Part shown: positions 1-64,000 of the stretch, piece after piece
Numbering within the stretch: the stretch's first letter is position 1
Layout: each line of letters begins with the position of its first letter
DNA from: Geminocystis sp. NIES-3708
GTDB lineage: Bacteria; Cyanobacteriota; Cyanobacteriia; Cyanobacteriales; Cyanobacteriaceae
Length of the DNA: 64,000 bases
Assembly (NCBI RefSeq): GCF_001548095.1
Contig: NZ_AP014815.1
Coordinates: 2,541,656 to 2,605,655, forward strand
Direction of reading: 5' to 3'
Notes under the pieces: model-generated
What the model saw: the letters and a program-made list of their open reading frames with translations, nothing else
What the model was told of the DNA's origin: nothing
The model's database searches: none
Program-made: the position numbers and the translations under genes

Positions 1-1
1 C

Positions 2-529
2 ACAAAAGAGCTATTTCAAAGCATTATTGAATACCTTAAGTATCAAATGACAAAAGGAACGATAGCAGAAATTCGACAACGGGCAATCAAGGTTTTACAA
101 GGATGTGGAGTCGAAATGATCATTATCGATGAAGCCGATCGCTTTAAGCCGAAAACTTTTGCGGAAGTAAAGGATATATTTGATCGTCTCAATATTCCTA
201 TCGTTTTAGTTGGTACAGATCGCCTTGATACTGTAATTAAGAGAGATGAACAGGTTTATAACCGTTTCCGTAGTTGTTATCGTTTTGGAAAGTTATCAGG
301 TGCTGATTTTCAAAATACCGTCAATATATGGGAAAAGCAAGTTTTGAAACTGCTTGTAGCTTCTAATTTGACTCAGACGAAAATGCTAAAACTAATCGCA
401 GAGGCAACGGGAGGATATATCGGCTTAATGGATACAATCTTGAGGGAATCCGCCATTCGCTCTTTAAAAAGAGGATTTAATAAGATTACTTTTGAGATGC
501 TGAAAGAAGTTACACAGGAGTTCAAATAA
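2..529 (+). CDS. tnsC: TnsC-like AAA+ ATPase of type V-K CAST (5' end outside window)
   Basis: This is the C-terminal 175 residues of the transposon AAA+ regulator. TnsC polymerises on DNA and links the Cas12k-TniQ target complex to the TnsB transposase. The Walker B region reads VEMIIIDEADR, followed by the sensor-1 stretch VLVGTDRLD and the arginine-rich NRFRS segment. The reading frame is open from base 2, so the Walker A half lies upstream of the window. From memory, the sequence follows ShTnsC closely (EYLKY..TKGT; CGVEM.IIDEADR.KP). Its TAA overlaps the tniQ ATG by one base, so the two are translationally coupled. tnsB and the other transposon end should lie further upstream. No lesion is seen in the visible part. 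Confidence 0.93.
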   Translation, partial: TKELFQSIIEYLKYQMTKGTIAEIRQRAIKVLQGCGVEMIIIDEADRFKPKTFAEVKDIFDRLNIPIVLVGTDRLDTVIKRDEQVYNRFRSCYRFGKLSGADFQNTVNIWEKQVLKLLVASNLTQTKMLKLIAEATGGYIGLMDTILRESAIRSLKRGFNKITFEMLKEVTQEFK

Positions 530-1017
530 TGGATTTGCAAATTCAAAACTGGTTATTTATTCTTGTTCCTTATGAAGGTGAAAGCATTAGTCATTTTCTC
601 GGTAGATTTAGAAGGGCAAATGGCTTAAGTTGTGGTGGTTTAGGACAAGCAACGGGGTTATATTCAGCGATCGCTCGTTGGGAAAAGTTCCGTTTTAATC
701 CTTTTCCTTCCTCTGAACAGTTACAGAAGTTAAGCGCGATCGTACAAGTAGAAATGGCAACCTTACAAACGATGTTTCCTTCCGCACCGATGAAAATGTC
801 CCCGATTCGGTTATGTTCGGCTTGTTATGGTGAAAAGCCCTATCATCGGATAGAATGGCAGTATAAGGAGGTTTATAAGTGCCATCGACATAACCTTAAA
901 CTATTATCAGAATGTCCTAACTGTGGGGCAAGATTCAAGTTTCCTGCTTTATGGGTTGATGGTTGGTGCCACAGATGTTTTACTCCTTTTGCCGAGATAA
1001 TTCAACAAAAACCCTAG
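529..1017 (+). CDS. tniQ: TniQ, short V-K CAST type
   Basis: The protein has 162 residues, the length expected for V-K CAST TniQ (about 167) and far shorter than Tn7 TnsD/TniQ. The N-terminal half carries the TniQ signature YEGESISHFLGRFRRAN. The C-terminal half has zinc-finger pairs CSACYG, CHRH, CPNCGA and CHRC. TniQ bridges the Cas12k R-loop/tracrRNA complex to TnsC. The start overlaps the tnsC stop (TAATG). The gene looks intact and is the last core transposition gene before the cargo, which begins on the opposite strand three bases after its stop. Confidence 0.95.
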   Translation: MDLQIQNWLFILVPYEGESISHFLGRFRRANGLSCGGLGQATGLYSAIARWEKFRFNPFPSSEQLQKLSAIVQVEMATLQTMFPSAPMKMSPIRLCSACYGEKPYHRIEWQYKEVYKCHRHNLKLLSECPNCGARFKFPALWVDGWCHRCFTPFAEIIQQKP

Positions 1018-1019
1018 AG

Positions 1020-2855
1020 TTATTTTTTCTTATAGGCTTGATGAGGGTGAGTCAACTTGTTTGAATATTTCAAAATTAATGATTCTTCCTCAACAAGTTC
1101 TTTTAACAATCTTCTCATGGTAGGTATAGAACGATCGATGATTCTTGCTAATTGTTCCAGTGTCAGATAATCTTCCTGACAAAGTTCTAATATGATAGCT
1201 TTTGTTTGAGATGATGGTAATTTCTTTTTCTCCCTACTGATTTTCGCAATATCCACTAATCTATCGAAATGATCAGAGCTTAAACCTAAATGATCAGAGC
1301 TTGATTCCAAATGATCAGAGCTTGATTCCAAATGATCAGAGTTTTGTTGGTCATCTTCGTGAGTTACAGTGGGCTGAAAATTAGGCAGACTATAATTTGT
1401 ACCTCTTGTATTTCCTGATTTTTCTAACCAACCCTTATCAACTAAATTTTTTGGGCAGTCACCAATATCTCTAGGGTGAGTTTCACTGTAGTGTTGAATA
1501 TCAGTATTATTTATTTTTCCTAAACGATGGGCTAAAACCAAAACTATTCGCTCTAATTCTTTTAAATTGCAGTAGTCATCTCTGACAATATCTCGTAATT
1601 CTTTTTCTACTTCTTCGGGAATTAAGCTGATCATCGGTAATGCTAGAGTTGTCATATCTACCTCTAAATCTTCAGAGATTAAAGGTGTTACCCATTGTTG
1701 TTCTTTCTATGCTCTCAAAATTTTGGGAACACCCAATCCAGCTTTGTCTCCTAAACCAACCATTTGAAACATTCTTTGTAGGTGGGGATTTCGAGGATCA
1801 GTAATACCCCCCTGATAAAATTTAGTAATGGGTATTCTTAAACGCCCTGGATTAGAAAAAAAGAATATATCCTTGAGTTTGACAATCTTTAATGGTTTTG
1901 TTGAATAATGATCAGCATGAATGAGACAATTAGATAATGCTTCTCTTAATGCTTGATGTACATGGGTTTCACCTTCTCTAACAGAATACTCACCTAATTT
2001 GAAGGGTAAATCTAAATCTCTTACTAATCTGTCATAAACACGGTAGTAAAAATTAAATAAGTTGCCCTGCCATCTACCATCTAAGGTAATACGATATGTC
2101 CAGCGTTTTTCAGGATCAATAGAGAGCCTTTCTTGATAGTCTAAGTGATAATGGGGCAATGCTTGGGTTATACTTAGTTCTTTTCCAAACATTAATAAAC
2201 CTGCATAAGTTAGTCCTTCTTTTCCTGTGGTTCGATCGCTTTTCCACCCTCCCAAGTTAATCATTAACTCTAAGGTTTCCATCGCTAAAAAAGGGTGATC
2301 AGGTTCTCTGGCACTAAAGCGATTACGAAAGGCTTTTATCGTATCTTTATCAAGGTCATCGAGGGTGAAATTTTCAACAATTTGATAGTCTTGAGGTTCA
2401 CTATCAGCATCCCTCAACATCTGTTTAACTTCATATTCTTGACAGCGATAGTCGCCATCGTTGTTGCGTTTAAATGTACCTGTGAGGGGATTATGATTGA
2501 GATAAATAGGGCGTTGAGTTCTATCTGCTTGAGGTACTTTGATAATAATTAGTTGTTTTTCTTGTACTTCAATAACATCAACATCAGATTCTTGACAGAT
2601 AGGATAACTGAGTTTTTGGGAGTTATTATGACTGTTCCAAAAGTCTTTTTTTTGTTGGGTAGGGTTATTAATTCCTGTGATTTCAAAATGTTCTCTTTTC
2701 TCAGAAATACCTAAGACGATATACCCCCCGTTAGTATTAGCAAAAGCTGAAACTATTTCCCAAATATCCTTTGGTAATTTGTCTTGGGATGCTTTACACT
2801 CAAATTCGCAATCCTCACCAATATCCAGTTTTTCTAGTAGGGTATCTCTATCCAT
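1020..2855 (-). pseudogene. AlbA_2 (Schlafen AAA-like) / RecG-C-like regulator, split by an in-frame TAG
   Basis: Two open segments (2855-1707 and 1655-1020) lie in the same frame, separated by one TAG at 1707-1709 in the context ILRA-stop-KEQQWV. Reading through gives about 611 residues, normal for the family. Family members usually have Trp at this point, so a TGG to TAG change is likely (inferred). Residues 16-52 form the AlbA_2 domain (FECKAS..FANTNGGYIVLGI). A RecG-C-like ATPase-fold region follows (HQALREALSNCLIHADHY, then GGITDPRNPHLQRMF). After the stop come winged-helix segments and a SDHLESS repeat linker. Such proteins are common in defence and mobile loci, but the function is not known. 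A downstream restart at 1655 could make a 211-residue C-terminal fragment. Confidence 0.8.
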
Positions 2856-2873
2856 CCTAATTTTCTAGTTAAA

Positions 2874-3023
2874 TTAACTTTGTATCATTTTGCTGAAATC
2901 AGCAGAGTCATTTCTCCTAAAACTTCTTTTATCTGAAGCACTTGGTTTAACTTCATTTAGTTTTACTTTAGATTCTGGTTTAGAGTTAGAATTACTATTA
3001 TTTTTGTTGCTAGAATCACTCAT
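2874..3023 (-). CDS. possible 49-residue Ser/Asn/Lys-rich small protein
   Basis: This short frame begins MSDSSNKNNSNSNSK, is very polar and ends 18 bases before the AlbA_2 gene on the same strand, so it could be its leader cistron. A GAGG lies about 11 bases upstream of the ATG. Its start codon sits in the same CATG as the start of the divergent membrane-protein gene, so both cannot have normal leaders. No family is recognised. It could be chance, since low-complexity sequence stays open easily. Confidence 0.3.
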   Translation of the reverse strand: MSDSSNKNNSNSNSKPESKVKLNEVKPSASDKRSFRRNDSADFSKMIQS

Positions 3024-3465
3024 GGATCAAGAACCTCAAAATATAAGTGTGGACACCATCTATAATTATACTGAATCTCATATCAAATCATTAGAAGAAA
3101 GTATTACTAGAATAGATGCTCGTTTTAGTACATTTATTGGTTTTTCAGGGGTTTTAATTCGTATTGCTTTAGATTTAAAGAATCATTCAGTTATCAGATT
3201 TTTGGTTTGTTTATTTAGTGTAATAGTTATAATTATTGGTGCTTTGGGTTTAGTGGCGAAACAAAGAGGTAGTGTATTAGCTCCTTCTGCTTTAATGGAG
3301 GATAAATATTTTTATGAAACAGAAGTATATCAAAAATGCTTAATCATCAATGACAGAATTAAGCTCACAGAAAAATATGAGGAAGTGATCAAAAACAAAG
3401 GACTAAGATTAAATTGGATAATCTGGTGTTTTACGATCGCAACTATTCTATGGCATTGGAGTTAG
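3022..3465 (+). CDS. small membrane protein of unknown function (cargo)
   Basis: The frame is open from 2890, but MDQEPQNISVDT at 3022 is the first residue of a normal protein; the upstream part is leucine-rich antisense of a Ser/Asn-rich frame. The 147-residue product has an amphipathic N-terminal segment (ESHIKSLEESITRID). Hydrophobic segments follow at about 36-52 and 60-80, and a last one at the C-terminus (LNWIIWCFTIATILWHW). Small coil-plus-transmembrane proteins occur as effectors in defence loci, but no family can be named here. It is the only plus-strand gene in the cargo and stands between the AlbA_2 gene and hsdS. No clear Shine-Dalgarno is seen. Confidence 0.55.
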   Translation: MDQEPQNISVDTIYNYTESHIKSLEESITRIDARFSTFIGFSGVLIRIALDLKNHSVIRFLVCLFSVIVIIIGALGLVAKQRGSVLAPSALMEDKYFYETEVYQKCLIINDRIKLTEKYEEVIKNKGLRLNWIIWCFTIATILWHWS

Positions 3466-3499
3466 TGGGCTTGATTGTTTTATCTACAATTTTATTAAG

Positions 3500-4648
3500 T
3501 TACAACTCCCTCTTAAAGGCTTTATCTAAGATCGAAGGTAGCAAAGCGTCTGTTTCTTCTAAGGCTTTCTCTCTCTCTTTCTTCATTATCTCTATTTTTG
3601 ATTGAAGGCGATCGAGATACTCTACTATTCTTTTTTGTTCTGATAATGGCATAACTGGAACTGGTAAAGGTTGCAAAATTCTTAAATTGATGTTTTTCTG
3701 TGCGCTCTGGGGTGCTATTTTTTCCAAACTTGTACGCAAATAACAAAGATAATAGTAAAGATATTCACTGCTCATATTTTCTTTAGGAGTTATAGCAACG
3801 ATACTATCAGGGATACAACAATCAAATGTTAATATTCCGACTGCACCAATAGTCGCCGCAATACTAATTAAAAGTGTGCCTTTAGGAAATTTTCTACTAA
3901 TAGTTAAACCTTCATCGTTAAGTGTTTCTTGCCAATTTTTAATATATTTCCCCGATGATTCAATTTCAGCTATTTGTATCCAAGGATGTTGTCCGCCAAA
4001 AAAACGAGGCTCATTACGAGGGCGATGAGAAAATTTACCTCTTTCTAAATAAGCAACTTCATCAAAACGTTTAGCATTTCTTTTTAGTGCTTGATCAAAT
4101 ATTTCAATACGACTTGATATAATTAGGGCTTCAGTCTCTTCAATATTTTGTAAACGGAGCGATCGCACCTCCTCTATTTTCTCTACAATTCGCTTTTGTT
4201 CTTCTAATGGTGGTAAAGGAATCGGAATAGGTAAAAATCGTTTTGCTTTTAATTCGGTTTTTATACCGCCGGGTAAATATTCATTTAGAATCTCTTTAAA
4301 TTTTTTACTTCTCAGTAGCCACCATAAAAAAGAAATATCGACTTTATTTTTATCAACAATATAAGAACTATAATGAATAGTAGCTGCCATCGGTATTTTT
4401 TCAGTTTCTGGATAAATTGCGATCGCTCCTTTAGTCGCATTAATACCAGATAAAACAAGATCACCTGATCTAATTAAAATCATTCCAGTTTTTGTTTTAC
4501 CATCATTTCTAAGATATATCTTTCCTTCATTAAAAGCGATTTTTTCAACAATAGGTATTTTCCCCGTCAATAAATCATCCATATCTGGTTTTTCTTGACG
4601 CTCAGTTAATATATTTCCTAAAAGGACTAAATCCCAATTTTTAGACAT
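3500..4648 (-). CDS. hsdS: Type I restriction-modification specificity subunit S
   Basis: HsdS sets the DNA target sequence for the HsdM2S methylase and the HsdR2M2S nuclease. The 382 residues hold two target recognition domains (about 1-150 and 190-340). Each is followed by a conserved helical spacer: PLPPLEEQKRIVEKIEEV near 150 and MPLSEQKRIVEYLDRLQ near 335. The length is slightly short for a two-TRD subunit, but both repeats are complete and no lesion is seen. It is the last gene of the minus-strand series hsdR-hsdM-brnT-antitoxin-hsdS. Its partners hsdM and hsdR are both broken, so it probably has no active complex. Confidence 0.93.
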   Translation of the reverse strand: MSKNWDLVLLGNILTERQEKPDMDDLLTGKIPIVEKIAFNEGKIYLRNDGKTKTGMILIRSGDLVLSGINATKGAIAIYPETEKIPMAATIHYSSYIVDKNKVDISFLWWLLRSKKFKEILNEYLPGGIKTELKAKRFLPIPIPLPPLEEQKRIVEKIEEVRSLRLQNIEETEALIISSRIEIFDQALKRNAKRFDEVAYLERGKFSHRPRNEPRFFGGQHPWIQIAEIESSGKYIKNWQETLNDEGLTISRKFPKGTLLISIAATIGAVGILTFDCCIPDSIVAITPKENMSSEYLYYYLCYLRTSLEKIAPQSAQKNINLRILQPLPVPVMPLSEQKRIVEYLDRLQSKIEIMKKEREKALEETDALLPSILDKAFKREL

Positions 4649-4689
4649 TAATAAAAACTCTCAATTAATAAAATAACATTATTTAAAAA

Positions 4690-4944
4690 TTAGGACATTT
4701 TTTGACATAAAGATTCAGTAAAATCTAAAACTTGTCTTTTTTTATCCATAGATAAAAGACGTAATTTAGTTAAAATTTCAGCCTCAATATTTTCCTCAAT
4801 ATCAAAAGATGTCATCGACTCTAATAAATCATCTCCTAAACCATGATTATCCCAAAATATTGCTTCTTCTTCTTCATTTTTGAAGTTAGGAATTTCTGAT
4901 AACTTATTAATTTCTTTCATCATTTTTTCTTCCTTATTATTCAT
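4690..4944 (-). CDS. CopG/BrnA-type antitoxin
   Basis: The 84-residue protein carries the CopG-family antitoxin signature IPNF.NEEEEA.FWDNH, followed by an acidic helix and a C-terminal DUF2281-like tail (SMDKKRQVLDFTESLCQ). This looks like a hybrid of two antitoxin types. It starts five bases after the BrnT toxin stop, the usual toxin-then-antitoxin order of BrnTA pairs. It would bind and neutralise the toxin and repress the pair. An unlesioned antitoxin inside a decaying restriction locus fits selection for addiction. Confidence 0.75.
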   Translation of the reverse strand: MNNKEEKMMKEINKLSEIPNFKNEEEEAIFWDNHGLGDDLLESMTSFDIEENIEAEILTKLRLLSMDKKRQVLDFTESLCQKMS

Positions 4945-4949
4945 AAAAA

Positions 4950-5213
4950 TTACCTCCGATAACGTCTTTTTTCTTTATCTGTAGTATCACGAGCCGTTAC
5001 AATTCTGATTAAGCCATTTCTACGAGTAAAAACAATAAATAATATTCTACCATTACCAGACTTGGCGATCGCCGCCCATCGTTGTTCATTTTCTCCTTGA
5101 TAAGTAGAAATACCGATTTTTTGACGATCGCTCAAAGCCTCCTCAACTTCTTCAGGTATAATATTGTGTCTAGCAATATGTTCAATATTAGCTTGATCCC
5201 AATCAAAATTCAC
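4950..5213 (-). CDS. brnT: BrnT family toxin (RelE-fold ribonuclease)
   Basis: The 87 residues match the BrnT pattern: an N-terminal FDWDQANIEHIARHNI, a central RWAAIAKSGNGRILFIVFT and a C-terminal IRIVTARDTTDKEKRRY with the conserved arginine-rich end. BrnT toxins cleave RNA and stop growth when not bound by their antitoxin. The start is GTG at 5213, overlapping the hsdM stop as GTGA, so translation is coupled to hsdM. The premature stop far upstream in hsdM could lower its expression through polarity. Confidence 0.88.
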   Translation of the reverse strand: MNFDWDQANIEHIARHNIIPEEVEEALSDRQKIGISTYQGENEQRWAAIAKSGNGRILFIVFTRRNGLIRIVTARDTTDKEKRRYRR

Positions 5214-7138
5214 GCTTTTTCCCCCTCCTCTAAAATAGCGTTAATTTCACTCATTAAAGAAGCAATTTTTTGATCCTTCTTCAGAATATCCTTAATTAAC
5301 TTTTCAGGAGGTAAATGTTCAAAATCATCACCGCTATTAGGATTTTTGCGATCGAGGTTATAGATAGCATTTAAAATATTATTCGCCTTTTCCTGCTCAT
5401 CCTTAATAACATTTTTCTGCTCATCTACTTGCGTTGATAAATCCTTAATTCTTGCCTTAATTTCTTTAACTGTTACCTTAATTTTTTTCTGCTCATCTTG
5501 AGTAGTAAAATCTAAAATACTGGCTTCCAAACCCTTAATTTTAGCCTCTAATTCCTTAATTTCCTGACTATATTGATTAATCCTTTCTTCTGCTTCTCTT
5601 GCCTTATCCAAATGACTTTGACTAAGTTTAAAAGCCTTATCCTTTTCCCCTTTAAAATCGTAACACCAAGCAAAATCATTTTCTACTCGATTATCCCACC
5701 ATTGCAAACAGTCACCAAACTCCTCATACTCAAGGGGCTTAGTTTTCGTGTAATTTTTACGCCCTTCAGGTAAAGGCAACTCATAAAACCAAATTTTTTC
5801 TGTAGGTTTAGAAGTATCAAAAAAGAGAATATTAGTCGGAATCGAAGTATAAGGAGTAAAAACCCCGTTAGGAAGCCGAATAATAGTATGTAGATTAAAA
5901 TTACTCAACAAATCTTCCTTAATCTTGGTGCACATTCCATCCCCAAATAACACCCCATTAGGAAACACCACCCCAGCCCTACCAGCAACATTAAAGTCCC
6001 CCTTATTAAGGGGGTTTGGGGGGATCTTTCCCTTATTAATAGGGGGTGAGGGAATCTTTCTCAACCGTTTCATAATCAACTGCAAAAATAACAAAGCTGT
6101 TTCTTTAGTCTTTCTATCAGGAGGAAAATTATTTTGGATTCTATCCTCCTCCTCACCACCAAAGGGCGGATTAGTAAGAATTACATCAACTTGATCTCGA
6201 ATCCCCAACTCCGAGAGAGGAAACCGTAAACTATTACCGTAATCAATATCGGGATACTCGAAACCATGTAACAGCAAATTCATTTGTACTAACAAATACG
6301 GTAAAGGCTTTGCTTCCGCACCAATAATGCTATTCTGCAAAATCTCCCAATCACTAGCACTACATTGCTTTTGCAGATACTCATAAACCTCCACCAAAAA
6401 ACCGCCCGTGCCACAAGCAGGATCAAAAATTACCTCTCCCAACTGAGGTTTCATCACATCCACCATAAACTTAATCACTGGGCGAGGAGTGTAAAATTCT
6501 CCTGAATCTCCTGCCGCATCTCGCATTTCTTTCACCATCGACTCATAGAGAAGACTTAAAATATTAACCTCTTCCGAGTTATCAAAATGGATTTCATTCA
6601 CCTTCGCCAACACATCAAATAATAATGCACCGCTAGTCATGCGGTTAGTGACATCACGAAAAACCCTTGCAATTACATCTTTTCTATCCTTACCCGTATC
6701 ACTTTGCAAACTTCTCAAATAGGCAAGTAAACCGCTTATTTCTCCTGTCTCATTCACTAATTCTTCAGAAACTTCACTAGCTAAGGCTTGGGGTAAAGAA
6801 GCTAAAGGTAACTTATCTTCATTGATGAACTTTAAAAGAGTATCCCCCGAAAAATGATCATTACCTGCCCAATCACGTTAACGATAAGGCAGTTTGATGG
6901 ACTCTTTATATTCCGTCTCCTCTAATTTTGCCTCTACTTCCCTAACCTTCTCCACATCGTCTAATAACTTGAGAAACATAATCCAAGTTAACTGCGGGAG
7001 TCTATCCAATTCTCCACTCAACCCTTTATCTTTCCGCATAATATCCCTAGCGGATTTAATCACACTTCCCAATTTTTGAGCAGTGGTGACGGGAGTTGTG
7101 GATTTAGCAGTAGATTTAGTGGTGGTTTTTCTCGGCAT
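5210..7138 (-). pseudogene. hsdM: Type I restriction-modification methyltransferase, split by an in-frame TAA
   Basis: The N-terminal 86 residues (7138-6878) and the following segment are in one frame, interrupted only by TAA at 6878-6880 in the context LPYR-stop-RDWAG. HsdM proteins have Trp here (YRWRDWA), so the Trp codon appears lost. Downstream are the SAM-binding motif FDPACGTGGFLVE and the catalytic NPPFGG, then a long C-terminal coiled coil (EERINQYSQEIKELEAKIK..) and RKNPNSGDDFEHLPPEKL. The total of 642 codons is normal for the family plus an insertion. Residues near 5996-6060 (PINKGKIPPNPLNKG) come from a palindromic repeat placed in frame between LQLIMKRL and RAGVVFPNG. A restart at 6757 would lack the N-terminal domain needed for methylase assembly. 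Confidence 0.88.
5996..6060. repeat. Palindromic CCCCCTTATTAAGGGGG repeat unit inserted in hsdM
   Basis: A G/C-tract palindrome pair (CCCCCTTATTAAGGGGG and CCCTTATTAATAGGGGG with GATCTTTC spacers) stands out from the AT-rich gene. It is a common cyanobacterial dispersed repeat style. Here it keeps the reading frame and adds about 21 residues rich in Pro, Lys and Gly to HsdM. Confidence 0.75.
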
Positions 7139-7147
7139 TAGTGATTA

Positions 7148-9539
7148 TTAAGCAGAATACAACAATATTTGCAACTGTTTGACGGCTAATTTTAATTGTT
7201 CCACACCGCCAAATCTTTGAGCAATCTCGATAATATTACCATACTGACGGAACTCTTGATTAGCCTTAAAAGTGGTGGGAATGGTAAACTCATCCAACCC
7301 TTTATCAGCATATTTGTCTAACAAGATTTCTAAAATTACTCTTGCTGATTCTCCGTATTGTTCAAAGAAACTTTTATGTTTTTTCTTCATCAATTCCGCC
7401 CTTTGTTTATAGGTTAAAACAGGGGCATCAAAAGCAAGATGACAAAGTAAATCAAAGGGATCAGCATCTGTCTTACCTGTTATTTCTCTTAATTGGTCAA
7501 AATCAATGCCTTTATCCTCCAAAAGCTCAATCACTTGGCTTCTTTCTTCAGGATTGCCCCATTTTTCTTGAATTTCAACCTGAGAACGATATAAAACTCT
7601 CACTTGCTCTCTGGTATAGTCAATTAACTGAGAAAGCCGTAACTCCATCTCACCGCCTAAGTCGTAAATTTGTTCCTCGACAATTAATTTCTTCTCTACC
7701 GCCGTCAACATAAAATTTGCGAGGTAAGCTATCTTCATCATCAGGTAATCCCCAAAAGCCATCGGTGTTATTTTCTTGTTCATCTTCTCTTTCCTCCGCT
7801 TCATCTTCTGTAAAATCATCTTCCTGAGTTTCAATTACCTCCCCTCGATCGTCTATTTCCGAAGTTATAATCAAAGCAGGTTCACCATCAAAATCAGGAT
7901 CATTAAACAATACGGTGCTATTAGTATAATCCACAATATTAAACGAGATTTTGCCGTATTCTTCCTTCACACGAGTCCCCCGTCCAATAATCTGTTTAAA
8001 GTCTGTCATAGAGCGAATAACACGGGCTAGGATGACATTTTTACAGGTGGGTATATCGACTCCTGTGGTTAACAATTTTGATGTTATAGCAATGACATGA
8101 TCTTGATTTTCTATATCCTTAAATTGATATAAATGTCCTTTACCTATTGCCCCTGCATCGGAAGTAATACGAGAGATATAGTAGGGATTTTGTTGCAGAA
8201 TATCGCTGTTAAGGTTTCTCAATTCTTTAATCATGCTTTTAACGTGTTCTTCATCCACACAGAAAATGATAGTTTTAGCATATCTATCCGTAGCTTTGAG
8301 AAAATCGGTAATGTGTTGGGCGATCGCTCTTGTTCTTACTTGCCTAACTAAATTCTTTTCAAAATCTGGTGTTAAAAATACTTCATCGGGAATAGTGCGC
8401 CCATAGCGATCTAATTCTCCCCATGTCGGCTGCCAACCTTCTTGATCGCTTCTAGTTCTTATCCGATATACTCTATAGGGTGCTAAAAATCCATCGTCGA
8501 TACCTTGTTTAAGGGAATAAATATAAAGAGGGTTGCCAAAATATTGATAAGTCGCCTGATTATCATTTCTAAGGGGAGTTGCGGTTAATCCCAATTGGTA
8601 AGCAGGTTCAAAATATTCGAGAATTTGTCGCCAGTTACTATCATCCCTCGCACTGCCTCGGTGACACTCATCTACTATAATCAAGTCAAAATAATCAGGA
8701 TCATATTCTTGATATAAACCATCTTTATTACTATCAGAGGCGATCGCTTGATAAATAGCAAAATAAATATCTCTACCTTTCTTTGCCTCCCCTTGTATCT
8801 TGTGAATTTTATTCTCTCCAAACACCGCAAAATCTTTATTCATCGGATCATCTACCAACACATTGCGATCGGCTAAAAAGAGAATACGGGGTGATCGCAC
8901 TTCCCCTTTACTACTCCACTGAATAGAAGTTAATTTCCAACAGATTTGAAAAGCTACAGTAGTTTTACCCGTGCCTGTTGCCATTGTTAGCAGTAACCGT
9001 CTTTGTCCCTTCAAAATAGCAGAAACCGCCCCATAAATAGCATTACGTTGATAATAACGAGGTTGTTTATCAGGAAATTGAAAAAATGGTACTAAGAGTT
9101 TGTCGGCAATGTTAGGGAGAATTTGTCCTTCTCCTTCCCCTTGCAACCTTTGCCATAATTCCTGCGGAGTGGGAAAACTGTCTAAACTTGATTGCTTCCC
9201 CGTCAAAAAATCAAATTCTACAATCCCCTTGCCATTAGTCGAATAAGCAAATTTAACTCCCAGTAACTCAGCATATTCGATCGCCTGTTCTAATCCTTCA
9301 TCAGCACTTTTATTTTTCCGCTTTGCTTCCACAACAGCGATGGGAAAATCTTTTCTGTAGAGTAAAAGATAATCGACAAATTTCCGTTTTCCCCGTTGAT
9401 TCCTATTATTTTTCGGTCTAATTCTACCATCCGTAAAGTAATATTCTTTGTAGAAACAATAAGGCTCAGATTCCCATGAGGCTTCTCTTAATTTTGGTTC
9501 TACATATTCATAACAAGTTTGAGCTTCATTTTTTCCCAC
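7148..9539 (-). pseudogene. hsdR: Type I restriction-modification endonuclease/translocase with +1 frameshift
   Basis: The first segment (9539-7690) encodes the N-terminal PD-(D/E)xK nuclease (DYLLL..VVEAK near residues 57-73). The SF2 motor follows, with Walker A MATGTGKTT at 186, DECH at 289, GLTATP, and motif VI QIIGRGTR. Near 7681-7690 the sequence AATTAATT shifts the frame: the first frame ends NCRGTNLRLRR, while the correct continuation IVEEQIYDLGGEME..YTREQVRVLY is in the next frame and runs to 7148. The C-terminal domain that contacts HsdM (DPFDLLCHLAF.AP) is therefore separated. One extra A explains it. The ATG lies one base after the cvkR stop. A sequencing error cannot be excluded at this AT stretch. 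Confidence 0.85.
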
Positions 9540-9540
9540 T

Positions 9541-9960
9541 TCAACCCACCTTCTCTCCTAATTTTCTATGAATTTTATCTAACCATAAAGGCATGATTAC
9601 CTTCCCCTCCTCCAGAAGTGCGATCGCCTTTTCCCTTTCATAGGGTAAGAGGTGCATTTTTCCGTCTCTAGGAATAATCATAAAACGACGTTTATAGTCA
9701 GGATTGCGAAAATCTGGCTCTTTTTCTCTCAAGTCATGTAAGATAATTTGTCCTATTTCAAAGCTCAACCCCATCGAGAGCAAATACACCATGATCGATA
9801 CTTCCACCAACTCAGCAGGGGAATAATAGATAGTTTTGCCCGTACCCGAACCATGAATAAACGGAACAATAATCTCCTTATCCCTCCAATACTGCAATTG
9901 TCGAAGGGAACAACCTGTAATTAATGATGCTTCTTTACTACTAAAAAACCTTTCTTTCAT
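9541..9960 (-). CDS. cvkR: CvkR, MerR-type repressor of V-K CAST
   Basis: The MerR-like winged helix opens with FSSKEASLITGCSLRQLQYWRDKEIIVPF, then the wing GSGTGKTIYYSPAELVEVSI, a dimerisation helix and a short C-terminal domain. It lacks the metal-binding cysteines of classical MerR. It is divergent from cas12k with only about 60 bases between starts. This is the known position of CvkR, which represses cas12k and tracrRNA expression. I chose the ATG at 9960 (139 residues) because the helix-turn-helix follows at once; an ATG at 9990 would add ten residues. The next gene, hsdR, starts one base after its stop, so the repressor and the restriction cargo look co-transcribed. Confidence 0.88.
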   Translation of the reverse strand: MKERFFSSKEASLITGCSLRQLQYWRDKEIIVPFIHGSGTGKTIYYSPAELVEVSIMVYLLSMGLSFEIGQIILHDLREKEPDFRNPDYKRRFMIIPRDGKMHLLPYEREKAIALLEEGKVIMPLWLDKIHRKLGEKVG

Positions 9961-10023
9961 AAACACAATTATAAAATGATTTGCTATCATACAAATACGT
10001 TTAATAAAACATTTTTGTTAGTT
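9961..10023. promoter_or_regulatory. cvkR-cas12k divergent control region
   Basis: This AT-rich 63-base gap separates the two divergent starts. It must hold the cas12k promoter and probably the CvkR operator. A TATCAT at about 9984 could serve as a -10 box for one side. I do not see a clear palindromic operator by eye. Confidence 0.5.
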
Positions 10024-11874
10024 ATGGCTCACGTTACTATTCAATGTCGTTTGATCGCTTCTGGTGATACCCGTCAATTTCTCTGGCAGTTGATGACTGA
10101 AAAGAATACCCCCCTTATCAACGAAATTTTGTTAAGGATAAAGCAACATCCTGACTTCCCTGACTGGAGGATAAAGAAAAAATTACCTAAATATTTTTTA
10201 GCCCGACAAATAGCAGAACTCAAGAATAATTACCCCTTTGAAGGACAACCATCCCGTTTTTACGCCTCCGTTAACAAAATTATCAGCTACATTTACAAGT
10301 CATGGTTTGAAGTTCAAAAAACATTGGATTGGAAGTTACAAGGTAATGTTCGTTGGCTAGAAATGCTATTGCCTGACACTGAATTAATTAAGCATTTTGA
10401 TAATTCTCTCGAATCTTTACAACAACAAGCAACCCTGATTCTTGACTCTATAGATTCAACAGTGAATAAAGATCAAATCTCGACTATTCTTTTTGAGAAG
10501 CATGACAAGACAAAAAAGCCTGACATTAGAAGTGCGATCATATATCTACTCAAGAATGCTTGTGCTATACCCAAGAAACCAGAAACAACAGAAAAGTATC
10601 AAGATTTGAAGCGTAAAGTTGAGATTAAAATTACACGACTATAAAGACAAATTGAAAGTAGAATACCTTTGGGAAGGGATTTAAAAGGCAAAAAATGGCT
10701 TGATAGTCTCATTACTGCTTCCACTACTGTACCCATTGATTAAACTGAAGCAAATACTTGGTTTTCAATTCTCAAGCAAAATCATACATCAATTCCCTAT
10801 CCGATTCTTTATGAAACCAATGAAGATTTAAAATGGAGTCTGAATGAGAAAAATCGTCTTGCGATTCGTTTTAGTGGCTTAGGAGAGCATTATTTTCAGA
10901 TATACTGTGATAGTCGTCAACTACCTTATTTTCAAAGGTTTTATGAGGATCAGGAATTAAAAAGAGCTAGTAAAGATCAACTGTCTAGTGCTTTATTTAC
11001 CCTCCGTTCAGCTATGATCATTTGGAAAGAAGATGATGGAAAAGGGGAGTTGTGGGATAAACATAAGTTGTATTTACACTGTACTTTTGAGACTTATTGT
11101 TTGACGGCAGAAGGTACGAGTGCGATCGCTCAAGAAAAGCAGGAAGAAGTTACCAAGATCATTAATATAATGAAGGCAAAAGAAGAATTAACCGATACAC
11201 AAAAGGGTTTTATTCGCCGTAAAAATTCCACCCTAGGCAAACTCAATAATACCTTTCTTCGACCTAGTAAACCTCTTTATCAGGGCAAATCCAATATTTA
11301 TTTAGGAATAGCGATGGGATTAGAACAACCTGTTACGATTGCTATTGTTGATATAGAGACAGATAAAGTAATCACTTATCAAAATCCGAAACAACTGCTA
11401 GGAGTAGATTATCGGCTACTGAGAAGACAGAGGACAGAAAAACAGAAGTTGAGTCATCAAAGCCATAAAGCCAGAAAAAGATTTAACTTTCAGCAAAAAG
11501 GGGAGTCTAATCTGGGAGAATACATTGATCTACTTATTGCTAAAGCCATCCTCACCGTAGCTCAAGAATATCAAGTTTCAAAGATTATTATTCCTCGATT
11601 AAAGGATATGCGATCAATTACTGAAGCAAAAATTCAACTTAGGGCAGAAAAGAGAATCCCTGAATATAAGGAAGGGCAAAAGAAATATGCTCAAGATTAT
11701 CGAGTGCAAGTTCACCAATGGAGTTATGGCAGATTGATTGAGCATGTGAGGGCGATCGCCTTAAAAGTCGGCATTGTAGTGGTAGAAGCTAAACAACCAA
11801 AACAAGGCACATTTACCGAAAAAGCCTTACAACTTGTTTTGAGTAACACAGAAAAAAATCTCAAGAAAAAATAA
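10024..11874 (+). pseudogene. cas12k: Cas12k with two in-frame TAA codons
   Basis: Cas12k is the nuclease-dead RNA-guided effector that directs V-K transposition. The frame from ATG 10024 to TAA 11872 is 616 codons, near the family length of about 640. It matches ShCas12k from memory throughout: IQCRLI.., NTPLINE.., QPSRFY, YIYKSW, RWLEML, SAI.YLLKN, IP.GRDL, PLYQGKSNIYLG, YAQDYRVQVHQWSYGRLI. Two stops interrupt it, TAA at 10642-10644 (ITRL-stop-RQIESR) and TAA at 10741-10743 (VPID-stop-TEANTW), with no frameshift. Sequence on both sides and between them is still well conserved, so the lesions look recent. ATG 11014 could restart a C-terminal piece only. The degenerate RuvC region GIAMGLEQPVTIAIVD fits the inactive nuclease of the family. 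Confidence 0.9.
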
Positions 11875-11902
11875 CACAAAATTAATTTCTTGAGATAGAC
11901 TA

Positions 11903-12122
11903 AAAGTAATCGTGCCGCAGATCAAGTTGAATCAACCACTGTTCTGTGAAAAGTAAGGGGTAGTTTGCCGAGAAATCGGTTTGCTTTCTGTCCCTGATAA
12001 CTGCTCTCTCTGATGCTGCGTACTGAAAAGTGCGGAAACAAGGGGCACTCCCAGCAATAAGAGTTTAGGTGTACTAATGTAGTGGCTATCAAATTACCTC
12101 TGAGCAAGGAGGAATCCCAGTT
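11903..12122 (+). ncRNA. V-K tracrRNA copy 1 (array-matched)
   Basis: Just downstream of cas12k lies the conserved V-K tracrRNA pattern: GTGCCGCAGATCAAG, TTGCTTTCTGTCCCTG, CTGATGCTGCG, a GAAA-capped hairpin (CGTACT/AGTGCG), CACTCCCAGCAATAAG, GTAGTGGCTA, and a terminal CCTC/GAGG hairpin. The anti-repeat AATCCC at 12113-12118 pairs perfectly with GGGATT near the 3' end of the array repeats, so this copy should serve the array. The middle pairing around CACTC/GAGT is weaker than in copy 2. Confidence 0.85.
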
Positions 12123-12322
12123 TAAGCGTTAGTTAAAATGTACGAGTTACACAAACTCAAGTCTTAGCCTTACGCAATCGCTAAAACTCTTATATATTAA
12201 CAGAGATAGCGTTTAAAGAAAATGCAAAATTCGATCAAAAATCAGAATTTTCGTATTTTTAAGGGAGGCTTACGCAAACTGCTTTTATAAGCTTTATTCT
12301 ATAAGGGGTCTGGCTAGGGACA
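12123..12322 (+). promoter_or_regulatory. CRISPR leader
   Basis: This AT-rich 200-base stretch between tracrRNA copy 1 and the first repeat has no coding frame. It is where the array leader and any pre-crRNA promoter should lie. Nothing more specific is seen. Confidence 0.45.
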
Positions 12323-12945
12323 GTTGAAATAAGAAAATACCTTCTATAGGGATTGAAAGGCGGTAGTACACCATATAACTGGAAAAAAGGAAAGTTGAAA
12401 TAAGAAAATACCTTCTATAGGGATTGAAAGATAAAAAAAAAAACTGACCAGATGTGACCAGATAAAAAGTTGAAATAAGAAAATACCTTCTATAGGGATT
12501 GAAAGTATCTCGAAGCTGGAAACTAACAAGTGCCATTTTGTTGAAATAAGAAAATACCTTCTATAGGGATTGAAAGATAAAATTCTAAGTGTGCAATCAA
12601 ATCATCCTCACTCATTGTTGAAATAAGAAAATACCTTCTATAGGGATTGAAAGTTTTTTACTCACGCTACAGCGGAGATATACGGGAGTTGAAATAAGAA
12701 AATACCTTCTATAGGGATTGAAAGAAAAATAGTAGATGACGGTGTAGTAATAGTAAGATGTTGAAATAAGAAAATACCTTCTATAGGGATTGAAAGAAAT
12801 AAATCATTTAAAAGTGCAGTAGCCGCTAAGTTAGCGTTGAAATAAGAAAATACCTTCTATAGGGATTGAAAGTAGGAGATCTTCTCTTAGATGATTTTGG
12901 AATTAAATGTTGAAATAAGAAAATACCTTCTGTCGGGTTTATAAT
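12323..12945 (+). CRISPR. Type V-K CRISPR array, 9 repeats and 8 spacers
   Basis: Eight identical 37-base repeats begin GTTGAAATAAG and end GGGATTGAAAG. They start at 12323, 12394, 12469, 12540, 12617, 12688, 12760 and 12836. A ninth at 12909 keeps only its first 23 bases (to 12931) before diverging, marking the trailer end. Spacers are 34, 38, 34, 40, 34, 35, 39 and 36 bases. The repeat 3' end GATTGAAAG is typical of V-K arrays. No cas1/cas2 is present, as usual for V-K. No spacer obviously matches elsewhere in the window. Confidence 0.98.
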
Positions 12946-13194
12946 ATTAACAGTGCCGTAGATCAAGTTTTTGTAACCTCTGTTCCATGAAAAATGAGGA
13001 GTAGTTTACTTTTTACTAAAAGTTTGCTTTCTGCTCCTGCTAACTACTTGCCCTGATGCTGTCTATCTGCGGATAGAGAAACTAGGTGCACTCCCAGCAA
13101 TAAGGGTGCAGATGTACTGCTATAGCGGTTAGTAAATCACTTCCGATCAAGGAAGAATTCTCTTGGAGAATTGAAAGCGAGTCTCTCCACGCCC
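12946..13194 (+). ncRNA. tracrRNA copy 2 fused to a homing guide (natural single-guide RNA)
   Basis: The start ATATTAACAGTGCCG is close to the 5' end of known V-K tracrRNA. The core elements of copy 1 recur: TTTGCTTTCTG, CCTGATGCTG, hairpin TCTATC/GGATAGA, GTGCACTCCCAGCAATAAGG, GTACTGCTATAGCGG, and hairpin CTTCC/GGAAG. Instead of ending at the anti-repeat, it continues: AATTCTC (13156-13162), triloop TTG, GAGAATT (13166-13172), then the repeat end GAAAG (13173-13177) and a 17-base spacer at 13178-13194. The seven-base stem and GAAAG handle match the layout of engineered Cas12k sgRNAs. The spacer matches the neighbouring tRNA-Arg gene with one mismatch. The ninth repeat of the array runs directly into its 5' side. 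Boundaries are estimated. Confidence 0.85.
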
Positions 13195-13200
13195 AATTAG

Positions 13201-13284
13201 ATGACACTAATTTGTTATCACGTCATTTAATTTGTTAAGACGACACTAATCTGTTACTGATGACAAATAATTTGTCACTGTACA
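13201..13284. mobile_element. Array-side terminus of the V-K CAST with TnsB-site repeats
   Basis: Four degenerate copies of a GACA/GTCA..AATTTGTTA motif repeat about every 20 bases (from 13203, 13222, 13242 and 13262). They end with TTTGTCACTGTACA at 13271-13284. Read outside-in, the terminus is TGTACAGTGACAAATTA, the end sequence of V-K CASTs. Bases 13285-13289 (CAAGT) would be the 5-bp target duplication; its partner copy lies beyond the other end, outside the window. Confidence 0.9.
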
Positions 13285-13325
13285 CAAGTGGGTTACACTC
13301 ACTCTGAAATTTTTCTTTTATTATA

Positions 13326-13399
13326 CGGGCGTGGAGGGACTCGAACCCCCGACCTGCTGATCCGTAGTCAGCCGCTCTAATCCACTAAGCTACACACCC
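13326..13399 (-). tRNA. tRNA-Arg(ACG), CAST attachment gene
   Basis: The minus strand folds into a full cloverleaf: acceptor GGGTGTG/CACGCCC, D stem GCTT/GAGC, anticodon stem GCTGA/TCAGC around loop CTACGGA (anticodon ACG), T arm GGGGG-TTCGAGT-CCCTC, and G at 73. CCA is not encoded. The transposon sits about 40 bases beyond its 3' end, so the tRNA stays intact. Confidence 0.95.
13327..13346 (-). other. Homing protospacer and PAM in tRNA-Arg
   Basis: On the minus strand GTT (13346-13344) precedes CGAGTCCCTCCACGCCC (13343-13327). The PAM fits the Cas12k GTN preference. The 17-base target equals the homing spacer except C versus T at position 7. The distance from PAM to the transposon terminus at 13284 is 60 bp, inside the 60-66 bp window known for V-K insertion. 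Confidence 0.9.
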
Positions 13400-13428
13400 T
13401 TTTTTTGAACACTTATCCATAATAACAA

Positions 13429-13986
13429 ATGAACCATAAAAATGCAATAGTGATGTCTAAAAAATTATCCCATATTAATGATGAAGGTGATGTTCAAATG
13501 GTGGATGTATCCTTAAAATCTATTTCTTCTCGTAAAGCGATCGCATCAGGGAAAGTAATCATGTCTTTAGATACATTAACAGAAATTAAGGCAGGTAATA
13601 CACCTAAAGGAGATATTATTAACACTTCAAAAATAGCTGGTATCATGGCGGCAAAACAAACAGCACAGTTAATTCCCTTATGTCATCCTTTGCCTTTACA
13701 AAAAATAGACGTGATGATCACTGCCAATGAAAATTTACCCGGTTATGACATCGAAGCGATGGTAAAAACTAATGCAGAAACAGGGGTGGAAATGGAGGCT
13801 TTAATGGCAGTATCTGTTGCGGCTTTAACCTTATATGATATGACAAAGGCTATTGATAAATCTTTAACCATTACTGATATTCAATTAGTTAGTAAAACTG
13901 GGGGAAAATCTGATTATAATTTGGTTGATGATGAAGAAAAAAGAAAGCTGACAAGTAAACAATTAGAGAACAAAAAAAGAAAGTAA
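13429..13986 (+). CDS. moaC: Cyclic pyranopterin monophosphate synthase MoaC
   Basis: MoaC turns the MoaA product into cyclic pyranopterin monophosphate in molybdenum cofactor synthesis. The signature regions are [14 protein letters not shown], the conserved [19 protein letters not shown] with the catalytic cysteine-histidine segment, [15 protein letters not shown], and [13 protein letters not shown]. The 185 residues include a lysine-rich C-terminal tail ([17 protein letters not shown]). The start may be ATG 13429 or ATG 13453 ([10 protein letters not shown]); the latter matches the family start better. It stands alone here, beside the CAST insertion site. Confidence 0.96.
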
Positions 13987-14040
13987 GTTAACGAAAAAGG
14001 GGGCTTAAACCCCTTGAAAACAGACAAAGTAACTTTCAAA

Positions 14041-14343
14041 TTACCAACTTGATTTAACAACACCGGGCAATAAACCTTCATGTGCCCATTCTCTGAGAAC
14101 ATTGCGAGATAATCCAAAGTCACGATAAAAACCTCTAGGTCTTCCCGTTACCCAACAACGATTACGCTGACGATAGGGGGAACTATTTAAAGGTAATCTC
14201 TGAAATTTGCGTTGTAATTCAAATTTTTCTAAAGGATCACTAGCTTGGTGAATCTGTTCTTTTAATTCTGCTCTTTTTTTTGCGTATTTAGCTACTAACT
14301 TGGCACGTTTTGTTTCCCGTGCAATCATTGATTTTTTAGCCAT
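14041..14343 (-). CDS. rpsN: 30S ribosomal protein S14
   Basis: The 100-residue protein is the long, zinc-free S14 form used by cyanobacteria. It begins [13 protein letters not shown] and has the conserved [23 protein letters not shown] near the C-terminus, ending GVVKSSW. It binds 16S rRNA in the small-subunit head. It is a single-gene unit, convergent with moaC. Confidence 0.98.
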
Positions 14344-14547
14344 TTAAACTATACTTAAATATTAAGTTACATATAAACACAACACTCTCCATCATAACCT
14401 ATCTTTTCACAATTCACCATTTTAGTTTGCTAAAAAAGTTGATGATTATAGCATCCGAGCAGGAAGAAGAAAGCAGAAGAGAAAAACATTAAGATGTAAA
14501 AGTTTGTTGAATTTTTCAATCTTTTAACCATATCCGTTGTTGCTCTA

Positions 14548-15474
14548 CTATAAATTTGCGAATTTTTCAGAAATAAAAGGTATGAGATGACGATTCTTTA
14601 TATTTTCTTGACCTTCGGTAAATACTATTAATAAATAAGGTTTATGTTCAGGAATTTCGATATACGCACAATCATGACGTACTTTTGATGTCCAACCTGC
14701 TTTTGACCATAAATTAGCGTTATTTGGTAAACTTTGCCCTAAAAAGCCATTGATTTGATTTTCTTCCTCATTTTCAGCCAAGGTTTTTTGACTCACATCT
14801 CTTTTGAGCAAATCCATCATTTTTTGAGAAGCTGAAGAAGAGACTGCCACGCCGCCAATAATGCTATGAAATAATCTCGCCACGGCATTGGTGGTTAACA
14901 TATTACGATTATCATAAATTTCGCCTACAAACATTCTTTCTCTACCATAAGGACCATCACACCATGTTTTTTGATTAACATTGATAGTATTTAATTCTTC
15001 CCAGCCCAAAGATTGATAATAACGATTAACTATGTTTCGTTGATATTTCCATGTCTCAAAAGGACCTATTCCTAATTCCGCCCCTGAAGTTGTACCACTT
15101 AAGACATCGACAATCAAACTGGTAGCGTCATTACTAGAGTCAACAATCATATCTCGAATTGCTCGATTTAATTCACTAGATTCAGTAATCATTGAACTAT
15201 TTAACCATTCATGAATTGCTACAAGATAAAAAAGTTTAACGATACTGGCAGGATAAATTTTTTCTTCTCCACGATAACTAAAACCTTGTATTGGATATTG
15301 CCAAAATTCTTCAGGAGATAAAGCCCCACCAGTATTAACGATAACGGGTTGATCATAAACAATCCATGTTAAAGCTATTTGATTTTTTGCTAATTTTGGA
15401 AATTCTTGCCATGTAGCGTTGAGAATATTCTGAGCTTGATTAGTTAAAGTTTCATTCGAGGAAAAAAAAGTCAT
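14548..15474 (-). CDS. Class A beta-lactamase-like serine hydrolase
   Basis: The three catalytic elements of penicillin-recognising enzymes are visible: SxxK in PASIVKLF, SDN-like SSNDATS (motif S-x-N), and KAGWTS in place of KTG. The family includes class A beta-lactamases and DD-peptidase relatives. No signal peptide is seen at the N-terminus, so location and true substrate are unclear. I start at ATG 15474 (MTFFSSNETL); a TTG at 15507 would add 11 residues. It is convergent with rpsN and divergent from the NlpC/P60 gene. Confidence 0.85.
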   Translation of the reverse strand: MTFFSSNETLTNQAQNILNATWQEFPKLAKNQIALTWIVYDQPVIVNTGGALSPEEFWQYPIQGFSYRGEEKIYPASIVKLFYLVAIHEWLNSSMITESSELNRAIRDMIVDSSNDATSLIVDVLSGTTSGAELGIGPFETWKYQRNIVNRYYQSLGWEELNTINVNQKTWCDGPYGRERMFVGEIYDNRNMLTTNAVARLFHSIIGGVAVSSSASQKMMDLLKRDVSQKTLAENEEENQINGFLGQSLPNNANLWSKAGWTSKVRHDCAYIEIPEHKPYLLIVFTEGQENIKNRHLIPFISEKFANL

Positions 15475-15576
15475 AATGTTAAAAATTGACCATTGATAGT
15501 TTGACAATGACTCTATTTGAAATTAATGATTTAGAATCAAAAAATAACCGTCAACTTCCTATTATATCCAACATTA

Positions 15577-16269
15577 ATGACGATCTCTGATTTATTACCT
15601 AAGTCTGATTCAGGAGAATATTTTTGCTTAACAAACTTAAATTTATATGCAAAATTGGATTCTTCAGAATTGGCTACCCAAGCAAAACAAGGCAGACAGT
15701 TAAAAATTATTTCTTCACAACCCGTTAATGATAGGCTCGAAGTCTGTTTGTGTGAAGATAATTATAAATGTTGGTTATCTGTTAAGGATTTAAAATATTT
15801 ACAATCTGCTCCTAAACCTTATTCTTTTAAAGTTATTACTCAAGAGAAAATCCATAACTTAATACCTCAAGTAATTGAATTTACTCATCAAGCTATGAAT
15901 ACTCCTAATTATTATCTTTGGGGTGGTACTGTTGCACCTAATTATGATTGTTCTGGTTTAATACAATCAGCTTTTGCTAGTGTTGGGGTTTGGCTTCCCA
16001 GAGATTCTTATCAACAAGAAGCTTTTACTCACAGAATTAGTCGTCAAGAATTGATAGCAGGAGATTTAATCTTTTTTGGCACTAATCGGGTAACTCATGT
16101 GGCTTTATCTTTAGGAGATAACTATTATATTCACAGTTCAGGAACAGAAATTGGTAACAATGGTATTGCAATTAATCAACTTCGGGATGACACAGATCAA
16201 GTTAGTCGTAACTATTATCAACAATTTTGGAGTTGTGGAAGGGTCACTCAAAGTTTTATGAACATATAA
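15577..16269 (+). CDS. NlpC/P60 family peptidase with SH3 domain
   Basis: Such enzymes cut gamma-D-Glu-diaminopimelate bonds in cell-wall peptides. The N-terminal 85 residues form an SH3-like segment. The C-terminal peptidase has the catalytic cysteine in NYDCSGLIQSAF, preceded by YLWGGT, and the catalytic histidine in THVALSLGDNYYIHSSG. The 230 residues and two-domain layout match cyanobacterial cell-wall peptidases such as the Anabaena and Nostoc AvPCP type. No signal peptide is apparent. Confidence 0.92.
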   Translation: MTISDLLPKSDSGEYFCLTNLNLYAKLDSSELATQAKQGRQLKIISSQPVNDRLEVCLCEDNYKCWLSVKDLKYLQSAPKPYSFKVITQEKIHNLIPQVIEFTHQAMNTPNYYLWGGTVAPNYDCSGLIQSAFASVGVWLPRDSYQQEAFTHRISRQELIAGDLIFFGTNRVTHVALSLGDNYYIHSSGTEIGNNGIAINQLRDDTDQVSRNYYQQFWSCGRVTQSFMNI

Positions 16270-16284
16270 ATGAACGAATAAATT

Positions 16285-16308
16285 GGGTGAATAGTATTCA
16301 CCCCGACG
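16285..16308. terminator. Hairpin repeat between convergent genes
   Basis: GGGTGAATAGTATTCACCC is an almost perfect palindrome lying between the ends of the NlpC/P60 and rlpA genes. It resembles the GGGCGAATGATATTCGCCCC palindrome at 28325. It is either a bidirectional terminator or a dispersed repeat unit. Confidence 0.5.
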
Positions 16309-16317
16309 GGAAAAAAT

Positions 16318-17223
16318 TTAATTTCCTAAAATTTGGAAGCTAATAGGTGCAATACCACTACTTTTTACGCCAATAGCTCTTGCTGCACCAGCCGATAAAT
16401 CAAGAATACGTCCACGAATATGAGGACCTCTATCATTGATTCTAACCACTACAGAGCGTCCATTACGCATATTTGTTACCATTACTCTAGTTCCAAATGG
16501 AAGACTACGATGGGCGGCAGTAAAGTCATGTTGATTGAATCTTTCTCCACTGGCTGTTCTACGACCATGAAACCCAGGTCCATACCAAGATGCTATTCCT
16601 TGAGCAGCTTTTCGGAGATTTTTAACCCCTATCATAGCAGTTATTTTACTGTCGGTTTTAACAACTTGTTTACCTTCGACGGTAGTTAAAGGTGCAGCAT
16701 TACCCATTAGTCTGCGAAGACGATTAGTTGCCTGTAAAGCGTCATTCGTTATATTTCTAGTACTGTCGGGTAAAATAATATTTTTGTTGATTCTAACTAA
16801 CTCTTCTTGTTGAAATTTCAGAGAATAGTCTTTAGTTTTTGCATTCCAACCGATATTTATTTGGTTAGCATCAATGGATTGTTGAGATAATTTATCTAAA
16901 CGAAAAGCAAGTTGTGTAGCACTTTCTAAGGCACTATGTTCAGGTGTATCTAAAAATGTTAATAGAGGTATATTTTGAAAATGAAGGGTGACGGCGTTAC
17001 GATTTTTAAATTGATGTGGATAAAGTTTAACAGTAAGAAATTCTTGTATGGGAGAGGTATAGCTTTTTGCAATGACATTATTTACTGATGATAATGCTTT
17101 GTCACCTTGTGTTGGGTAATTATCAGCTTTTACGGTAGGACTAAATAAAAATCCGGTGAAGGTTAATCCTACAATAGTTGTTAAAGCAGAGATTACAGCT
17201 TTTTTCCAAGTGTTTTTACGCAT
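16318..17223 (-). CDS. rlpA: RlpA-like septal protein (double-psi beta-barrel)
   Basis: The N-terminus is a signal sequence (KAVISALTTIVGLTFTGFLFSP). The C-terminal 100 residues carry the RlpA barrel: GIASWYGPGFHGRRTASGERFN, FTAAHRSLPFGTRVMVTN, VVVRINDRGPHIRGRILDLSAGAARAIG in order. The D in NDRGP and the conserved H are present, consistent with lytic transglycosylase activity on peptidoglycan lacking stem peptides. The 200-residue middle part is not a recognised domain. The protein is expected in the periplasm or at the cell wall. Confidence 0.92.
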   Translation of the reverse strand: MRKNTWKKAVISALTTIVGLTFTGFLFSPTVKADNYPTQGDKALSSVNNVIAKSYTSPIQEFLTVKLYPHQFKNRNAVTLHFQNIPLLTFLDTPEHSALESATQLAFRLDKLSQQSIDANQINIGWNAKTKDYSLKFQQEELVRINKNIILPDSTRNITNDALQATNRLRRLMGNAAPLTTVEGKQVVKTDSKITAMIGVKNLRKAAQGIASWYGPGFHGRRTASGERFNQHDFTAAHRSLPFGTRVMVTNMRNGRSVVVRINDRGPHIRGRILDLSAGAARAIGVKSSGIAPISFQILGN

Positions 17224-17852
17224 AATTTTTCTAGTAATTTTAAACGGAAAACCTTATAGTATAAGTGTTTCGGTATTTTACTCCTCGTAAATTTAAGTAT
17301 TTTTGCTTGTGAACTTAAACTAAATTAACATACTGATCCTGTTTAAGGGTTCATCATTTCTTATTAATACCATAGTGTAGTATTATCATTGATTATTATT
17401 ATTGACAAAATCATAATTTACTGACATAATTATAAGTTTATTGTTTTTTAATAAAGTCATTTCTCTTTTGAAAAACTAATGAATAAGAGCAAAATAAATC
17501 AAATAAAATTGATATAATTTATAAAAGTTTTTAAGTTGATAGCTGATTATCTACTGTGAAGAAAAAAAAGCACAATCTTAATACTTGAAAAGTTGTAAGC
17601 CTATCATTTTTAAATAGATTCAGAGCTAATTCCCTTTTTGATAGGTTAAATTTTAATTATCTAACAATTTTTAAGTTCTGAAAATAGCACTTTAACTTCA
17701 TCATATTTGACTCTAATAAATTAAACAATAGTGATATGATTTTCCTAACAAAACGATTAATTATTAGTAGTTTAATACTATAAGAAAATTTGATCAGTTT
17801 AAAGAGTAAAATTATTTATATTTAAAAAAATTATCTAAAATCATCATAAAAT
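17224..17852. other. 629-base intergenic region
   Basis: A strongly AT-rich gap lies between divergent rlpA and purM. It has no convincing open frame or RNA. Promoters for both genes should lie here, but no clear -35/-10 pair stands out against the AT background. Confidence 0.5.
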
Positions 17853-18875
17853 ATGGATTATAAAGAAGCAGGAGTTGACGTCGAAGCTGGTAGAGCATTT
17901 GTTAAAAAAATTAGTGATAATGTTTCTAGTACATACCGTTCAGGAGTTTTAGGTGGTTTAGGTGGATTTGGTGGTTGTTTTGAGTTACCTTCTGGCTATC
18001 AACAGCCTGTCTTGGTTTCTGGCACGGATGGAGTAGGTACAAAGTTAAAAATTGCCCATGAATTAAATCGTCATGATACTGTAGGTATTGATTTAGTGGC
18101 AATGTGCGTTAATGATATTCTTACTTGTGGTGCTGAACCTTTATTCTTTTTAGATTATCTAGCCACAGGCAAATTAGATAGTAATCAATTAGCAGAAGTT
18201 ATTAATGGTATTGTTGTAGGTTGTCAAGAAAGTGGTTGTGCTTTACTGGGGGGAGAAACAGCAGAGATGCCAGGATTTTATCAACAGGGAGAATATGATA
18301 TTGCTGGTTTTTGTGTAGGCATTGTTGAAAAAAGTAAAATTTTAGATGGGAATAAAATTCAGTCAGGTAATATTGCGATCGCTTTAAGTAGTAGTGGTAT
18401 TCATAGTAACGGTTTCTCACTGGTAAGAAAAATCATTGACACGGCAAGATTAAGTTGGGATTATCAGCCAGTAGAGTTGGAAGGAAAAACATTAGGAGAA
18501 AGTTGCTTAACCCCTACTCGTCTTTATGTTAAATCTGTTTTAGAGGCTTTAAAATCAGGTATAGACATAAAAGCTATGGCACACATCACTGGAGGAGGTA
18601 TTCCTGAAAATTTACCTCGTTGTTTACCTAAAGATAAAGCCATTGAAGTAAAATTGAACAGTTGGACTATTCCACCCATTTTTCAATGGTTAGCGAAAAC
18701 CGGTAATGTGAATCAAGAAGCAATGTTAAATACATTTAATTTGGGTGTCGGTTTTGTGGTGATAGTTTCTGAACATGATAATGAATCAGTAATAAAACAT
18801 TTTAATAATTATGGTATTGAAACCAATATTATCGGTAAAGTAATTGAAGGAAGTGGAGAAATTAAGTTTATTTAG
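17853..18875 (+). CDS. purM: Phosphoribosylformylglycinamidine cyclo-ligase
   Basis: PurM closes the imidazole ring in purine synthesis (FGAM + ATP to AIR). The 340 residues are full length. Signatures: [49 protein letters not shown], and the C-terminal [16 protein letters not shown] with [10 protein letters not shown]. It starts at [16 protein letters not shown]. It stands alone between long intergenic regions, so it probably has its own promoter. Confidence 0.98.
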
Positions 18876-19182
18876 CACAGCCAATTTTGTATAAGTGATA
18901 AATTCAAACGCATCTAAAAGTTTACAGGAAAAATTTAGATCGACAGAAAAAAGATGAAAACGAGACAGACGAACAACTGTACAGGTAGAAAAATTGCCAA
19001 TGTTTGTGCATTTTTACAATAATTTGATTAATTAACAAAAAATATAATTTCCTTGTTAGGCTGTCAACAAGAGTAAGTCATTACTTATTCTCAGATTGAA
19101 CTTAGCTAAACTAAAGGTGCAGATGGGCAATGAGCAATAATAATAGATAAGAGTTTGTGAATTTTTTTATTTTTAATTGTTT
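18876..19182. other. Intergenic region purM-minC
   Basis: This region is AT-rich, with no open frame of note and no recognisable RNA. It is the likely site of the minCDE promoter. Confidence 0.4.
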
Positions 19183-20037
19183 ATGAATACTGATAACGTC
19201 CATAATAATCAAACTGTCATGGGGGAAGAAAAAATTGCTGATGTGACTTCAGAATTAACTTCTGTGGTAAAAGCAAAACCTTTGAGTAGTAAAGAACAAA
19301 TTAACTTAACGAAAAAAGGAAAAATCGTGGTGATGAGTTTACCTTCAGTAAATAAAACTGAAGCTAATCAATGGCAAAGAATTGTTGATGATTTTAAAAT
19401 TAGATTACAAAAAATCGATAAATCTTGGCAATTAGGTACAAAAGCTCATTTACAAAGTCAAGACAGACTACTAGATACTAGACAAATCAGTGAATTAAAA
19501 ACTATTTTAGAACAAATTGGTTTAACTCTCGACTTAATTATAACAAGAAGAAGACAAACGGCAGTAGCGGCTTCTAGTGCTGGTTATTCTGTGCAACAAG
19601 AAACATTAACGGACACATTGATAGATATTGATAATTTGTCAACTATTCAAGATTTAGCTGAACCTTTATACCTTAAAAATACTATTAGATCAGGTGTAGA
19701 AATTTGTCATCCTAGTTCTGTTATCGTATTAGGAGATGTGAATCCGGGAGCGACAATTTTAGCCAGTGGTGATGTGTTTATTTGGGGTACATTAAGAGGT
19801 ATTGCTCACGCGGGTTATTTAGGTAATCGTCAAGGGTTGATTATGGCGTTAAGATTAGAAGCTACTCAGTTAAGAATTGCAAATTTAGTAGCTAGAATTC
19901 CAGATAATCCCCCAGTTCAAAGTACAGCAGAAGTTGCTTATGTTGGGGAAGAAGGTATTAAAATTCACTCAGCCGTTAATTTTCATCGTCTCCATAGCTT
20001 TATTAATTCCAAAAATTACTGGGAAAGAGTTAAATAA
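19183..20037 (+). CDS. minC: Septum site-determining protein MinC
   Basis: MinC inhibits FtsZ polymerisation away from midcell. The C-terminal beta-helix is clear: IRSGVEICHPSSVIVLGDVNPG, ILASGDVFIWGTLRGIAHAGYLGN and LRLEATQLRIANLVARIPD. The N-terminal 120 residues (GKIVVMSLPSVNKTEANQW..) replace the divergent FtsZ-binding domain. The first ATG is 19183; an upstream TTG is less likely. It opens the minC-minD-minE cluster. Confidence 0.96.
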   Translation: MNTDNVHNNQTVMGEEKIADVTSELTSVVKAKPLSSKEQINLTKKGKIVVMSLPSVNKTEANQWQRIVDDFKIRLQKIDKSWQLGTKAHLQSQDRLLDTRQISELKTILEQIGLTLDLIITRRRQTAVAASSAGYSVQQETLTDTLIDIDNLSTIQDLAEPLYLKNTIRSGVEICHPSSVIVLGDVNPGATILASGDVFIWGTLRGIAHAGYLGNRQGLIMALRLEATQLRIANLVARIPDNPPVQSTAEVAYVGEEGIKIHSAVNFHRLHSFINSKNYWERVK

Positions 20038-20190
20038 TGGGGAATTAAAAGACTAGGAGACTAAAAGACTGAGAGACTGGAAGAAATTTCTGCATTGTTG
20101 GTTGTTAACCGTTCATTGTTAAGTAATGTACAGTACAATGAGTTTTGCTTAGTTTATTTAATTATATTTACCTTATTAGTATTAATTTTT

Positions 20191-21003
20191 ATGGCTAGAG
20201 TTATTGTTATTACATCCGGAAAAGGGGGAGTGGGTAAAACCACCATGACGGCCAATTTAGGTACAGCAGTGGCACAATTAGGCAAAAAAGTTTGTTTAAT
20301 AGATGCAGATTTTGGCTTAAGAAATTTAGATTTATTGTTAGGATTAGAACAACGGGTTGTTTATACCATTATTGATGCTTTATCAGGAGAATGTACTTTA
20401 GAAAAAGCGATTGTTAAAGATAAAAGAACTCCCGGATTACATTTATTACCAGCTGCTCAAAACCGTACTAAAGATGCTATGACTCCTGATCAAATGAAAG
20501 AAGTTATTGAGCAATTAAGCCCCAGTTTTGACTTTATCTTCGTGGATTGCCCTGCTGGAATTGAAATGGGTTTTCGTAATGCCATTGTTGCCGCTCAAGA
20601 AGCATTAATTGTTACCACTCCTGAAGTAGCCGCCGTGAGAGATGCTGATCGAGTAGTGGGATTGTTAGAGAGTGAAAATATGCAAAGTATTAGGTTAATT
20701 GTCAATCGTTTACGTCCAGAAATGGTGCAAATGGATGAAATGCTTAGTGTTGAGGATATTCTTGATTTATTAGTTGTGCCTTTAATTGGCATTGTACCTG
20801 ATGATAAGAGAATTATTACTTCTTCTAATCGTGGTGAACCTTTAGTTTTAAGTGAAGAAGATTCTCTCCCGGGTATGGCTATTAAAAATATTGCAAGACG
20901 AATAGACGGTATGGACGTTCCCTATTTAGATTTAATGGCTTCTCAAGATACTCTTTTCACAAGAATACGTCGTTTTTTCGGTTTTGGCAACAAAGAAAAA
21001 TAA
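20191..21003 (+). CDS. minD: Septum site-determining ATPase MinD
   Basis: MinD binds the membrane with ATP and recruits MinC and MinE. ATG 20191 gives MARVIVITSGKGGVGKTT, the deviant Walker A of the ParA/MinD family. DADFGLRNLDLLLGLE and FVDCPAGIE follow. The amphipathic C-terminus FTRIRRFFGFGNKEK is the membrane-targeting helix. The frame is open 32 codons further upstream, but that part is hydrophobic, begins at a non-ATG codon and is not family-like. Length of 270 is normal. Confidence 0.98.
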   Translation: MARVIVITSGKGGVGKTTMTANLGTAVAQLGKKVCLIDADFGLRNLDLLLGLEQRVVYTIIDALSGECTLEKAIVKDKRTPGLHLLPAAQNRTKDAMTPDQMKEVIEQLSPSFDFIFVDCPAGIEMGFRNAIVAAQEALIVTTPEVAAVRDADRVVGLLESENMQSIRLIVNRLRPEMVQMDEMLSVEDILDLLVVPLIGIVPDDKRIITSSNRGEPLVLSEEDSLPGMAIKNIARRIDGMDVPYLDLMASQDTLFTRIRRFFGFGNKEK

Positions 21004-21050
21004 ACCATTTATTATTAATTAAAAATAAAAATATCACAAGGGAATAAAAT

Positions 21051-21332
21051 ATGTTCAAAGATATAATTAGTACATTAAATTCTTGGACTGCTCCAAAAAA
21101 AAGTCGTTATCCTGCCAAAAATCGTTTGCAGTTAGTGATTGCTCATGATCGTGCTGGAGTAAATCCAGAAATGATCGATAAAATGCGTCAAGAAATTATA
21201 GAGGTAGTGAGTCGTTATCTTGACATTGATGTGGATGAGATGGAATTTTCGATTCAAAGTAATGATCGTACCACTTCTTTAAGTGCTAATTTACCTATTA
21301 GAAAAGTAAAAAGAACTCCTACAAATACTTGA
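21051..21332 (+). CDS. minE: Cell division topological specificity factor MinE
   Basis: MinE stimulates MinD ATPase and drives Min oscillation. In 93 residues it has the N-terminal membrane/MinD-contact helix (FKDIISTLNSW), KNRLQLVIAHDR and the C-terminal dimerisation domain (MIDKMRQEIIEVVSRYLDID). It follows minD after 47 bases, in the same operon. Confidence 0.97.
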   Translation: MFKDIISTLNSWTAPKKSRYPAKNRLQLVIAHDRAGVNPEMIDKMRQEIIEVVSRYLDIDVDEMEFSIQSNDRTTSLSANLPIRKVKRTPTNT

Positions 21333-21761
21333 GTTTGGTTAATTGCATTTGCTAAAAAATCAATTAGGATTTTATGACGAGAATAGATTATTTATTATAT
21401 GTTGTGCAATGGGTCATTTACTATTTTAATTAATGACCTTTTTCTTAATGCTAATTTTCATAATCGTAATAATGTATTCATTTTTATTAAATGGTGTTAT
21501 TGATTTCATATTTTTTAATAAAAACTAATAGTAATATTATTACTCAATAATCCTTTAAATCAAGATTGAACAATAAAAAACAAGAAGAAAATGATATGTC
21601 TATTATTCTAAATGATATAGAAAATGATCTAAAAAAACTTAATTTAGTATAGGAATAAGTTTAATTATTCGTAGTTGATTTTTATTTATTGGTTTGACGA
21701 TGTATATTGCCAAATATTAAAGAATTATTACTTATTACCTATTATCTAACTTGTTAGTTAA
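21333..21761. other. Intergenic region minE-thiC (convergent)
   Basis: Apart from the terminator hairpin, this AT-rich region holds only short unconvincing frames. Confidence 0.4.
21412..21444 (+). terminator. Terminator after minE
   Basis: GGTCATT (21412-21418) pairs with AATGACC (21432-21438), followed directly by TTTTTCTT. It lies 80 bases after the minE stop and would end the min operon transcript. Confidence 0.65.
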
Positions 21762-23153
<1,392 letters not shown>

Positions 23154-23162
23154 TCAATAAAC

Positions 23163-23240
23163 AGCTTTCCTACGCTGGTATTATCCAGTCTCAGGTTCTA
23201 AGGGTTTTTTCTCAGTCTAGTAATCTAAACACCCCTAGCT
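23163..23240 (-). promoter_or_regulatory. TPP riboswitch (THI element) of thiC
   Basis: The minus strand reads CTAGGGGTGT..., then CTGAGA, ACCCTTAGAACCTGA, and CTGGATAATACCAGCGTAGG. These are the invariant parts of the TPP aptamer in the right order. The aptamer ends about 20 bases before the thiC ATG, so thiamine pyrophosphate probably blocks the ribosome binding site (GAGGAAAA). Confidence 0.97.
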
Positions 23241-23548
23241 ATGAGTTTAATCTTATCATGATCTGAAGGTATTTTGAAGAAAAGAGGATAATAACCCTCT
23301 CTTGTCATTTTTTGACATGGAATAGCAGAAAAAATAAAATAAATAGACTAATACAAAATTAAAATGTATTATTAAGTATATATAGATTTTATTAAAATAC
23401 AATTAGTAATAATTAATTCGGAGTTTGACAAAACTAAGTTTAAATTATTTATTAAATGAAGCGAGTTTTGTTCTAAATTGTTAATCCAATCTTAATTTTT
23501 AATTGGTATGGTAATTATCAATTATGAGTTTTTAATTATTAATCAATT
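23241..23548. other. Intergenic region thiC-channel gene
   Basis: This AT-rich region of divergent promoters has no gene or RNA recognised besides the flanking riboswitch. Confidence 0.4.
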
Positions 23549-25546
23549 GTGTCAGACACTTTTTTAGTTTGCGGATTAGGAAGTCTAGGAGAAAATTGTG
23601 TTATCGCCTTGAAAAAATTTGGGGTAAAAGTTGTAGTTATCGAAAAAAATCCTCCTCCTAATGACACTATTAAAGATTTATTACCCTTGATTGATTTATT
23701 CATCATCGGGGACTGTAGCGATCGCAATATATTATTAGAAAGTAAAATAGAAGAATGTCGAGCCGCTTTAATTGTGACAACTTCTGAAAAAGTTAATGTT
23801 GCGACAGCTATCACCATTAGAGAATTAAATCAGAAAACACGACTGGTTATGAGATCAGCTCAAAAAAACTTGAATAATTTGTTAAGTAAACAATTAGGTA
23901 ATTTTATTGCTTACGAACCAACACAATTACCTGCGAATGCTTATGCCTTATCAGCATTAGGAGAAGAAATATTGGGTTTTTTTACTTTAAATGAACAGAA
24001 AATAAGAATTACAAAAATTAAAATTAATCAATTTCATAGTTGGTGTAATTATAATTCACTTTATGAATTAAATAGTCGTAGTCGTCGTATTCTTAGCCAT
24101 TATCAACCTTTACAAAATCTTTCATCTACTTTTAATCAATGGAATCCCTACGCCAAAATATTGCCTCAAGATACAATTATTTGTGTGGAAACAGAAGATC
24201 ATTTTCGTCTTTTTCATCAAAATATTAACAATAGAGTTGTTAATCAATCTTTTCCTATAAACTTTCTTAATCGTATAAAAAAAATTAAGATTAAAGGTAT
24301 TAAATATTTTCGAGATTTCTGGTTATTAAATCGTAAACAACAAATTAGAGGAGTAGTAATTTTTTCTTCTTTAATAACATTAATTTTATTAATCACAGGT
24401 ACTTTATTATTTAAGTATTTTTATAAAGATGCTAGTTTTTTATCATCTTTTTATGTAACTGCTATTTTACTATTAGGAGGATATTCTGATTTATTTGATA
24501 CTTTTGAACCTATAGAAAATATTCCTCAATGGTTACAATTTTTTAGTCTTATTTTAATTCTAACAGGAACAGCCTTTGTTGGAGTTTTATATGCTTTATT
24601 AACACAAGCTTTATTATCTTCACAATTTCAATTTGCAAAGAAAAGCCCTCCTATTCCTACAGAAAATCATATCGTTGTTGTTGGTTTTGGTAGAATAGGG
24701 AGAGAAATTATAGAACAACTTCAAACTTTAAAACAATCTGTTTTAGCTATCAGTTTTAATTCTAATATTGAGGTTTCTAATTGGTTAAATTTTCCTTTAA
24801 TTGTAGGTAAATTACAAGATAGTCTGATTTTAGCAAATTTAGATCAAGCCAAAAGTATTGTGATTGTTACCGATGATGATATTCTCAATCTTGAAGTTGC
24901 TTTAATGGCACAAAATTTTAACCCTTATCTTAATCTTATTATCCGTACAAATAGTGATAATTTTAGCGATAACTTAACTAAATTATTACCCCATGCTTCT
25001 ATTATTAGTGCTTATGAAGTAGCCGCAGAGGCTTTTACTGGGGCGGCTTTTGGGGAAAATATACTAGAATTATATCGTTTTGAGCAACAAACTATTTTAG
25101 TGACAGAATATGAAATTACTTCCGATGATACGTTACATAATTTATTATTGTCTGACATCGCCTATGGATATGGAGTTATTCCCATTTTCTATTGTAGTAG
25201 TGGCAGTTATAATCACATTTTAATGCCTTCTGATGATATACTTTTAGCTGTTGGCGATCGCTTAATTGTTTTAGCCACCGTTGAAAGTTTAAAAAGTATT
25301 GAACAGGGAAAAATTAAACCCAAACAGTGGGAGATAGAAATTCTGTCAGTGAAGTCGGATATAGGGATTTTTGAAGGGACAAATGCGATCGCAAGAATTA
25401 TAGGCTGTTCATTAAAATTGGCGAGGGAAACTATGGAAAACCTCCCTCAAACCTTACCTGTAAAGGTATATCATCATCAAGGAGTAAGATTAATTAACGT
25501 ATTGAAAAAAAATCAAGTTGTTAGTGAAATACATCAAATAATTTAA
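23549..25546 (+). CDS. RCK-pore-RCK potassium channel-like protein
   Basis: The 665 residues hold two NAD-binding RCK/TrkA-N domains around a membrane pore. The first is FLVCGLGSLGENC at the N-terminus (about 1-130), the second HIVVVGFGRIGREI near 368, followed by an RCK-C-like end. Between them are hydrophobic segments at about 268-290 and 327-352 with a pore loop TAILLLGGYSDLF. The usual filter T-V-G-Y-G-D is replaced by L-G-G-Y-S-D. The start is GTG at 23549. Proteins of this plan regulate K+ flux, but the altered filter leaves the ion preference uncertain. No operon partner is seen. Confidence 0.8.
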   Translation: MSDTFLVCGLGSLGENCVIALKKFGVKVVVIEKNPPPNDTIKDLLPLIDLFIIGDCSDRNILLESKIEECRAALIVTTSEKVNVATAITIRELNQKTRLVMRSAQKNLNNLLSKQLGNFIAYEPTQLPANAYALSALGEEILGFFTLNEQKIRITKIKINQFHSWCNYNSLYELNSRSRRILSHYQPLQNLSSTFNQWNPYAKILPQDTIICVETEDHFRLFHQNINNRVVNQSFPINFLNRIKKIKIKGIKYFRDFWLLNRKQQIRGVVIFSSLITLILLITGTLLFKYFYKDASFLSSFYVTAILLLGGYSDLFDTFEPIENIPQWLQFFSLILILTGTAFVGVLYALLTQALLSSQFQFAKKSPPIPTENHIVVVGFGRIGREIIEQLQTLKQSVLAISFNSNIEVSNWLNFPLIVGKLQDSLILANLDQAKSIVIVTDDDILNLEVALMAQNFNPYLNLIIRTNSDNFSDNLTKLLPHASIISAYEVAAEAFTGAAFGENILELYRFEQQTILVTEYEITSDDTLHNLLLSDIAYGYGVIPIFYCSSGSYNHILMPSDDILLAVGDRLIVLATVESLKSIEQGKIKPKQWEIEILSVKSDIGIFEGTNAIARIIGCSLKLARETMENLPQTLPVKVYHHQGVRLINVLKKNQVVSEIHQII

Positions 25547-25556
25547 TTAAAACTAT

Positions 25557-26903
25557 TCAAAGAGTAAAGGTAAAATTATCTACTAATGCTCCCGGTAATA
25601 GAATACCTCCCAAAGATCTTGAATCGTATGTACTAATTTCAGGAATAAATTCTCGAAAATCTGTTAAAGCTAATAAATTTTTGCCGAAGAAAGAATATAA
25701 AGAATCATCAAAGCGTAAATCTTTAATAGTTGCGACAATTTGCCCGTTTTCTACCCAAAAACAACCATAGCGAGTCATTCCAGTAATTTTTCCTAAAATG
25801 CGATCGCTCCAATTAAGATAGTGTAAATTAGATAAATATAATCCCGTGTCGATGGCTTTCAAAATATTATTTTCTGATAAATTACCTGAAGCTACTTCTG
25901 GCGATCGCAAACTCTCAAAACTACTAGCACCATTAGATTTAAGTTCATATTCAACTGCCGTACGACCACTGATTAAAGTATTAATCAATTGACCCTCAAC
26001 AATCAATGGTAACTCATCGGGAGACATTTCCCCAAAATCATTGAAACGAGGAACATTACCACTATGGAAATTCTCTTTAAGATTAAATAACGGTGACAGA
26101 TTTTCTCCCAGACGCATCTTCGACAAAGCACTTCCCCCTTGCCGTAAAGAAGACTCACTGATACCTCCCCAAGAAAACATCCCCAATAAATCTGCCATCG
26201 CCGCAGGTGCTAAATAAGTGCGATAACTACCGGGTTTAACCTCATGAATAGGTAAATCTAACTGTTTTAACTCTTGTTTATGGTAATTAATTTGATGTTC
26301 ATACTTTTCCAAATCCCAATCACGAGCGGAAAAAGTTCCTTTAATAGCCTTATTATTACCATTAATTAAAGAATAATCAATAAAAAAAGAATCCGTTGCA
26401 AACCAGTGTTTTTGTCCTAAAGAATTATAATTTGCTCTAATAATTGAACCTCCAGTATAATAACCTGTAAAATCTAAACCCTGTACGGGAGGTAAAATTG
26501 CTTCAGTGGCAAAATCAGGAGATAATAAACTTCCCAAATAAACTTCATGAGATGAGCCTTTATTTTCTGGTAAAACAACAAAAGGATCTTCTGGTAAAAT
26601 ATTAATTTCAGTTCTTAAATAACTTAGATTTTCTAAGGCTATTTTTATATCAATTTCCGCATCTCCTGTCAGAGGAAAATTAGCAAAAATATTTCGTTGA
26701 TTCGCAATTAATTTTAAAGAAACATCGGCATCTATAACTATTCCTGTTTGCCTAACTTTTGCGTTATTGAAGCGAATAAAATGACTATTTTCTGCTTTTA
26801 ATTGAATAATTAAATATTCTTCCTTTGTCAATTGATTAAATAATTTTTGGGTAACTTCATTAAAAGATTCTTCCCAATTTTTATAAGTCGATAAACTAGA
26901 CAT
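25557..26903 (-). CDS. TldD/PmbA family protein (TldE-like)
   Basis: The 448 residues match the modulator-of-gyrase/TldD-PmbA family, with the segments AKVRQTGIVIDADVSLKL, ARDWDLEKYEHQI, APAAMADLLGMFSWGG and the C-terminal GLYLSNLHYLNWSDRILGKITGMTRYGCFWVENG. No HExxxH zinc motif is visible, so it is the TldE-like subunit rather than the catalytic TldD. TldD/E degrade peptides and process ribosomal peptides. It is convergent with the channel gene and no tldD is in the window. Confidence 0.85.
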   Translation of the reverse strand: MSSLSTYKNWEESFNEVTQKLFNQLTKEEYLIIQLKAENSHFIRFNNAKVRQTGIVIDADVSLKLIANQRNIFANFPLTGDAEIDIKIALENLSYLRTEINILPEDPFVVLPENKGSSHEVYLGSLLSPDFATEAILPPVQGLDFTGYYTGGSIIRANYNSLGQKHWFATDSFFIDYSLINGNNKAIKGTFSARDWDLEKYEHQINYHKQELKQLDLPIHEVKPGSYRTYLAPAAMADLLGMFSWGGISESSLRQGGSALSKMRLGENLSPLFNLKENFHSGNVPRFNDFGEMSPDELPLIVEGQLINTLISGRTAVEYELKSNGASSFESLRSPEVASGNLSENNILKAIDTGLYLSNLHYLNWSDRILGKITGMTRYGCFWVENGQIVATIKDLRFDDSLYSFFGKNLLALTDFREFIPEISTYDSRSLGGILLPGALVDNFTFTL

Positions 26904-26971
26904 AATTATTAGAATGTAGAATATAGAATTTAGAATGACTAATCATCCATTATTAATTGTTATTTTACTAT

Positions 26972-28309
26972 ATGACTATAAACTCAAATTTACAAAAATC
27001 ACCTTTACCTCCGGGAAGTTTTGGACTACCTTTAATAGGAGAAACTATTAATTTTTTATTTGATCGTAATTTTAGTTCAAAAAAAATTGCTCAACACGGT
27101 AATATTTATAAAACCAGTATTTTTGGCAATCCTACCGTTATCATGATAGGTGCACAAGCCAACGAATTTTTATTCCGTCACGAAAATGAATATGTGGTTT
27201 CAACTTGGCCTAAAACCACTAAAGTTTTATTAGGACAAACATCTTTAGCCGTAAAAAATGGTGATTTTCATACCTCTAGGCGGAAAATATTAGCTCAAGC
27301 CTTCCAACCACGTGTATTAGCTAGTTATTTGCCTACTATTGAAGCCATTACCGCAAATTATCTGCAAAAATGGGCAAAATTGGGAGAATTAACTTGGTAT
27401 CCCGAATTAAGAAATTATACCTTTGATATTGCCGCTAAATTATTTGTAGGGGTTGATAATGGCTCACAAACTCGATTATGTAATTTATTTGAGGAATGGT
27501 GTCAGGGTTTATTCAGCATTCCTGTTAATCTACCTTGGACAAAATTCGGGAAAGCCTTAAAATGTCGTGAAAATATGTTGCAAGAAATTGAGGCTATTGT
27601 TAAACAAAGACAAGCAGGGGATAATACTCATTCTGATGCTCTAAGTTTATTATTGAAAGCCGAGGATGAAAATGGTGATCGATTAACTTTAGAAGAATTA
27701 AAAGATCAAGTATTATTATTATTATTCGCAGGTCATGAAACCTTGACATCAGCGATAGCATCTTTTTGTTTATTAACGGCACAACATCCTCAAGTTTTAG
27801 CCAAAATTCGACAAGAACAACAAAAATTAAATTATCAAGTACCCTTTAATATAGAACAGTTAAAGGAAATGACTTATTTAGAACAAGTTTTAAAAGAGGT
27901 GTTGCGGTTAATTCCACCTGTAGGCGGTGGTTTTCGCAAAGCTATTGAAGATTTTAGTTTTCAAGGTTATCATATCCCCAAAGGTTGGACAGTGCAATAT
28001 CAAATTTTGCAAACTCACCAAGACGAGACTATCTATCATGATAAAGATAAATTTGACCCCGATCGCTTTTCTCCTGAAAATTCCTTAGAGAAACAAAAAA
28101 AATTCAGTTTTGTGCCTTTTGGCGGTGGTTTAAGAGAGTGTTTAGGAAAAGAATTTGCACGATTAGAAATGCGAGTTTTCGCTTCCTTATTAAGTCATAA
28201 TTATCAATGGGAATTGTTACCCAATCAAGATTTAACTATGGCAATAATTCCGACACCACACCCTAAAGATGGTTTAAAAGTCAAGTTTTCAACTCTTCTA
28301 CAAAATTGA
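26972..28309 (+). CDS. Cytochrome P450, CYP120-like
   Basis: P450 hallmarks are in place: the I-helix AGHETLTSAIASF, the ExxR in KEVLRLIPPVGGGFRK, FDPDRFSPE, and the heme ligand loop FVPFGGGLRECLGKEFARLEM. The N-terminus PLPPGSFGLPLIGE is soluble-type without a membrane anchor. Overall similarity is to CYP120A1, the retinoic-acid hydroxylase of Synechocystis, so an apocarotenoid substrate is plausible (inference). ATG 26972 is the first ATG; a TTG 15 bases upstream is possible. It is a single gene. Confidence 0.93.
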   Translation: MTINSNLQKSPLPPGSFGLPLIGETINFLFDRNFSSKKIAQHGNIYKTSIFGNPTVIMIGAQANEFLFRHENEYVVSTWPKTTKVLLGQTSLAVKNGDFHTSRRKILAQAFQPRVLASYLPTIEAITANYLQKWAKLGELTWYPELRNYTFDIAAKLFVGVDNGSQTRLCNLFEEWCQGLFSIPVNLPWTKFGKALKCRENMLQEIEAIVKQRQAGDNTHSDALSLLLKAEDENGDRLTLEELKDQVLLLLFAGHETLTSAIASFCLLTAQHPQVLAKIRQEQQKLNYQVPFNIEQLKEMTYLEQVLKEVLRLIPPVGGGFRKAIEDFSFQGYHIPKGWTVQYQILQTHQDETIYHDKDKFDPDRFSPENSLEKQKKFSFVPFGGGLRECLGKEFARLEMRVFASLLSHNYQWELLPNQDLTMAIIPTPHPKDGLKVKFSTLLQN

Positions 28310-28324
28310 ACTTACTTATTACTT

Positions 28325-28350
28325 GGGCGAATGATATTCGCCCCTACATT
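28325..28350. repeat. Palindrome GGGCGAATGATATTCGCCC
   Basis: A perfect or near-perfect palindrome followed by CTACATT, just after the P450 stop. It is the same style as 16285-16304 and is a well-known cyanobacterial dispersed repeat pattern. It may also act as a terminator. Confidence 0.65.
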
Positions 28351-28376
28351 ATCTATTATTTTAAAATTACTAACAA

Positions 28377-28616
28377 TCAAGATTTACTTAAAAGTTCAAG
28401 AGTAATCCATCCGGGAGTCCATAAATCCCTGTCTTTCAATTGTTTTGCATTAATCCAAAAACGGACACTATCATCACAAGAAGCAATCATTTCTGCAAAT
28501 ACCCATTTATCTTCATTTTTACGGTTAATCACTTGAAAATGTCTCCAACCCCATGTTTTTTGTTGAGCAGTCCATTTTGAGCCTAATAAATGAGGAAATT
28601 TTTGTTTGTTAGCCAT
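28377..28616 (-). CDS. Small Trp-rich protein, TIGR02450 type
   Basis: This 79-residue protein has six or more Trp, with the family pattern LLGSKWTAQQKTWGWRHFQV, W.FAEM.A..D, and DLWTPGWITL at the end. The family is conserved in cyanobacteria and some proteobacteria; its function is unknown. It is convergent with the P450 gene. Confidence 0.88.
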   Translation of the reverse strand: MANKQKFPHLLGSKWTAQQKTWGWRHFQVINRKNEDKWVFAEMIASCDDSVRFWINAKQLKDRDLWTPGWITLELLSKS

Positions 28617-28649
28617 GTCGTTAAAGTTGGTTGAGATTTATGCAATATC

Positions 28650-29045
28650 GTCAAAAAATCGTGGGTCTGAAACCCTGCCCTTTAGGGCATTAATTTGATA
28701 ATATAAATAAATATTGTGCCACAAAGACCTTAAAACGGTAGGTGAAACTCCTAGTGGTGGGACACCTGTTGAAAAGATGAGTTACCGAAATGGTACTCGG
28801 TGCAATGCACTACAGACTCAGCCCCTACAAGCAAAGACGTTAAGCGAGTGAAAAGCACAACCCTGAAAGTAAACTGAAAGCAAAAGCTAACAGTGTAGTG
28901 GCGATTGACTCTGCCTTGTGGACTGCTGTTGTGTTAGTACTACGGTACGGTACGGCAATGTGGTTGTTACGAGCAATAACTGACATTTTCGGTTATCTCC
29001 TCTAAAGAATCCTCGTGGCTTTAGCCCGATTGAGTGTCAAAAGTT
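28650..29045. mobile_element. IS200/IS605-like remnant without transposase
   Basis: The left part has GGTCTGAAACCC followed by the hairpin TGCCCTTTAGGGCA. The right part has AAGAATCCTCGTGGCTTTAGCCCGATTGAGTGTCAA, with an imperfect CTCG..CGAG-type hairpin. These are the typical subterminal hairpins of cyanobacterial IS200/IS605 elements. The 340 bases between carry no tnpA or tnpB frame but hold structured sequence (GGTAGGTGAAACTCC..GGTGGGACACC) and a GGTACGGTACGG run. It may be a deleted element that keeps its omega-RNA-like 3' part. Ends and orientation are estimates. Confidence 0.55.
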
Positions 29046-29174
29046 CAACAATAATGATATTAGACAGAATCAGCAAGTTATCTTGTCAAAAAAATCAACG
29101 AAAAATCGCTATTGACAAGATCTTATCAAAAAAGCTATGATGATGAATTGTGAGTTTTCAAGTAATAAATCTCC

Positions 29175-29573
29175 ATGTCTATAAATGCAACTGCGATAAT
29201 TCAGTCTATTGAGGCTAATTATCTGAAAGACAAAGGTACATTACCTTCTCTTAATGTAGGTGACACGGTGAAAATCGGTGTGCGCATTCAAGAAGGCGGA
29301 AAAGAAAGAGTACAACCCTTTGAGGGTACAATTATCGCTATGCGTAATGGCGGTATTAATGAAACCATTACCGTGAGACGAGTTTTTCAGGGTGTTGGCG
29401 TAGAAAGAGTCTTTATGATTCATTCTCCCGTTGTCGCTAACATTCAGATTATCCGTCGTGGTAAAGTCAAAAGAGCGAAACTTTACTATCTCAGAGATAG
29501 AGTAGGTAAAGCAACCCGCATTAAACAACGTTTTGATCGTCCCGTAGAAGGGAATACTGCAAAAGCAAAATAG
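29175..29573 (+). CDS. rplS: 50S ribosomal protein L19
   Basis: The 132 residues contain the L19 core: [33 protein letters not shown] in order, [15 protein letters not shown], and the C-terminal [26 protein letters not shown]19 bridges the two ribosomal subunits. The start is ATG 29175. It is directly upstream of the tRNA-Trp/secE/nusG cluster. Confidence 0.98.
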
Positions 29574-29703
29574 TTTCTCTATTGTCTTCACCTGAAGAAT
29601 TCCGTTATACCTCTATAGGTTAGCGAGAGAGTGTCAACCACTTAACTACTTTCTGGAAGTTTAGCTCCAACTAACTGTAAATTTGGTTAAAAAATCCTAA
29701 TAC

Positions 29704-29733
29704 TTGACAAAATTTAACAAAAAAAGTTATAGT
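29704..29733 (+). promoter_or_regulatory. Promoter of tRNA-Trp
   Basis: TTGACA (29704-29709) and TATAGT (29728-29733) are separated by 18 bases. The -10 box ends ten bases before the tRNA 5' end. It probably also feeds secE-nusG. Confidence 0.75.
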
Positions 29734-29743
29734 ATTTAGATAT

Positions 29744-29816
29744 ACGTCCTTAGTTCAGTTGGTAGAACGTCGGTCTCCAAAACCGAATGTCAGGGGTTCA
29801 AGTCCTCTAGGGCGTG
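29744..29816 (+). tRNA. tRNA-Trp(CCA)
   Basis: The cloverleaf has acceptor ACGTCCT/AGGGCGT, anticodon stem TCGGT/ACCGA with loop CTCCAAA (anticodon CCA), T loop TTCAAGT, and G73. No CCA end is encoded. A tRNA-Trp just before secE is the conserved bacterial arrangement. Confidence 0.96.
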
Positions 29817-29929
29817 TTGGTCTAATCATTAAAGAAATATATAGTTAACTGACTCTATAATAGAGATTGGATAGTGGTATTTGCTTAGCATAGCCACAGA
29901 AGAAACGTCTATTAATGAGGAAAATTATT

Positions 29930-30169
29930 GTGACAAATAAAGAAACTGTCCAGCAAAAAGATGTTACGCCACCAGAGCCTCAAGATAACAGCATCACCAA
30001 TGCTAATTTTGTTGAGGAAACCAAACAAGAGTTGGCAAAAGTGGTATGGCCTTCCCGTCAACAACTACTAAGTGAATCTGTGGCTGTAATTTTAATGGTT
30101 GCTCTAGTAGCAAGTTTAATTTATCTTGTAGATAAAATATTCGGCTGGGGTGCAGGGAAGGTGTTTTAA
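29930..30169 (+). CDS. secE: Preprotein translocase subunit SecE
   Basis: SecE is the small essential subunit of SecYEG. The conserved part is FVEETKQELAKVVWPSRQQLLSES, followed by one transmembrane helix (VAVILMVALVASLIYLVDKIFG). I choose GTG 29930 because ATGAGGAAAATTATTGTG places an AGGA eight bases before it; an in-frame ATG at 29915 would overlap that site. Its stop overlaps the nusG ATG by one base. Confidence 0.93.
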   Translation: MTNKETVQQKDVTPPEPQDNSITNANFVEETKQELAKVVWPSRQQLLSESVAVILMVALVASLIYLVDKIFGWGAGKVF

Positions 30170-30786
30170 TGAGTTTTACTCCTGAAAATGAATCGGAATC
30201 AACTCAACCAAAAGTAGCAGTAGGCAAACCCCGTTGGTATGTAGTGCAAGTAGCCGCAGGTTGCGAAAAAAAAGTTAAAACTGACATCGAACAACGAGTT
30301 AATAGTTTTAATCTTAATGATCGTGTCTTAGATATACGAATCCCTCAAAGTCCCACTGTAAGAGTACGTAAAGATGGCAGTCGCTATCAAGGAGAAGAAA
30401 AAGTTTTACCCGGTTATGTGCTAGTGCAAATGATCTTAGATGATGATGCTTGGCAGATGGTTAAAAACACTTCTAACGTAATCAACTTCGTGGGAGCGGA
30501 GCAGAGAAGAGCTGTAGGTAGAGGTAGAGGTCATGTAAAACCGATGCCATTATCACACTCAGAAGTCGATCGCATTTTCAAACAAATGGAAGATGCCGAA
30601 CCTGTAGTTAAAATTGATATGCAGGTGGGAGATAAGATTGTTGTGTTATCTGGTCCATTTAAAGACTTTGCGGGTGAGGTAATTGAGGTTAGTACTGAAA
30701 GAAGTAAACTCAAAGCACTATTATCAATTTTCGGGCGTGACACTCCTGTGGAATTGGAATTTAATCAAGTAGAAAAACAAGGATAA
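30169..30786 (+). CDS. nusG: Transcription termination/antitermination factor NusG
   Basis: The NGN domain begins RWYVVQVAAGCEKKVKTDIEQR and contains LPGYVLVQM. The KOW domain ends the protein (VGDKIVVLSGPFKDFAGEVIEVS). The 205 residues include the cyanobacterial insertion RRAVGRGRGHVKPMPLS. NusG couples RNA polymerase to ribosomes and Rho-like functions. It is coupled to secE and 15 bases ahead of rplK. Confidence 0.98.
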   Translation: MSFTPENESESTQPKVAVGKPRWYVVQVAAGCEKKVKTDIEQRVNSFNLNDRVLDIRIPQSPTVRVRKDGSRYQGEEKVLPGYVLVQMILDDDAWQMVKNTSNVINFVGAEQRRAVGRGRGHVKPMPLSHSEVDRIFKQMEDAEPVVKIDMQVGDKIVVLSGPFKDFAGEVIEVSTERSKLKALLSIFGRDTPVELEFNQVEKQG

Positions 30787-30801
30787 AAGGATACTTTAAC
30801 A

Positions 30802-31227
30802 ATGGCAAAAAAAGTCGTTGCATTAATCAAATTAGCTTTACCAGCAGGTAAGGCAAACCCAGCACCACCTGTAGGTCCTGCTTTAGGTCAACATGGTGTG
30901 AATATCATGGCATTCTGTAAAGAATATAACGCCAAAACCGCCAGTCAAACTGGGATGATTATTCCCGTTGAAATTTCAGTTTTTGAGGATCGTAGTTTTA
31001 CTTTTATTCTCAAAACTCCTCCTGCTTCCGAATTAATTAAAATCGCTGTAGGCATTAAAAGTGGCTCAAAAGAGCCTAACCGTAATAAAGTAGCTAAAAT
31101 CACTAAAGCTCAATTACGAGAAATTGCTCAAACAAAAATGCCTGATTTGAATGCGAATGACATTGAAGCTGGAATGAAAATTATTGCAGGAACTGCCCGT
31201 AATATGGGTGTTACCGTAGTTGACTAA
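30802..31227 (+). CDS. rplK: 50S ribosomal protein L11
   Basis: The 141 residues are full length: [28 protein letters not shown] in order, [22 protein letters not shown], and the C-terminal [12 protein letters not shown]11 forms the GTPase-associated centre with 23S rRNA. AAGGAT lies upstream of the ATG. Confidence 0.99.
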
Positions 31228-31348
31228 AAAATCAACAAATCTGTACCCACGAACCAAACTAAACTAGAGTTAGTTAAATATAAAAGTAATTTTATTCTGG
31301 GGAGAGGTATTTACTTCGTTAATTTACCCAAGGAGATACATAACGTAA

Positions 31349-32059
31349 ATGAGTAAAAAATTCAGTCGGAGATATAAAGAGGCATTAGCTAAGGTGGAAG
31401 CCAAAGCCTATGCACCTTTGGAAGCATTAGAGTTATTAAAAGAGACTGCTACTGCTAAATTTGATGAAACGGCGGAAGTTCATATCCGCTTAGGGATTGA
31501 TCCAAAATACACCGATCAACAATTAAGAACTACTGTTAGTTTACCTAAAGGTACAGGTCAAACCGTCAGAGTAGCAGTAATTACTAGGGGTGAACAAGTT
31601 AAAGAAGCTAAGTTAGCTGGTGCTGATGTTGTGGGTGAAGAAGATTTAATCGACGAAATTCAAAAAGGAATGATGGATTTTGACGTTTTAATCGCTACCC
31701 CTGATATGATGCCTAAAATAGCTAAATTAGGACGTGCTTTAGGTCCTAAGGGTTTAATGCCTTCTCCTAAAGGTGGTACTGTTACTACTGATTTAGCTGG
31801 TGCAATTAATGAATTTAAAGCGGGTAAATTAGAATTTCGTGCCGATCGTACTGGTATTGTTCACGTACTTTTTGGTAAGTCTTCTTTCCCCTCTGAAGAT
31901 TTGTTATCTAACTTAAAAGCAATACAAGAAACTGTTGATCGTCAACGTCCTTCTGGTGCTAAAGGTCGTTATTGGCGTAGTGTATATGTTTCTTCTTCTA
32001 TGGGTCCTTCCATTGAAGTGGATATTAACGCTTTAAGAGATCTTAAATTGCACGATTAA
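31349..32059 (+). CDS. rplA: 50S ribosomal protein L1
   Basis: The 236 residues carry the L1 signature [15 protein letters not shown], with [14 protein letters not shown]1 forms the mobile L1 stalk at the E site and often represses its own mRNA. A 121-base gap with CAAGGAG before the start separates it from rplK. The gene that normally follows, rplJ, is absent. Confidence 0.99.
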
Positions 32060-32640
32060 TATAGAGTAGATCTTACCTAAGTAAGATAAATGCTATCTAT
32101 TCGATAGTCTAGGGTGGGCAATGCCCACCTTAAAATCATTAGCTATGCAGAAGTTATAAGATAATATTTTTGTCGTTTGACTATTAATTTTAGTGATTTT
32201 ACTGTTTAATTGTACTTTTCTTTTTGACTGCTATTCTCCACAAATGCTTTGTACATCATTAAAATTAAGTTGATTTAATTTTTAATTAATAACTTTCTTT
32301 TGTCAAATTCTAAATTAACTATTAAGAAAGAAGAAAAACTATTTGGTGAGACAATATCTATGGATATAAGCCATGAATAATAAGTAAGAGATTTAAACCC
32401 CTTGTTGAATCCTTTCAATAATCAGGGATAAATTGGCAATTTTTAACGATGGTGTTATCAACCGATATTGGTTAACAAAAGAAACATTAGAACAACTTCA
32501 TCAAAATGTTATGAATACTGTCAATCATTTGTGGATGTTAAATATTTATTTAAGTTGTTTATACATGAGGAAATTTTGAATTATAAGATTTTTTTTGAGT
32601 ATGACTTTTTTACACAACTCGTTTAGGATTGCTATATTTA
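32060..32640. other. Gap after rplA; palindromic repeat and degenerate sequence
   Basis: No rplJ or rplL follows rplA. The region holds the palindrome AGGGTGGGCAATGCCCACC at 32111-32129 (seen again at 50482). It also has a degenerate coding-like stretch near 32430-32579 that begins without a start codon, and a lone AGGATTGCTATA at about 32625, the same sequence as a MITE end at 49345. Confidence 0.6.
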
Positions 32641-33426
32641 TTATTTCAATTTAGTAGTAAGTTGACGTGCTTTATAAAAAGTCTCTAAACTATGGGTATC
32701 CCCCACAAAACGCCAATGCCAAGGCTCATAATTAACACCTTGTAAGTTATCAGGGGTAAAAGACAACTCAAAACTATACTTAGCCGCATTATTTTTTAAC
32801 CAGTTATAAGCGGAAGTTTGCTCAAAATTAGTATTCAAATTAGTTGCAGGAGCATTACCGTCACCAATATCCACAGCATAGCCAGTATGATGTTCACTAT
32901 ACCCCGGCGGTGCACTTACTTCGGCTCTTTTTGAAGCATCTTGTTTTCGTTGTTCTTTTACCTGAAAAAATAGATATTCTTGATCTTTAATAGAGCGAAA
33001 TCCTGAAATCGGTGTTAAGACAATACCTTGTATTCTTGCATCTTGTTGCATTTGTAAAAATTTGTCTGCCGCTTTTTGTCTTAACTTGATTCCACCGTCA
33101 CTGGTGATAGCTTTTAACTCGTTTTCGGATGCTTGTTGATACTTTAAATGTCCTAAAATATTATCAGGAATCTTCTCCTCTTGATTCAATTCTGGTGACG
33201 GCTGGTTTTGTGTCACCGTAGGATTAGTATTTTCGGCAGTTTTTACTGGTTGAGTTTGGTTAATATTTAAAGACTTTGGCTGAGAATTTCGGTTAAAAAA
33301 GAAGGAAACCAGTGCTACAAACACAATAGTACCCCCTATAATTGCAATATTAACCTTATTTGTGGGGATATAACTTGATTTGACAGTTTTATTGGTTTCC
33401 CTTAAAGCAACTGGGATTTCATCCAT
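32641..33426 (-). CDS. VanY-like D-alanyl-D-alanine carboxypeptidase
   Basis: The protein is a type II membrane protein: a short cytosolic N-terminus, a transmembrane segment near 27-43 (VNIAIIGGTIVFVALVSFFF), a Pro/Gln/Asn linker and a C-terminal M15B peptidase. Zinc and catalytic elements are SGFRSIKDQEYLF, SEHHTGYAVDIGDG and YEPWHWRFVG. The enzyme trims peptidoglycan stem peptides outside the membrane. It is not in a vancomycin-resistance context. Confidence 0.92.
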   Translation of the reverse strand: MDEIPVALRETNKTVKSSYIPTNKVNIAIIGGTIVFVALVSFFFNRNSQPKSLNINQTQPVKTAENTNPTVTQNQPSPELNQEEKIPDNILGHLKYQQASENELKAITSDGGIKLRQKAADKFLQMQQDARIQGIVLTPISGFRSIKDQEYLFFQVKEQRKQDASKRAEVSAPPGYSEHHTGYAVDIGDGNAPATNLNTNFEQTSAYNWLKNNAAKYSFELSFTPDNLQGVNYEPWHWRFVGDTHSLETFYKARQLTTKLK

Positions 33427-33593
33427 AGATGTTACATTTCTTTATTTGACCTTAAATCATTCTAACTTTTTGTGGCTCAATAATCATTACTTTCAGTTTA
33501 TCTTCAGCTGAATTTCAGGTAAACTAGCTTTAATGGAATATAAACCAATAGATTGAAAAGAATAATTCACCATTATTTCGAGATAAACTAACT

Positions 33594-34481
33594 ATGAGTT
33601 ACGATATAGAAAAATCAGTTTTAGAAAGATATGAAGAAGGGGCAAAAAATTATCAACCCAGTTTATGTTGCCCTACAGAATATGATAGTCAATTTTTGAG
33701 GATTATTCCTGACGAAATTATAGCAAAAGATTATGGTTGTGGCGATCCCACTAAATATGTAAATCAGGGTGAAATTGTTTTAGATTTAGGCTCAGGAGCC
33801 GGAAAAAATTGTTATATCATTGCACAAAAAGTTGGTAAAAATGGACAAGTTATTGGCGTTGATTTTAACGATGAAATGCTCAAATTAGCTCAAAAATATC
33901 AATCAAAAATTAGTGATAAATTAGGCTATAAAAATACTCATTTTGTTAAGGGTAAAATTCAAGATTTAAAATTGCCTTTAGATAAAGTTGAATCATGGTT
34001 AAAAAATAATCCTATTAATAATTTAGAACAATTACGCATTTTTGAAACAGAATGTGATTATCTTCGTCAAGAAGAAACCTTAATCAAAGATAATTCTATT
34101 GATATTGTCGTGTCAAATTGTGTTTTAAACTTAGTTAAACCTAACGATAAAAAGCAATTATTTGATGAAATTTATCGAGTCTTAAAAACTAATGGAAAAG
34201 CAGTAATTTCTGATATAATATGCAATGAAGATGTACCATTAGAAATGGTAAAAGATCCTGAATTATGGAGTGGTTGTATCTCAGGTGCTTTGCGTGAAGA
34301 TAAATTTATCAAAATGTTTGAAAAGGCGGGTTTTAAACAGATAGAAATTTTAGCAAAACAAAACGAACCTTGGCAGGTAGTAAATGGTATTGAATTTCGC
34401 TCATTAACTATCAAAGCCTATAAAGAAAAATCTGAGCAAATTAATAATAACTCTTGTTGTCCTTCAACATCTTGTTGCTAA
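33594..34481 (+). CDS. arsM: Arsenite methyltransferase-like protein (arsenosugar pathway)
   Basis: A class I SAM methyltransferase fold is clear: VLDLGSGAGKNCYIIAQKVG, VIGVDFNDEMLKLA and DIVVSNCVLNLV. The N-terminal SLCCPTEYD supplies a cysteine pair, C176-type DNSIDIVVSNC another, and the tail ends NSCCPSTSCC, all candidates for arsenic binding. It is followed after 95 bases by the radical SAM gene arsS, the pairing known for cyanobacterial arsenosugar synthesis. It would methylate As(III) before or during arsenosugar formation. The assignment depends on the pairing as much as on the sequence. Confidence 0.85.
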   Translation: MSYDIEKSVLERYEEGAKNYQPSLCCPTEYDSQFLRIIPDEIIAKDYGCGDPTKYVNQGEIVLDLGSGAGKNCYIIAQKVGKNGQVIGVDFNDEMLKLAQKYQSKISDKLGYKNTHFVKGKIQDLKLPLDKVESWLKNNPINNLEQLRIFETECDYLRQEETLIKDNSIDIVVSNCVLNLVKPNDKKQLFDEIYRVLKTNGKAVISDIICNEDVPLEMVKDPELWSGCISGALREDKFIKMFEKAGFKQIEILAKQNEPWQVVNGIEFRSLTIKAYKEKSEQINNNSCCPSTSCC

Positions 34482-34576
34482 AAATAAAGTAGGGAATAAC
34501 CACAAAAATTATCAAGATTAATCTATTAAAACTATTATTATCAAAAACTTTACATTGATATTGCTATTAATAAATA

Positions 34577-35572
34577 ATGCTAATTAGAGAAAAAATAACT
34601 AACTTTACAGATAAAATTAATTATCATTTACCTAAAGACAAAATAACAGTTTTGCAGGTAAATTTAGGGAAAAAATGTAACCTTTCTTGTCATCATTGTC
34701 ATGTAGAATCATCACCAAAAAGAAAAGAAGAATTAACTCCTGAAACTCGTCAACAATTAGTCACAATTATTAATAATTTTCCGCAAATACAAACCGTTGA
34801 TTTAACAGGGGGTGCGCCAGAAATGCACTATGGTTTTAAAGAATTAGTCAAAACGGCAAGAAATAATAATAAAGAGGTGATAGTTAGATCTAATTTAACT
34901 ATTTTTTTTGAGTTTAGCTATGAATATTTACCTGAATATTTTGCTAAAAATCAAATCCGAGTTGTAGCTTCTTTACCTTGTTACTTGGAAGATAATGTTG
35001 ATAAACAAAGAGGTAACGGAGTTTATAATAAATCCATTCTTGCTTTACAAAAACTTAATCAATTAGGCTATGGAATTAATCCTGATTTAGTCATTGATTT
35101 AGTTTATAATCCACCTTTACCAAAAGATACTAATTTTCAATTAACCCCTAATCAAACCAACTTGGAAAAAGATTATAAAGAATATTTATTAGATAATTTT
35201 AATATTAAATTTAATCAACTTTTAACCATTACTAATTTACCGATAGGTAGAACTAATTTTCATCTTGAGAAATATCAATTAAAAGATAATTATTTAAAAT
35301 TTTTAGAAGTCAATTTCAATAGTAAAATATTAAGTAATTTAATGTGTAAAAATCAATTATCAGTGGATTATTTAGGGAATATCTATGATTGTGATTTTAA
35401 CCAGATGGAAAATATTTGTTCTTTAGATAATCAACATAAAAAGGTAACTTTACAACAAATAATTGAAGAAAATAATCTTGATTTAATTAACCAGATTCAA
35501 ACAGCTAATCATTGTTATGGTTGTACTGCTGGCAATGGTTCTAGCTGTGGAGGTTCATTAATTAATAATTGA
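34577..35572 (+). CDS. arsS: Arsenosugar biosynthesis radical SAM protein ArsS
   Basis: The radical SAM cysteines are in CNLSCHHCHVESSPKR. TVDLTGGAPEMHYGF and VRSNLTIFFE follow, and the C-terminal cysteine set (CDFNQMENIC, HCYGCTAGNGSSCGG) is typical of ArsS. It is thought to attach an adenosyl-derived ribose to dimethylarsinite. The 331 residues are full length. In relatives the last cysteine is sometimes selenocysteine; here all are ordinary codons. Confidence 0.92.
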   Translation: MLIREKITNFTDKINYHLPKDKITVLQVNLGKKCNLSCHHCHVESSPKRKEELTPETRQQLVTIINNFPQIQTVDLTGGAPEMHYGFKELVKTARNNNKEVIVRSNLTIFFEFSYEYLPEYFAKNQIRVVASLPCYLEDNVDKQRGNGVYNKSILALQKLNQLGYGINPDLVIDLVYNPPLPKDTNFQLTPNQTNLEKDYKEYLLDNFNIKFNQLLTITNLPIGRTNFHLEKYQLKDNYLKFLEVNFNSKILSNLMCKNQLSVDYLGNIYDCDFNQMENICSLDNQHKKVTLQQIIEENNLDLINQIQTANHCYGCTAGNGSSCGGSLINN

Positions 35573-35625
35573 TAATGAATCATCAATAATAAACAAAAAA
35601 TTAGTCTTTACAAAATAAATTTACA

Positions 35626-36327
35626 ATGAGTTTAAAAGCAATTATATTTGATCTTAATGGCGTAATTATTAATGATGAACCAATTCATCAACAATTAATT
35701 GATGATTTATTATTGGGAGAAAATTTACTTCCTTCAGGCAAAGAATATCAAAAAATTTGTTTAGGAAAAAATGATCAATCTTGTGTCAGAGATATACTTG
35801 CAAAAAGAGGCAGAATTATTGACGATGACTATCTGAGTATATTAATGAATAAAAAAGCTGAGGCATATCATAAAATAGTTAATGAAATGTCAGAATTACC
35901 AATTTATGATAAAGTTGTCGAGTTTATTCTTAGCCTTCAACCCCGTCATTTATCTCTTGCAATTGTAACAGGATTATTATATCGAGAAGTAGAGTATATT
36001 CTTAAGAGAATGAATATCAGAGAATATTTTAACGTGATTATCGCTGGAGAAGACATCAAATTAGGTAAACCTTCTCCCAGTTATTACTTACGGGCAGTCA
36101 AACAATTAAATCAACAAAATCCAGATTTATCTATTAAAACTTCGGAATGTTTAGTTATTGAAGATACTCCTATTGGCATTGAATCCGCAAAAAATGCGGG
36201 AATTTCCGTGGTAGGGGTAGCTAACACTTATCCTTTTCATCTGTTGCAAAGACAAGCTAACTGGTGTGTTGATCATCTTATGCAATTAGATTTGAATTGG
36301 ATTGATGAAATTCTAGTCAAAACTTAA
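35626..36327 (+). CDS. HAD hydrolase, beta-phosphoglucomutase-like
   Basis: HAD motif I is FDLNGVIINDEP, motif II LAIVTGL, motif III KPSPSYYLRAV, and motif IV VIEDTPIGIESAKNAG. Motif I has Asn in place of the second Asp, a substitution I recall from a cyanobacterial subgroup (DFNGV). It lies 53 bases after arsS and may be co-transcribed; a role in removing phosphate from an arsenosugar intermediate is possible but is inference. Confidence 0.85.
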   Translation: MSLKAIIFDLNGVIINDEPIHQQLIDDLLLGENLLPSGKEYQKICLGKNDQSCVRDILAKRGRIIDDDYLSILMNKKAEAYHKIVNEMSELPIYDKVVEFILSLQPRHLSLAIVTGLLYREVEYILKRMNIREYFNVIIAGEDIKLGKPSPSYYLRAVKQLNQQNPDLSIKTSECLVIEDTPIGIESAKNAGISVVGVANTYPFHLLQRQANWCVDHLMQLDLNWIDEILVKT

Positions 36328-36495
36328 TGCTTATTGTATAAAAACAGTATTGTAGTAGTTATAAAGTATTAGCCTTCAGTTATGTACCCAATAATCCAGT
36401 TAAACAAGATATTCTTACATTGTAAGTGCGTTTATTCTCTTTTACAACAATTTATTCTAACTATCCCGTTTGTTGCTATAATAATTTACTGTTCT

Positions 36496-36568
36496 GGGGA
36501 ATTAGCTCAGTTGGTAGAGTGCTGCGATCGCACCGCAGAGGTGAGGGGTTCGATTCCCCTATTCTCCA
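36496..36568 (+). tRNA. tRNA-Ala(CGC)
   Basis: The cloverleaf has acceptor GGGGAAT/ATTCTCC, anticodon stem CTGCG/CGCAG with loop ATCGCAC (anticodon CGC), T arm GGGG-TTCGATT-CCCC, and A73. The anticodon arm contains a complete HIP1 octamer, GCGATCGC, at 36524-36531. Confidence 0.94.
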
Positions 36569-36623
36569 TTGATACAAAATATTTGAGCTTAAAAATACTT
36601 CTCATTTATTCAGCAAACTACCT

Positions 36624-38675
36624 TTACTTTGCTTCACCAAAACGAGGAGTCATACAGTAAGGGCAATCCAACCATTGTTGTTCTAGTTCGGCATCACAAT
36701 TACTGCAGACTAAAGATGTTTTACGTTTTGCTTTTAATTCAGCTTCTAAACCCGAGTCTGTAAATGTAACCCTTTCCACTTCTTCTAAAGTTGTATGTCC
36801 TTGACGTACTAAGTTAAGACTATAAGCCAAAATCGTTGTCATGCCCTCTTCTACCGCAGCTTCTTTAATCATATCAGTGGTTGCCCCTTGATTGATCAGC
36901 TTTTCTAATCTTTCACTCATAACCATAAATTCATATACCCCAACCCTTCCTTTATAACCAGTGCCACCGCACTTCATACAAACTGTGCCATTAGCACTTG
37001 CTGTTTGTAGCTCTTCTCCTTTTAAACTTTTGGCACGATAAAAAGTCACTGATTCCTCATTAGATGCTAATAGTCCATAACGGGCTAATTCTTCCCTTGT
37101 AGGATTATAGGCTTCCTTACACTCACTACACACTCGACGCATTAAACGTTGAGCCAAAACCCCCAGTAAAGCTCCTGAAATCATAAAGGGTTCAACTCCC
37201 ATTTCATCTAAACGAGCGATCGCACCTGCGGCATCGTTAGTATGTAAAGTTGTTAAGACTAAGTGACCAGTTAAAGCTGCTTCAATAGCTGTTTTGGCGG
37301 TTTCTGCGTCTCTAGTTTCACCCACAAGAATAATATCAGGATCTTGACGCATAAATGCCCGTAGAATCGAAGCAAAGTTCATGCCTTTTTCTCGAATTAC
37401 TTGTACTTGAGTAATACCGGGTAAAGCATACTCAATAGGATCTTCCGCCGTGCTAATATTAACTCCAGGTTCATTTCTTTCCGCTAAAACTGAATATAAA
37501 CTGGTGGACTTACCTGAGCCTGTCGGTCCTGTAACTAAAATTAAACCAAAAGGACGACTAGCAATATCTCTTACTTTTGCTAAAGTTTCTTCGTCACTGA
37601 TGAGGAAGTTTAAACCTAATTGAGTAGCAGAGTTGTCTAGAATACGTAAACATACTTTTTCACCATAACGACTAGGTAAAGTATTCATCCGAAAATCGAC
37701 AGTGCGTCCCTGAAATTTGCGACGAATTTTACCATCTTGGGGTAAACGACGTTCAGAAATATCCAATTCCCCCATAATTTTGAAACGAGCAGTTACTGCG
37801 GGAATGATATGTTTGGGCAAAGTAAAATACTGTCGCAAAACCCCATCTTTACGTAAACGTACTCGGAAGTTTTCTTCTTGAGGTTCAACATGAATATCTG
37901 ATGCACCTTCTTGTATGGCTTTAATTAAAATTTTATTAACTAATTCAATTATGGGTGCTTGGTTTGCTTCACTATCGGAGGCTAAATCATCTCCGCCTTC
38001 TCCTTCTGCTTCATCTAAACTATTACTACCTAAATCATCGACAAGTCCACTAACATCTCCTAATCTTTCTAACTCTTGTATTTTCTCCTTCGCTTCTTTT
38101 AATTTTTGTCTTTCTTGTTGCTGTTCAAAATACTTAGTTAATAATTTATCGTAATCTTCCTCCGTAATTACGATACGCTGTAAACCTAAGTTTTTCGAAC
38201 GCAATAATTTTTTCATATCGTCCAAAGCCTGTAAATTATCAGGATTAACCATGGCAATGAGTAATACAGGAGGATCTTCTTCAATGCGTTTTAAAGGTAA
38301 TAATTTATGACGACGACAAATTTGAATCCCTACTACTGATTCAATTAAATCCGTCATTTGTTCGGAAGCAATTTCTTCCGATTCAGGATCTACACAATCA
38401 ACTCCGTAGAGTATTTTTAACTCAAAGAGATGATGTTTTTTATATTGCCTCACTAACTCAGGAGATAAGGCTCTCTGAGTCATTTCTTCCAATATTTTAA
38501 CAAGAGGTTTTTTCTGATTTCTAACTTCTACTAGAGCTTGTTTCAATTGATCTTTATCGATATAACCTGATTGAATTAACTTATTGCCAAAGGGATTAAA
38601 ATAATCTGGACTAACTAAAGCAGTTTTGAGTTTTTCTTGTTTTTGGGTTTGTGAGGAAATAGGAGTTTGAGTCAT
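36624..38675 (-). CDS. pilB: Type IV pilus assembly ATPase PilB
   Basis: PilB powers pilus extension and is needed for motility and DNA uptake. In 683 residues it has the N-terminal MshEN-type domain, an acidic linker (SNSLDEAEGEGGDDLAS), and the secretion ATPase. The ATPase motifs are GPTGSGKSTS (Walker A), the Asp box DIHVEPQ, DPDIILVGETRD (Walker B) and the His box TGHLVLTTLHTNDA. Two zinc sites follow: CSECKEAYN..CMKCGGTGYKG and a C-terminal CSNCDAELEQQWLDCPYC. ATG 38675 is preferred over the TTG nine bases upstream. pilT and pilC, often next, are not on this side. Confidence 0.96.
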   Translation of the reverse strand: MTQTPISSQTQKQEKLKTALVSPDYFNPFGNKLIQSGYIDKDQLKQALVEVRNQKKPLVKILEEMTQRALSPELVRQYKKHHLFELKILYGVDCVDPESEEIASEQMTDLIESVVGIQICRRHKLLPLKRIEEDPPVLLIAMVNPDNLQALDDMKKLLRSKNLGLQRIVITEEDYDKLLTKYFEQQQERQKLKEAKEKIQELERLGDVSGLVDDLGSNSLDEAEGEGGDDLASDSEANQAPIIELVNKILIKAIQEGASDIHVEPQEENFRVRLRKDGVLRQYFTLPKHIIPAVTARFKIMGELDISERRLPQDGKIRRKFQGRTVDFRMNTLPSRYGEKVCLRILDNSATQLGLNFLISDEETLAKVRDIASRPFGLILVTGPTGSGKSTSLYSVLAERNEPGVNISTAEDPIEYALPGITQVQVIREKGMNFASILRAFMRQDPDIILVGETRDAETAKTAIEAALTGHLVLTTLHTNDAAGAIARLDEMGVEPFMISGALLGVLAQRLMRRVCSECKEAYNPTREELARYGLLASNEESVTFYRAKSLKGEELQTASANGTVCMKCGGTGYKGRVGVYEFMVMSERLEKLINQGATTDMIKEAAVEEGMTTILAYSLNLVRQGHTTLEEVERVTFTDSGLEAELKAKRKTSLVCSNCDAELEQQWLDCPYCMTPRFGEAK

Positions 38676-39104
38676 GATATTCAATTAAGCTAAGGATTCG
38701 ATCAACGATAATGAAAAATAACTGTAGTATAAAATTAATGTGATTTTCAGCACAGACTATAACTTAAGCATGATCCTCAAGAAATGATAAGGTTATATTT
38801 TTAGAAATGAAACTATAAAAACTTAAATGGGTTGAAAAATTTTTGGTAACTGATATTATTCTATAATACTCGATTTTTGTATTTTTTTAATGTTTTATTT
38901 TAAAATACAAAAAGGTTTGGGAATCGTTAAGAAAGTACATTGCAACCATAGAAAATAAAATTTAGGTTTTCTCAACCGTGATTAAATAATTACTCATAAA
39001 CGAAACAAAAAGAAACTGATGTAAAAATTCTTACTTATTCTAGTACAATGTTATATGGACATAAAGAAAATAGTTTACTTTTTATAAGTAGAAAAATTGC
39101 AGTT
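38676..39104. other. Divergent intergenic region pilB-grpE
   Basis: This 430-base AT-rich region between divergent genes must carry the promoter of the heat-shock pair grpE-dnaK. No CIRCE inverted repeat (TTAGCACTC-N9-GAGTGCTAA) is seen. Confidence 0.5.
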
Positions 39105-39920
39105 ATGATGAGTGAAACGGACAACTACCCTGATTTAGAAAAAGAAATGGATATTACAAATAACCAAGAGTTGGTGTCTGAATCAGAAAATGCCTCCACA
39201 GTATCCGAAACTGATTTTGAATCAGATCGAGCCGATAATGAGTCAGTGAATGAAGAGGCAAATGATAATTCTACCCAAGAAGCAAACACTTCAGAAGATA
39301 CAAACATTGAATCACAAACGGATTCAGAGGATTCTGTGGTGAATGAATCTCCAATAGATGAAGCCACACAAACTCATATTACTTCTTTAGAAGCAGAAAT
39401 TGCCTCGTTAAAAGCACAATTAGAAGTCCAAACTGAACAAAATAAGAATATTCAAGGTCAATTTATGCGCTTAACCGCAGATTTTGATAATTTCCGCCGC
39501 CGCACAACTAAGGAAAAAGAAGAACTAGAGTTAATCATCAAGAAAAAAACGATCAATGAATTATTACCCGTAGTGGATAATTTTGAACGAGCTAGAACTC
39601 AAATTAAACCAGCTAATGACGGGGAAATGAATATTCATAAAAGCTATCAAGGAGTTTATAAAACTTTTGTAGATAGCTTGAAAAAAATTGGTGTATCTGC
39701 AATGCGTCCTGAAGGAGAGTCGTTTGATCCTAATTATCATGAAGCCATGTTAAGAGAACCGACTGACGAACATGAAGAAGGGATTGTCATGGAACAATTA
39801 GTCAGAGGCTATATGTTAAATGATTTAGTACTACGTCATGCCATGGTAAAAGTAGCTGCACCTCCAGAAAATAATTCTGAAGAAGCAGAAACAACCAATG
39901 ATGTGTCAGAAAGTAACTAA
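39105..39920 (+). CDS. grpE: Nucleotide exchange factor GrpE
   Basis: GrpE releases ADP from DnaK. An acidic, Ser/Glu-rich N-terminal half is followed by a long coiled coil ([24 protein letters not shown]) and the GrpE core [66 protein letters not shown] in order. I start at ATG 39105 (or 39108, MSETDNY); the frame is open back to an ATG at 39048. It is 84 bases ahead of dnaK. Confidence 0.96.
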
Positions 39921-40004
39921 GAAAATTGGTCTTAAATTTTAGGATCTGACTATAATGATATAACAATAGTTCAATCACAAAGTAAACCGCCATCACTGTT
40001 AGCT

Positions 40005-42023
40005 ATGGGAAAGGTCATCGGAATAGATTTAGGAACAACCAATAGTTGTGTAGCCGTTTTAGAAGGGGGCAAACCCATTGTCATAACCAATCAAGAAGGG
40101 TCTCGAACCACACCGAGTATTGTCGGTTTTGGAAAGGGAAATCAACGATTGGTTGGTCAACTGGCAAAAAGACAAGCTGTAACTAATGCTGAAAATACAG
40201 TGTACAGTATTAAGCGTTTTATTGGTCAACGATGGGAAGAAACAGAAGATGATCGTAAAAGAGTTACCTATAATTGCGTTATGGGAAAAGATCATACTGT
40301 TTGTGTGGATATTCAAGGCAAAAGTTATACCACGCAAGAAATTTCCGCGATGATTTTGCAAAAGTTGAAAACCGATGCCGAAACTTTCTTAGGAGAAGCA
40401 GTGACTCAGGCGGTGATTACTGTTCCTGCTTACTTTACTGATGCCCAAAGACAAGCTACAAAGGACGCTGGGGTGATAGCTGGTTTAGAAGTGATGCGTA
40501 TTATTAATGAACCCACAGCAGCCGCTTTAGCTTATGGTTTAGATAAACAAGACGAAGATCAACACGTTTTAGTTTTTGATTTAGGTGGTGGAACTTTTGA
40601 CGTTTCCATTTTACAGTTAGGTAATGGTATTTTTGAAGTTGTCTCTACTTCTGGGAATAATCAACTGGGAGGAGATGACTTTGATGCAGTGATTGTAGAT
40701 TGGTTAATTATTAAATTTAAACAACAAGAAGGTATTGATTTACGTTCAGATAAAATGGCTTTGCAACGTCTGCGAGAAGCCGCAGAAAAAGCAAAAATAG
40801 AGCTATCTAATATGGCAGAAACTTCCATCAACTTACCTTTTATTACGGCTGATGAAAGTGGTCCAAAACATTTAGAGTTAGAGTTATCTCGTCCTCAGTT
40901 AGAAGAATTGATAGCGGAGTTGGTCGCAGATATAACTCATCCGATGGAACAAGCATTAAAAGATTCTGGTTTAAGTCGAGATCAAATTGCTCGTATCGTG
41001 TTAGTGGGTGGCTCAACTCGTACCCCTGCCATTTCTGAGCAAATTGAAAAGTATTTTGGAAAAAATATCCCTATTGATAGATCTATTAATCCTGACGAAG
41101 CTGTAGCTTTAGGAGCGGCTGTTCAAGGAGGCGTATTGGGGGGAGAAGTGAGAAACTTATTATTGTTAGATGTAACTCCTTTATCTTTGGGATTAGAAAC
41201 CCTTGGGGAAGTTTTCACAAAAGTTATAGAAAGAAATACCACCATTCCCACGAGTCGTTCTCAGGTATTTTCTACTGCTATTGATGGACAAAGTTCAGTA
41301 GAAGTACACGTATTACAGGGTGAGAGGTCGATGGTTAAGGATAATAAAAGTTTAGGGAAATTTTTATTGACAGGTATTCCTCCTGCCCCTAGGGGAGTTC
41401 CACAAATTGAGGTATCTTTTGATATTGATGTGGATGGTATTTTAAAAGTATCAGCTAAGGATAAAGGTACAGGGCAAGAACAAAGTATTTTGATTACTAA
41501 TACTGGGGCTTTAAGTTCTTCGGAAATTGATACGATGAAAAATGAAGCCGAAAGATTTGCGGTAGAAGATCGCCGTAGAGTAGATTTGGTGGAAATCAAG
41601 AAACAATTAGATAGCTTGATGTATAGTTATGAGTTAACTTTAGACAAAAACCCTCATCTAATCAGTGCGGACTTAAAAAATCAAATCGAAATTGGTAAAC
41701 GCAAGGTTGATGAAGCCATTGAATCTCCATTAATTCCTGTTAGACAGGTAGAAGAATTAATGAGTGATTTTCGTAACTTAGTAGTTAATATAGGCGCTCA
41801 AGCTTATCAATCAGTTCAAAATCCGACTATTATTAGTAGTTTTGAAGGAGAAGGAAATACTCTTTATGAGTCTTTAGATAATGATGATGGTGATGATGAA
41901 TTTAAGAGCATTGAAGATGAAATTTTGAGCGGTTTAAGTCAAATTTCTGAAGATCCTAATGATTTTGATTTTGACTATGATAAAGATGAGACCATCACAG
42001 GTGATTATGAAACCGTTGATTAA
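40005..42023 (+). CDS. dnaK: Chaperone DnaK (DnaK2 type)
   Basis: The Hsp70 signatures are all present: [45 protein letters not shown], and the [14 protein letters not shown] region. The 672 residues end in an acidic tail ([18 protein letters not shown]) in place of EEVD. Pairing with grpE identifies the main stress DnaK of cyanobacteria. No dnaJ follows; the next gene is on the other strand. Confidence 0.98.
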
Positions 42024-42043
42024 TAATCAGGAATTATCAATTG

Positions 42044-45000
42044 TCAACTATATTTTTGTAACTGTTCATCAATAAATCTTGTGGCATCTTGGGCATTCAT
42101 GGGTTTAGAGTATAAATATCCCTGTCCGTAGTTACAGTTTACTTTTTGTAATATTTCCTCTTGAACTTTAGTCTCTATACCTTCAGCAACCACATCTAAA
42201 GATAAGTTATGAGCTAAAGTGACAATGGCTTCGACAATAGGATGTTTTTGATTAAGATGAATTAAGGGTTGAATAAATGCTCGATCAATTTTTAGGGTAT
42301 TAAAAGGCAAACGATGAAGATAACTCAGGGAAGAATATCCTGTACCAAAATCATCAAGAGAAATTTTTAAATTACGAGATTGAATTTGATCTAAAATTTG
42401 TTTAGCATGATCATAATTATTCATTAAAATTGTTTCCGTAATTTCTATTTTTAAAAGATGAGGATTTACTTTCGTTGTCGCCAAAATTTCATCAATTTCT
42501 TTCAAAAAATCAGAGTAAAGTAATTGTTTACTAGAGACATTTACCGCCGTAAATAAATTTAATTGAGGATATTTATTTTGCCATTCTTTAATTTGTGTTG
42601 CCCCCGTGTATAAAATCCATTTTCCCAGAGCAATAATTAATCCTGTTTCTTCAGCAATGGGTATAAATTCTACAGGGGAAATAAATCCATGAATAGGGCT
42701 TATCCAACGAATTAGGGCTTCAAATCCCGCAATAATTCCTGTTTTTAAGTTAATAATTGGTTGATAATAAAGTTCTAATTCTTGATTTTCTAATGCTTTT
42801 CTTAATGCTGATTCTAAAGTTAATCTTTTTACTAAATCTGTGTGCATGGTAGGAGTGAAAACGATATAACAATTACGCCCATTTTCTTTTGCTTGATACA
42901 TCGCTAAATCGGCATCTCTAATCATTTCCTCTGCTTTATGATAACCAAAAGAACTTAATGTGATGCCAATACTTACAGAAGAAAAAACATTTTGTCCATG
43001 TAATACAGTACTAATCTTACAGCTATTCAGAATGTTTGTTGCAATATTATAGCTTTCTTGTTCTGATTTTATATCAGGTAAAAATACTACAAATTCATCA
43101 CCACTAATACGGGCAACAGTATCATTTTCTTCAACACAATTTACGATTTGATCTGTGATTAAAGTTAATAATTCATCTCCTATTTTATGACCTAAACTAT
43201 CATTAATTTTTTTAAAATCATCTACATCAATTAATAAAATTGCACATAAACTATGAGAACTTTTAGATCTATTAAGAAATTGTTTTAATCTATCCATTAA
43301 AAGAAAGCGGTTAGGTAATCCTGTTAATTTGTCATGAAATGCATCATAAAATATTTGCTCTTCCATAATTTTTAACTCAGAAATATCTATAATTTGTTGA
43401 ATAAATTGGATAATTTCTCCTTGATTATTTCTTAACGCAGTGACATTAACAATAGTATAAACTACTAAACCATTATAGGCTAAAAATCTTCTTTCTTGAC
43501 TGTCTTGATCTAAATATTCTGCAATAATTTTCTGTTTAAATAATGCACATTTTTCTCGATCATCAGGATGACATAAATTGATTTCTTCTTGATTAATAAT
43601 ATCTGAAAGAGGATATTTTAAAAGCTCAGAAAAAGATTGGTTGACTTGAATTATTTTTCCTTGTAAATCACTAATCATCATCCCAATCGGTGCAAGTTCA
43701 AATATTAATCTAAATTCTTCTTCACTTTTTTCTAATGCTTTTTGAATTTTTGTTCTATTAGTAATATCAGTGATAATTCCATCAATACTAATAACATTAT
43801 TATTTTCATCATAAACAACATAAGCTCGATCTCTAACATATTTTTCTTCTTTATTAGGTAATAAAATTCTATATTCTATATCATGAGATTGAAGATTATC
43901 TCCTAATAATGAAATATTAAATAAATTGGAATAAATTTCTTTTATTTGTTGTTTTTGTTGAGGATGAATTAATTCTAACCAATAAGCTCTTTTTTGAAAA
44001 AAATATGATAATGGAGACTTAAATAAAACTTCAGCGGCCTGATTTATATAGATTAATTGTAAAGTTTGAGGATGAATTGACCAAATGACGTCTTCTAAAG
44101 AAAAAAGCATATTTTTAAGTCTTTCCTGACTTTCTTCTAAAGCAATATTTATTTGTTGTTTTTCTAATTCTTTTTCTTGCTCTAATATTATTCTAACTAT
44201 TTCTTGACAAATAGATTCAATTAAAGTATCTTGGTAACTTAATTTATATTGGCTATTCTTTAAGTTAAATAAATGAAGAACCCCATAATTATTTTGATTA
44301 ATAAAAATCGGTGTACCTAAATAAAAATTAATATTTAATTCTTTAGATATTAACTGTTTTAACAATAAACTATTATCAGAAACTTGCTCGTAATAAATAG
44401 TTTTTCCTTCTTTTAAAACTTCATGAGATAAAGTATTAATAAAAGAATTTTCTTTATCGAAAATATTGTTTTCTAGGAGGGAATTAAATGCACCAATAAT
44501 ACTATATCTATTGATAAAACATTCTGAAACAATTATTATATCTATATCTAAAGTTTTACTAACTTTTTTCAAATAAAAGTTTAGACGATCATCTACATTT
44601 TCATAACTAATATTATTGAGTTGATTAATTAAATATAATTGATTTTTAATAGATTCCAATTCTTTCGTTTTTATAATTAATTCTTGTTCAAGATTATTTT
44701 CTTTAAGAGTATTTTTATAATATAAGGTTTCTAGTTTGAAAATATGTTCTAGTGCTTTTTCTATAGTTGTTTTAATTTCCGTTATAAAATATCTTTCTGG
44801 TTCATTAAAATTATTATTTTCTTGACTATATAAACCAATAATTGCCTGTATTTTATTAGTAATAGGGTTAGTAATATTAAAAATAATTCCTGAATTTAAA
44901 AAATCTTTTTTATCAATAAATATATCACTTTGTTTATTTTTTAAATCTTCTTTTTGTTCAACGATTAATTTTTCATCTGGAGGATAAATATTAACTAATT

Positions 45001-45403
45001 CATTTTTTAAATCAGTAATTTGATAATTATTTATATCCTCATTATTCCATCCTTTTCCATGTCTTAAAATAAACTTATTCTCTACAGAAGAAAATTCTAA
45101 TAAATAACTAAATTGTATATTTAAGTTATCATTGATAATATTCATGGTTTGCTCATAAATATCTGATAAATTATGATAGTTTAAAATAAGATCTTTAATC
45201 TTTAATAGTATATAGTAATATTTTTGTTTAATAATTCTTTGAGCTTCTTTTTGTTGTAGTTCTAATAAATAATGTTTATAAGTGTCTTTTTCGAGAATAA
45301 GTGATACATTCATTTTTTTCAATTTATTTATATAATAAATAGATAAATAATTGATTAAAATAATTACAAGTATAATAATTAAGAAAAATAAAAAATTGCC
45401 CAT
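42044..45403 (-). CDS. Membrane-anchored GAF-PAS-PAS-GGDEF-EAL protein
   Basis: The 1119-residue sensor begins with one transmembrane helix (FLFFLIIILVIILINYLSIYY). Coiled coil and two GAF-like regions (about 60-210 and 260-405), PAS at about 430-550 and 563-680, GGDEF from 693 (DKLTGLPNR; active site SGDEF near 768) and EAL from about 870 (EALIRW near 896; DDFGTGYSSLSYL) follow. It makes and/or breaks cyclic di-GMP in response to bound ligands. The cyclase site has Ser for the first Gly, a tolerated change. The EAL metal residues (E in EAL, DDFGTGYSS, E in EGIET) are kept, so phosphodiesterase activity is likely. Confidence 0.9.
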   Translation of the reverse strand: MGNFLFFLIIILVIILINYLSIYYINKLKKMNVSLILEKDTYKHYLLELQQKEAQRIIKQKYYYILLKIKDLILNYHNLSDIYEQTMNIINDNLNIQFSYLLEFSSVENKFILRHGKGWNNEDINNYQITDLKNELVNIYPPDEKLIVEQKEDLKNKQSDIFIDKKDFLNSGIIFNITNPITNKIQAIIGLYSQENNNFNEPERYFITEIKTTIEKALEHIFKLETLYYKNTLKENNLEQELIIKTKELESIKNQLYLINQLNNISYENVDDRLNFYLKKVSKTLDIDIIIVSECFINRYSIIGAFNSLLENNIFDKENSFINTLSHEVLKEGKTIYYEQVSDNSLLLKQLISKELNINFYLGTPIFINQNNYGVLHLFNLKNSQYKLSYQDTLIESICQEIVRIILEQEKELEKQQINIALEESQERLKNMLFSLEDVIWSIHPQTLQLIYINQAAEVLFKSPLSYFFQKRAYWLELIHPQQKQQIKEIYSNLFNISLLGDNLQSHDIEYRILLPNKEEKYVRDRAYVVYDENNNVISIDGIITDITNRTKIQKALEKSEEEFRLIFELAPIGMMISDLQGKIIQVNQSFSELLKYPLSDIINQEEINLCHPDDREKCALFKQKIIAEYLDQDSQERRFLAYNGLVVYTIVNVTALRNNQGEIIQFIQQIIDISELKIMEEQIFYDAFHDKLTGLPNRFLLMDRLKQFLNRSKSSHSLCAILLIDVDDFKKINDSLGHKIGDELLTLITDQIVNCVEENDTVARISGDEFVVFLPDIKSEQESYNIATNILNSCKISTVLHGQNVFSSVSIGITLSSFGYHKAEEMIRDADLAMYQAKENGRNCYIVFTPTMHTDLVKRLTLESALRKALENQELELYYQPIINLKTGIIAGFEALIRWISPIHGFISPVEFIPIAEETGLIIALGKWILYTGATQIKEWQNKYPQLNLFTAVNVSSKQLLYSDFLKEIDEILATTKVNPHLLKIEITETILMNNYDHAKQILDQIQSRNLKISLDDFGTGYSSLSYLHRLPFNTLKIDRAFIQPLIHLNQKHPIVEAIVTLAHNLSLDVVAEGIETKVQEEILQKVNCNYGQGYLYSKPMNAQDATRFIDEQLQKYS

Positions 45404-45683
45404 TTTAAGGAAATAATGAGTAGATATATTTTAAAATTGATGGAATTCTTATATCTGTTATGAGCTAAATATCAATTTTTTTTGATATTAGCCTGACACA
45501 ATTGAACAGTCCTTTTTCATGGTAATGGTTTACACAGAGATTAATCAAGAATTGATTGTTAAATTTACAACTGTTCTGTGTTTTAAATCTATTATAATTC
45601 AAGATAAAATTTCTGGCTCTATGGTCAAAATAAAGATAATGAATGATAATAAACAATGAAATAATGGTTAATTATAAAAATGT

Positions 45684-46643
45684 ATGGGCTATAAAACAGA
45701 AAAAGAAACTGCTATTTTTGCTGTAATTCAAGCGGCTAAATTATGTCAACAAGTTTGTCAAGAGATTCCCCCAGCGTTGGCAAAACAAGATAAAAGTCCA
45801 GTTACGGTGGCAGATTTCGGTTCTCAGGCTATAATTTGTAAAGCATTAAAAGAAGTTTTTCCTGATACTTCCATTGTTGGTGAGGAAGATGCCCAAGAAT
45901 TGAGACAAGATATTAACCAAGATACTGTAGCAAAAATTACTCACTATGTACAAAATATTATTCCTAATGCTACTTCTAATGACATTTTAGATTGGATAGA
46001 TTATGGAAATGGGACTATTACTAATCGTTTTTGGACTTTAGATCCTATTGATGGCACAAAAGGGTTTTTACGTCAAGATCAATATGCGATCGCTTTAGCC
46101 TTAATTGAAGATGGAGAGGTAAAATTAGGAATTTTAGGATGTCCTGCTTTAAGTTTAAATGATGGTGAAAAAGGATTAATTTTCGTTGCGGTGAAAGGAG
46201 AAGGTAGTTATAAAATGACTTTAACAGGAAAGAATGCAACTAAATTACAGGTAGTTTCTAATGATGACATTAGTCGTTTACGTTTTGTAGAAGGAGTTGA
46301 AGCCAATCATGGCAATCAAGAAAAACAAAATGCTATTGCCAAAGCTGTGGGTATCACCTCCGATTCTATCAGAGTAGATTCTCAGGCTAAATATGGTATT
46401 GTCGCAGCTGGAGAAGCGGCTTTATATCTTAGATTACCTTCCCCTAAATATCCTGATTATAGAGAAAATATATGGGATCATGCCGCTGGTTCGATTGTAG
46501 TGGAAGAAGCAGGTGGAAAAGTTACAGATATGACAGGTAAACCCTTAGAATTTGCCACTGCCAATAAAATGAATGATAATAGAGGAGTCGTAGTAAGTAA
46601 TGGCTTAATTCATGATTTAGTCATTAAAGCCTTAAACAATTAA
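45684..46643 (+). CDS. 3'(2'),5'-bisphosphate nucleotidase, CysQ/Hal2 type
   Basis: Inositol-monophosphatase fold with lithium-sensitive metal sites: VGEEDAQEL, WTLDPIDGTKGFLRQDQYAIALALI and the C-terminal ENIWDHAAGSIVVEEAGGKVTD. The 319 residues match the Hal2-like nucleotidases that turn PAP into AMP, clearing the by-product of sulfate assimilation. SPVTVADFGSQAII at the N-terminus is typical. It is a single gene upstream of ktrB; high salt inhibits PAP phosphatases in general, so the neighbourhood may be meaningful. Confidence 0.92.
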   Translation: MGYKTEKETAIFAVIQAAKLCQQVCQEIPPALAKQDKSPVTVADFGSQAIICKALKEVFPDTSIVGEEDAQELRQDINQDTVAKITHYVQNIIPNATSNDILDWIDYGNGTITNRFWTLDPIDGTKGFLRQDQYAIALALIEDGEVKLGILGCPALSLNDGEKGLIFVAVKGEGSYKMTLTGKNATKLQVVSNDDISRLRFVEGVEANHGNQEKQNAIAKAVGITSDSIRVDSQAKYGIVAAGEAALYLRLPSPKYPDYRENIWDHAAGSIVVEEAGGKVTDMTGKPLEFATANKMNDNRGVVVSNGLIHDLVIKALNN

Positions 46644-46752
46644 GAATAAAAAAGAAGAGAAGAAGAGGAAAGAAGGAAAAAAGATTTAATTTATCTTTAC
46701 CTTTTACCCTTTGCCTTCTTTAATTGTTAATTATTAATTATTAATTAAATAA

Positions 46753-48090
46753 ATGACTATCGCCAGAACAATTTGTTTAGGGTTTATTTTTGTAATACTT
46801 AGTGGCAGTTGCTTGTTAATGATGCCTTTTTCGACAACCACAGGGGAATGGGGTAGTTTTATCACAGCATTATTTACTTCCACATCTGCTGTGTGTGTCA
46901 CAGGCTTAATTGTTGTTGACACAGGTACTTATTTTTCCTTTTGGGGTCAATTATTTATTATTATTTTGATTCAGATAGGAGGGTTAGGTTATATGATTAC
47001 TACTACCTTCTTAATCCTATTAATCGGCAAAAAATTTGATTTTAGGCAAAAAATAGCTATAAATGACTCATTTGATCGACCTTTTTTACAAGGAAGTCGT
47101 AATTTAATCATATCAGTCTTTGCTACTACATTTATTTTAGAATTAGTCGCTATTATTTGCTTGTTTCCTGTCTTTGCTAATGATTATGGCATAAGACAGG
47201 GGTTGTGGTTCGCCATTTTTCATACAGTTAGTGCATGGAATAATGCAGGATTTAGTATATTTTTTGATAATCTTATGGGTTATCACAGCTCTATTCCTGT
47301 TAACTTAGTTATTACTAGCTTAATTATTTTTGGTGGTATTGGTTATCAAGTAATCATTGAATTTTATTTTTGGATTATTGATAAATTTAACCTCAAAAAA
47401 CATCATAAATACGAATTTTCCCTTAACTTTAAAGTTGTAACAACCACCACTATTTTATTATTATTATTTGGTACGATCGCATTTTATATCACCGAATATC
47501 ATAATGACAATACTTTTGCCACTTTTCCAGTACAAGAAAAAATGATTACCGCATGGTTTCAGTCTGTCACGACAAGAACAGCGGGTTTTAATACAATTGA
47601 TATTGGCAAAATGACGACGGCAGGTTTATTTATTTCTATCGGCTTAATGTTTGTGGGAGCAAGTCCTAGTGGCACCGGTGGCGGCATAAAAACTACGACT
47701 TTAAGTATTTTGATCAATAGTACTAGATCTGTATTGCGAGGACAGGAAAATGTGGTAATGTACGAACGAGAAGTACCAGTATCTCTCATCTTAAAAGCGA
47801 CAGCCGTAGTTTTTGGTTCTGCGATAACTGTAGTGATAATGACATTTACCATTTCTTTAATTCACCCTGACTTTCAATTTATTGATATTTTGTTTGAAGT
47901 GGTATCTGCCTTTGCGACTGTTGGTTTATCTACAGGTATTACCGCTAGTTTATCTACTTTTGCAAAATTGGCATTAGTCTTAACAATGTATTTAGGACGA
48001 GTAGGAGTATTATTATTTATGGCAGCCATTATAGGTGATCCCCGACCTAGTCGAATCCAATATCCCGAAGAAAATCTGTTAGTAGGTTAA
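46753..48090 (+). CDS. ktrB: Potassium/sodium uptake permease KtrB
   Basis: KtrB/TrkH proteins have four M1-P-M2 units, each with a selectivity-filter Gly. Visible filter loops are STSAVCVTGLIVVDT, SAWNNAGFSIF, TTRTAGFNTID and SAFATVGLSTGIT. The 445 residues fit KtrB. It works with the RCK subunit KtrA encoded six bases downstream, providing K+ uptake under osmotic stress in the inner membrane. Confidence 0.95.
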   Translation: MTIARTICLGFIFVILSGSCLLMMPFSTTTGEWGSFITALFTSTSAVCVTGLIVVDTGTYFSFWGQLFIIILIQIGGLGYMITTTFLILLIGKKFDFRQKIAINDSFDRPFLQGSRNLIISVFATTFILELVAIICLFPVFANDYGIRQGLWFAIFHTVSAWNNAGFSIFFDNLMGYHSSIPVNLVITSLIIFGGIGYQVIIEFYFWIIDKFNLKKHHKYEFSLNFKVVTTTTILLLLFGTIAFYITEYHNDNTFATFPVQEKMITAWFQSVTTRTAGFNTIDIGKMTTAGLFISIGLMFVGASPSGTGGGIKTTTLSILINSTRSVLRGQENVVMYEREVPVSLILKATAVVFGSAITVVIMTFTISLIHPDFQFIDILFEVVSAFATVGLSTGITASLSTFAKLALVLTMYLGRVGVLLFMAAIIGDPRPSRIQYPEENLLVG

Positions 48091-48096
48091 AATTCT

Positions 48097-48849
48097 ATGG
48101 CAATCAATAATCAACAACCCTCGAATAATAGCAATCAAAGATTTAAAAATATCTTTAGTTTAGATCTTAGTTCTCTGAAATTTTTAAATAATCTCCGCAA
48201 AGAAAGTCGTCAATTTGGGGTAATCGGTTTAGGTAGATTTGGGAGGGCTGTATGTGAAACCCTTTACAATATGGGCTATGACGTTTTGGGTGTAGATGTC
48301 GATGAAAAATTAGTCGCCCAAGCTTTGACTGATAAAATTGCTAGTAGTGCCATTCGTCTTGATTGTACCGAAGTTAGTGCCTTAAAAGAAGCCGGTATTT
48401 TAGAATTAGATACTGTTATTGTCGCCATCGGCAATTATTTAGAAGAAAGTATTATTACCACTCTTAACGTCAAAGAAGCAGGAGTAAAATATATTGTTGC
48501 CAAAGCATCTTCTACAACTCACGGTAAATTATTGAAAAAAGTCGGTGCTGATTTAGTGGTTTATCCTGAACATCAAGCTGGTTGTGAATTAGCTTATACT
48601 CTAACTAAACCAGGAATACTTGATCGTTTTGAATTAGATCCGGATAATAGTATTGTTGAGGTATCTATTCCTCCAGAATTTGACAGCAAAACTCTAGCGG
48701 AAGTAAAACTACGCAGTCATTATGGCTTAAATGTATTAGCTGTGGGAAATGATGATAAATTTATTATTAATCCCCCGCCAAATTATGTTTTAACGAAAGG
48801 ATTATCAATGGTTGTCATCGGTTCAAATAAAGATATTAATAAACTATAA
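48097..48849 (+). CDS. ktrA: Potassium uptake regulatory subunit KtrA
   Basis: The Rossmann motif FGVIGLGRFGRAVCETL opens the RCK domain; the acidic DVDEKLV binds the nucleotide ribose. An RCK-C domain ends the protein. A 35-residue polar N-terminal extension precedes it. It follows ktrB after 6 bases and gates it through ATP/ADP or NAD(H) binding. Synechocystis keeps ktrA and ktrB apart, so the adjacency here is helpful for assignment. Confidence 0.94.
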   Translation: MAINNQQPSNNSNQRFKNIFSLDLSSLKFLNNLRKESRQFGVIGLGRFGRAVCETLYNMGYDVLGVDVDEKLVAQALTDKIASSAIRLDCTEVSALKEAGILELDTVIVAIGNYLEESIITTLNVKEAGVKYIVAKASSTTHGKLLKKVGADLVVYPEHQAGCELAYTLTKPGILDRFELDPDNSIVEVSIPPEFDSKTLAEVKLRSHYGLNVLAVGNDDKFIINPPPNYVLTKGLSMVVIGSNKDINKL

Positions 48850-48883
48850 TTCAAATCCCATAGCAGAAAAAATGGTTTTTAAA

Positions 48884-49039
48884 TTACTTACTAATCTTAA
48901 AAGTAGTTTCAGATTTTGTCTGACTTTCTTCTTGACAATTAGGACATGGAACAGGATAGTAATCAAAAGAGTTTACATAATCTGATAATCTCTTTTCGAG
49001 AATTTTTCCTGTACCTTTACATTTAAAACAAAATTTCAT
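48884..49039 (-). CDS. 51-residue zinc-ribbon-like protein
   Basis: This short gene was found by reading the gap. It begins MKFCFKCKGTGKILE and continues to VPCPNCQEESQ before a short Lys/Thr tail. CxxCxGxG and CxxC form a DnaJ-type zinc finger half, the pattern of small cyanobacterial CxxCxGxG proteins. It has a start ATG at 49039 and a TAA stop, and is convergent with ktrA. No function is known; chaperone-like or redox roles are guesses. Confidence 0.65.
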   Translation of the reverse strand: MKFCFKCKGTGKILEKRLSDYVNSFDYYPVPCPNCQEESQTKSETTFKISK

Positions 49040-49179
49040 AATGATTCAATAATTTAATAATTGTGATCACAAATTTAACTGTTTTAACAACATATCAGAT
49101 TGTTGATATTACTGATTTTCTTATTAAGTTATGTAAAGATTTTTCTGTATTTATTCAGTATAATTTGTGGAGAAAATTT

Positions 49180-49215
49180 AAGATTTAATATTTATTTAAG
49201 ATTTAATATTTATTT
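49180..49215. repeat. Tandem 18-bp AT repeat, two copies
   Basis: AAGATTTAATATTTATTT occurs twice in direct succession (49180-49197 and 49198-49215). It is next to the MITE-like element. Confidence 0.7.
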
Positions 49216-49240
49216 AAGGTTTTTTACAAATTATACAATA

Positions 49241-49356
49241 TATAGCAATCCTATTATTCTGATTTGTGAGATTTTTATAAGCGATAAAATTATAGTCAAG
49301 TTTACAAATTTATTTTTTAATCTTTAATTATTCACAAATGATTGAGGATTGCTATA
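49241..49356. mobile_element. MITE-like element with 12-bp terminal inverted repeats
   Basis: TATAGCAATCCT at 49241-49252 is the exact inverse of AGGATTGCTATA at 49345-49356. The 116-bp span has no coding frame. A TA dinucleotide flanks each side, consistent with a TA duplication. A further AGGATTGCTATA lies at 32625. Confidence 0.55.
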
Positions 49357-49457
49357 GTAGAATTCTGAACTATGAAGTATGAACAAAGAACTAAAATTAT
49401 TATTTAAAAAAATAAGTTTTTCTCCATAAAAAATAGTTTTGCTTAAGACTTTTGCAC

Positions 49458-50198
49458 TTAACCAATACCAATATACGCAGCAACTAAGAATAGAGCATCA
49501 GTAAAAATAGTAGCTAAAACTGCGCCAGCAAAGGCAATATAGTGAGTTTCTTTTTTTACCAAGGCATATAAACTAATGCCTAAAAGTAGATTAGCTAATA
49601 ACACTGCCCAACTAATTCCCCATGCTGTTTGAACTTGAGCGATCGCACCTTGTAAAATAGGTTTAACTAAAGTAGGATCACTGATCATAATTTCTTGCCA
49701 ATAGGGGATTAAACCAGCTATATAAAAATATAAATCAGTAATGGCAGTACCGATCAATGAGCCAAGATAAAAATAATTACCAATTAAACCCCAACCTTTC
49801 CAGATACACCATAAAGCAAAAGGTAAACCGATAGCCTCAATGGGAATATGAATAGCTGGATTATAACGTAACCATCCCCAATAAATTGAACCACAGAGCC
49901 AACTCCAACTAAAACCCCAGAGAATATCACCCCAAAGATAAGTTTGTGGTTGACGTTTCCAATAAGAACTAAGTTGAAACCAAACAAGGGTTAAAATAAG
50001 ACTAAGCCAAGGGAAAATTCTCACCAAAGGTGCTTGAAAAAACACAGGAATAGATACTAAAAAAGCTGAAGCCGAGAAAACAATGAGATTTTGACGTTTT
50101 TCTTTTTGCCACCACCAACTGAAGAGAAAATCAAGAAAATTATCTCTGAAAGTAGGAAAAAAAGTAGTTAATTGTGATAATAGGGTATTATTTAACAA
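49458..50198 (-). CDS. DUF3120 membrane protein
   Basis: The 246-residue protein has about six to seven hydrophobic segments rich in Trp (e.g. LTLVWFQLSSYW, LWGFSWSWLCGSIYWGWLR, PFALWCIWKGWGLIG). It matches the cyanobacterial DUF3120 family, whose function is unknown. The only start available is TTG at 50198; a stop lies just upstream in frame and there is no ATG before the first membrane segment. Confidence 0.82.
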   Translation of the reverse strand: MLNNTLLSQLTTFFPTFRDNFLDFLFSWWWQKEKRQNLIVFSASAFLVSIPVFFQAPLVRIFPWLSLILTLVWFQLSSYWKRQPQTYLWGDILWGFSWSWLCGSIYWGWLRYNPAIHIPIEAIGLPFALWCIWKGWGLIGNYFYLGSLIGTAITDLYFYIAGLIPYWQEIMISDPTLVKPILQGAIAQVQTAWGISWAVLLANLLLGISLYALVKKETHYIAFAGAVLATIFTDALFLVAAYIGIG

Positions 50199-50555
50199 AA
50201 TTGCTTAAAATTTCTTTACTTATCTTTACTTAATATTAAAATATTTTAAGGGTAAATCTCAATGTTGAGACAAGAGAATAGTTTTGAGTTAGATATTTTA
50301 AATTTTATCAATCAGCAAGACAACAATAATTTTGTTTTATTTACTTACTATAATATCCCCCCTATGGGCATAATTATAACGTAAATTTTAAGTAGATTCT
50401 ACTCAATTTGGTTGTGTAGTTAGGCAATGGGCAATAAATAGTTTCTCAAATAGGATGTATTTCCTAGATTTTAATGGTGTAGAGTGGGCAATGCCCACCC
50501 TATGTTTTTGTGTATTTTCAAGATTTTGATGGTATGGTTACAAGCTCTAACTAAG
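50199..50555. other. Intergenic region with palindromic repeat
   Basis: No gene is seen. GAGTGGGCAATGCCCACCC at about 50482-50500 is a second copy of the palindrome at 32111. Confidence 0.6.
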
Positions 50556-51899
50556 TTAAACTCTCACCTCGAAAGCAACCCCTTCTTCTACAAAATTAGG
50601 GAAATTAGCGAGAATATTTTGTCTTTCTTGTTCTCCTACAAATATATATGTACCTGGTTGTTGAGTATTTTGAAAACGATAAAAGTCAACTCCCTTATTC
50701 GCATCTCCACCATAAGCATAAAAAGCGATTCCTTCTTCTACAAAATTAGGAAAATTCTGGCGAATACCTTGACTTTCTTTTTCTCCAGCATATAAATATG
50801 TACCGGGAAGATTTTTATTTTGAAAGCGATTGAAAACGATTAAACCATCATCGGGTGTTTCGCTTACTTGAAAAGCAACCCCTTCTTCCACAAAATTAGG
50901 AAAACTTGCACGAATATTTCTGCTTTCTATTTCACTAGCAAATAAATATGTGCCGGGAAGATTTTTATTCTGAAAACGATTAAAAGAAGTATTTAGATTA
51001 CCACTAGGAAGAGACGGATTATTAACAACAGAAACTCTTAAAGTATCAGTGGTAGATTCTCCGAGTAAGTTTGTGGCTTTAACAGTAATATCAGCGACAC
51101 CTTGAATATTGTTAAAATAATTTAACTTAAGACGACCATTTTCATCAATCCTTGCACTGACAAGATTAGGATTAGTATTATTCTCGACGGTGAAAGTTAA
51201 TTCAGGTAGATTATTAATAAAAATATCTTCAAATCTAACAAAATCATCATCTTCATTAATTTGGATATTATTGACATCAACATTAAAAATATTGACAGGT
51301 AAATCAGTAAAAGCAGCATTAATATTACTACCATTTACTACAGGTAAACTAGCAATAGCATCAATGGTAGTTAAATTATTACCGGGTAAAACTTGACCAA
51401 AAACCGTAAAACCACCATTTTGATTATCAAGATTACTAGCATTATTACCCAAATTAAAAAACCATTGATTTGTAGCACTATTAGGATTATTCCCTAACTT
51501 TGCCATGGCAATAGTACCTCTAGTATTAGAGCGATTAGGGCTAAATTCATTGACAATAGGTGCATCGGCAGGAACATTACCAACCCTCAAGTTATTAACG
51601 GTAAAACCACCGCCTTGAATGATAAAATTAGCAATAGATCTATGAATAATCGTATTTATATAATCACCATCATTAGCGTATTTAATGAAATTATTAACGG
51701 TAATAGGTGCACCTTGTCCGGGTTGATCAAAAAGTACAATATTAATTTCTCCTGCGCCGATAGAATTTTCCCGTAAATCAAAATTAGCTACCTTACCTGT
51801 CGTAAAAGGATCATCAAAATTTTGAAATAAATTAACCGTTGTATCATTACTATTGATATTGACAACGATAGGATTCAAAGAATTAACATTAATACTCAT
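50556..51899 (-). CDS. Cyclophilin-type peptidyl-prolyl isomerase with cadherin-like and C-terminal repeats
   Basis: Residues about 35-195 form a cyclophilin: VNNFIKYANDGDYINTIIHRSIANFIIQGGGF in order, RGTIAMAKLGNNPNSATNQWFFNL and GFTVFGQVLPG. A cadherin-like segment (about 215-310) follows. Three copies of a 43-residue unit with RFQN...PGTYLF.GE.E..NI...FPNFVEEG.AF end the protein. I recall this unit at the end of secreted cyanobacterial and planctomycete proteins. No N-terminal signal peptide is seen, so export would need another route. Confidence 0.85.
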   Translation of the reverse strand: MSINVNSLNPIVVNINSNDTTVNLFQNFDDPFTTGKVANFDLRENSIGAGEINIVLFDQPGQGAPITVNNFIKYANDGDYINTIIHRSIANFIIQGGGFTVNNLRVGNVPADAPIVNEFSPNRSNTRGTIAMAKLGNNPNSATNQWFFNLGNNASNLDNQNGGFTVFGQVLPGNNLTTIDAIASLPVVNGSNINAAFTDLPVNIFNVDVNNIQINEDDDFVRFEDIFINNLPELTFTVENNTNPNLVSARIDENGRLKLNYFNNIQGVADITVKATNLLGESTTDTLRVSVVNNPSLPSGNLNTSFNRFQNKNLPGTYLFASEIESRNIRASFPNFVEEGVAFQVSETPDDGLIVFNRFQNKNLPGTYLYAGEKESQGIRQNFPNFVEEGIAFYAYGGDANKGVDFYRFQNTQQPGTYIFVGEQERQNILANFPNFVEEGVAFEVRV

Positions 51900-52070
51900 A
51901 TCTAAATTTACAGCCTAATATTTACTTTTTTAAAGATTTTTTCAATCATAATATAGTTCCCGATCTTATCAATAAATATAAACTTTAAAGTTTAGTTTTC
52001 AAAACTTCATAGTAAAACTCTGGTTAAGGTAAAATGTAAGACTGCAAAAAAATTATTATCAAAATTAATC

Positions 52071-53510
52071 ATGTCCGTTAGAGTCAGAATTGCACCATCA
52101 CCTACAGGTAATTTACATATAGGTACAGCACGTACAGCCGTATTTAACTGGTTATTTGCAAGACATCATGAAGGTACATTTATATTAAGAGTTGAAGATA
52201 CTGATTTAGAAAGATCAAAACCCGAATACACTGATAACATTAAATCTGGTTTAAGTTGGTTAGGACTATATTGGGATGAAGGACCATTTTTTCAAACTGA
52301 GAGATTAGATTTTTATCGTCAAGCCATTCAAACTTTACTTGATAAAGGTTTCGCTTATCCTTGTTATTGCACTTCTGAGGAATTAGAAACCATGCGAGAA
52401 ATCCAAAAAGCTAATAATCAAGCACCTCGCTATGATAATCGTCACAGAAATTTATCATCAGAAGATATTGCAAAATTTGAAGCACAAGGACGTAAACCCG
52501 TAATTAGATTTAAAATCGAAGATCATGAACAAATTATTTGGCATGATTTAATTAGAGGCAAAGTGTCATGGCAGGGTAGTGATTTAGGTGGTGATATGGT
52601 AATTGCTCGTACTCCTGAAAAAGATGGTGATCGCTTTGGACAACCCTTATATAATCTAGCGGTAGTAGTGGATGATATTGACATGAATATTAGTCATGTG
52701 ATTCGAGGAGAAGATCATATTGCTAATACAGCCAAACAAATTTTATTATATCAAGCATTAGGTGCAAAAGTGCCTGAATTTGCTCATACGCCCTTAATTT
52801 TAAACTCTGAAGGCAAAAAATTATCAAAACGTGATGGTGTAACTTCCATTGACGATTTCCGAAAAATGGGATTTATTGCCCCAGCTTTGGTTAATTATAT
52901 GACACTTTTAGGGTGGACTTCTCCAGATACAGAAGAAATATTTAGCCTATCTGAAGCTGCCACTAAATTTAGTTTAGAAAGAGTTAATAAAGCAGGAGCA
53001 AAATTCGATTGGGATAAGTTAGATTGGTTAAATAGTCAATATTTACACAAGTTATCATCAGAAGAATTATTACCCTTATTAATTCCTTATTGGCAAGAAG
53101 CTGGTTATCAATTCAACCTCGAAAATGATCACGATTGGTTATTACAACTTACTGGTTTAATTGCACCTAGTTTGACTCGTCTTACAGATGGAGTGAAAGA
53201 AGCACAATTATTTTTTGCTGATGGCGTTAGTTTAACTCAAGAAGCCGAAGAATTTTTAACTCAAGAAGGAGTAAAAGAAGTTTTAAAAGCAGTAATTACT
53301 GCCACTAAATCTGATTTGGCTTCCTCGGAAGCAAATGATATTATCAAACAAATTACTAAAGATTTAAAAGTCAAAAAAGGTTTAGTAATGCGATCGCTTC
53401 GAGTAGGTTTAACAGGAGAATTACATGGTCCTGATTTAATACAAACATGGTTATTATTAAATCGAAAAGCCATTGATCAAACTCGTTTAGAATCAACCAT
53501 TAATAACTAA
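52071..53510 (+). CDS. gltX: Glutamate-tRNA ligase
   Basis: Class I synthetase with HIGH-like [12 protein letters not shown] and KMSKS-like KLSKRDG. The 479 residues are full length. [13 protein letters not shown] opens the protein; [19 protein letters not shown] is the second conserved block. It charges tRNA-Glu, the precursor for both protein and tetrapyrrole synthesis in cyanobacteria, and is probably non-discriminating. Single gene. Confidence 0.98.
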
Positions 53511-53627
53511 AATTTGCTCTTATTCGTTTTGTAGTAAAAAGGGGCGTAAATAGGAAAAACATTTATAAATTAAGTCCTGTTAGCCTCTTTCTTTTTTTTT
53601 GTGAATCAATAAATTTAATACCCTCTT

Positions 53628-54245
53628 CTAGTTTCCGAGTCTCAATTGCCGATGAAGACGGGCAAGATACCACATATAATCATCAATTTTACATTCGATC
53701 GCCCTATTTATATAAAAAGAAGAATTTATCTGGTCACGTTCTGCTTCATAATATAAACCAAGATAGAGATTGAGATAAAATAAATCTCGAATGTTAGAGT
53801 CATTGAAAGTATATAAAAAATTTTCCACGGAAGATTTTCCTGCAAAAAGATTATATATTCGACGCATAAATAAGGGTAAATGATACTTCACAGATAATAA
53901 ACATTCTCTCGCTGACAAAGAATTTTCTAATTGAGCCATACATAGATAATGCCAAAGAGTTTCTTCCACATCTTGAGAATTAACACTTAAATCTAATTCA
54001 AATTGTCTCGCACCTTTTGCATATTTACCTAAATAATAGTAAGTGATGCCTCGTTGCCATAGATAAGGTGTTAACTGGGGATTTAATTCTTCTGCTTTGT
54101 TAAAGTCTTGTAATGACAGAAGAAGTTGTCCTAGTTTAAAGTGTATCATTCCCCTATAAATATACATTCTGGGATCAAAAGGAGATATTCTTAATCGTTT
54201 ATCACATTTACTTAATTCGGTTTCTAAGGTGAGAGTATCAATCAT
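53628..54245 (-). CDS. TPR-containing protein
   Basis: About three tetratricopeptide repeats are visible: MYIYRGMIHFKLGQLLLSLQDFNKAEELNP in order, YLWQRGITYYYLGKYAKGARQFELDLSVN and LNLYLGLYYEAERDQINSSFYINRAIE. The 205-residue protein lacks a signal peptide and any other domain. TPRs mediate protein contacts; the partner is unknown. It is divergent from murC. Confidence 0.8.
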   Translation of the reverse strand: MIDTLTLETELSKCDKRLRISPFDPRMYIYRGMIHFKLGQLLLSLQDFNKAEELNPQLTPYLWQRGITYYYLGKYAKGARQFELDLSVNSQDVEETLWHYLCMAQLENSLSARECLLSVKYHLPLFMRRIYNLFAGKSSVENFLYTFNDSNIRDLFYLNLYLGLYYEAERDQINSSFYINRAIECKIDDYMWYLARLHRQLRLGN

Positions 54246-54440
54246 TCTAGTTTGGAAGGAGATAAATTTAAGCTCAATGAGGATAAGCAGTTAACAAAAC
54301 TTTGACAAATATGACTAATAAATTAATAATTAGTTGATTGAGAATAAAAAGAAAAATGCTGGTATGATTTACAAAAATCAGTATATCATTAAAACAAATT
54401 TATAGTTACTACTTATTTGGTGTGCAAGGAGAATAGACAA

Positions 54441-55895
54441 ATGAAAGAAATAGATTTAAGCGGAAAGCCGTTTCATTTTATCGGCATTGGTGGCATTGGA
54501 ATGTCTGCTTTAGCCTATATTTTAGCAAAAAGAGACCTGCCAGTATCTGGCTCTGATCTTCGTACTACTCATATAACCGAACGTTTAGAATCAGTAGGTG
54601 CTCAAATTTTTACCAGTCAAACCGCTGAAAATCTTGAAAAAATAAAACAACATCATTCTAGTCTCAATCTCTTCGCCCATAGCAATCCTAAAAGTAATAA
54701 CTATCAAACTCAGGTCATTTGTTCTACTGCGATTAATGATAATAATATTGAATATCAAGAGGCGATAAATCAAGGTTATCCTATTTATCATCGTTCTGAT
54801 TTATTAGCGGCGTTAATTAAAGATTATCAAAGTATAGCCGTTGCTGGAACTCATGGGAAGACAACTACCAGCAGTTTAATCGGTTATATGTTGTTAGAAT
54901 GCGGTTTAGATCCTACCGTCATTATAGGAGGAGAAGTTAATGCTTGGGAGGGTAATGCTCGTTTAGGGGAGAGTGCTTATTTAGTTGCGGAGGCAGATGA
55001 ATCGGACGGATCTTTAGTTAAACATCATCCTCAATTTGGTATTATTACTAATATAGAATTAGATCATCCTGATCATTACGAGTCTTTAGAACAATTAGTC
55101 AATATTTTTCAGGAATTTTCTGCTCAATCTAATACTGTTATAGCTTGTATTGATTGCCCAGTGATCAAAGAAAATATTAACGCCACTCTCACTTATAGTT
55201 TAAACTCTGATAGTAACGCCAACTATATTGCTAAAAAATTAACTCACACTCCCTATGGAAGTCAGGCAGAAATTTGGGAAAATGGTCATTTATTAGGTGA
55301 TATTTCCTTACTATTGTCAGGAGATCATAACATTAGTAATGCTTTAGCCACTATTGCTGTTGGACGTAAATTAGGATTAGACTTTAATATTATCGCCCAA
55401 GCCTTAAGCACATTTGAAGGTGCAAAAAGAAGATTTGAGCACAGAGGAACTTATCAAGGTGGTACATTAATTGATGATTATGCTCACCATCCTAGTGAAA
55501 TTCGTTGTACATTACAAGCAGGAAGAGCAAGATTGCCTCAATATAACGCTAAAAGATTGGTAGCGATATTTCAACCTCATCGTTACAGTCGTACTGCCAC
55601 TTTTTTGGAGGAATTTGCCCAATGTTTTGCAGAAGCAGATGTCGTAATTTTAACGGATATTTATAGTGCGGGGGAAACAAATACCACTGGTATAGACGGA
55701 AAGAAGGTTGCGGAAACACTTAAAAAATATCATCCCAAAGTGTATTATCATGATAATTTATCTACCATTACTGCATTTTTAGCAGATTTTTTAGAAACTC
55801 AAGATTTAACCTTGTTTTTAGGTGCTGGAAATCTTAATCAGACTATACCTCAACTGCTCAAACTAAATCATGAATCTTTGGCACAAGCCGCCTAA
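54441..55895 (+). CDS. murC: UDP-N-acetylmuramate-L-alanine ligase
   Basis: MurC adds L-Ala to UDP-MurNAc. Its motifs are FHFIGIGGIGMSALA, AVAGTHGKTTTSSLIG (ATP site), VAEADESDGSL and RRFEHRG with DDYAHHPSEI. ATG 54441 follows AGGAG at nine bases; the upstream MVCKEN part is excluded. The 484 residues fit the family. murB follows after 111 bases. Confidence 0.98.
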   Translation: MKEIDLSGKPFHFIGIGGIGMSALAYILAKRDLPVSGSDLRTTHITERLESVGAQIFTSQTAENLEKIKQHHSSLNLFAHSNPKSNNYQTQVICSTAINDNNIEYQEAINQGYPIYHRSDLLAALIKDYQSIAVAGTHGKTTTSSLIGYMLLECGLDPTVIIGGEVNAWEGNARLGESAYLVAEADESDGSLVKHHPQFGIITNIELDHPDHYESLEQLVNIFQEFSAQSNTVIACIDCPVIKENINATLTYSLNSDSNANYIAKKLTHTPYGSQAEIWENGHLLGDISLLLSGDHNISNALATIAVGRKLGLDFNIIAQALSTFEGAKRRFEHRGTYQGGTLIDDYAHHPSEIRCTLQAGRARLPQYNAKRLVAIFQPHRYSRTATFLEEFAQCFAEADVVILTDIYSAGETNTTGIDGKKVAETLKKYHPKVYYHDNLSTITAFLADFLETQDLTLFLGAGNLNQTIPQLLKLNHESLAQAA

Positions 55896-56006
55896 ATAAT
55901 TAGGAATTAGAAATTAGAAATGAACAAAATTCTTTCTTTTTCTGTCTTCTGTTATTAAATGTTTTTTATCTAAATTAATTTTCAATTTGTGTGGAGTGAA
56001 AATGTT

Positions 56007-56936
56007 ATGAAAAATGTACAAACAGACTCGTTAAAAAGTCCAATATCTTTAAAAGGAAGTGAGTGTGCTATTTATCATTCTGTGGCTTTATCTCAATATA
56101 CTTCCTATAGAGTTGGCGGCACTGCTCAATGGTATGTTGAGCCACGAACATGGGACGATATTCAAGCTGTTTTCGAGTGGATAGAAAAACAACAAATACC
56201 TTTTATTTGTTTAGGTGCAGGTTCAAATTTGCTGGTAAGTGATGAAGGTATCTCTGGATTAGTTCTAAATACTCGTCATTTTAAAGATTATACTATTGAT
56301 GAAGAAAATAACACGATTACTGTTGGGGCAGGATATTCTTTACCTAAACTAGCATGGAAAACCGCAAAAAAAGGATGGCAAGGCTTAGATTGGGCTGTGG
56401 GTATCCCAGGCACTGTAGGGGGTGCAGTGGTAATGAATGCAGGTGCACATAAGGGCTGTATAGGTGATATTTTAGTTAATGCGGTGGTTGCCTATGGCAA
56501 TGGTAATATTGAAATCTTGTCCCGTGACGAACTAGAATACGCTTATCGTTCATCAAAGTTACAAAATAAACAAGCTTTAGTTTTAAAAGCTACCTTAGCC
56601 TTACAATCTGGCATGGCAAAGGAAGAAATGTTAAAAATTACTACTGATAATTTTAGAATGCGCAAAAATACTCAACCTTATGATAAGCCTAGTTGTGGCA
56701 GTGTTTTTCGTAATCCACAACCTAAAGCGGCAGGATGGTTAATTGAACAAATTGGCTTAAAAGGTTATCGGATTGGTGGTGCACAAGTTGCTCATCGTCA
56801 TGCTAACTTTATTATCAATTCTGGCAATGCTACGGCTAAAGATATTTTTAGCTTAATTAATCATGTGCAAGAAGAGGTAGAGAAAAAATGGTCAATTTTG
56901 TTGCATCCTGAAGTAAAATTATTAGGACAATTTTAG
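56007..56936 (+). CDS. murB: UDP-N-acetylenolpyruvoylglucosamine reductase
   Basis: MurB makes UDP-MurNAc, the substrate of MurC. FAD-binding segments are YRVGGTAQWYVEP, LGAGSNLLVSD and GIPGTVGGAVVMNAGAHKG; the catalytic Ser is in CGSVFRNP and the Glu in LHPEVKLLG. ATG 56007 has GGAG ten bases upstream; a GTG at 55989 is less likely. It forms a murC-murB pair. Confidence 0.97.
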   Translation: MKNVQTDSLKSPISLKGSECAIYHSVALSQYTSYRVGGTAQWYVEPRTWDDIQAVFEWIEKQQIPFICLGAGSNLLVSDEGISGLVLNTRHFKDYTIDEENNTITVGAGYSLPKLAWKTAKKGWQGLDWAVGIPGTVGGAVVMNAGAHKGCIGDILVNAVVAYGNGNIEILSRDELEYAYRSSKLQNKQALVLKATLALQSGMAKEEMLKITTDNFRMRKNTQPYDKPSCGSVFRNPQPKAAGWLIEQIGLKGYRIGGAQVAHRHANFIINSGNATAKDIFSLINHVQEEVEKKWSILLHPEVKLLGQF

Positions 56937-57004
56937 TTAGTGAGGTATTAGGAATTAGGAATATTATTTTCAATGACTGAATTTAGTAAAAAAAATTAAA
57001 AATT

Positions 57005-57799
57005 ATGAAGTTAAAATTTAAAAACTATAAGCATTATGGTATCTTTGTCGGCTTAACTTTGATATTTGCTCCTTTAGCAATGGCAATAGTTTATCCTAAT
57101 TCTGATAATCAAGTATTAGCTCAAAATAATCAAGTTAATGCCATTAGTCAAGGAAATGGTACATTTAACTTGAGGGGAAGAAAAAATAATATTACGGCGG
57201 CTTCTATTACTTTACAAGGAGATCGAGCTGATGTAACTCTATTTTTAGAAAATAATCAAACTAGAAGTTTTCGTGGTACATATAATCAACAAAATGCACA
57301 ACAATTTAGAATTAATGTGCGTAGTTCAGGTAATGCCGATGCTCAAGGAAACTTATTATTAGAGTATCGTAATAATCAAATTATACAACTCAACGGCACT
57401 GGAAAACTTGACGGACAAAACTTTAATGTCATGTTTAGGGGCGAAAATGTCAATAGTGGAGGAGGAAATAATAATCGTGGTTTGAATATTCAACAAAATG
57501 GAGAAGGCTTATTAAATATCAAATCTCGCCGTGCAGAAAATATTACTTTTGTGACAGTAATCGTCGATAATCGTCAAAAAGCAAGAGTTTCTTTGGGGTT
57601 GAAAAATGGTAATATCATCAATTTTGAAGGACGACAAACCCAACGAGATGCTTATGGATTAAGAATTCAATTAAATAATTCGGGCATGGCGTCGGCAACA
57701 GGATTTTTTAACCTAGAATTAGGTGCTGGTAATTCTATTAATAATATGGTAGGACAAGGTACTATTGATGGACAAACTTTCTTGGCTAATTTTAGATAA
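57005..57799 (+). CDS. Exported protein with a duplicated beta-rich domain
   Basis: A signal peptide (HYGIFVGLTLIFAPLAMA) is followed by two related units of about 105 residues. The first ends GTGKLDGQNFNVMFRG and the second GQGTIDGQTFLANFR; each starts with a QxGxGxxNxR/K..ITxxxVxxxxxRA pattern. No family is recognised. It lies 68 bases after murB on the same strand, but need not be in its operon. An envelope or periplasmic location is likely. Confidence 0.7.
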   Translation: MKLKFKNYKHYGIFVGLTLIFAPLAMAIVYPNSDNQVLAQNNQVNAISQGNGTFNLRGRKNNITAASITLQGDRADVTLFLENNQTRSFRGTYNQQNAQQFRINVRSSGNADAQGNLLLEYRNNQIIQLNGTGKLDGQNFNVMFRGENVNSGGGNNNRGLNIQQNGEGLLNIKSRRAENITFVTVIVDNRQKARVSLGLKNGNIINFEGRQTQRDAYGLRIQLNNSGMASATGFFNLELGAGNSINNMVGQGTIDGQTFLANFR

Positions 57800-58197
57800 T
57801 TTTAATGGCGAATTGAACTTGATTTAAGAATTTGGTTTTCTGTGATTCTGCAAATAATTTATTTAGGTACAAATAATGTTAATTTTTATTTTTTAACTTT
57901 ATCTACTGAAATTTCTGAAACACTGATTTAGGTTTATCATGTCAAAATTTTAAAATCAAAATACATTCGACTCATTCAAAAATGTTAGGATTGATTCACG
58001 ACATAAATTTCTATCTCAGTTCGATCTGACAATCTTTAATTAGTGATTGAAGGAGTGAAAGCAAAGAATTAGTATTAAGTTTTTTTGTCAATTCTTACTG
58101 CTGTTTTCTCTCTCCTCTGTTTACCGATAATTTTATATCGAACTCAAGTAAATTTTTGCTAATAACAAAAAATTCCTAGATTCTTGTGGAGTGAGAA
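57800..58197. other. Intergenic region before the GGDEF-EAL gene
   Basis: This AT-rich region shows no gene. GTGGAGTG just before ATG 58198 is a good ribosome binding site. Confidence 0.45.
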
Positions 58198-61191
58198 ATG
58201 CCCGAACAAATTCCAGATTTGTTAAACATAATTGAGAATCTAAATGAGCGAGTAAAAGAGATGGAGTGTTTAATCGCACTTTCTGAACTTTCTCAACAAT
58301 CAGATATTACTTCAGAAATATTTTTACAAAATTGCGTTAAGCTGATTCCTCCCGCATTTCAATATCCTCAGTGGACTTGTGCCAAAATTTTTTATGAAAA
58401 TCAAGTTTATCTTACTGAGAATTTTGTTACCACTCCTTGGGTTTTAAAGTCTGACATTATCATTAATAGTTGCTGTCCTTGTGTGATTGAAGTTTATCTC
58501 ATTAAAGAACTTAATTTTTTGAAAGAGGAAAAAGTTCTTATTAATACAATGGCTAAATTTTTAAGTCGTATTCTCGAATCTCAAGAGGCAAAAAAAGCAC
58601 TCAAAAATAGCTTAAATAATTATCAAGAAATCTTTAATTCTACCCATGAAGCATTTTTTATTCATGATACTATTACAGGAAAAATTATAGATGTTAATAA
58701 TTCTATGTTAGAAATGTATGGTTATTCTAACAAAGAAGAAGTTTTGGGACTTAGTATCTCTGATTTTAGTCTTAATCAACAAGAAACAATAAATTATATT
58801 GATCAAGTATTTAAAGAAGGATCTTGTGTTTGCGAATGGTTAGCGAAAAAAGCCACAGGAGAAATTTTTTGGGTAGAGGTTTCTCTAAAATTAACTGAAA
58901 TTAGCTCCAAATGTCGAATTTTAATGGTAGTAAGAGATATTCATGAAAGAAAACAACAAGAACAAAAAATTAAATATCTTACTCGTTTGTATGCAACTTT
59001 GAGCCAAATTAATCAAAGTATTATTACTCATAAAAAACCAGAATCTTTATTTCAAAGTATTTGTGAAGTTGCTTCTAAAATTGGTCAGTTTCCTTTAGTT
59101 TGGATTGGTATAATTGATGTTAATACTCATCAAATTGTCCCTTTTACTTTTGCTGGTAAAACGACAGAATACTTACGTAATATTTATATTACCGAGTTAG
59201 ATGAGCCATCAGGGAGAGGTCCTTGTGGAGTAGCCGCTAGAGAAGCAAGATTAGTTATTTCTGAAGATATTTTACATGATCCAAAGATGACTCCTTGGCG
59301 ATCGCAGGCATTAAAATATGGCTATAAATCTTCAGCTGCATTGCCGATAAAAGAAGGAGGAAAAGTTATTGGTGTTTTAACTCTATATTCTGAAGATGCG
59401 GGTTTTTTTACTAAACAAGAACAAGGACTACTACAAGAAATTGGTGATAATATTGCTTTTGCCCTAGATGCGATTCAATCTCAGCAAAAGCATGATCAAA
59501 TTCAATTACTATTACAAGAAAATGAAGAAAGGCTACGTTTGGCTTTAAAAGCGGCGAATCAAGGTTTATATGACTTAAATATTCAAACAGGAAAGGCGAG
59601 TGTATCCCCTGAATATGCGTTAATGTTGGGTTATGAGCCTACGGAATTTGAGGAAACTAATGCTAAATGGATTGAACGTCTTCACCCTGATGATCGAGAT
59701 TCAGTTAGTAATGCCTACCGATTATATATTAATGGTGAAATGCCTTATTATCGTATTGAATTCCGTCAGCAAACAGCTACAGGGGATTGGAAATGGATTC
59801 TGTCGGTGGGAAAAATTGTTGAATGGAATAATAATGGGCAACCCTTGCGGATGTTAGGAACTCATACAGATATTACTAAATATAAACAAGCAGAACTACA
59901 AATTGAACAATTAGCTTATTATGATCCTTTAACTACTTTACCTAATCGTCGTTTATTATTTGATCGCATTATAAAATCTTTAGCCTTAGCAAAACAAACA
60001 GGGGATTATGGAGCAATTTTATTTATTGATTTAGATCAGTTTAAAACTCTCAATGATGCTCGTGGTCATGATTTTGGTGATTTTTTATTACAAAAAGTTG
60101 CCTTACGTTTAAAACAATCCATTAGCGAAACGGAGATTGTTGGACGTTTTGGCGGAGATGAGTTTATTGTTTTATTACCCCAGCTATCGAAAAATCAAGA
60201 TATTGCTATCAATTTAAGTACTACCATAGCCGAAAAAATTCGAGATGAATTATCAACTTCTTTTTTGATTGAAGAAGAGGAATTGACTATTAGCGTTAGT
60301 ATTGGTATTACTATTTTTCCTAAAGATAATGAAACTCTCAAAGATTTGCTGAAAGAAGCTGATACTGCTATGTATAAAGGTAAAGCTAGAGGAAGAAATA
60401 TGATTTGCTTATTTGAACCTCAAATGCAGATTGAAGCAGAATATCGTTTTATTTTAGAAAAAGAAATGCGTCATGCTTTAGAAGAACATCAATTTCTCAT
60501 TTTTCTACAACCTCAAGTTAATCATAAAAAGGAGATAATCGGTGCAGAAGCCTTAATTCGTTGGCAACATCCCCTCAGAGGCTTAATATCCCCCATAGAA
60601 TTTATTCCCTTAGCAGAAGAAACAGGATTAATCATCAAAATAGGAGAATGGGTATTACAAGAAGTTTGTTATTATCTTCGAGAAATTCAGAAAACAGATT
60701 CTTATTTACGTTTATCAGTTAACATTAGTCCTTGTCAATTCCGTCAATCTCACTTTGTTGAAAATGTTAAATCTATTATCAAAAAAACAGAAGTTAACCC
60801 TAATTATCTTACTTTAGAAGTTACAGAAGGGTTAATTATTGAAGATATTACCCAAGCTATTGAAACCATAAATCAATTAAAAAGTTTGGGCATCCAGTTT
60901 TCTATTGATGATTTTGGCACAGGTTATTCTTCATTGTCTTACCTAAAACGATTACCTATCAATGAATTAAAAATCGATAAAAGTTTTGTTCAAGATGCCT
61001 TGTATAATATTAGTGATGCAGGATTAATTGAAGCAATTATTGCCGTTGCACAATACTTTAACTTGAAAATTGTAGCTGAAGGAGTTGAAACCGTAGAACA
61101 AGCTGAATTTCTTAGAGTTAGAGGTTGTAACTATTATCAAGGATATTTATACGGGAAACCAGTGCCGATGTCAGAGTTTAAACTAAGCTAA
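58198..61191 (+). CDS. PAS-GAF-PAS-GGDEF-EAL cyclic di-GMP protein
   Basis: This 997-residue soluble sensor has an N-terminal coil and GAF-like part, PAS at about 141-265 (YQEIFNSTHEAFFIHD), GAF at 284-425 (with PSGRGPCGVAAREARLVISEDI), PAS at 445-575, GGDEF from 574 with an intact GGDEF near 651 (GRFGGDEFIVLLP), and EAL with GAEALIRW near 783 and DDFGTGYSSLSYL. Both catalytic sites look complete, so either activity is possible. Heme or chromophore binding by the GAF is not evident. It lacks the transmembrane helix of the other GGDEF-EAL protein. Confidence 0.92.
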   Translation: MPEQIPDLLNIIENLNERVKEMECLIALSELSQQSDITSEIFLQNCVKLIPPAFQYPQWTCAKIFYENQVYLTENFVTTPWVLKSDIIINSCCPCVIEVYLIKELNFLKEEKVLINTMAKFLSRILESQEAKKALKNSLNNYQEIFNSTHEAFFIHDTITGKIIDVNNSMLEMYGYSNKEEVLGLSISDFSLNQQETINYIDQVFKEGSCVCEWLAKKATGEIFWVEVSLKLTEISSKCRILMVVRDIHERKQQEQKIKYLTRLYATLSQINQSIITHKKPESLFQSICEVASKIGQFPLVWIGIIDVNTHQIVPFTFAGKTTEYLRNIYITELDEPSGRGPCGVAAREARLVISEDILHDPKMTPWRSQALKYGYKSSAALPIKEGGKVIGVLTLYSEDAGFFTKQEQGLLQEIGDNIAFALDAIQSQQKHDQIQLLLQENEERLRLALKAANQGLYDLNIQTGKASVSPEYALMLGYEPTEFEETNAKWIERLHPDDRDSVSNAYRLYINGEMPYYRIEFRQQTATGDWKWILSVGKIVEWNNNGQPLRMLGTHTDITKYKQAELQIEQLAYYDPLTTLPNRRLLFDRIIKSLALAKQTGDYGAILFIDLDQFKTLNDARGHDFGDFLLQKVALRLKQSISETEIVGRFGGDEFIVLLPQLSKNQDIAINLSTTIAEKIRDELSTSFLIEEEELTISVSIGITIFPKDNETLKDLLKEADTAMYKGKARGRNMICLFEPQMQIEAEYRFILEKEMRHALEEHQFLIFLQPQVNHKKEIIGAEALIRWQHPLRGLISPIEFIPLAEETGLIIKIGEWVLQEVCYYLREIQKTDSYLRLSVNISPCQFRQSHFVENVKSIIKKTEVNPNYLTLEVTEGLIIEDITQAIETINQLKSLGIQFSIDDFGTGYSSLSYLKRLPINELKIDKSFVQDALYNISDAGLIEAIIAVAQYFNLKIVAEGVETVEQAEFLRVRGCNYYQGYLYGKPVPMSEFKLS

Positions 61192-61276
61192 TGATAAGTT
61201 AAAACTTAGATGGATTTTAGTTTAATAGATAATTGTTGTTATTATTGATTTTTCTTTTTTTTATTAGGTAATATTT

Positions 61277-62161
61277 ATGGTTTGGAATTTCGATCACAAG
61301 ATATTAATACAAGGTATTGATCAAACAAAAGCATTAACTTATCTTCAAGAAATTTCTTTGGATAATTCTAATATTATAGCTGGTGTACCTGACGAGTATA
61401 TAGGAAAAACCATTGAAAATATTCCTATTTTTGATTTAGTAACAGAAGCAATTACCACTTATCCAGAAATAAATACCACAATTATTTTTAGCGATGCTTA
61501 TAACGTATTAGACTCTGGTTATGAAGCTATTGATGCAGGAATTAAACAAATAATTATTCATACTGAAAAAATTCCTCCCCTTGATTTACTGAAATTATTT
61601 AATCAAGCAAAAAAGAAAAATATCAAAATTTTAGGACCTTCTCAAGGAGGGATATTAATTCCTGAAAAACAATCTTCTGGAATACAAAATGCACATCTTT
61701 ATAGAAAAGGAAATATTGGTATTATTAATTATGGAGAAAGTATAATTAGCCAAGAATTAGCTTTATTTTTGCAAGAGAATAACTTAGGTGAATCAATAAT
61801 AATCAATGTTGGTCATGATAATTTTACTGATATTGATTGGCATTTATGGTTTACAAAATTATCTAAAGATAGGTTAACTAAAGTTATTTTAGTAACGATA
61901 AATGATTTTTCTAATATTGACAAAGATGCGTTTATCTCAGGGATAAATAGTGTAGCAAATAAGCCAATAATTATTTATAATTTAGATCCAAATAATTTAA
62001 AATCTTCTATTAATAATGGTCAGGCTAAAATAATAACAGATCAAATTCCTCAACATTTGAATCGTGTTTTCTCACTGCAATTAATTACTGAATCTTTATT
62101 AGAAAAAGGTATAAAAATTACTAACAATTATCAGGAAATTCCTACTTTAATCAATAGCTAG
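61277..62161 (+). CDS. SucD-like CoA-binding protein lacking the catalytic histidine
   Basis: The fold follows the succinyl-CoA ligase alpha subunit: an N-terminal CoA-binding Rossmann (ILIQGIDQTKALTYLQ), DSGYEAIDAGIKQIIIHTEKIPPLDLLKL, ILGPSQGGILIP (GPN.PG in true SucD), and the repeat GKVGI-like GNIGIINYGESIISQELA. The region that in SucD holds GHAGA with the phosphohistidine reads here NNLKSSINNGQAKI. Gly-rich nucleotide loops are also lost. It is therefore probably not a ligase. No sucC gene is next to it. It could be a CoA sensor or an orphan remnant; length 294 is full. Confidence 0.75.
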   Translation: MVWNFDHKILIQGIDQTKALTYLQEISLDNSNIIAGVPDEYIGKTIENIPIFDLVTEAITTYPEINTTIIFSDAYNVLDSGYEAIDAGIKQIIIHTEKIPPLDLLKLFNQAKKKNIKILGPSQGGILIPEKQSSGIQNAHLYRKGNIGIINYGESIISQELALFLQENNLGESIIINVGHDNFTDIDWHLWFTKLSKDRLTKVILVTINDFSNIDKDAFISGINSVANKPIIIYNLDPNNLKSSINNGQAKIITDQIPQHLNRVFSLQLITESLLEKGIKITNNYQEIPTLINS

Positions 62162-62427
62162 AAATTAATAAAAAAGTATTTTAACATGAATTAAGGGATG
62201 GACAATAATTCTAAAAATAATCTAGTTATTAGACGTATCTCTTACAAGATAACAATAATAAAATTTGTTTAAAATATCTAATGTGTTTGATTACTTAGTC
62301 TGAAACTTAACTCCTGTAGCAATGAGCAGTATAAGAGTATAATAATCATAAACTGTGAACAATAAAGCTATCAGTTTCATTAGATTGATATTATATAAAC
62401 ACTTATATCATTTTTGGAGAATAAATC

Positions 62428-62766
62428 ATGAGCGAGAATTGGGAAAACCAACAACAAAATGAGCAAACTAATCAAACAGAAGGAACATCTGCTTTAAAAT
62501 TAGCGAATAAAGCTCCATTATTATTTGGAAATCGTCCGATACAACCTAGTCACTTACAGATTGTAAATACATATACAACTGTAGGCAGTTTACGACCTAT
62601 TACTAAAAGTGGATTAGATATTAAGGGAATGATGACTCTTTCAGGATCACGTCCTATTACAGCTAGTCATCTAAATATTAGTCAAGAATTTAAAGTTATG
62701 GGTAATCGTCCTGTCGCCTCTAATCACATTGATGATGTTCTTCTTTTAATGGGTTATCTTGACTAA
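62428..62766 (+). CDS. Small protein with four SRPI..SHL repeats
   Basis: The 112 residues have a Gln/Asn/Glu-rich start, then about four degenerate units of 20-24 residues: FGNRPIQPSHLQI, GSLRPITKSGLDI, SGSRPITASHLNI and MGNRPVASNHI. I recall similar small proteins in many cyanobacteria; no function is known. GGAG lies upstream of ATG 62428. Confidence 0.75.
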   Translation: MSENWENQQQNEQTNQTEGTSALKLANKAPLLFGNRPIQPSHLQIVNTYTTVGSLRPITKSGLDIKGMMTLSGSRPITASHLNISQEFKVMGNRPVASNHIDDVLLLMGYLD

Positions 62767-62896
62767 GTATTAAGTATTAAGTAATAAGTAATAGACTTCT
62801 TCAAGAAGTCAGGTAATAGTGATAAAAATTAATTGTTTTTGTATTTATATCTATTTTGTTTATTAGAGTTTTATTGTTAATTGCTAATTTTCTTTG

Positions 62897-63601
62897 TTAA
62901 AATTCTCTTACTGAAGGTTTTCCGTCAATGATTTCCCCTACGAGAATGACATCAGCTACTCCCACAAATAAGCCATTTTCTAATACTCCGGGAAGGTTAT
63001 TAATTTTTGATTCTAATTCCGCAGGATTATCAATGTGATCAAATTTAACGTCAATAACTAGATTACCTTGATCTGTAACAACTGGACCTGCTTTTTTGAT
63101 ACCCATTCTTAATTCTGGTTTACCCCCTAAAGCTTCTAATTGTCGAGTTACTGGAGTTACTGCCATAGGGATAACTTCAACGGGTAATAAGAAAGTTGAA
63201 CCTAATTTATCAACTAATTTACCACCATCAACTACGACAATAAATTCATCGGCTAAACTATCCACGACTTTTTCACGGGTATGTGCCGCACCACCGCCTT
63301 TGATGAGGTTTTTTTGAGGATCAACTTCATCTGCACCATCAATGGCTACATCAATATGATCTATTGCGTCAAGAGTAGTTAAAGGAATACCATATTTTTT
63401 CGCTAAAACTTCCGCTTGAAAAGAAGTAGGCACACCGACAATATTAATTAATTCTCCTGAAGCTAATCTTTCACCGATATATTGGATAGCATAAGCAGTA
63501 GTTGAACCTGTACCTAAACCTACCACGGAGTTAGATTTTACCCTAGCAGCAGCGGCTTTACCTACTTCCTGTTTCATTACAATTACTGGATCTGTAGTCA
63601 T
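62897..63601 (-). CDS. rpiA: Ribose-5-phosphate isomerase A
   Basis: RpiA interconverts ribulose- and ribose-5-phosphate in the Calvin and pentose phosphate pathways. Its motifs are [41 protein letters not shown] and the C-terminal [12 protein letters not shown]. The 234 residues are full length. Confidence 0.98.
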
Positions 63602-63744
63602 ATTCTATCTTTTTTTATTAATTATCAATTATTATCTGTGATTGGAGATCATTAATCAATGTAAACTTTAGCGAGAAATGATTTTACTCTAGTTCAAATT
63701 GGCAAAGAAAACAGGTAATAAGTAAAGGTTTTAAAAATTTAACC

Positions 63745-63999
63745 TTATTTGTGATCAGATTTGTGAAAAGGAAAGAAAACCACAGGAAACCAGCTACGAT
63801 GTAGCACTTCTTGAGTAAAACTTTTTACAGTCCAATCTAATAAATTATCTTGATCATCAGCAATAGCGATGGCAGTAATATCATTATTTAAAGCCGCATT
63901 GAGAGTTTCTTTTAGAGGATTACCTGTTGTAACAATAACTTCAACTTCTAAACCGAAGGATTCTAATTCTTTTTTCACCACTTCTGATTTTTGTTGTGC
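63745..63999 (-). CDS. Universal stress protein (UspA-like), C-terminal part
   Basis: Only the C-terminal 84 residues are visible; the frame stays open to the window edge. ELESFGLEVEVIVTTGNPLKETLNAALNND in order resembles the helix-strand part of UspA proteins and TVKSFTQEVLHRSWFPVVFFP matches the end, where S..Q.V is the nucleotide-contact region (usually GS.s..v..). The full gene begins beyond 64000. Confidence 0.7.
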   Translation of the reverse strand, partial: AQQKSEVVKKELESFGLEVEVIVTTGNPLKETLNAALNNDITAIAIADDQDNLLDWTVKSFTQEVLHRSWFPVVFFPFHKSDHK

Positions 64000-64000
64000 A

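Follow-up and report, generated by a model that had tools for sequence, protein, structure and literature searches.

The window, by which we mean the whole 64,000-nucleotide stretch of Geminocystis sp. NIES-3708 (genome G000, 4.04 Mb) that was analysed, contains the CRISPR-side portion of a type V-K transposon of 16,845 bp, which runs from L008:8096, upstream of the window, to window position 13284 and adjoins a tRNA-Arg gene. In order, the element comprises a split tnsB, tnsC, tniQ, type I restriction-modification cargo (N6_Mtase and Methylase_S), a CvkR-like gene and cas12k, followed by an ordinary tracrRNA (tracr1), an eight-repeat CRISPR array, the fused unit that is our subject here and the tRNA-side end. 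The tnsB pieces (L008 8390-9184 and 10443-11348) lie upstream of the window and are split by an insertion sequence (L008:9291-10442); an open reading frame between them gives a weak DDE_Tnp_1 match, below the cut-off. The window opens with the 3′ part of tnsC and the complete tniQ (1-1017, forward strand; TniB and TniQ Pfam matches). The CvkR-like MerR regulator (9541-9990, reverse strand; MerR_1 Pfam match) adjoins the start of cas12k, where cvkR has been placed before (PMC9938897). The cas12k frame (10024-11874, forward strand) is 87% identical to the intact Cas12k of genome G145, its 3′ piece scores above the NCBIfam Cas12k cut-off, and it is broken by two in-frame TAA codons (10642-10644 and 10741-10743). 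Because of these stops and the insertion sequence inside tnsB, the window copy is probably inactive by itself, being either dead or dependent on help in trans.

Behind cas12k, all on the forward strand, lie tracr1 (11912-12121; antirepeat AATCCC), recognised from repeat families D2-D4 and from alignments, the array of eight identical 37-nt repeats (12323-12872) and a degenerate ninth repeat (12909-12945) that retains 31 of 37 positions. The fused unit follows, and the element closes with a transposon end (13195-13284, forward strand) marked by repeated motifs and a terminal TGTACA; its direct repeats, D5 and D6, are presumably TnsB sites. The tRNA-Arg(ACG) gene that serves as home site occupies 13326-13399 on the reverse strand, with a protospacer at 13327-13343 and a GTT PAM at 13344-13346. 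This side of the element, with the CRISPR array and the tRNA gene, is named the left end in PMC9938897.

Anatomy and candidate promoter of the fused unit

The first-pass annotation had described the degraded last repeat as leading into a second tracrRNA that does not stop at its antirepeat, and the letters agree on both counts. The ninth repeat ends at 12945 and the second tracrRNA (tracr2; 12953-13162, forward strand), 72% identical to tracr1, begins at 12953 and runs through the antirepeat AATTCTC (13156-13162). A TTG loop (13163-13165) links the antirepeat to a repeat remnant, GAGAATTGAAAG (13166-13177), with which it pairs, so that the hairpin AATTCTC-TTG-GAGAATT spans 13156-13172 and is followed by GAAAG (13173-13177) and a 17-nt homing spacer (13178-13194), all on the same strand. 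Scaffold and guide are therefore contained in one DNA unit with the antirepeat:repeat helix present as a hairpin, which is the composition of a natural single-guide RNA.

The spacer matches the tRNA-Arg(ACG) gene at 16 of 17 positions beside a GGTT PAM that lies 59 bp from the transposon end at 13284. Allowing up to three mismatches, it matches nothing in the 64-kb window but itself and the tRNA gene, against 0.02 for shuffled spacers. Layout, spacer target, PAM, distance and helix all agree with the proposal that a tracrRNA is here joined in cis to a guide for the home site. The folding energy of the single sequence lends no support: over the whole span it is unremarkable (z −1.47, equalled by 19 of 200 shuffles), so it is homology, conservation and covariation that carry the case for the unit.

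The last six bases of the dead repeat, TATAAT (12940-12945, forward strand), form a candidate −10 box for the fused guide. Such a box stands 13 bases before GTGCCG in all seven copies of the unit that are not directly behind cas12k, reading TATAAT in six and TATAGT in one; among the five tracr1 copies the match to a −10 box is 4 or 5 of 6, at differing spacings. The −10 box is absent from the output of a generic sigma-70 scan, which returned no fitting −35 element either.

Distribution, pairing and origin of the unit

When the window unit was searched against 386 genomes of the phylum, 17 gave a match, and the match extended through the hairpin only in members of the window's own family, the kin of Geminocystis. 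One congener, G392, is identical to Geminocystis sp. GBBB08 across 600 compared bases. Complete units number nine, spread over three genera and found in 6 of the 15 family genomes searched; these six are all of the family genomes with any tracrRNA match. In each of the nine, tracr2 leads straight into the repeat remnant and both CTTTC and GAAAG are kept, and the stem and its spacing are constant. Five units are accompanied by tracr1 (the window, G187, G145, G392 and G056b), with 8, 2, 5, 2 and 0 good array repeats, respectively; one degenerate repeat is added in the window and in G187, and the two repeats of G056b are both degenerate. The G056c and G109 units lie directly behind cas12k, with no array repeat found, and are the sole guide unit remaining beside that gene. 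At the last two units, those of a second G000 element at tRNA-Asp and of a remnant in G056 (G056a), Cas12k was not found beside the unit. The idea that G056a (L063) is a minimal element was rejected, since it proved to be a remnant next to an insertion sequence.

Most copies lie in damaged elements, which bears on whether the unit is merely a decaying deletion remnant between a tracrRNA and a homing guide, now without function. Such decay would fit the state of Cas12k, which stays open in just three elements out of nine (G145, G056b and G056c) and carries stops or frame breaks in four (the window, G187, G392 and G109), as well as the interrupted tnsB of the window and three remnants that retain only the 3′ part of the unit (L069, L071 and L074), with spacers matching at 15, 16 and 17 of 17 positions. 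We nevertheless regard it as very unlikely, given the single old origin of the unit and the retention of its −10 box, hairpin and matching spacers across three genera. Moreover, the complete element of G145 carries the unit beside an entirely open set of Cas12k (616 aa), TnsB (565 aa), TnsC (275 aa) and TniQ (160 aa), of which Cas12k scores 832 bits against the NCBIfam Cas12k model (cut-off 150) and matches the solved ShCas12k chains. A further family genome, G387, has an open Cas12k whose tracrRNA has been cut off by a deletion.

The hairpin is paired in 62 of 63 cells across the nine copies. Among these copies alone the changes in the hairpin are one-sided, and covariation emerges from comparison with two-RNA systems, for which we assembled 14 pairs: four of tracr1 with array repeats, three of a third kind of tracrRNA with its homing remnant and seven of ordinary V-K tracrRNAs with theirs (L084, in which no antirepeat was recognised, was left out). 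In the combined set pairing holds in 158 of 161 cells, and at pairs 3 to 7 differing standard pairs occur with both sides changed; the fused helix departs from tracr1:array in both strands of pairs 4 and 6. As it covaries against the two-RNA guides of V-K systems, we take the hairpin to be the antirepeat:repeat helix moved into cis.

Since tracr1 pairs well with array repeats (−9.1 to −10.5 kcal/mol) and weakly with the homing remnant (−4.2 to −5.4 kcal/mol), joining the remnant in cis to a dedicated tracrRNA makes sense. Placed in trans, tracr2 pairs only slightly better with its own remnant (−4.6 to −6.4 kcal/mol) than with array repeats (−4.7 to −5.0 kcal/mol), and 6.33 of 7 positions pair between tracr2 and array remnants, which means that the homing guide need not have tracr2 to itself. 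This capacity to pair with array repeats would suit a model in which one precursor is always cut in the loop, so that tracr2 would work with a short homing crRNA in the usual two-part manner and their joining would be mere adjacency. Processing has a precedent in Anabaena, where the ordinary tracrRNA and the array share one start site and their joint precursor is processed (PMC9938897). Obligate cutting is unlikely in our estimation: it sits poorly with a stem and spacing held constant in nine copies, and the cut guide would pair with tracr2 at only the −4.6 to −6.4 kcal/mol given above, well short of tracr1:array.

In a tree of the tracrRNAs, the tracr2 rows form one clade (support 100/99, and 98/99 on the 3′ part) that is sister to the five tracr1 rows (81/83 and 92/90), and tracr1 and tracr2 together stand apart from the three tracrRNAs of the third kind and five from other families, one row of the tree (o_G385) being poorly trimmed and long. 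The tracrRNA of G056c is identical to the tracr1 of its own genome over the first 45 columns and tracr2-like thereafter. That of G109 makes a similar switch when compared with the tracr1 of G187, no tracr1 having been found in G109 itself. As the 60 bases upstream of both units are also those of the tracr1 compared, it is likely, judging from these sequences, that recombination between tracr1 and tracr2 deleted the array in G056c and in G109.

Home sites and transposon ends

In eight of the nine copies the spacer, carried behind a GAAAG remnant and 17 nt long as in a homing guide, matches neighbouring tRNA sequence: at 17 of 17 positions in two, 16 in five and 13 in one (G109). The PAM is GTT in all eight, and in seven of them the distance from PAM to transposon end is 51-63 bp; in G392 the end lies 114 bp from the PAM. 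Seven of the neighbours are called by ARAGORN and represent five different tRNA genes (Arg-ACG twice, Asp-GTC, Leu-GAG twice, Arg-TCT and Leu-TAG), and the eighth, in G392, is a tRNA-Arg(TCT)-like stretch that received no ARAGORN call. The ninth copy, G056b, is away from a tRNA gene and its best spacer match is 10 of 17. The transposon end of G109 reads TGTATA. At the four elements compared by eye (L008:8096/window 13284, L060, L061 and L005) no matching 5-bp target duplication was seen.

Five spacers (window, at 13184; L002, L009, L012 and L068) have a single mismatch each, with T in the spacer against C in the target at position 7 or 15; the resulting pair would be a U:G wobble. Among ten ordinary V-K loci, six spacers are perfect and four have one mismatch, one of these being T for C at position 15.

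A rival role for this RNA, other than homing, would be to direct Cas12k to the tRNA gene so as to mark it or shut it down, or to keep out a further insertion. A Cas9 precedent exists in Streptococcus, where tracr-L, a long tracrRNA that is a natural single guide, represses the cas promoter through 9 bp (PMC8730458), and Cas12k does not cut (PMC11656645). The target gene is intact after insertion in seven cases, and the five spacers with a C-to-T mismatch can also be read in this sense. We consider silencing extremely improbable, however, because the PAM-to-end spacing suits insertion and ordinary V-K homing guides occupy the same place; the best match of the window spacer in the cas12k and cvkR promoter region is 9 of 17, so that targeting of the element's own cas promoter, as by tracr-L, is not seen here.

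The second G000 element measures 5,672 bp between its ends, and its unit is aimed at tRNA-Asp (16 of 17). It encodes a MerR protein, two C-5 methylases and a BpuJI-like nuclease, its TnsB start runs into its TniQ end, and TnsC and Cas12k were not found in it. The L064 element of G056 has similar cargo together with open Cas12k, TnsC and TniQ, and the start of its TnsB may be frame-shifted. We can tentatively picture the fused guide as a portable homing signal, independent of the array and tracr1, that permits loss of the array (apparently twice) and homing in trans, by the Cas12k and Tns proteins of a sister element, of elements that have two ends and a fused guide but lack their own machinery, such as this one; we rate this as possible but rather doubtful.

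A separate observation concerns G056 (L064, L025), in which an element with a fused guide and open Cas12k, TnsC and TniQ is not at a tRNA gene, as if another guide had brought it there.

Relation to known guides and proposed mechanism

Delocalized crRNAs of V-K systems consist of a truncated repeat and a 17-nt anchor spacer (PMC9938897, PMC11656645, PMC12719977), and the fused unit resembles them in its place on the CRISPR side, its GAAAG and 17-nt spacer, its tRNA target, a GTN PAM and the distance to the transposon end. It differs in that their remnant stands alone, apart from a tracrRNA acting in trans, whereas here a dedicated tracr2 is attached and the helix has changed on both strands. 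ShCAST works with a single-guide RNA, and the heteroduplex in its complex is 17 bp long, the length of the spacer in the fused unit (PMC9876797). With tracr-L the unit shares the property of being a natural form of tracrRNA in a single-guide role; unlike tracr-L, it carries a remnant and a 17-nt spacer after the antirepeat, has a tRNA target and would serve a transposition effector. The engineered ShCAST sgRNA runs in the order tracrRNA, antirepeat, small loop, repeat 3′ end and spacer. The fused unit has the same order of parts, but it is a product of nature, its loop has 3 nt, its stem is rich in A+T and its target is a tRNA gene. The omega RNA of TnpB likewise combines scaffold and guide on one RNA (PMC10097598). 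It is a one-RNA guide like the fused unit, with a different effector. To our knowledge there is no sign of tracrRNA duplication in omega RNA.

Most probably, the span represents a natural Cas12k single-guide RNA used in homing. Support comes from its anatomy, its conservation, the covariation of its helix, the matching targets and the recombination-marked tracrRNAs that lack an array; the RNA would be a single uncut transcript, bound by Cas12k and employed for homing. We propose that these V-K transposons acquired their second tracrRNA by an old duplication, and that a 3-nt loop came to link its antirepeat with the homing guide's repeat remnant. Transcription would probably proceed from the unit's own −10 box, which in the window lies in the dead last repeat, and would start near 12950. 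As the cis hairpin would stand in for the tracrRNA:crRNA duplex, neither crRNA processing nor pairing in trans would be needed for Cas12k to load a tRNA-directed guide. Cas12k would then bind the tRNA gene in its 3′ part, TniQ, TnsC and TnsB would insert the element ∼60 bp past the PAM, and the array with its ordinary tracrRNA would be kept for other targets.

This arrangement points to tracrRNA duplication and joining as a likely way in which a Cas12 guide made of two RNAs became a single RNA in nature, and suggests how one transposon could hold separate sets of guides for homing and for spreading. For integration tools it offers a compact, evolved single guide whose loop is 3 nt long and whose hairpin is short and A+T-rich. 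Homing and array loss in V-K elements also become directly testable questions. In the literature searched, which besides the papers cited above included PMC11406308, PMC8649781 and PMC10293859 and was drawn on in excerpt, with Saito 2021 and Hsieh & Peters 2021 outside its coverage, no report turned up of a V-K homing guide attached to a tracrRNA; the arrangement may already be mentioned in earlier papers.

Outside the window's family the search of other V-K transposons gave a different picture from the nine family units. Ten of 13 further V-K loci that have a tRNA gene show a clear homing guide (16 or 17 of 17), in every case behind an ordinary truncated repeat. Only 44 to 211 bases separate the remnant from the preceding repeat in these ten, none of which has room for a tracrRNA of ∼206 bases plus a spacer. 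No clear homing guide was identified at the other three (L089, L093 and L095). A generic fusion pattern (an antirepeat core, 4-34 bases and TTGAAAG) hit 44 of 386 cyanobacterial genomes, against about 22 for the reversed control, and of 30 pattern loci examined only that of the window has all four tracrRNA motifs; this is a weak pattern that misses the core variants in G187, G145, G392, G109 and G056, and thus most family copies. The window sequence 12946-13177 had no match among plasmid records, nor did the hairpin pattern have an exact match in IMG/VR.

Cas12k-like proteins occur in 99 of 388 genomes of the order, and 30 of their loci were examined, five being flagged as fused. The negatives are soft, as the antirepeat pattern recognised no tracrRNA in 12 of the 30 and L112 (G392) ends before its unit. 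Four of the flagged loci are copies from the window's family. The fifth, L120 in G450, of another family, was rejected as a homing fusion: its tracrRNA is joined to the first array repeat instead. On the reverse strand of the last 1500 bases of L120, the antirepeat AATCCAT is followed after ∼20 bases by the 3′ end of that repeat, ATGGGTTGAAAG. This is a separate fusion, to an array spacer, and the locus's own tRNA-Thr homing guide is ordinary by eye.

G000 also contains a third V-K element, at tRNA-Val (L007:12783-14609), with an open Cas12k of 608 aa; its antirepeat pairs at 7 of 7 positions with its own homing remnant, and two repeats of a different CRISPR type, identified by eye, lie in between.
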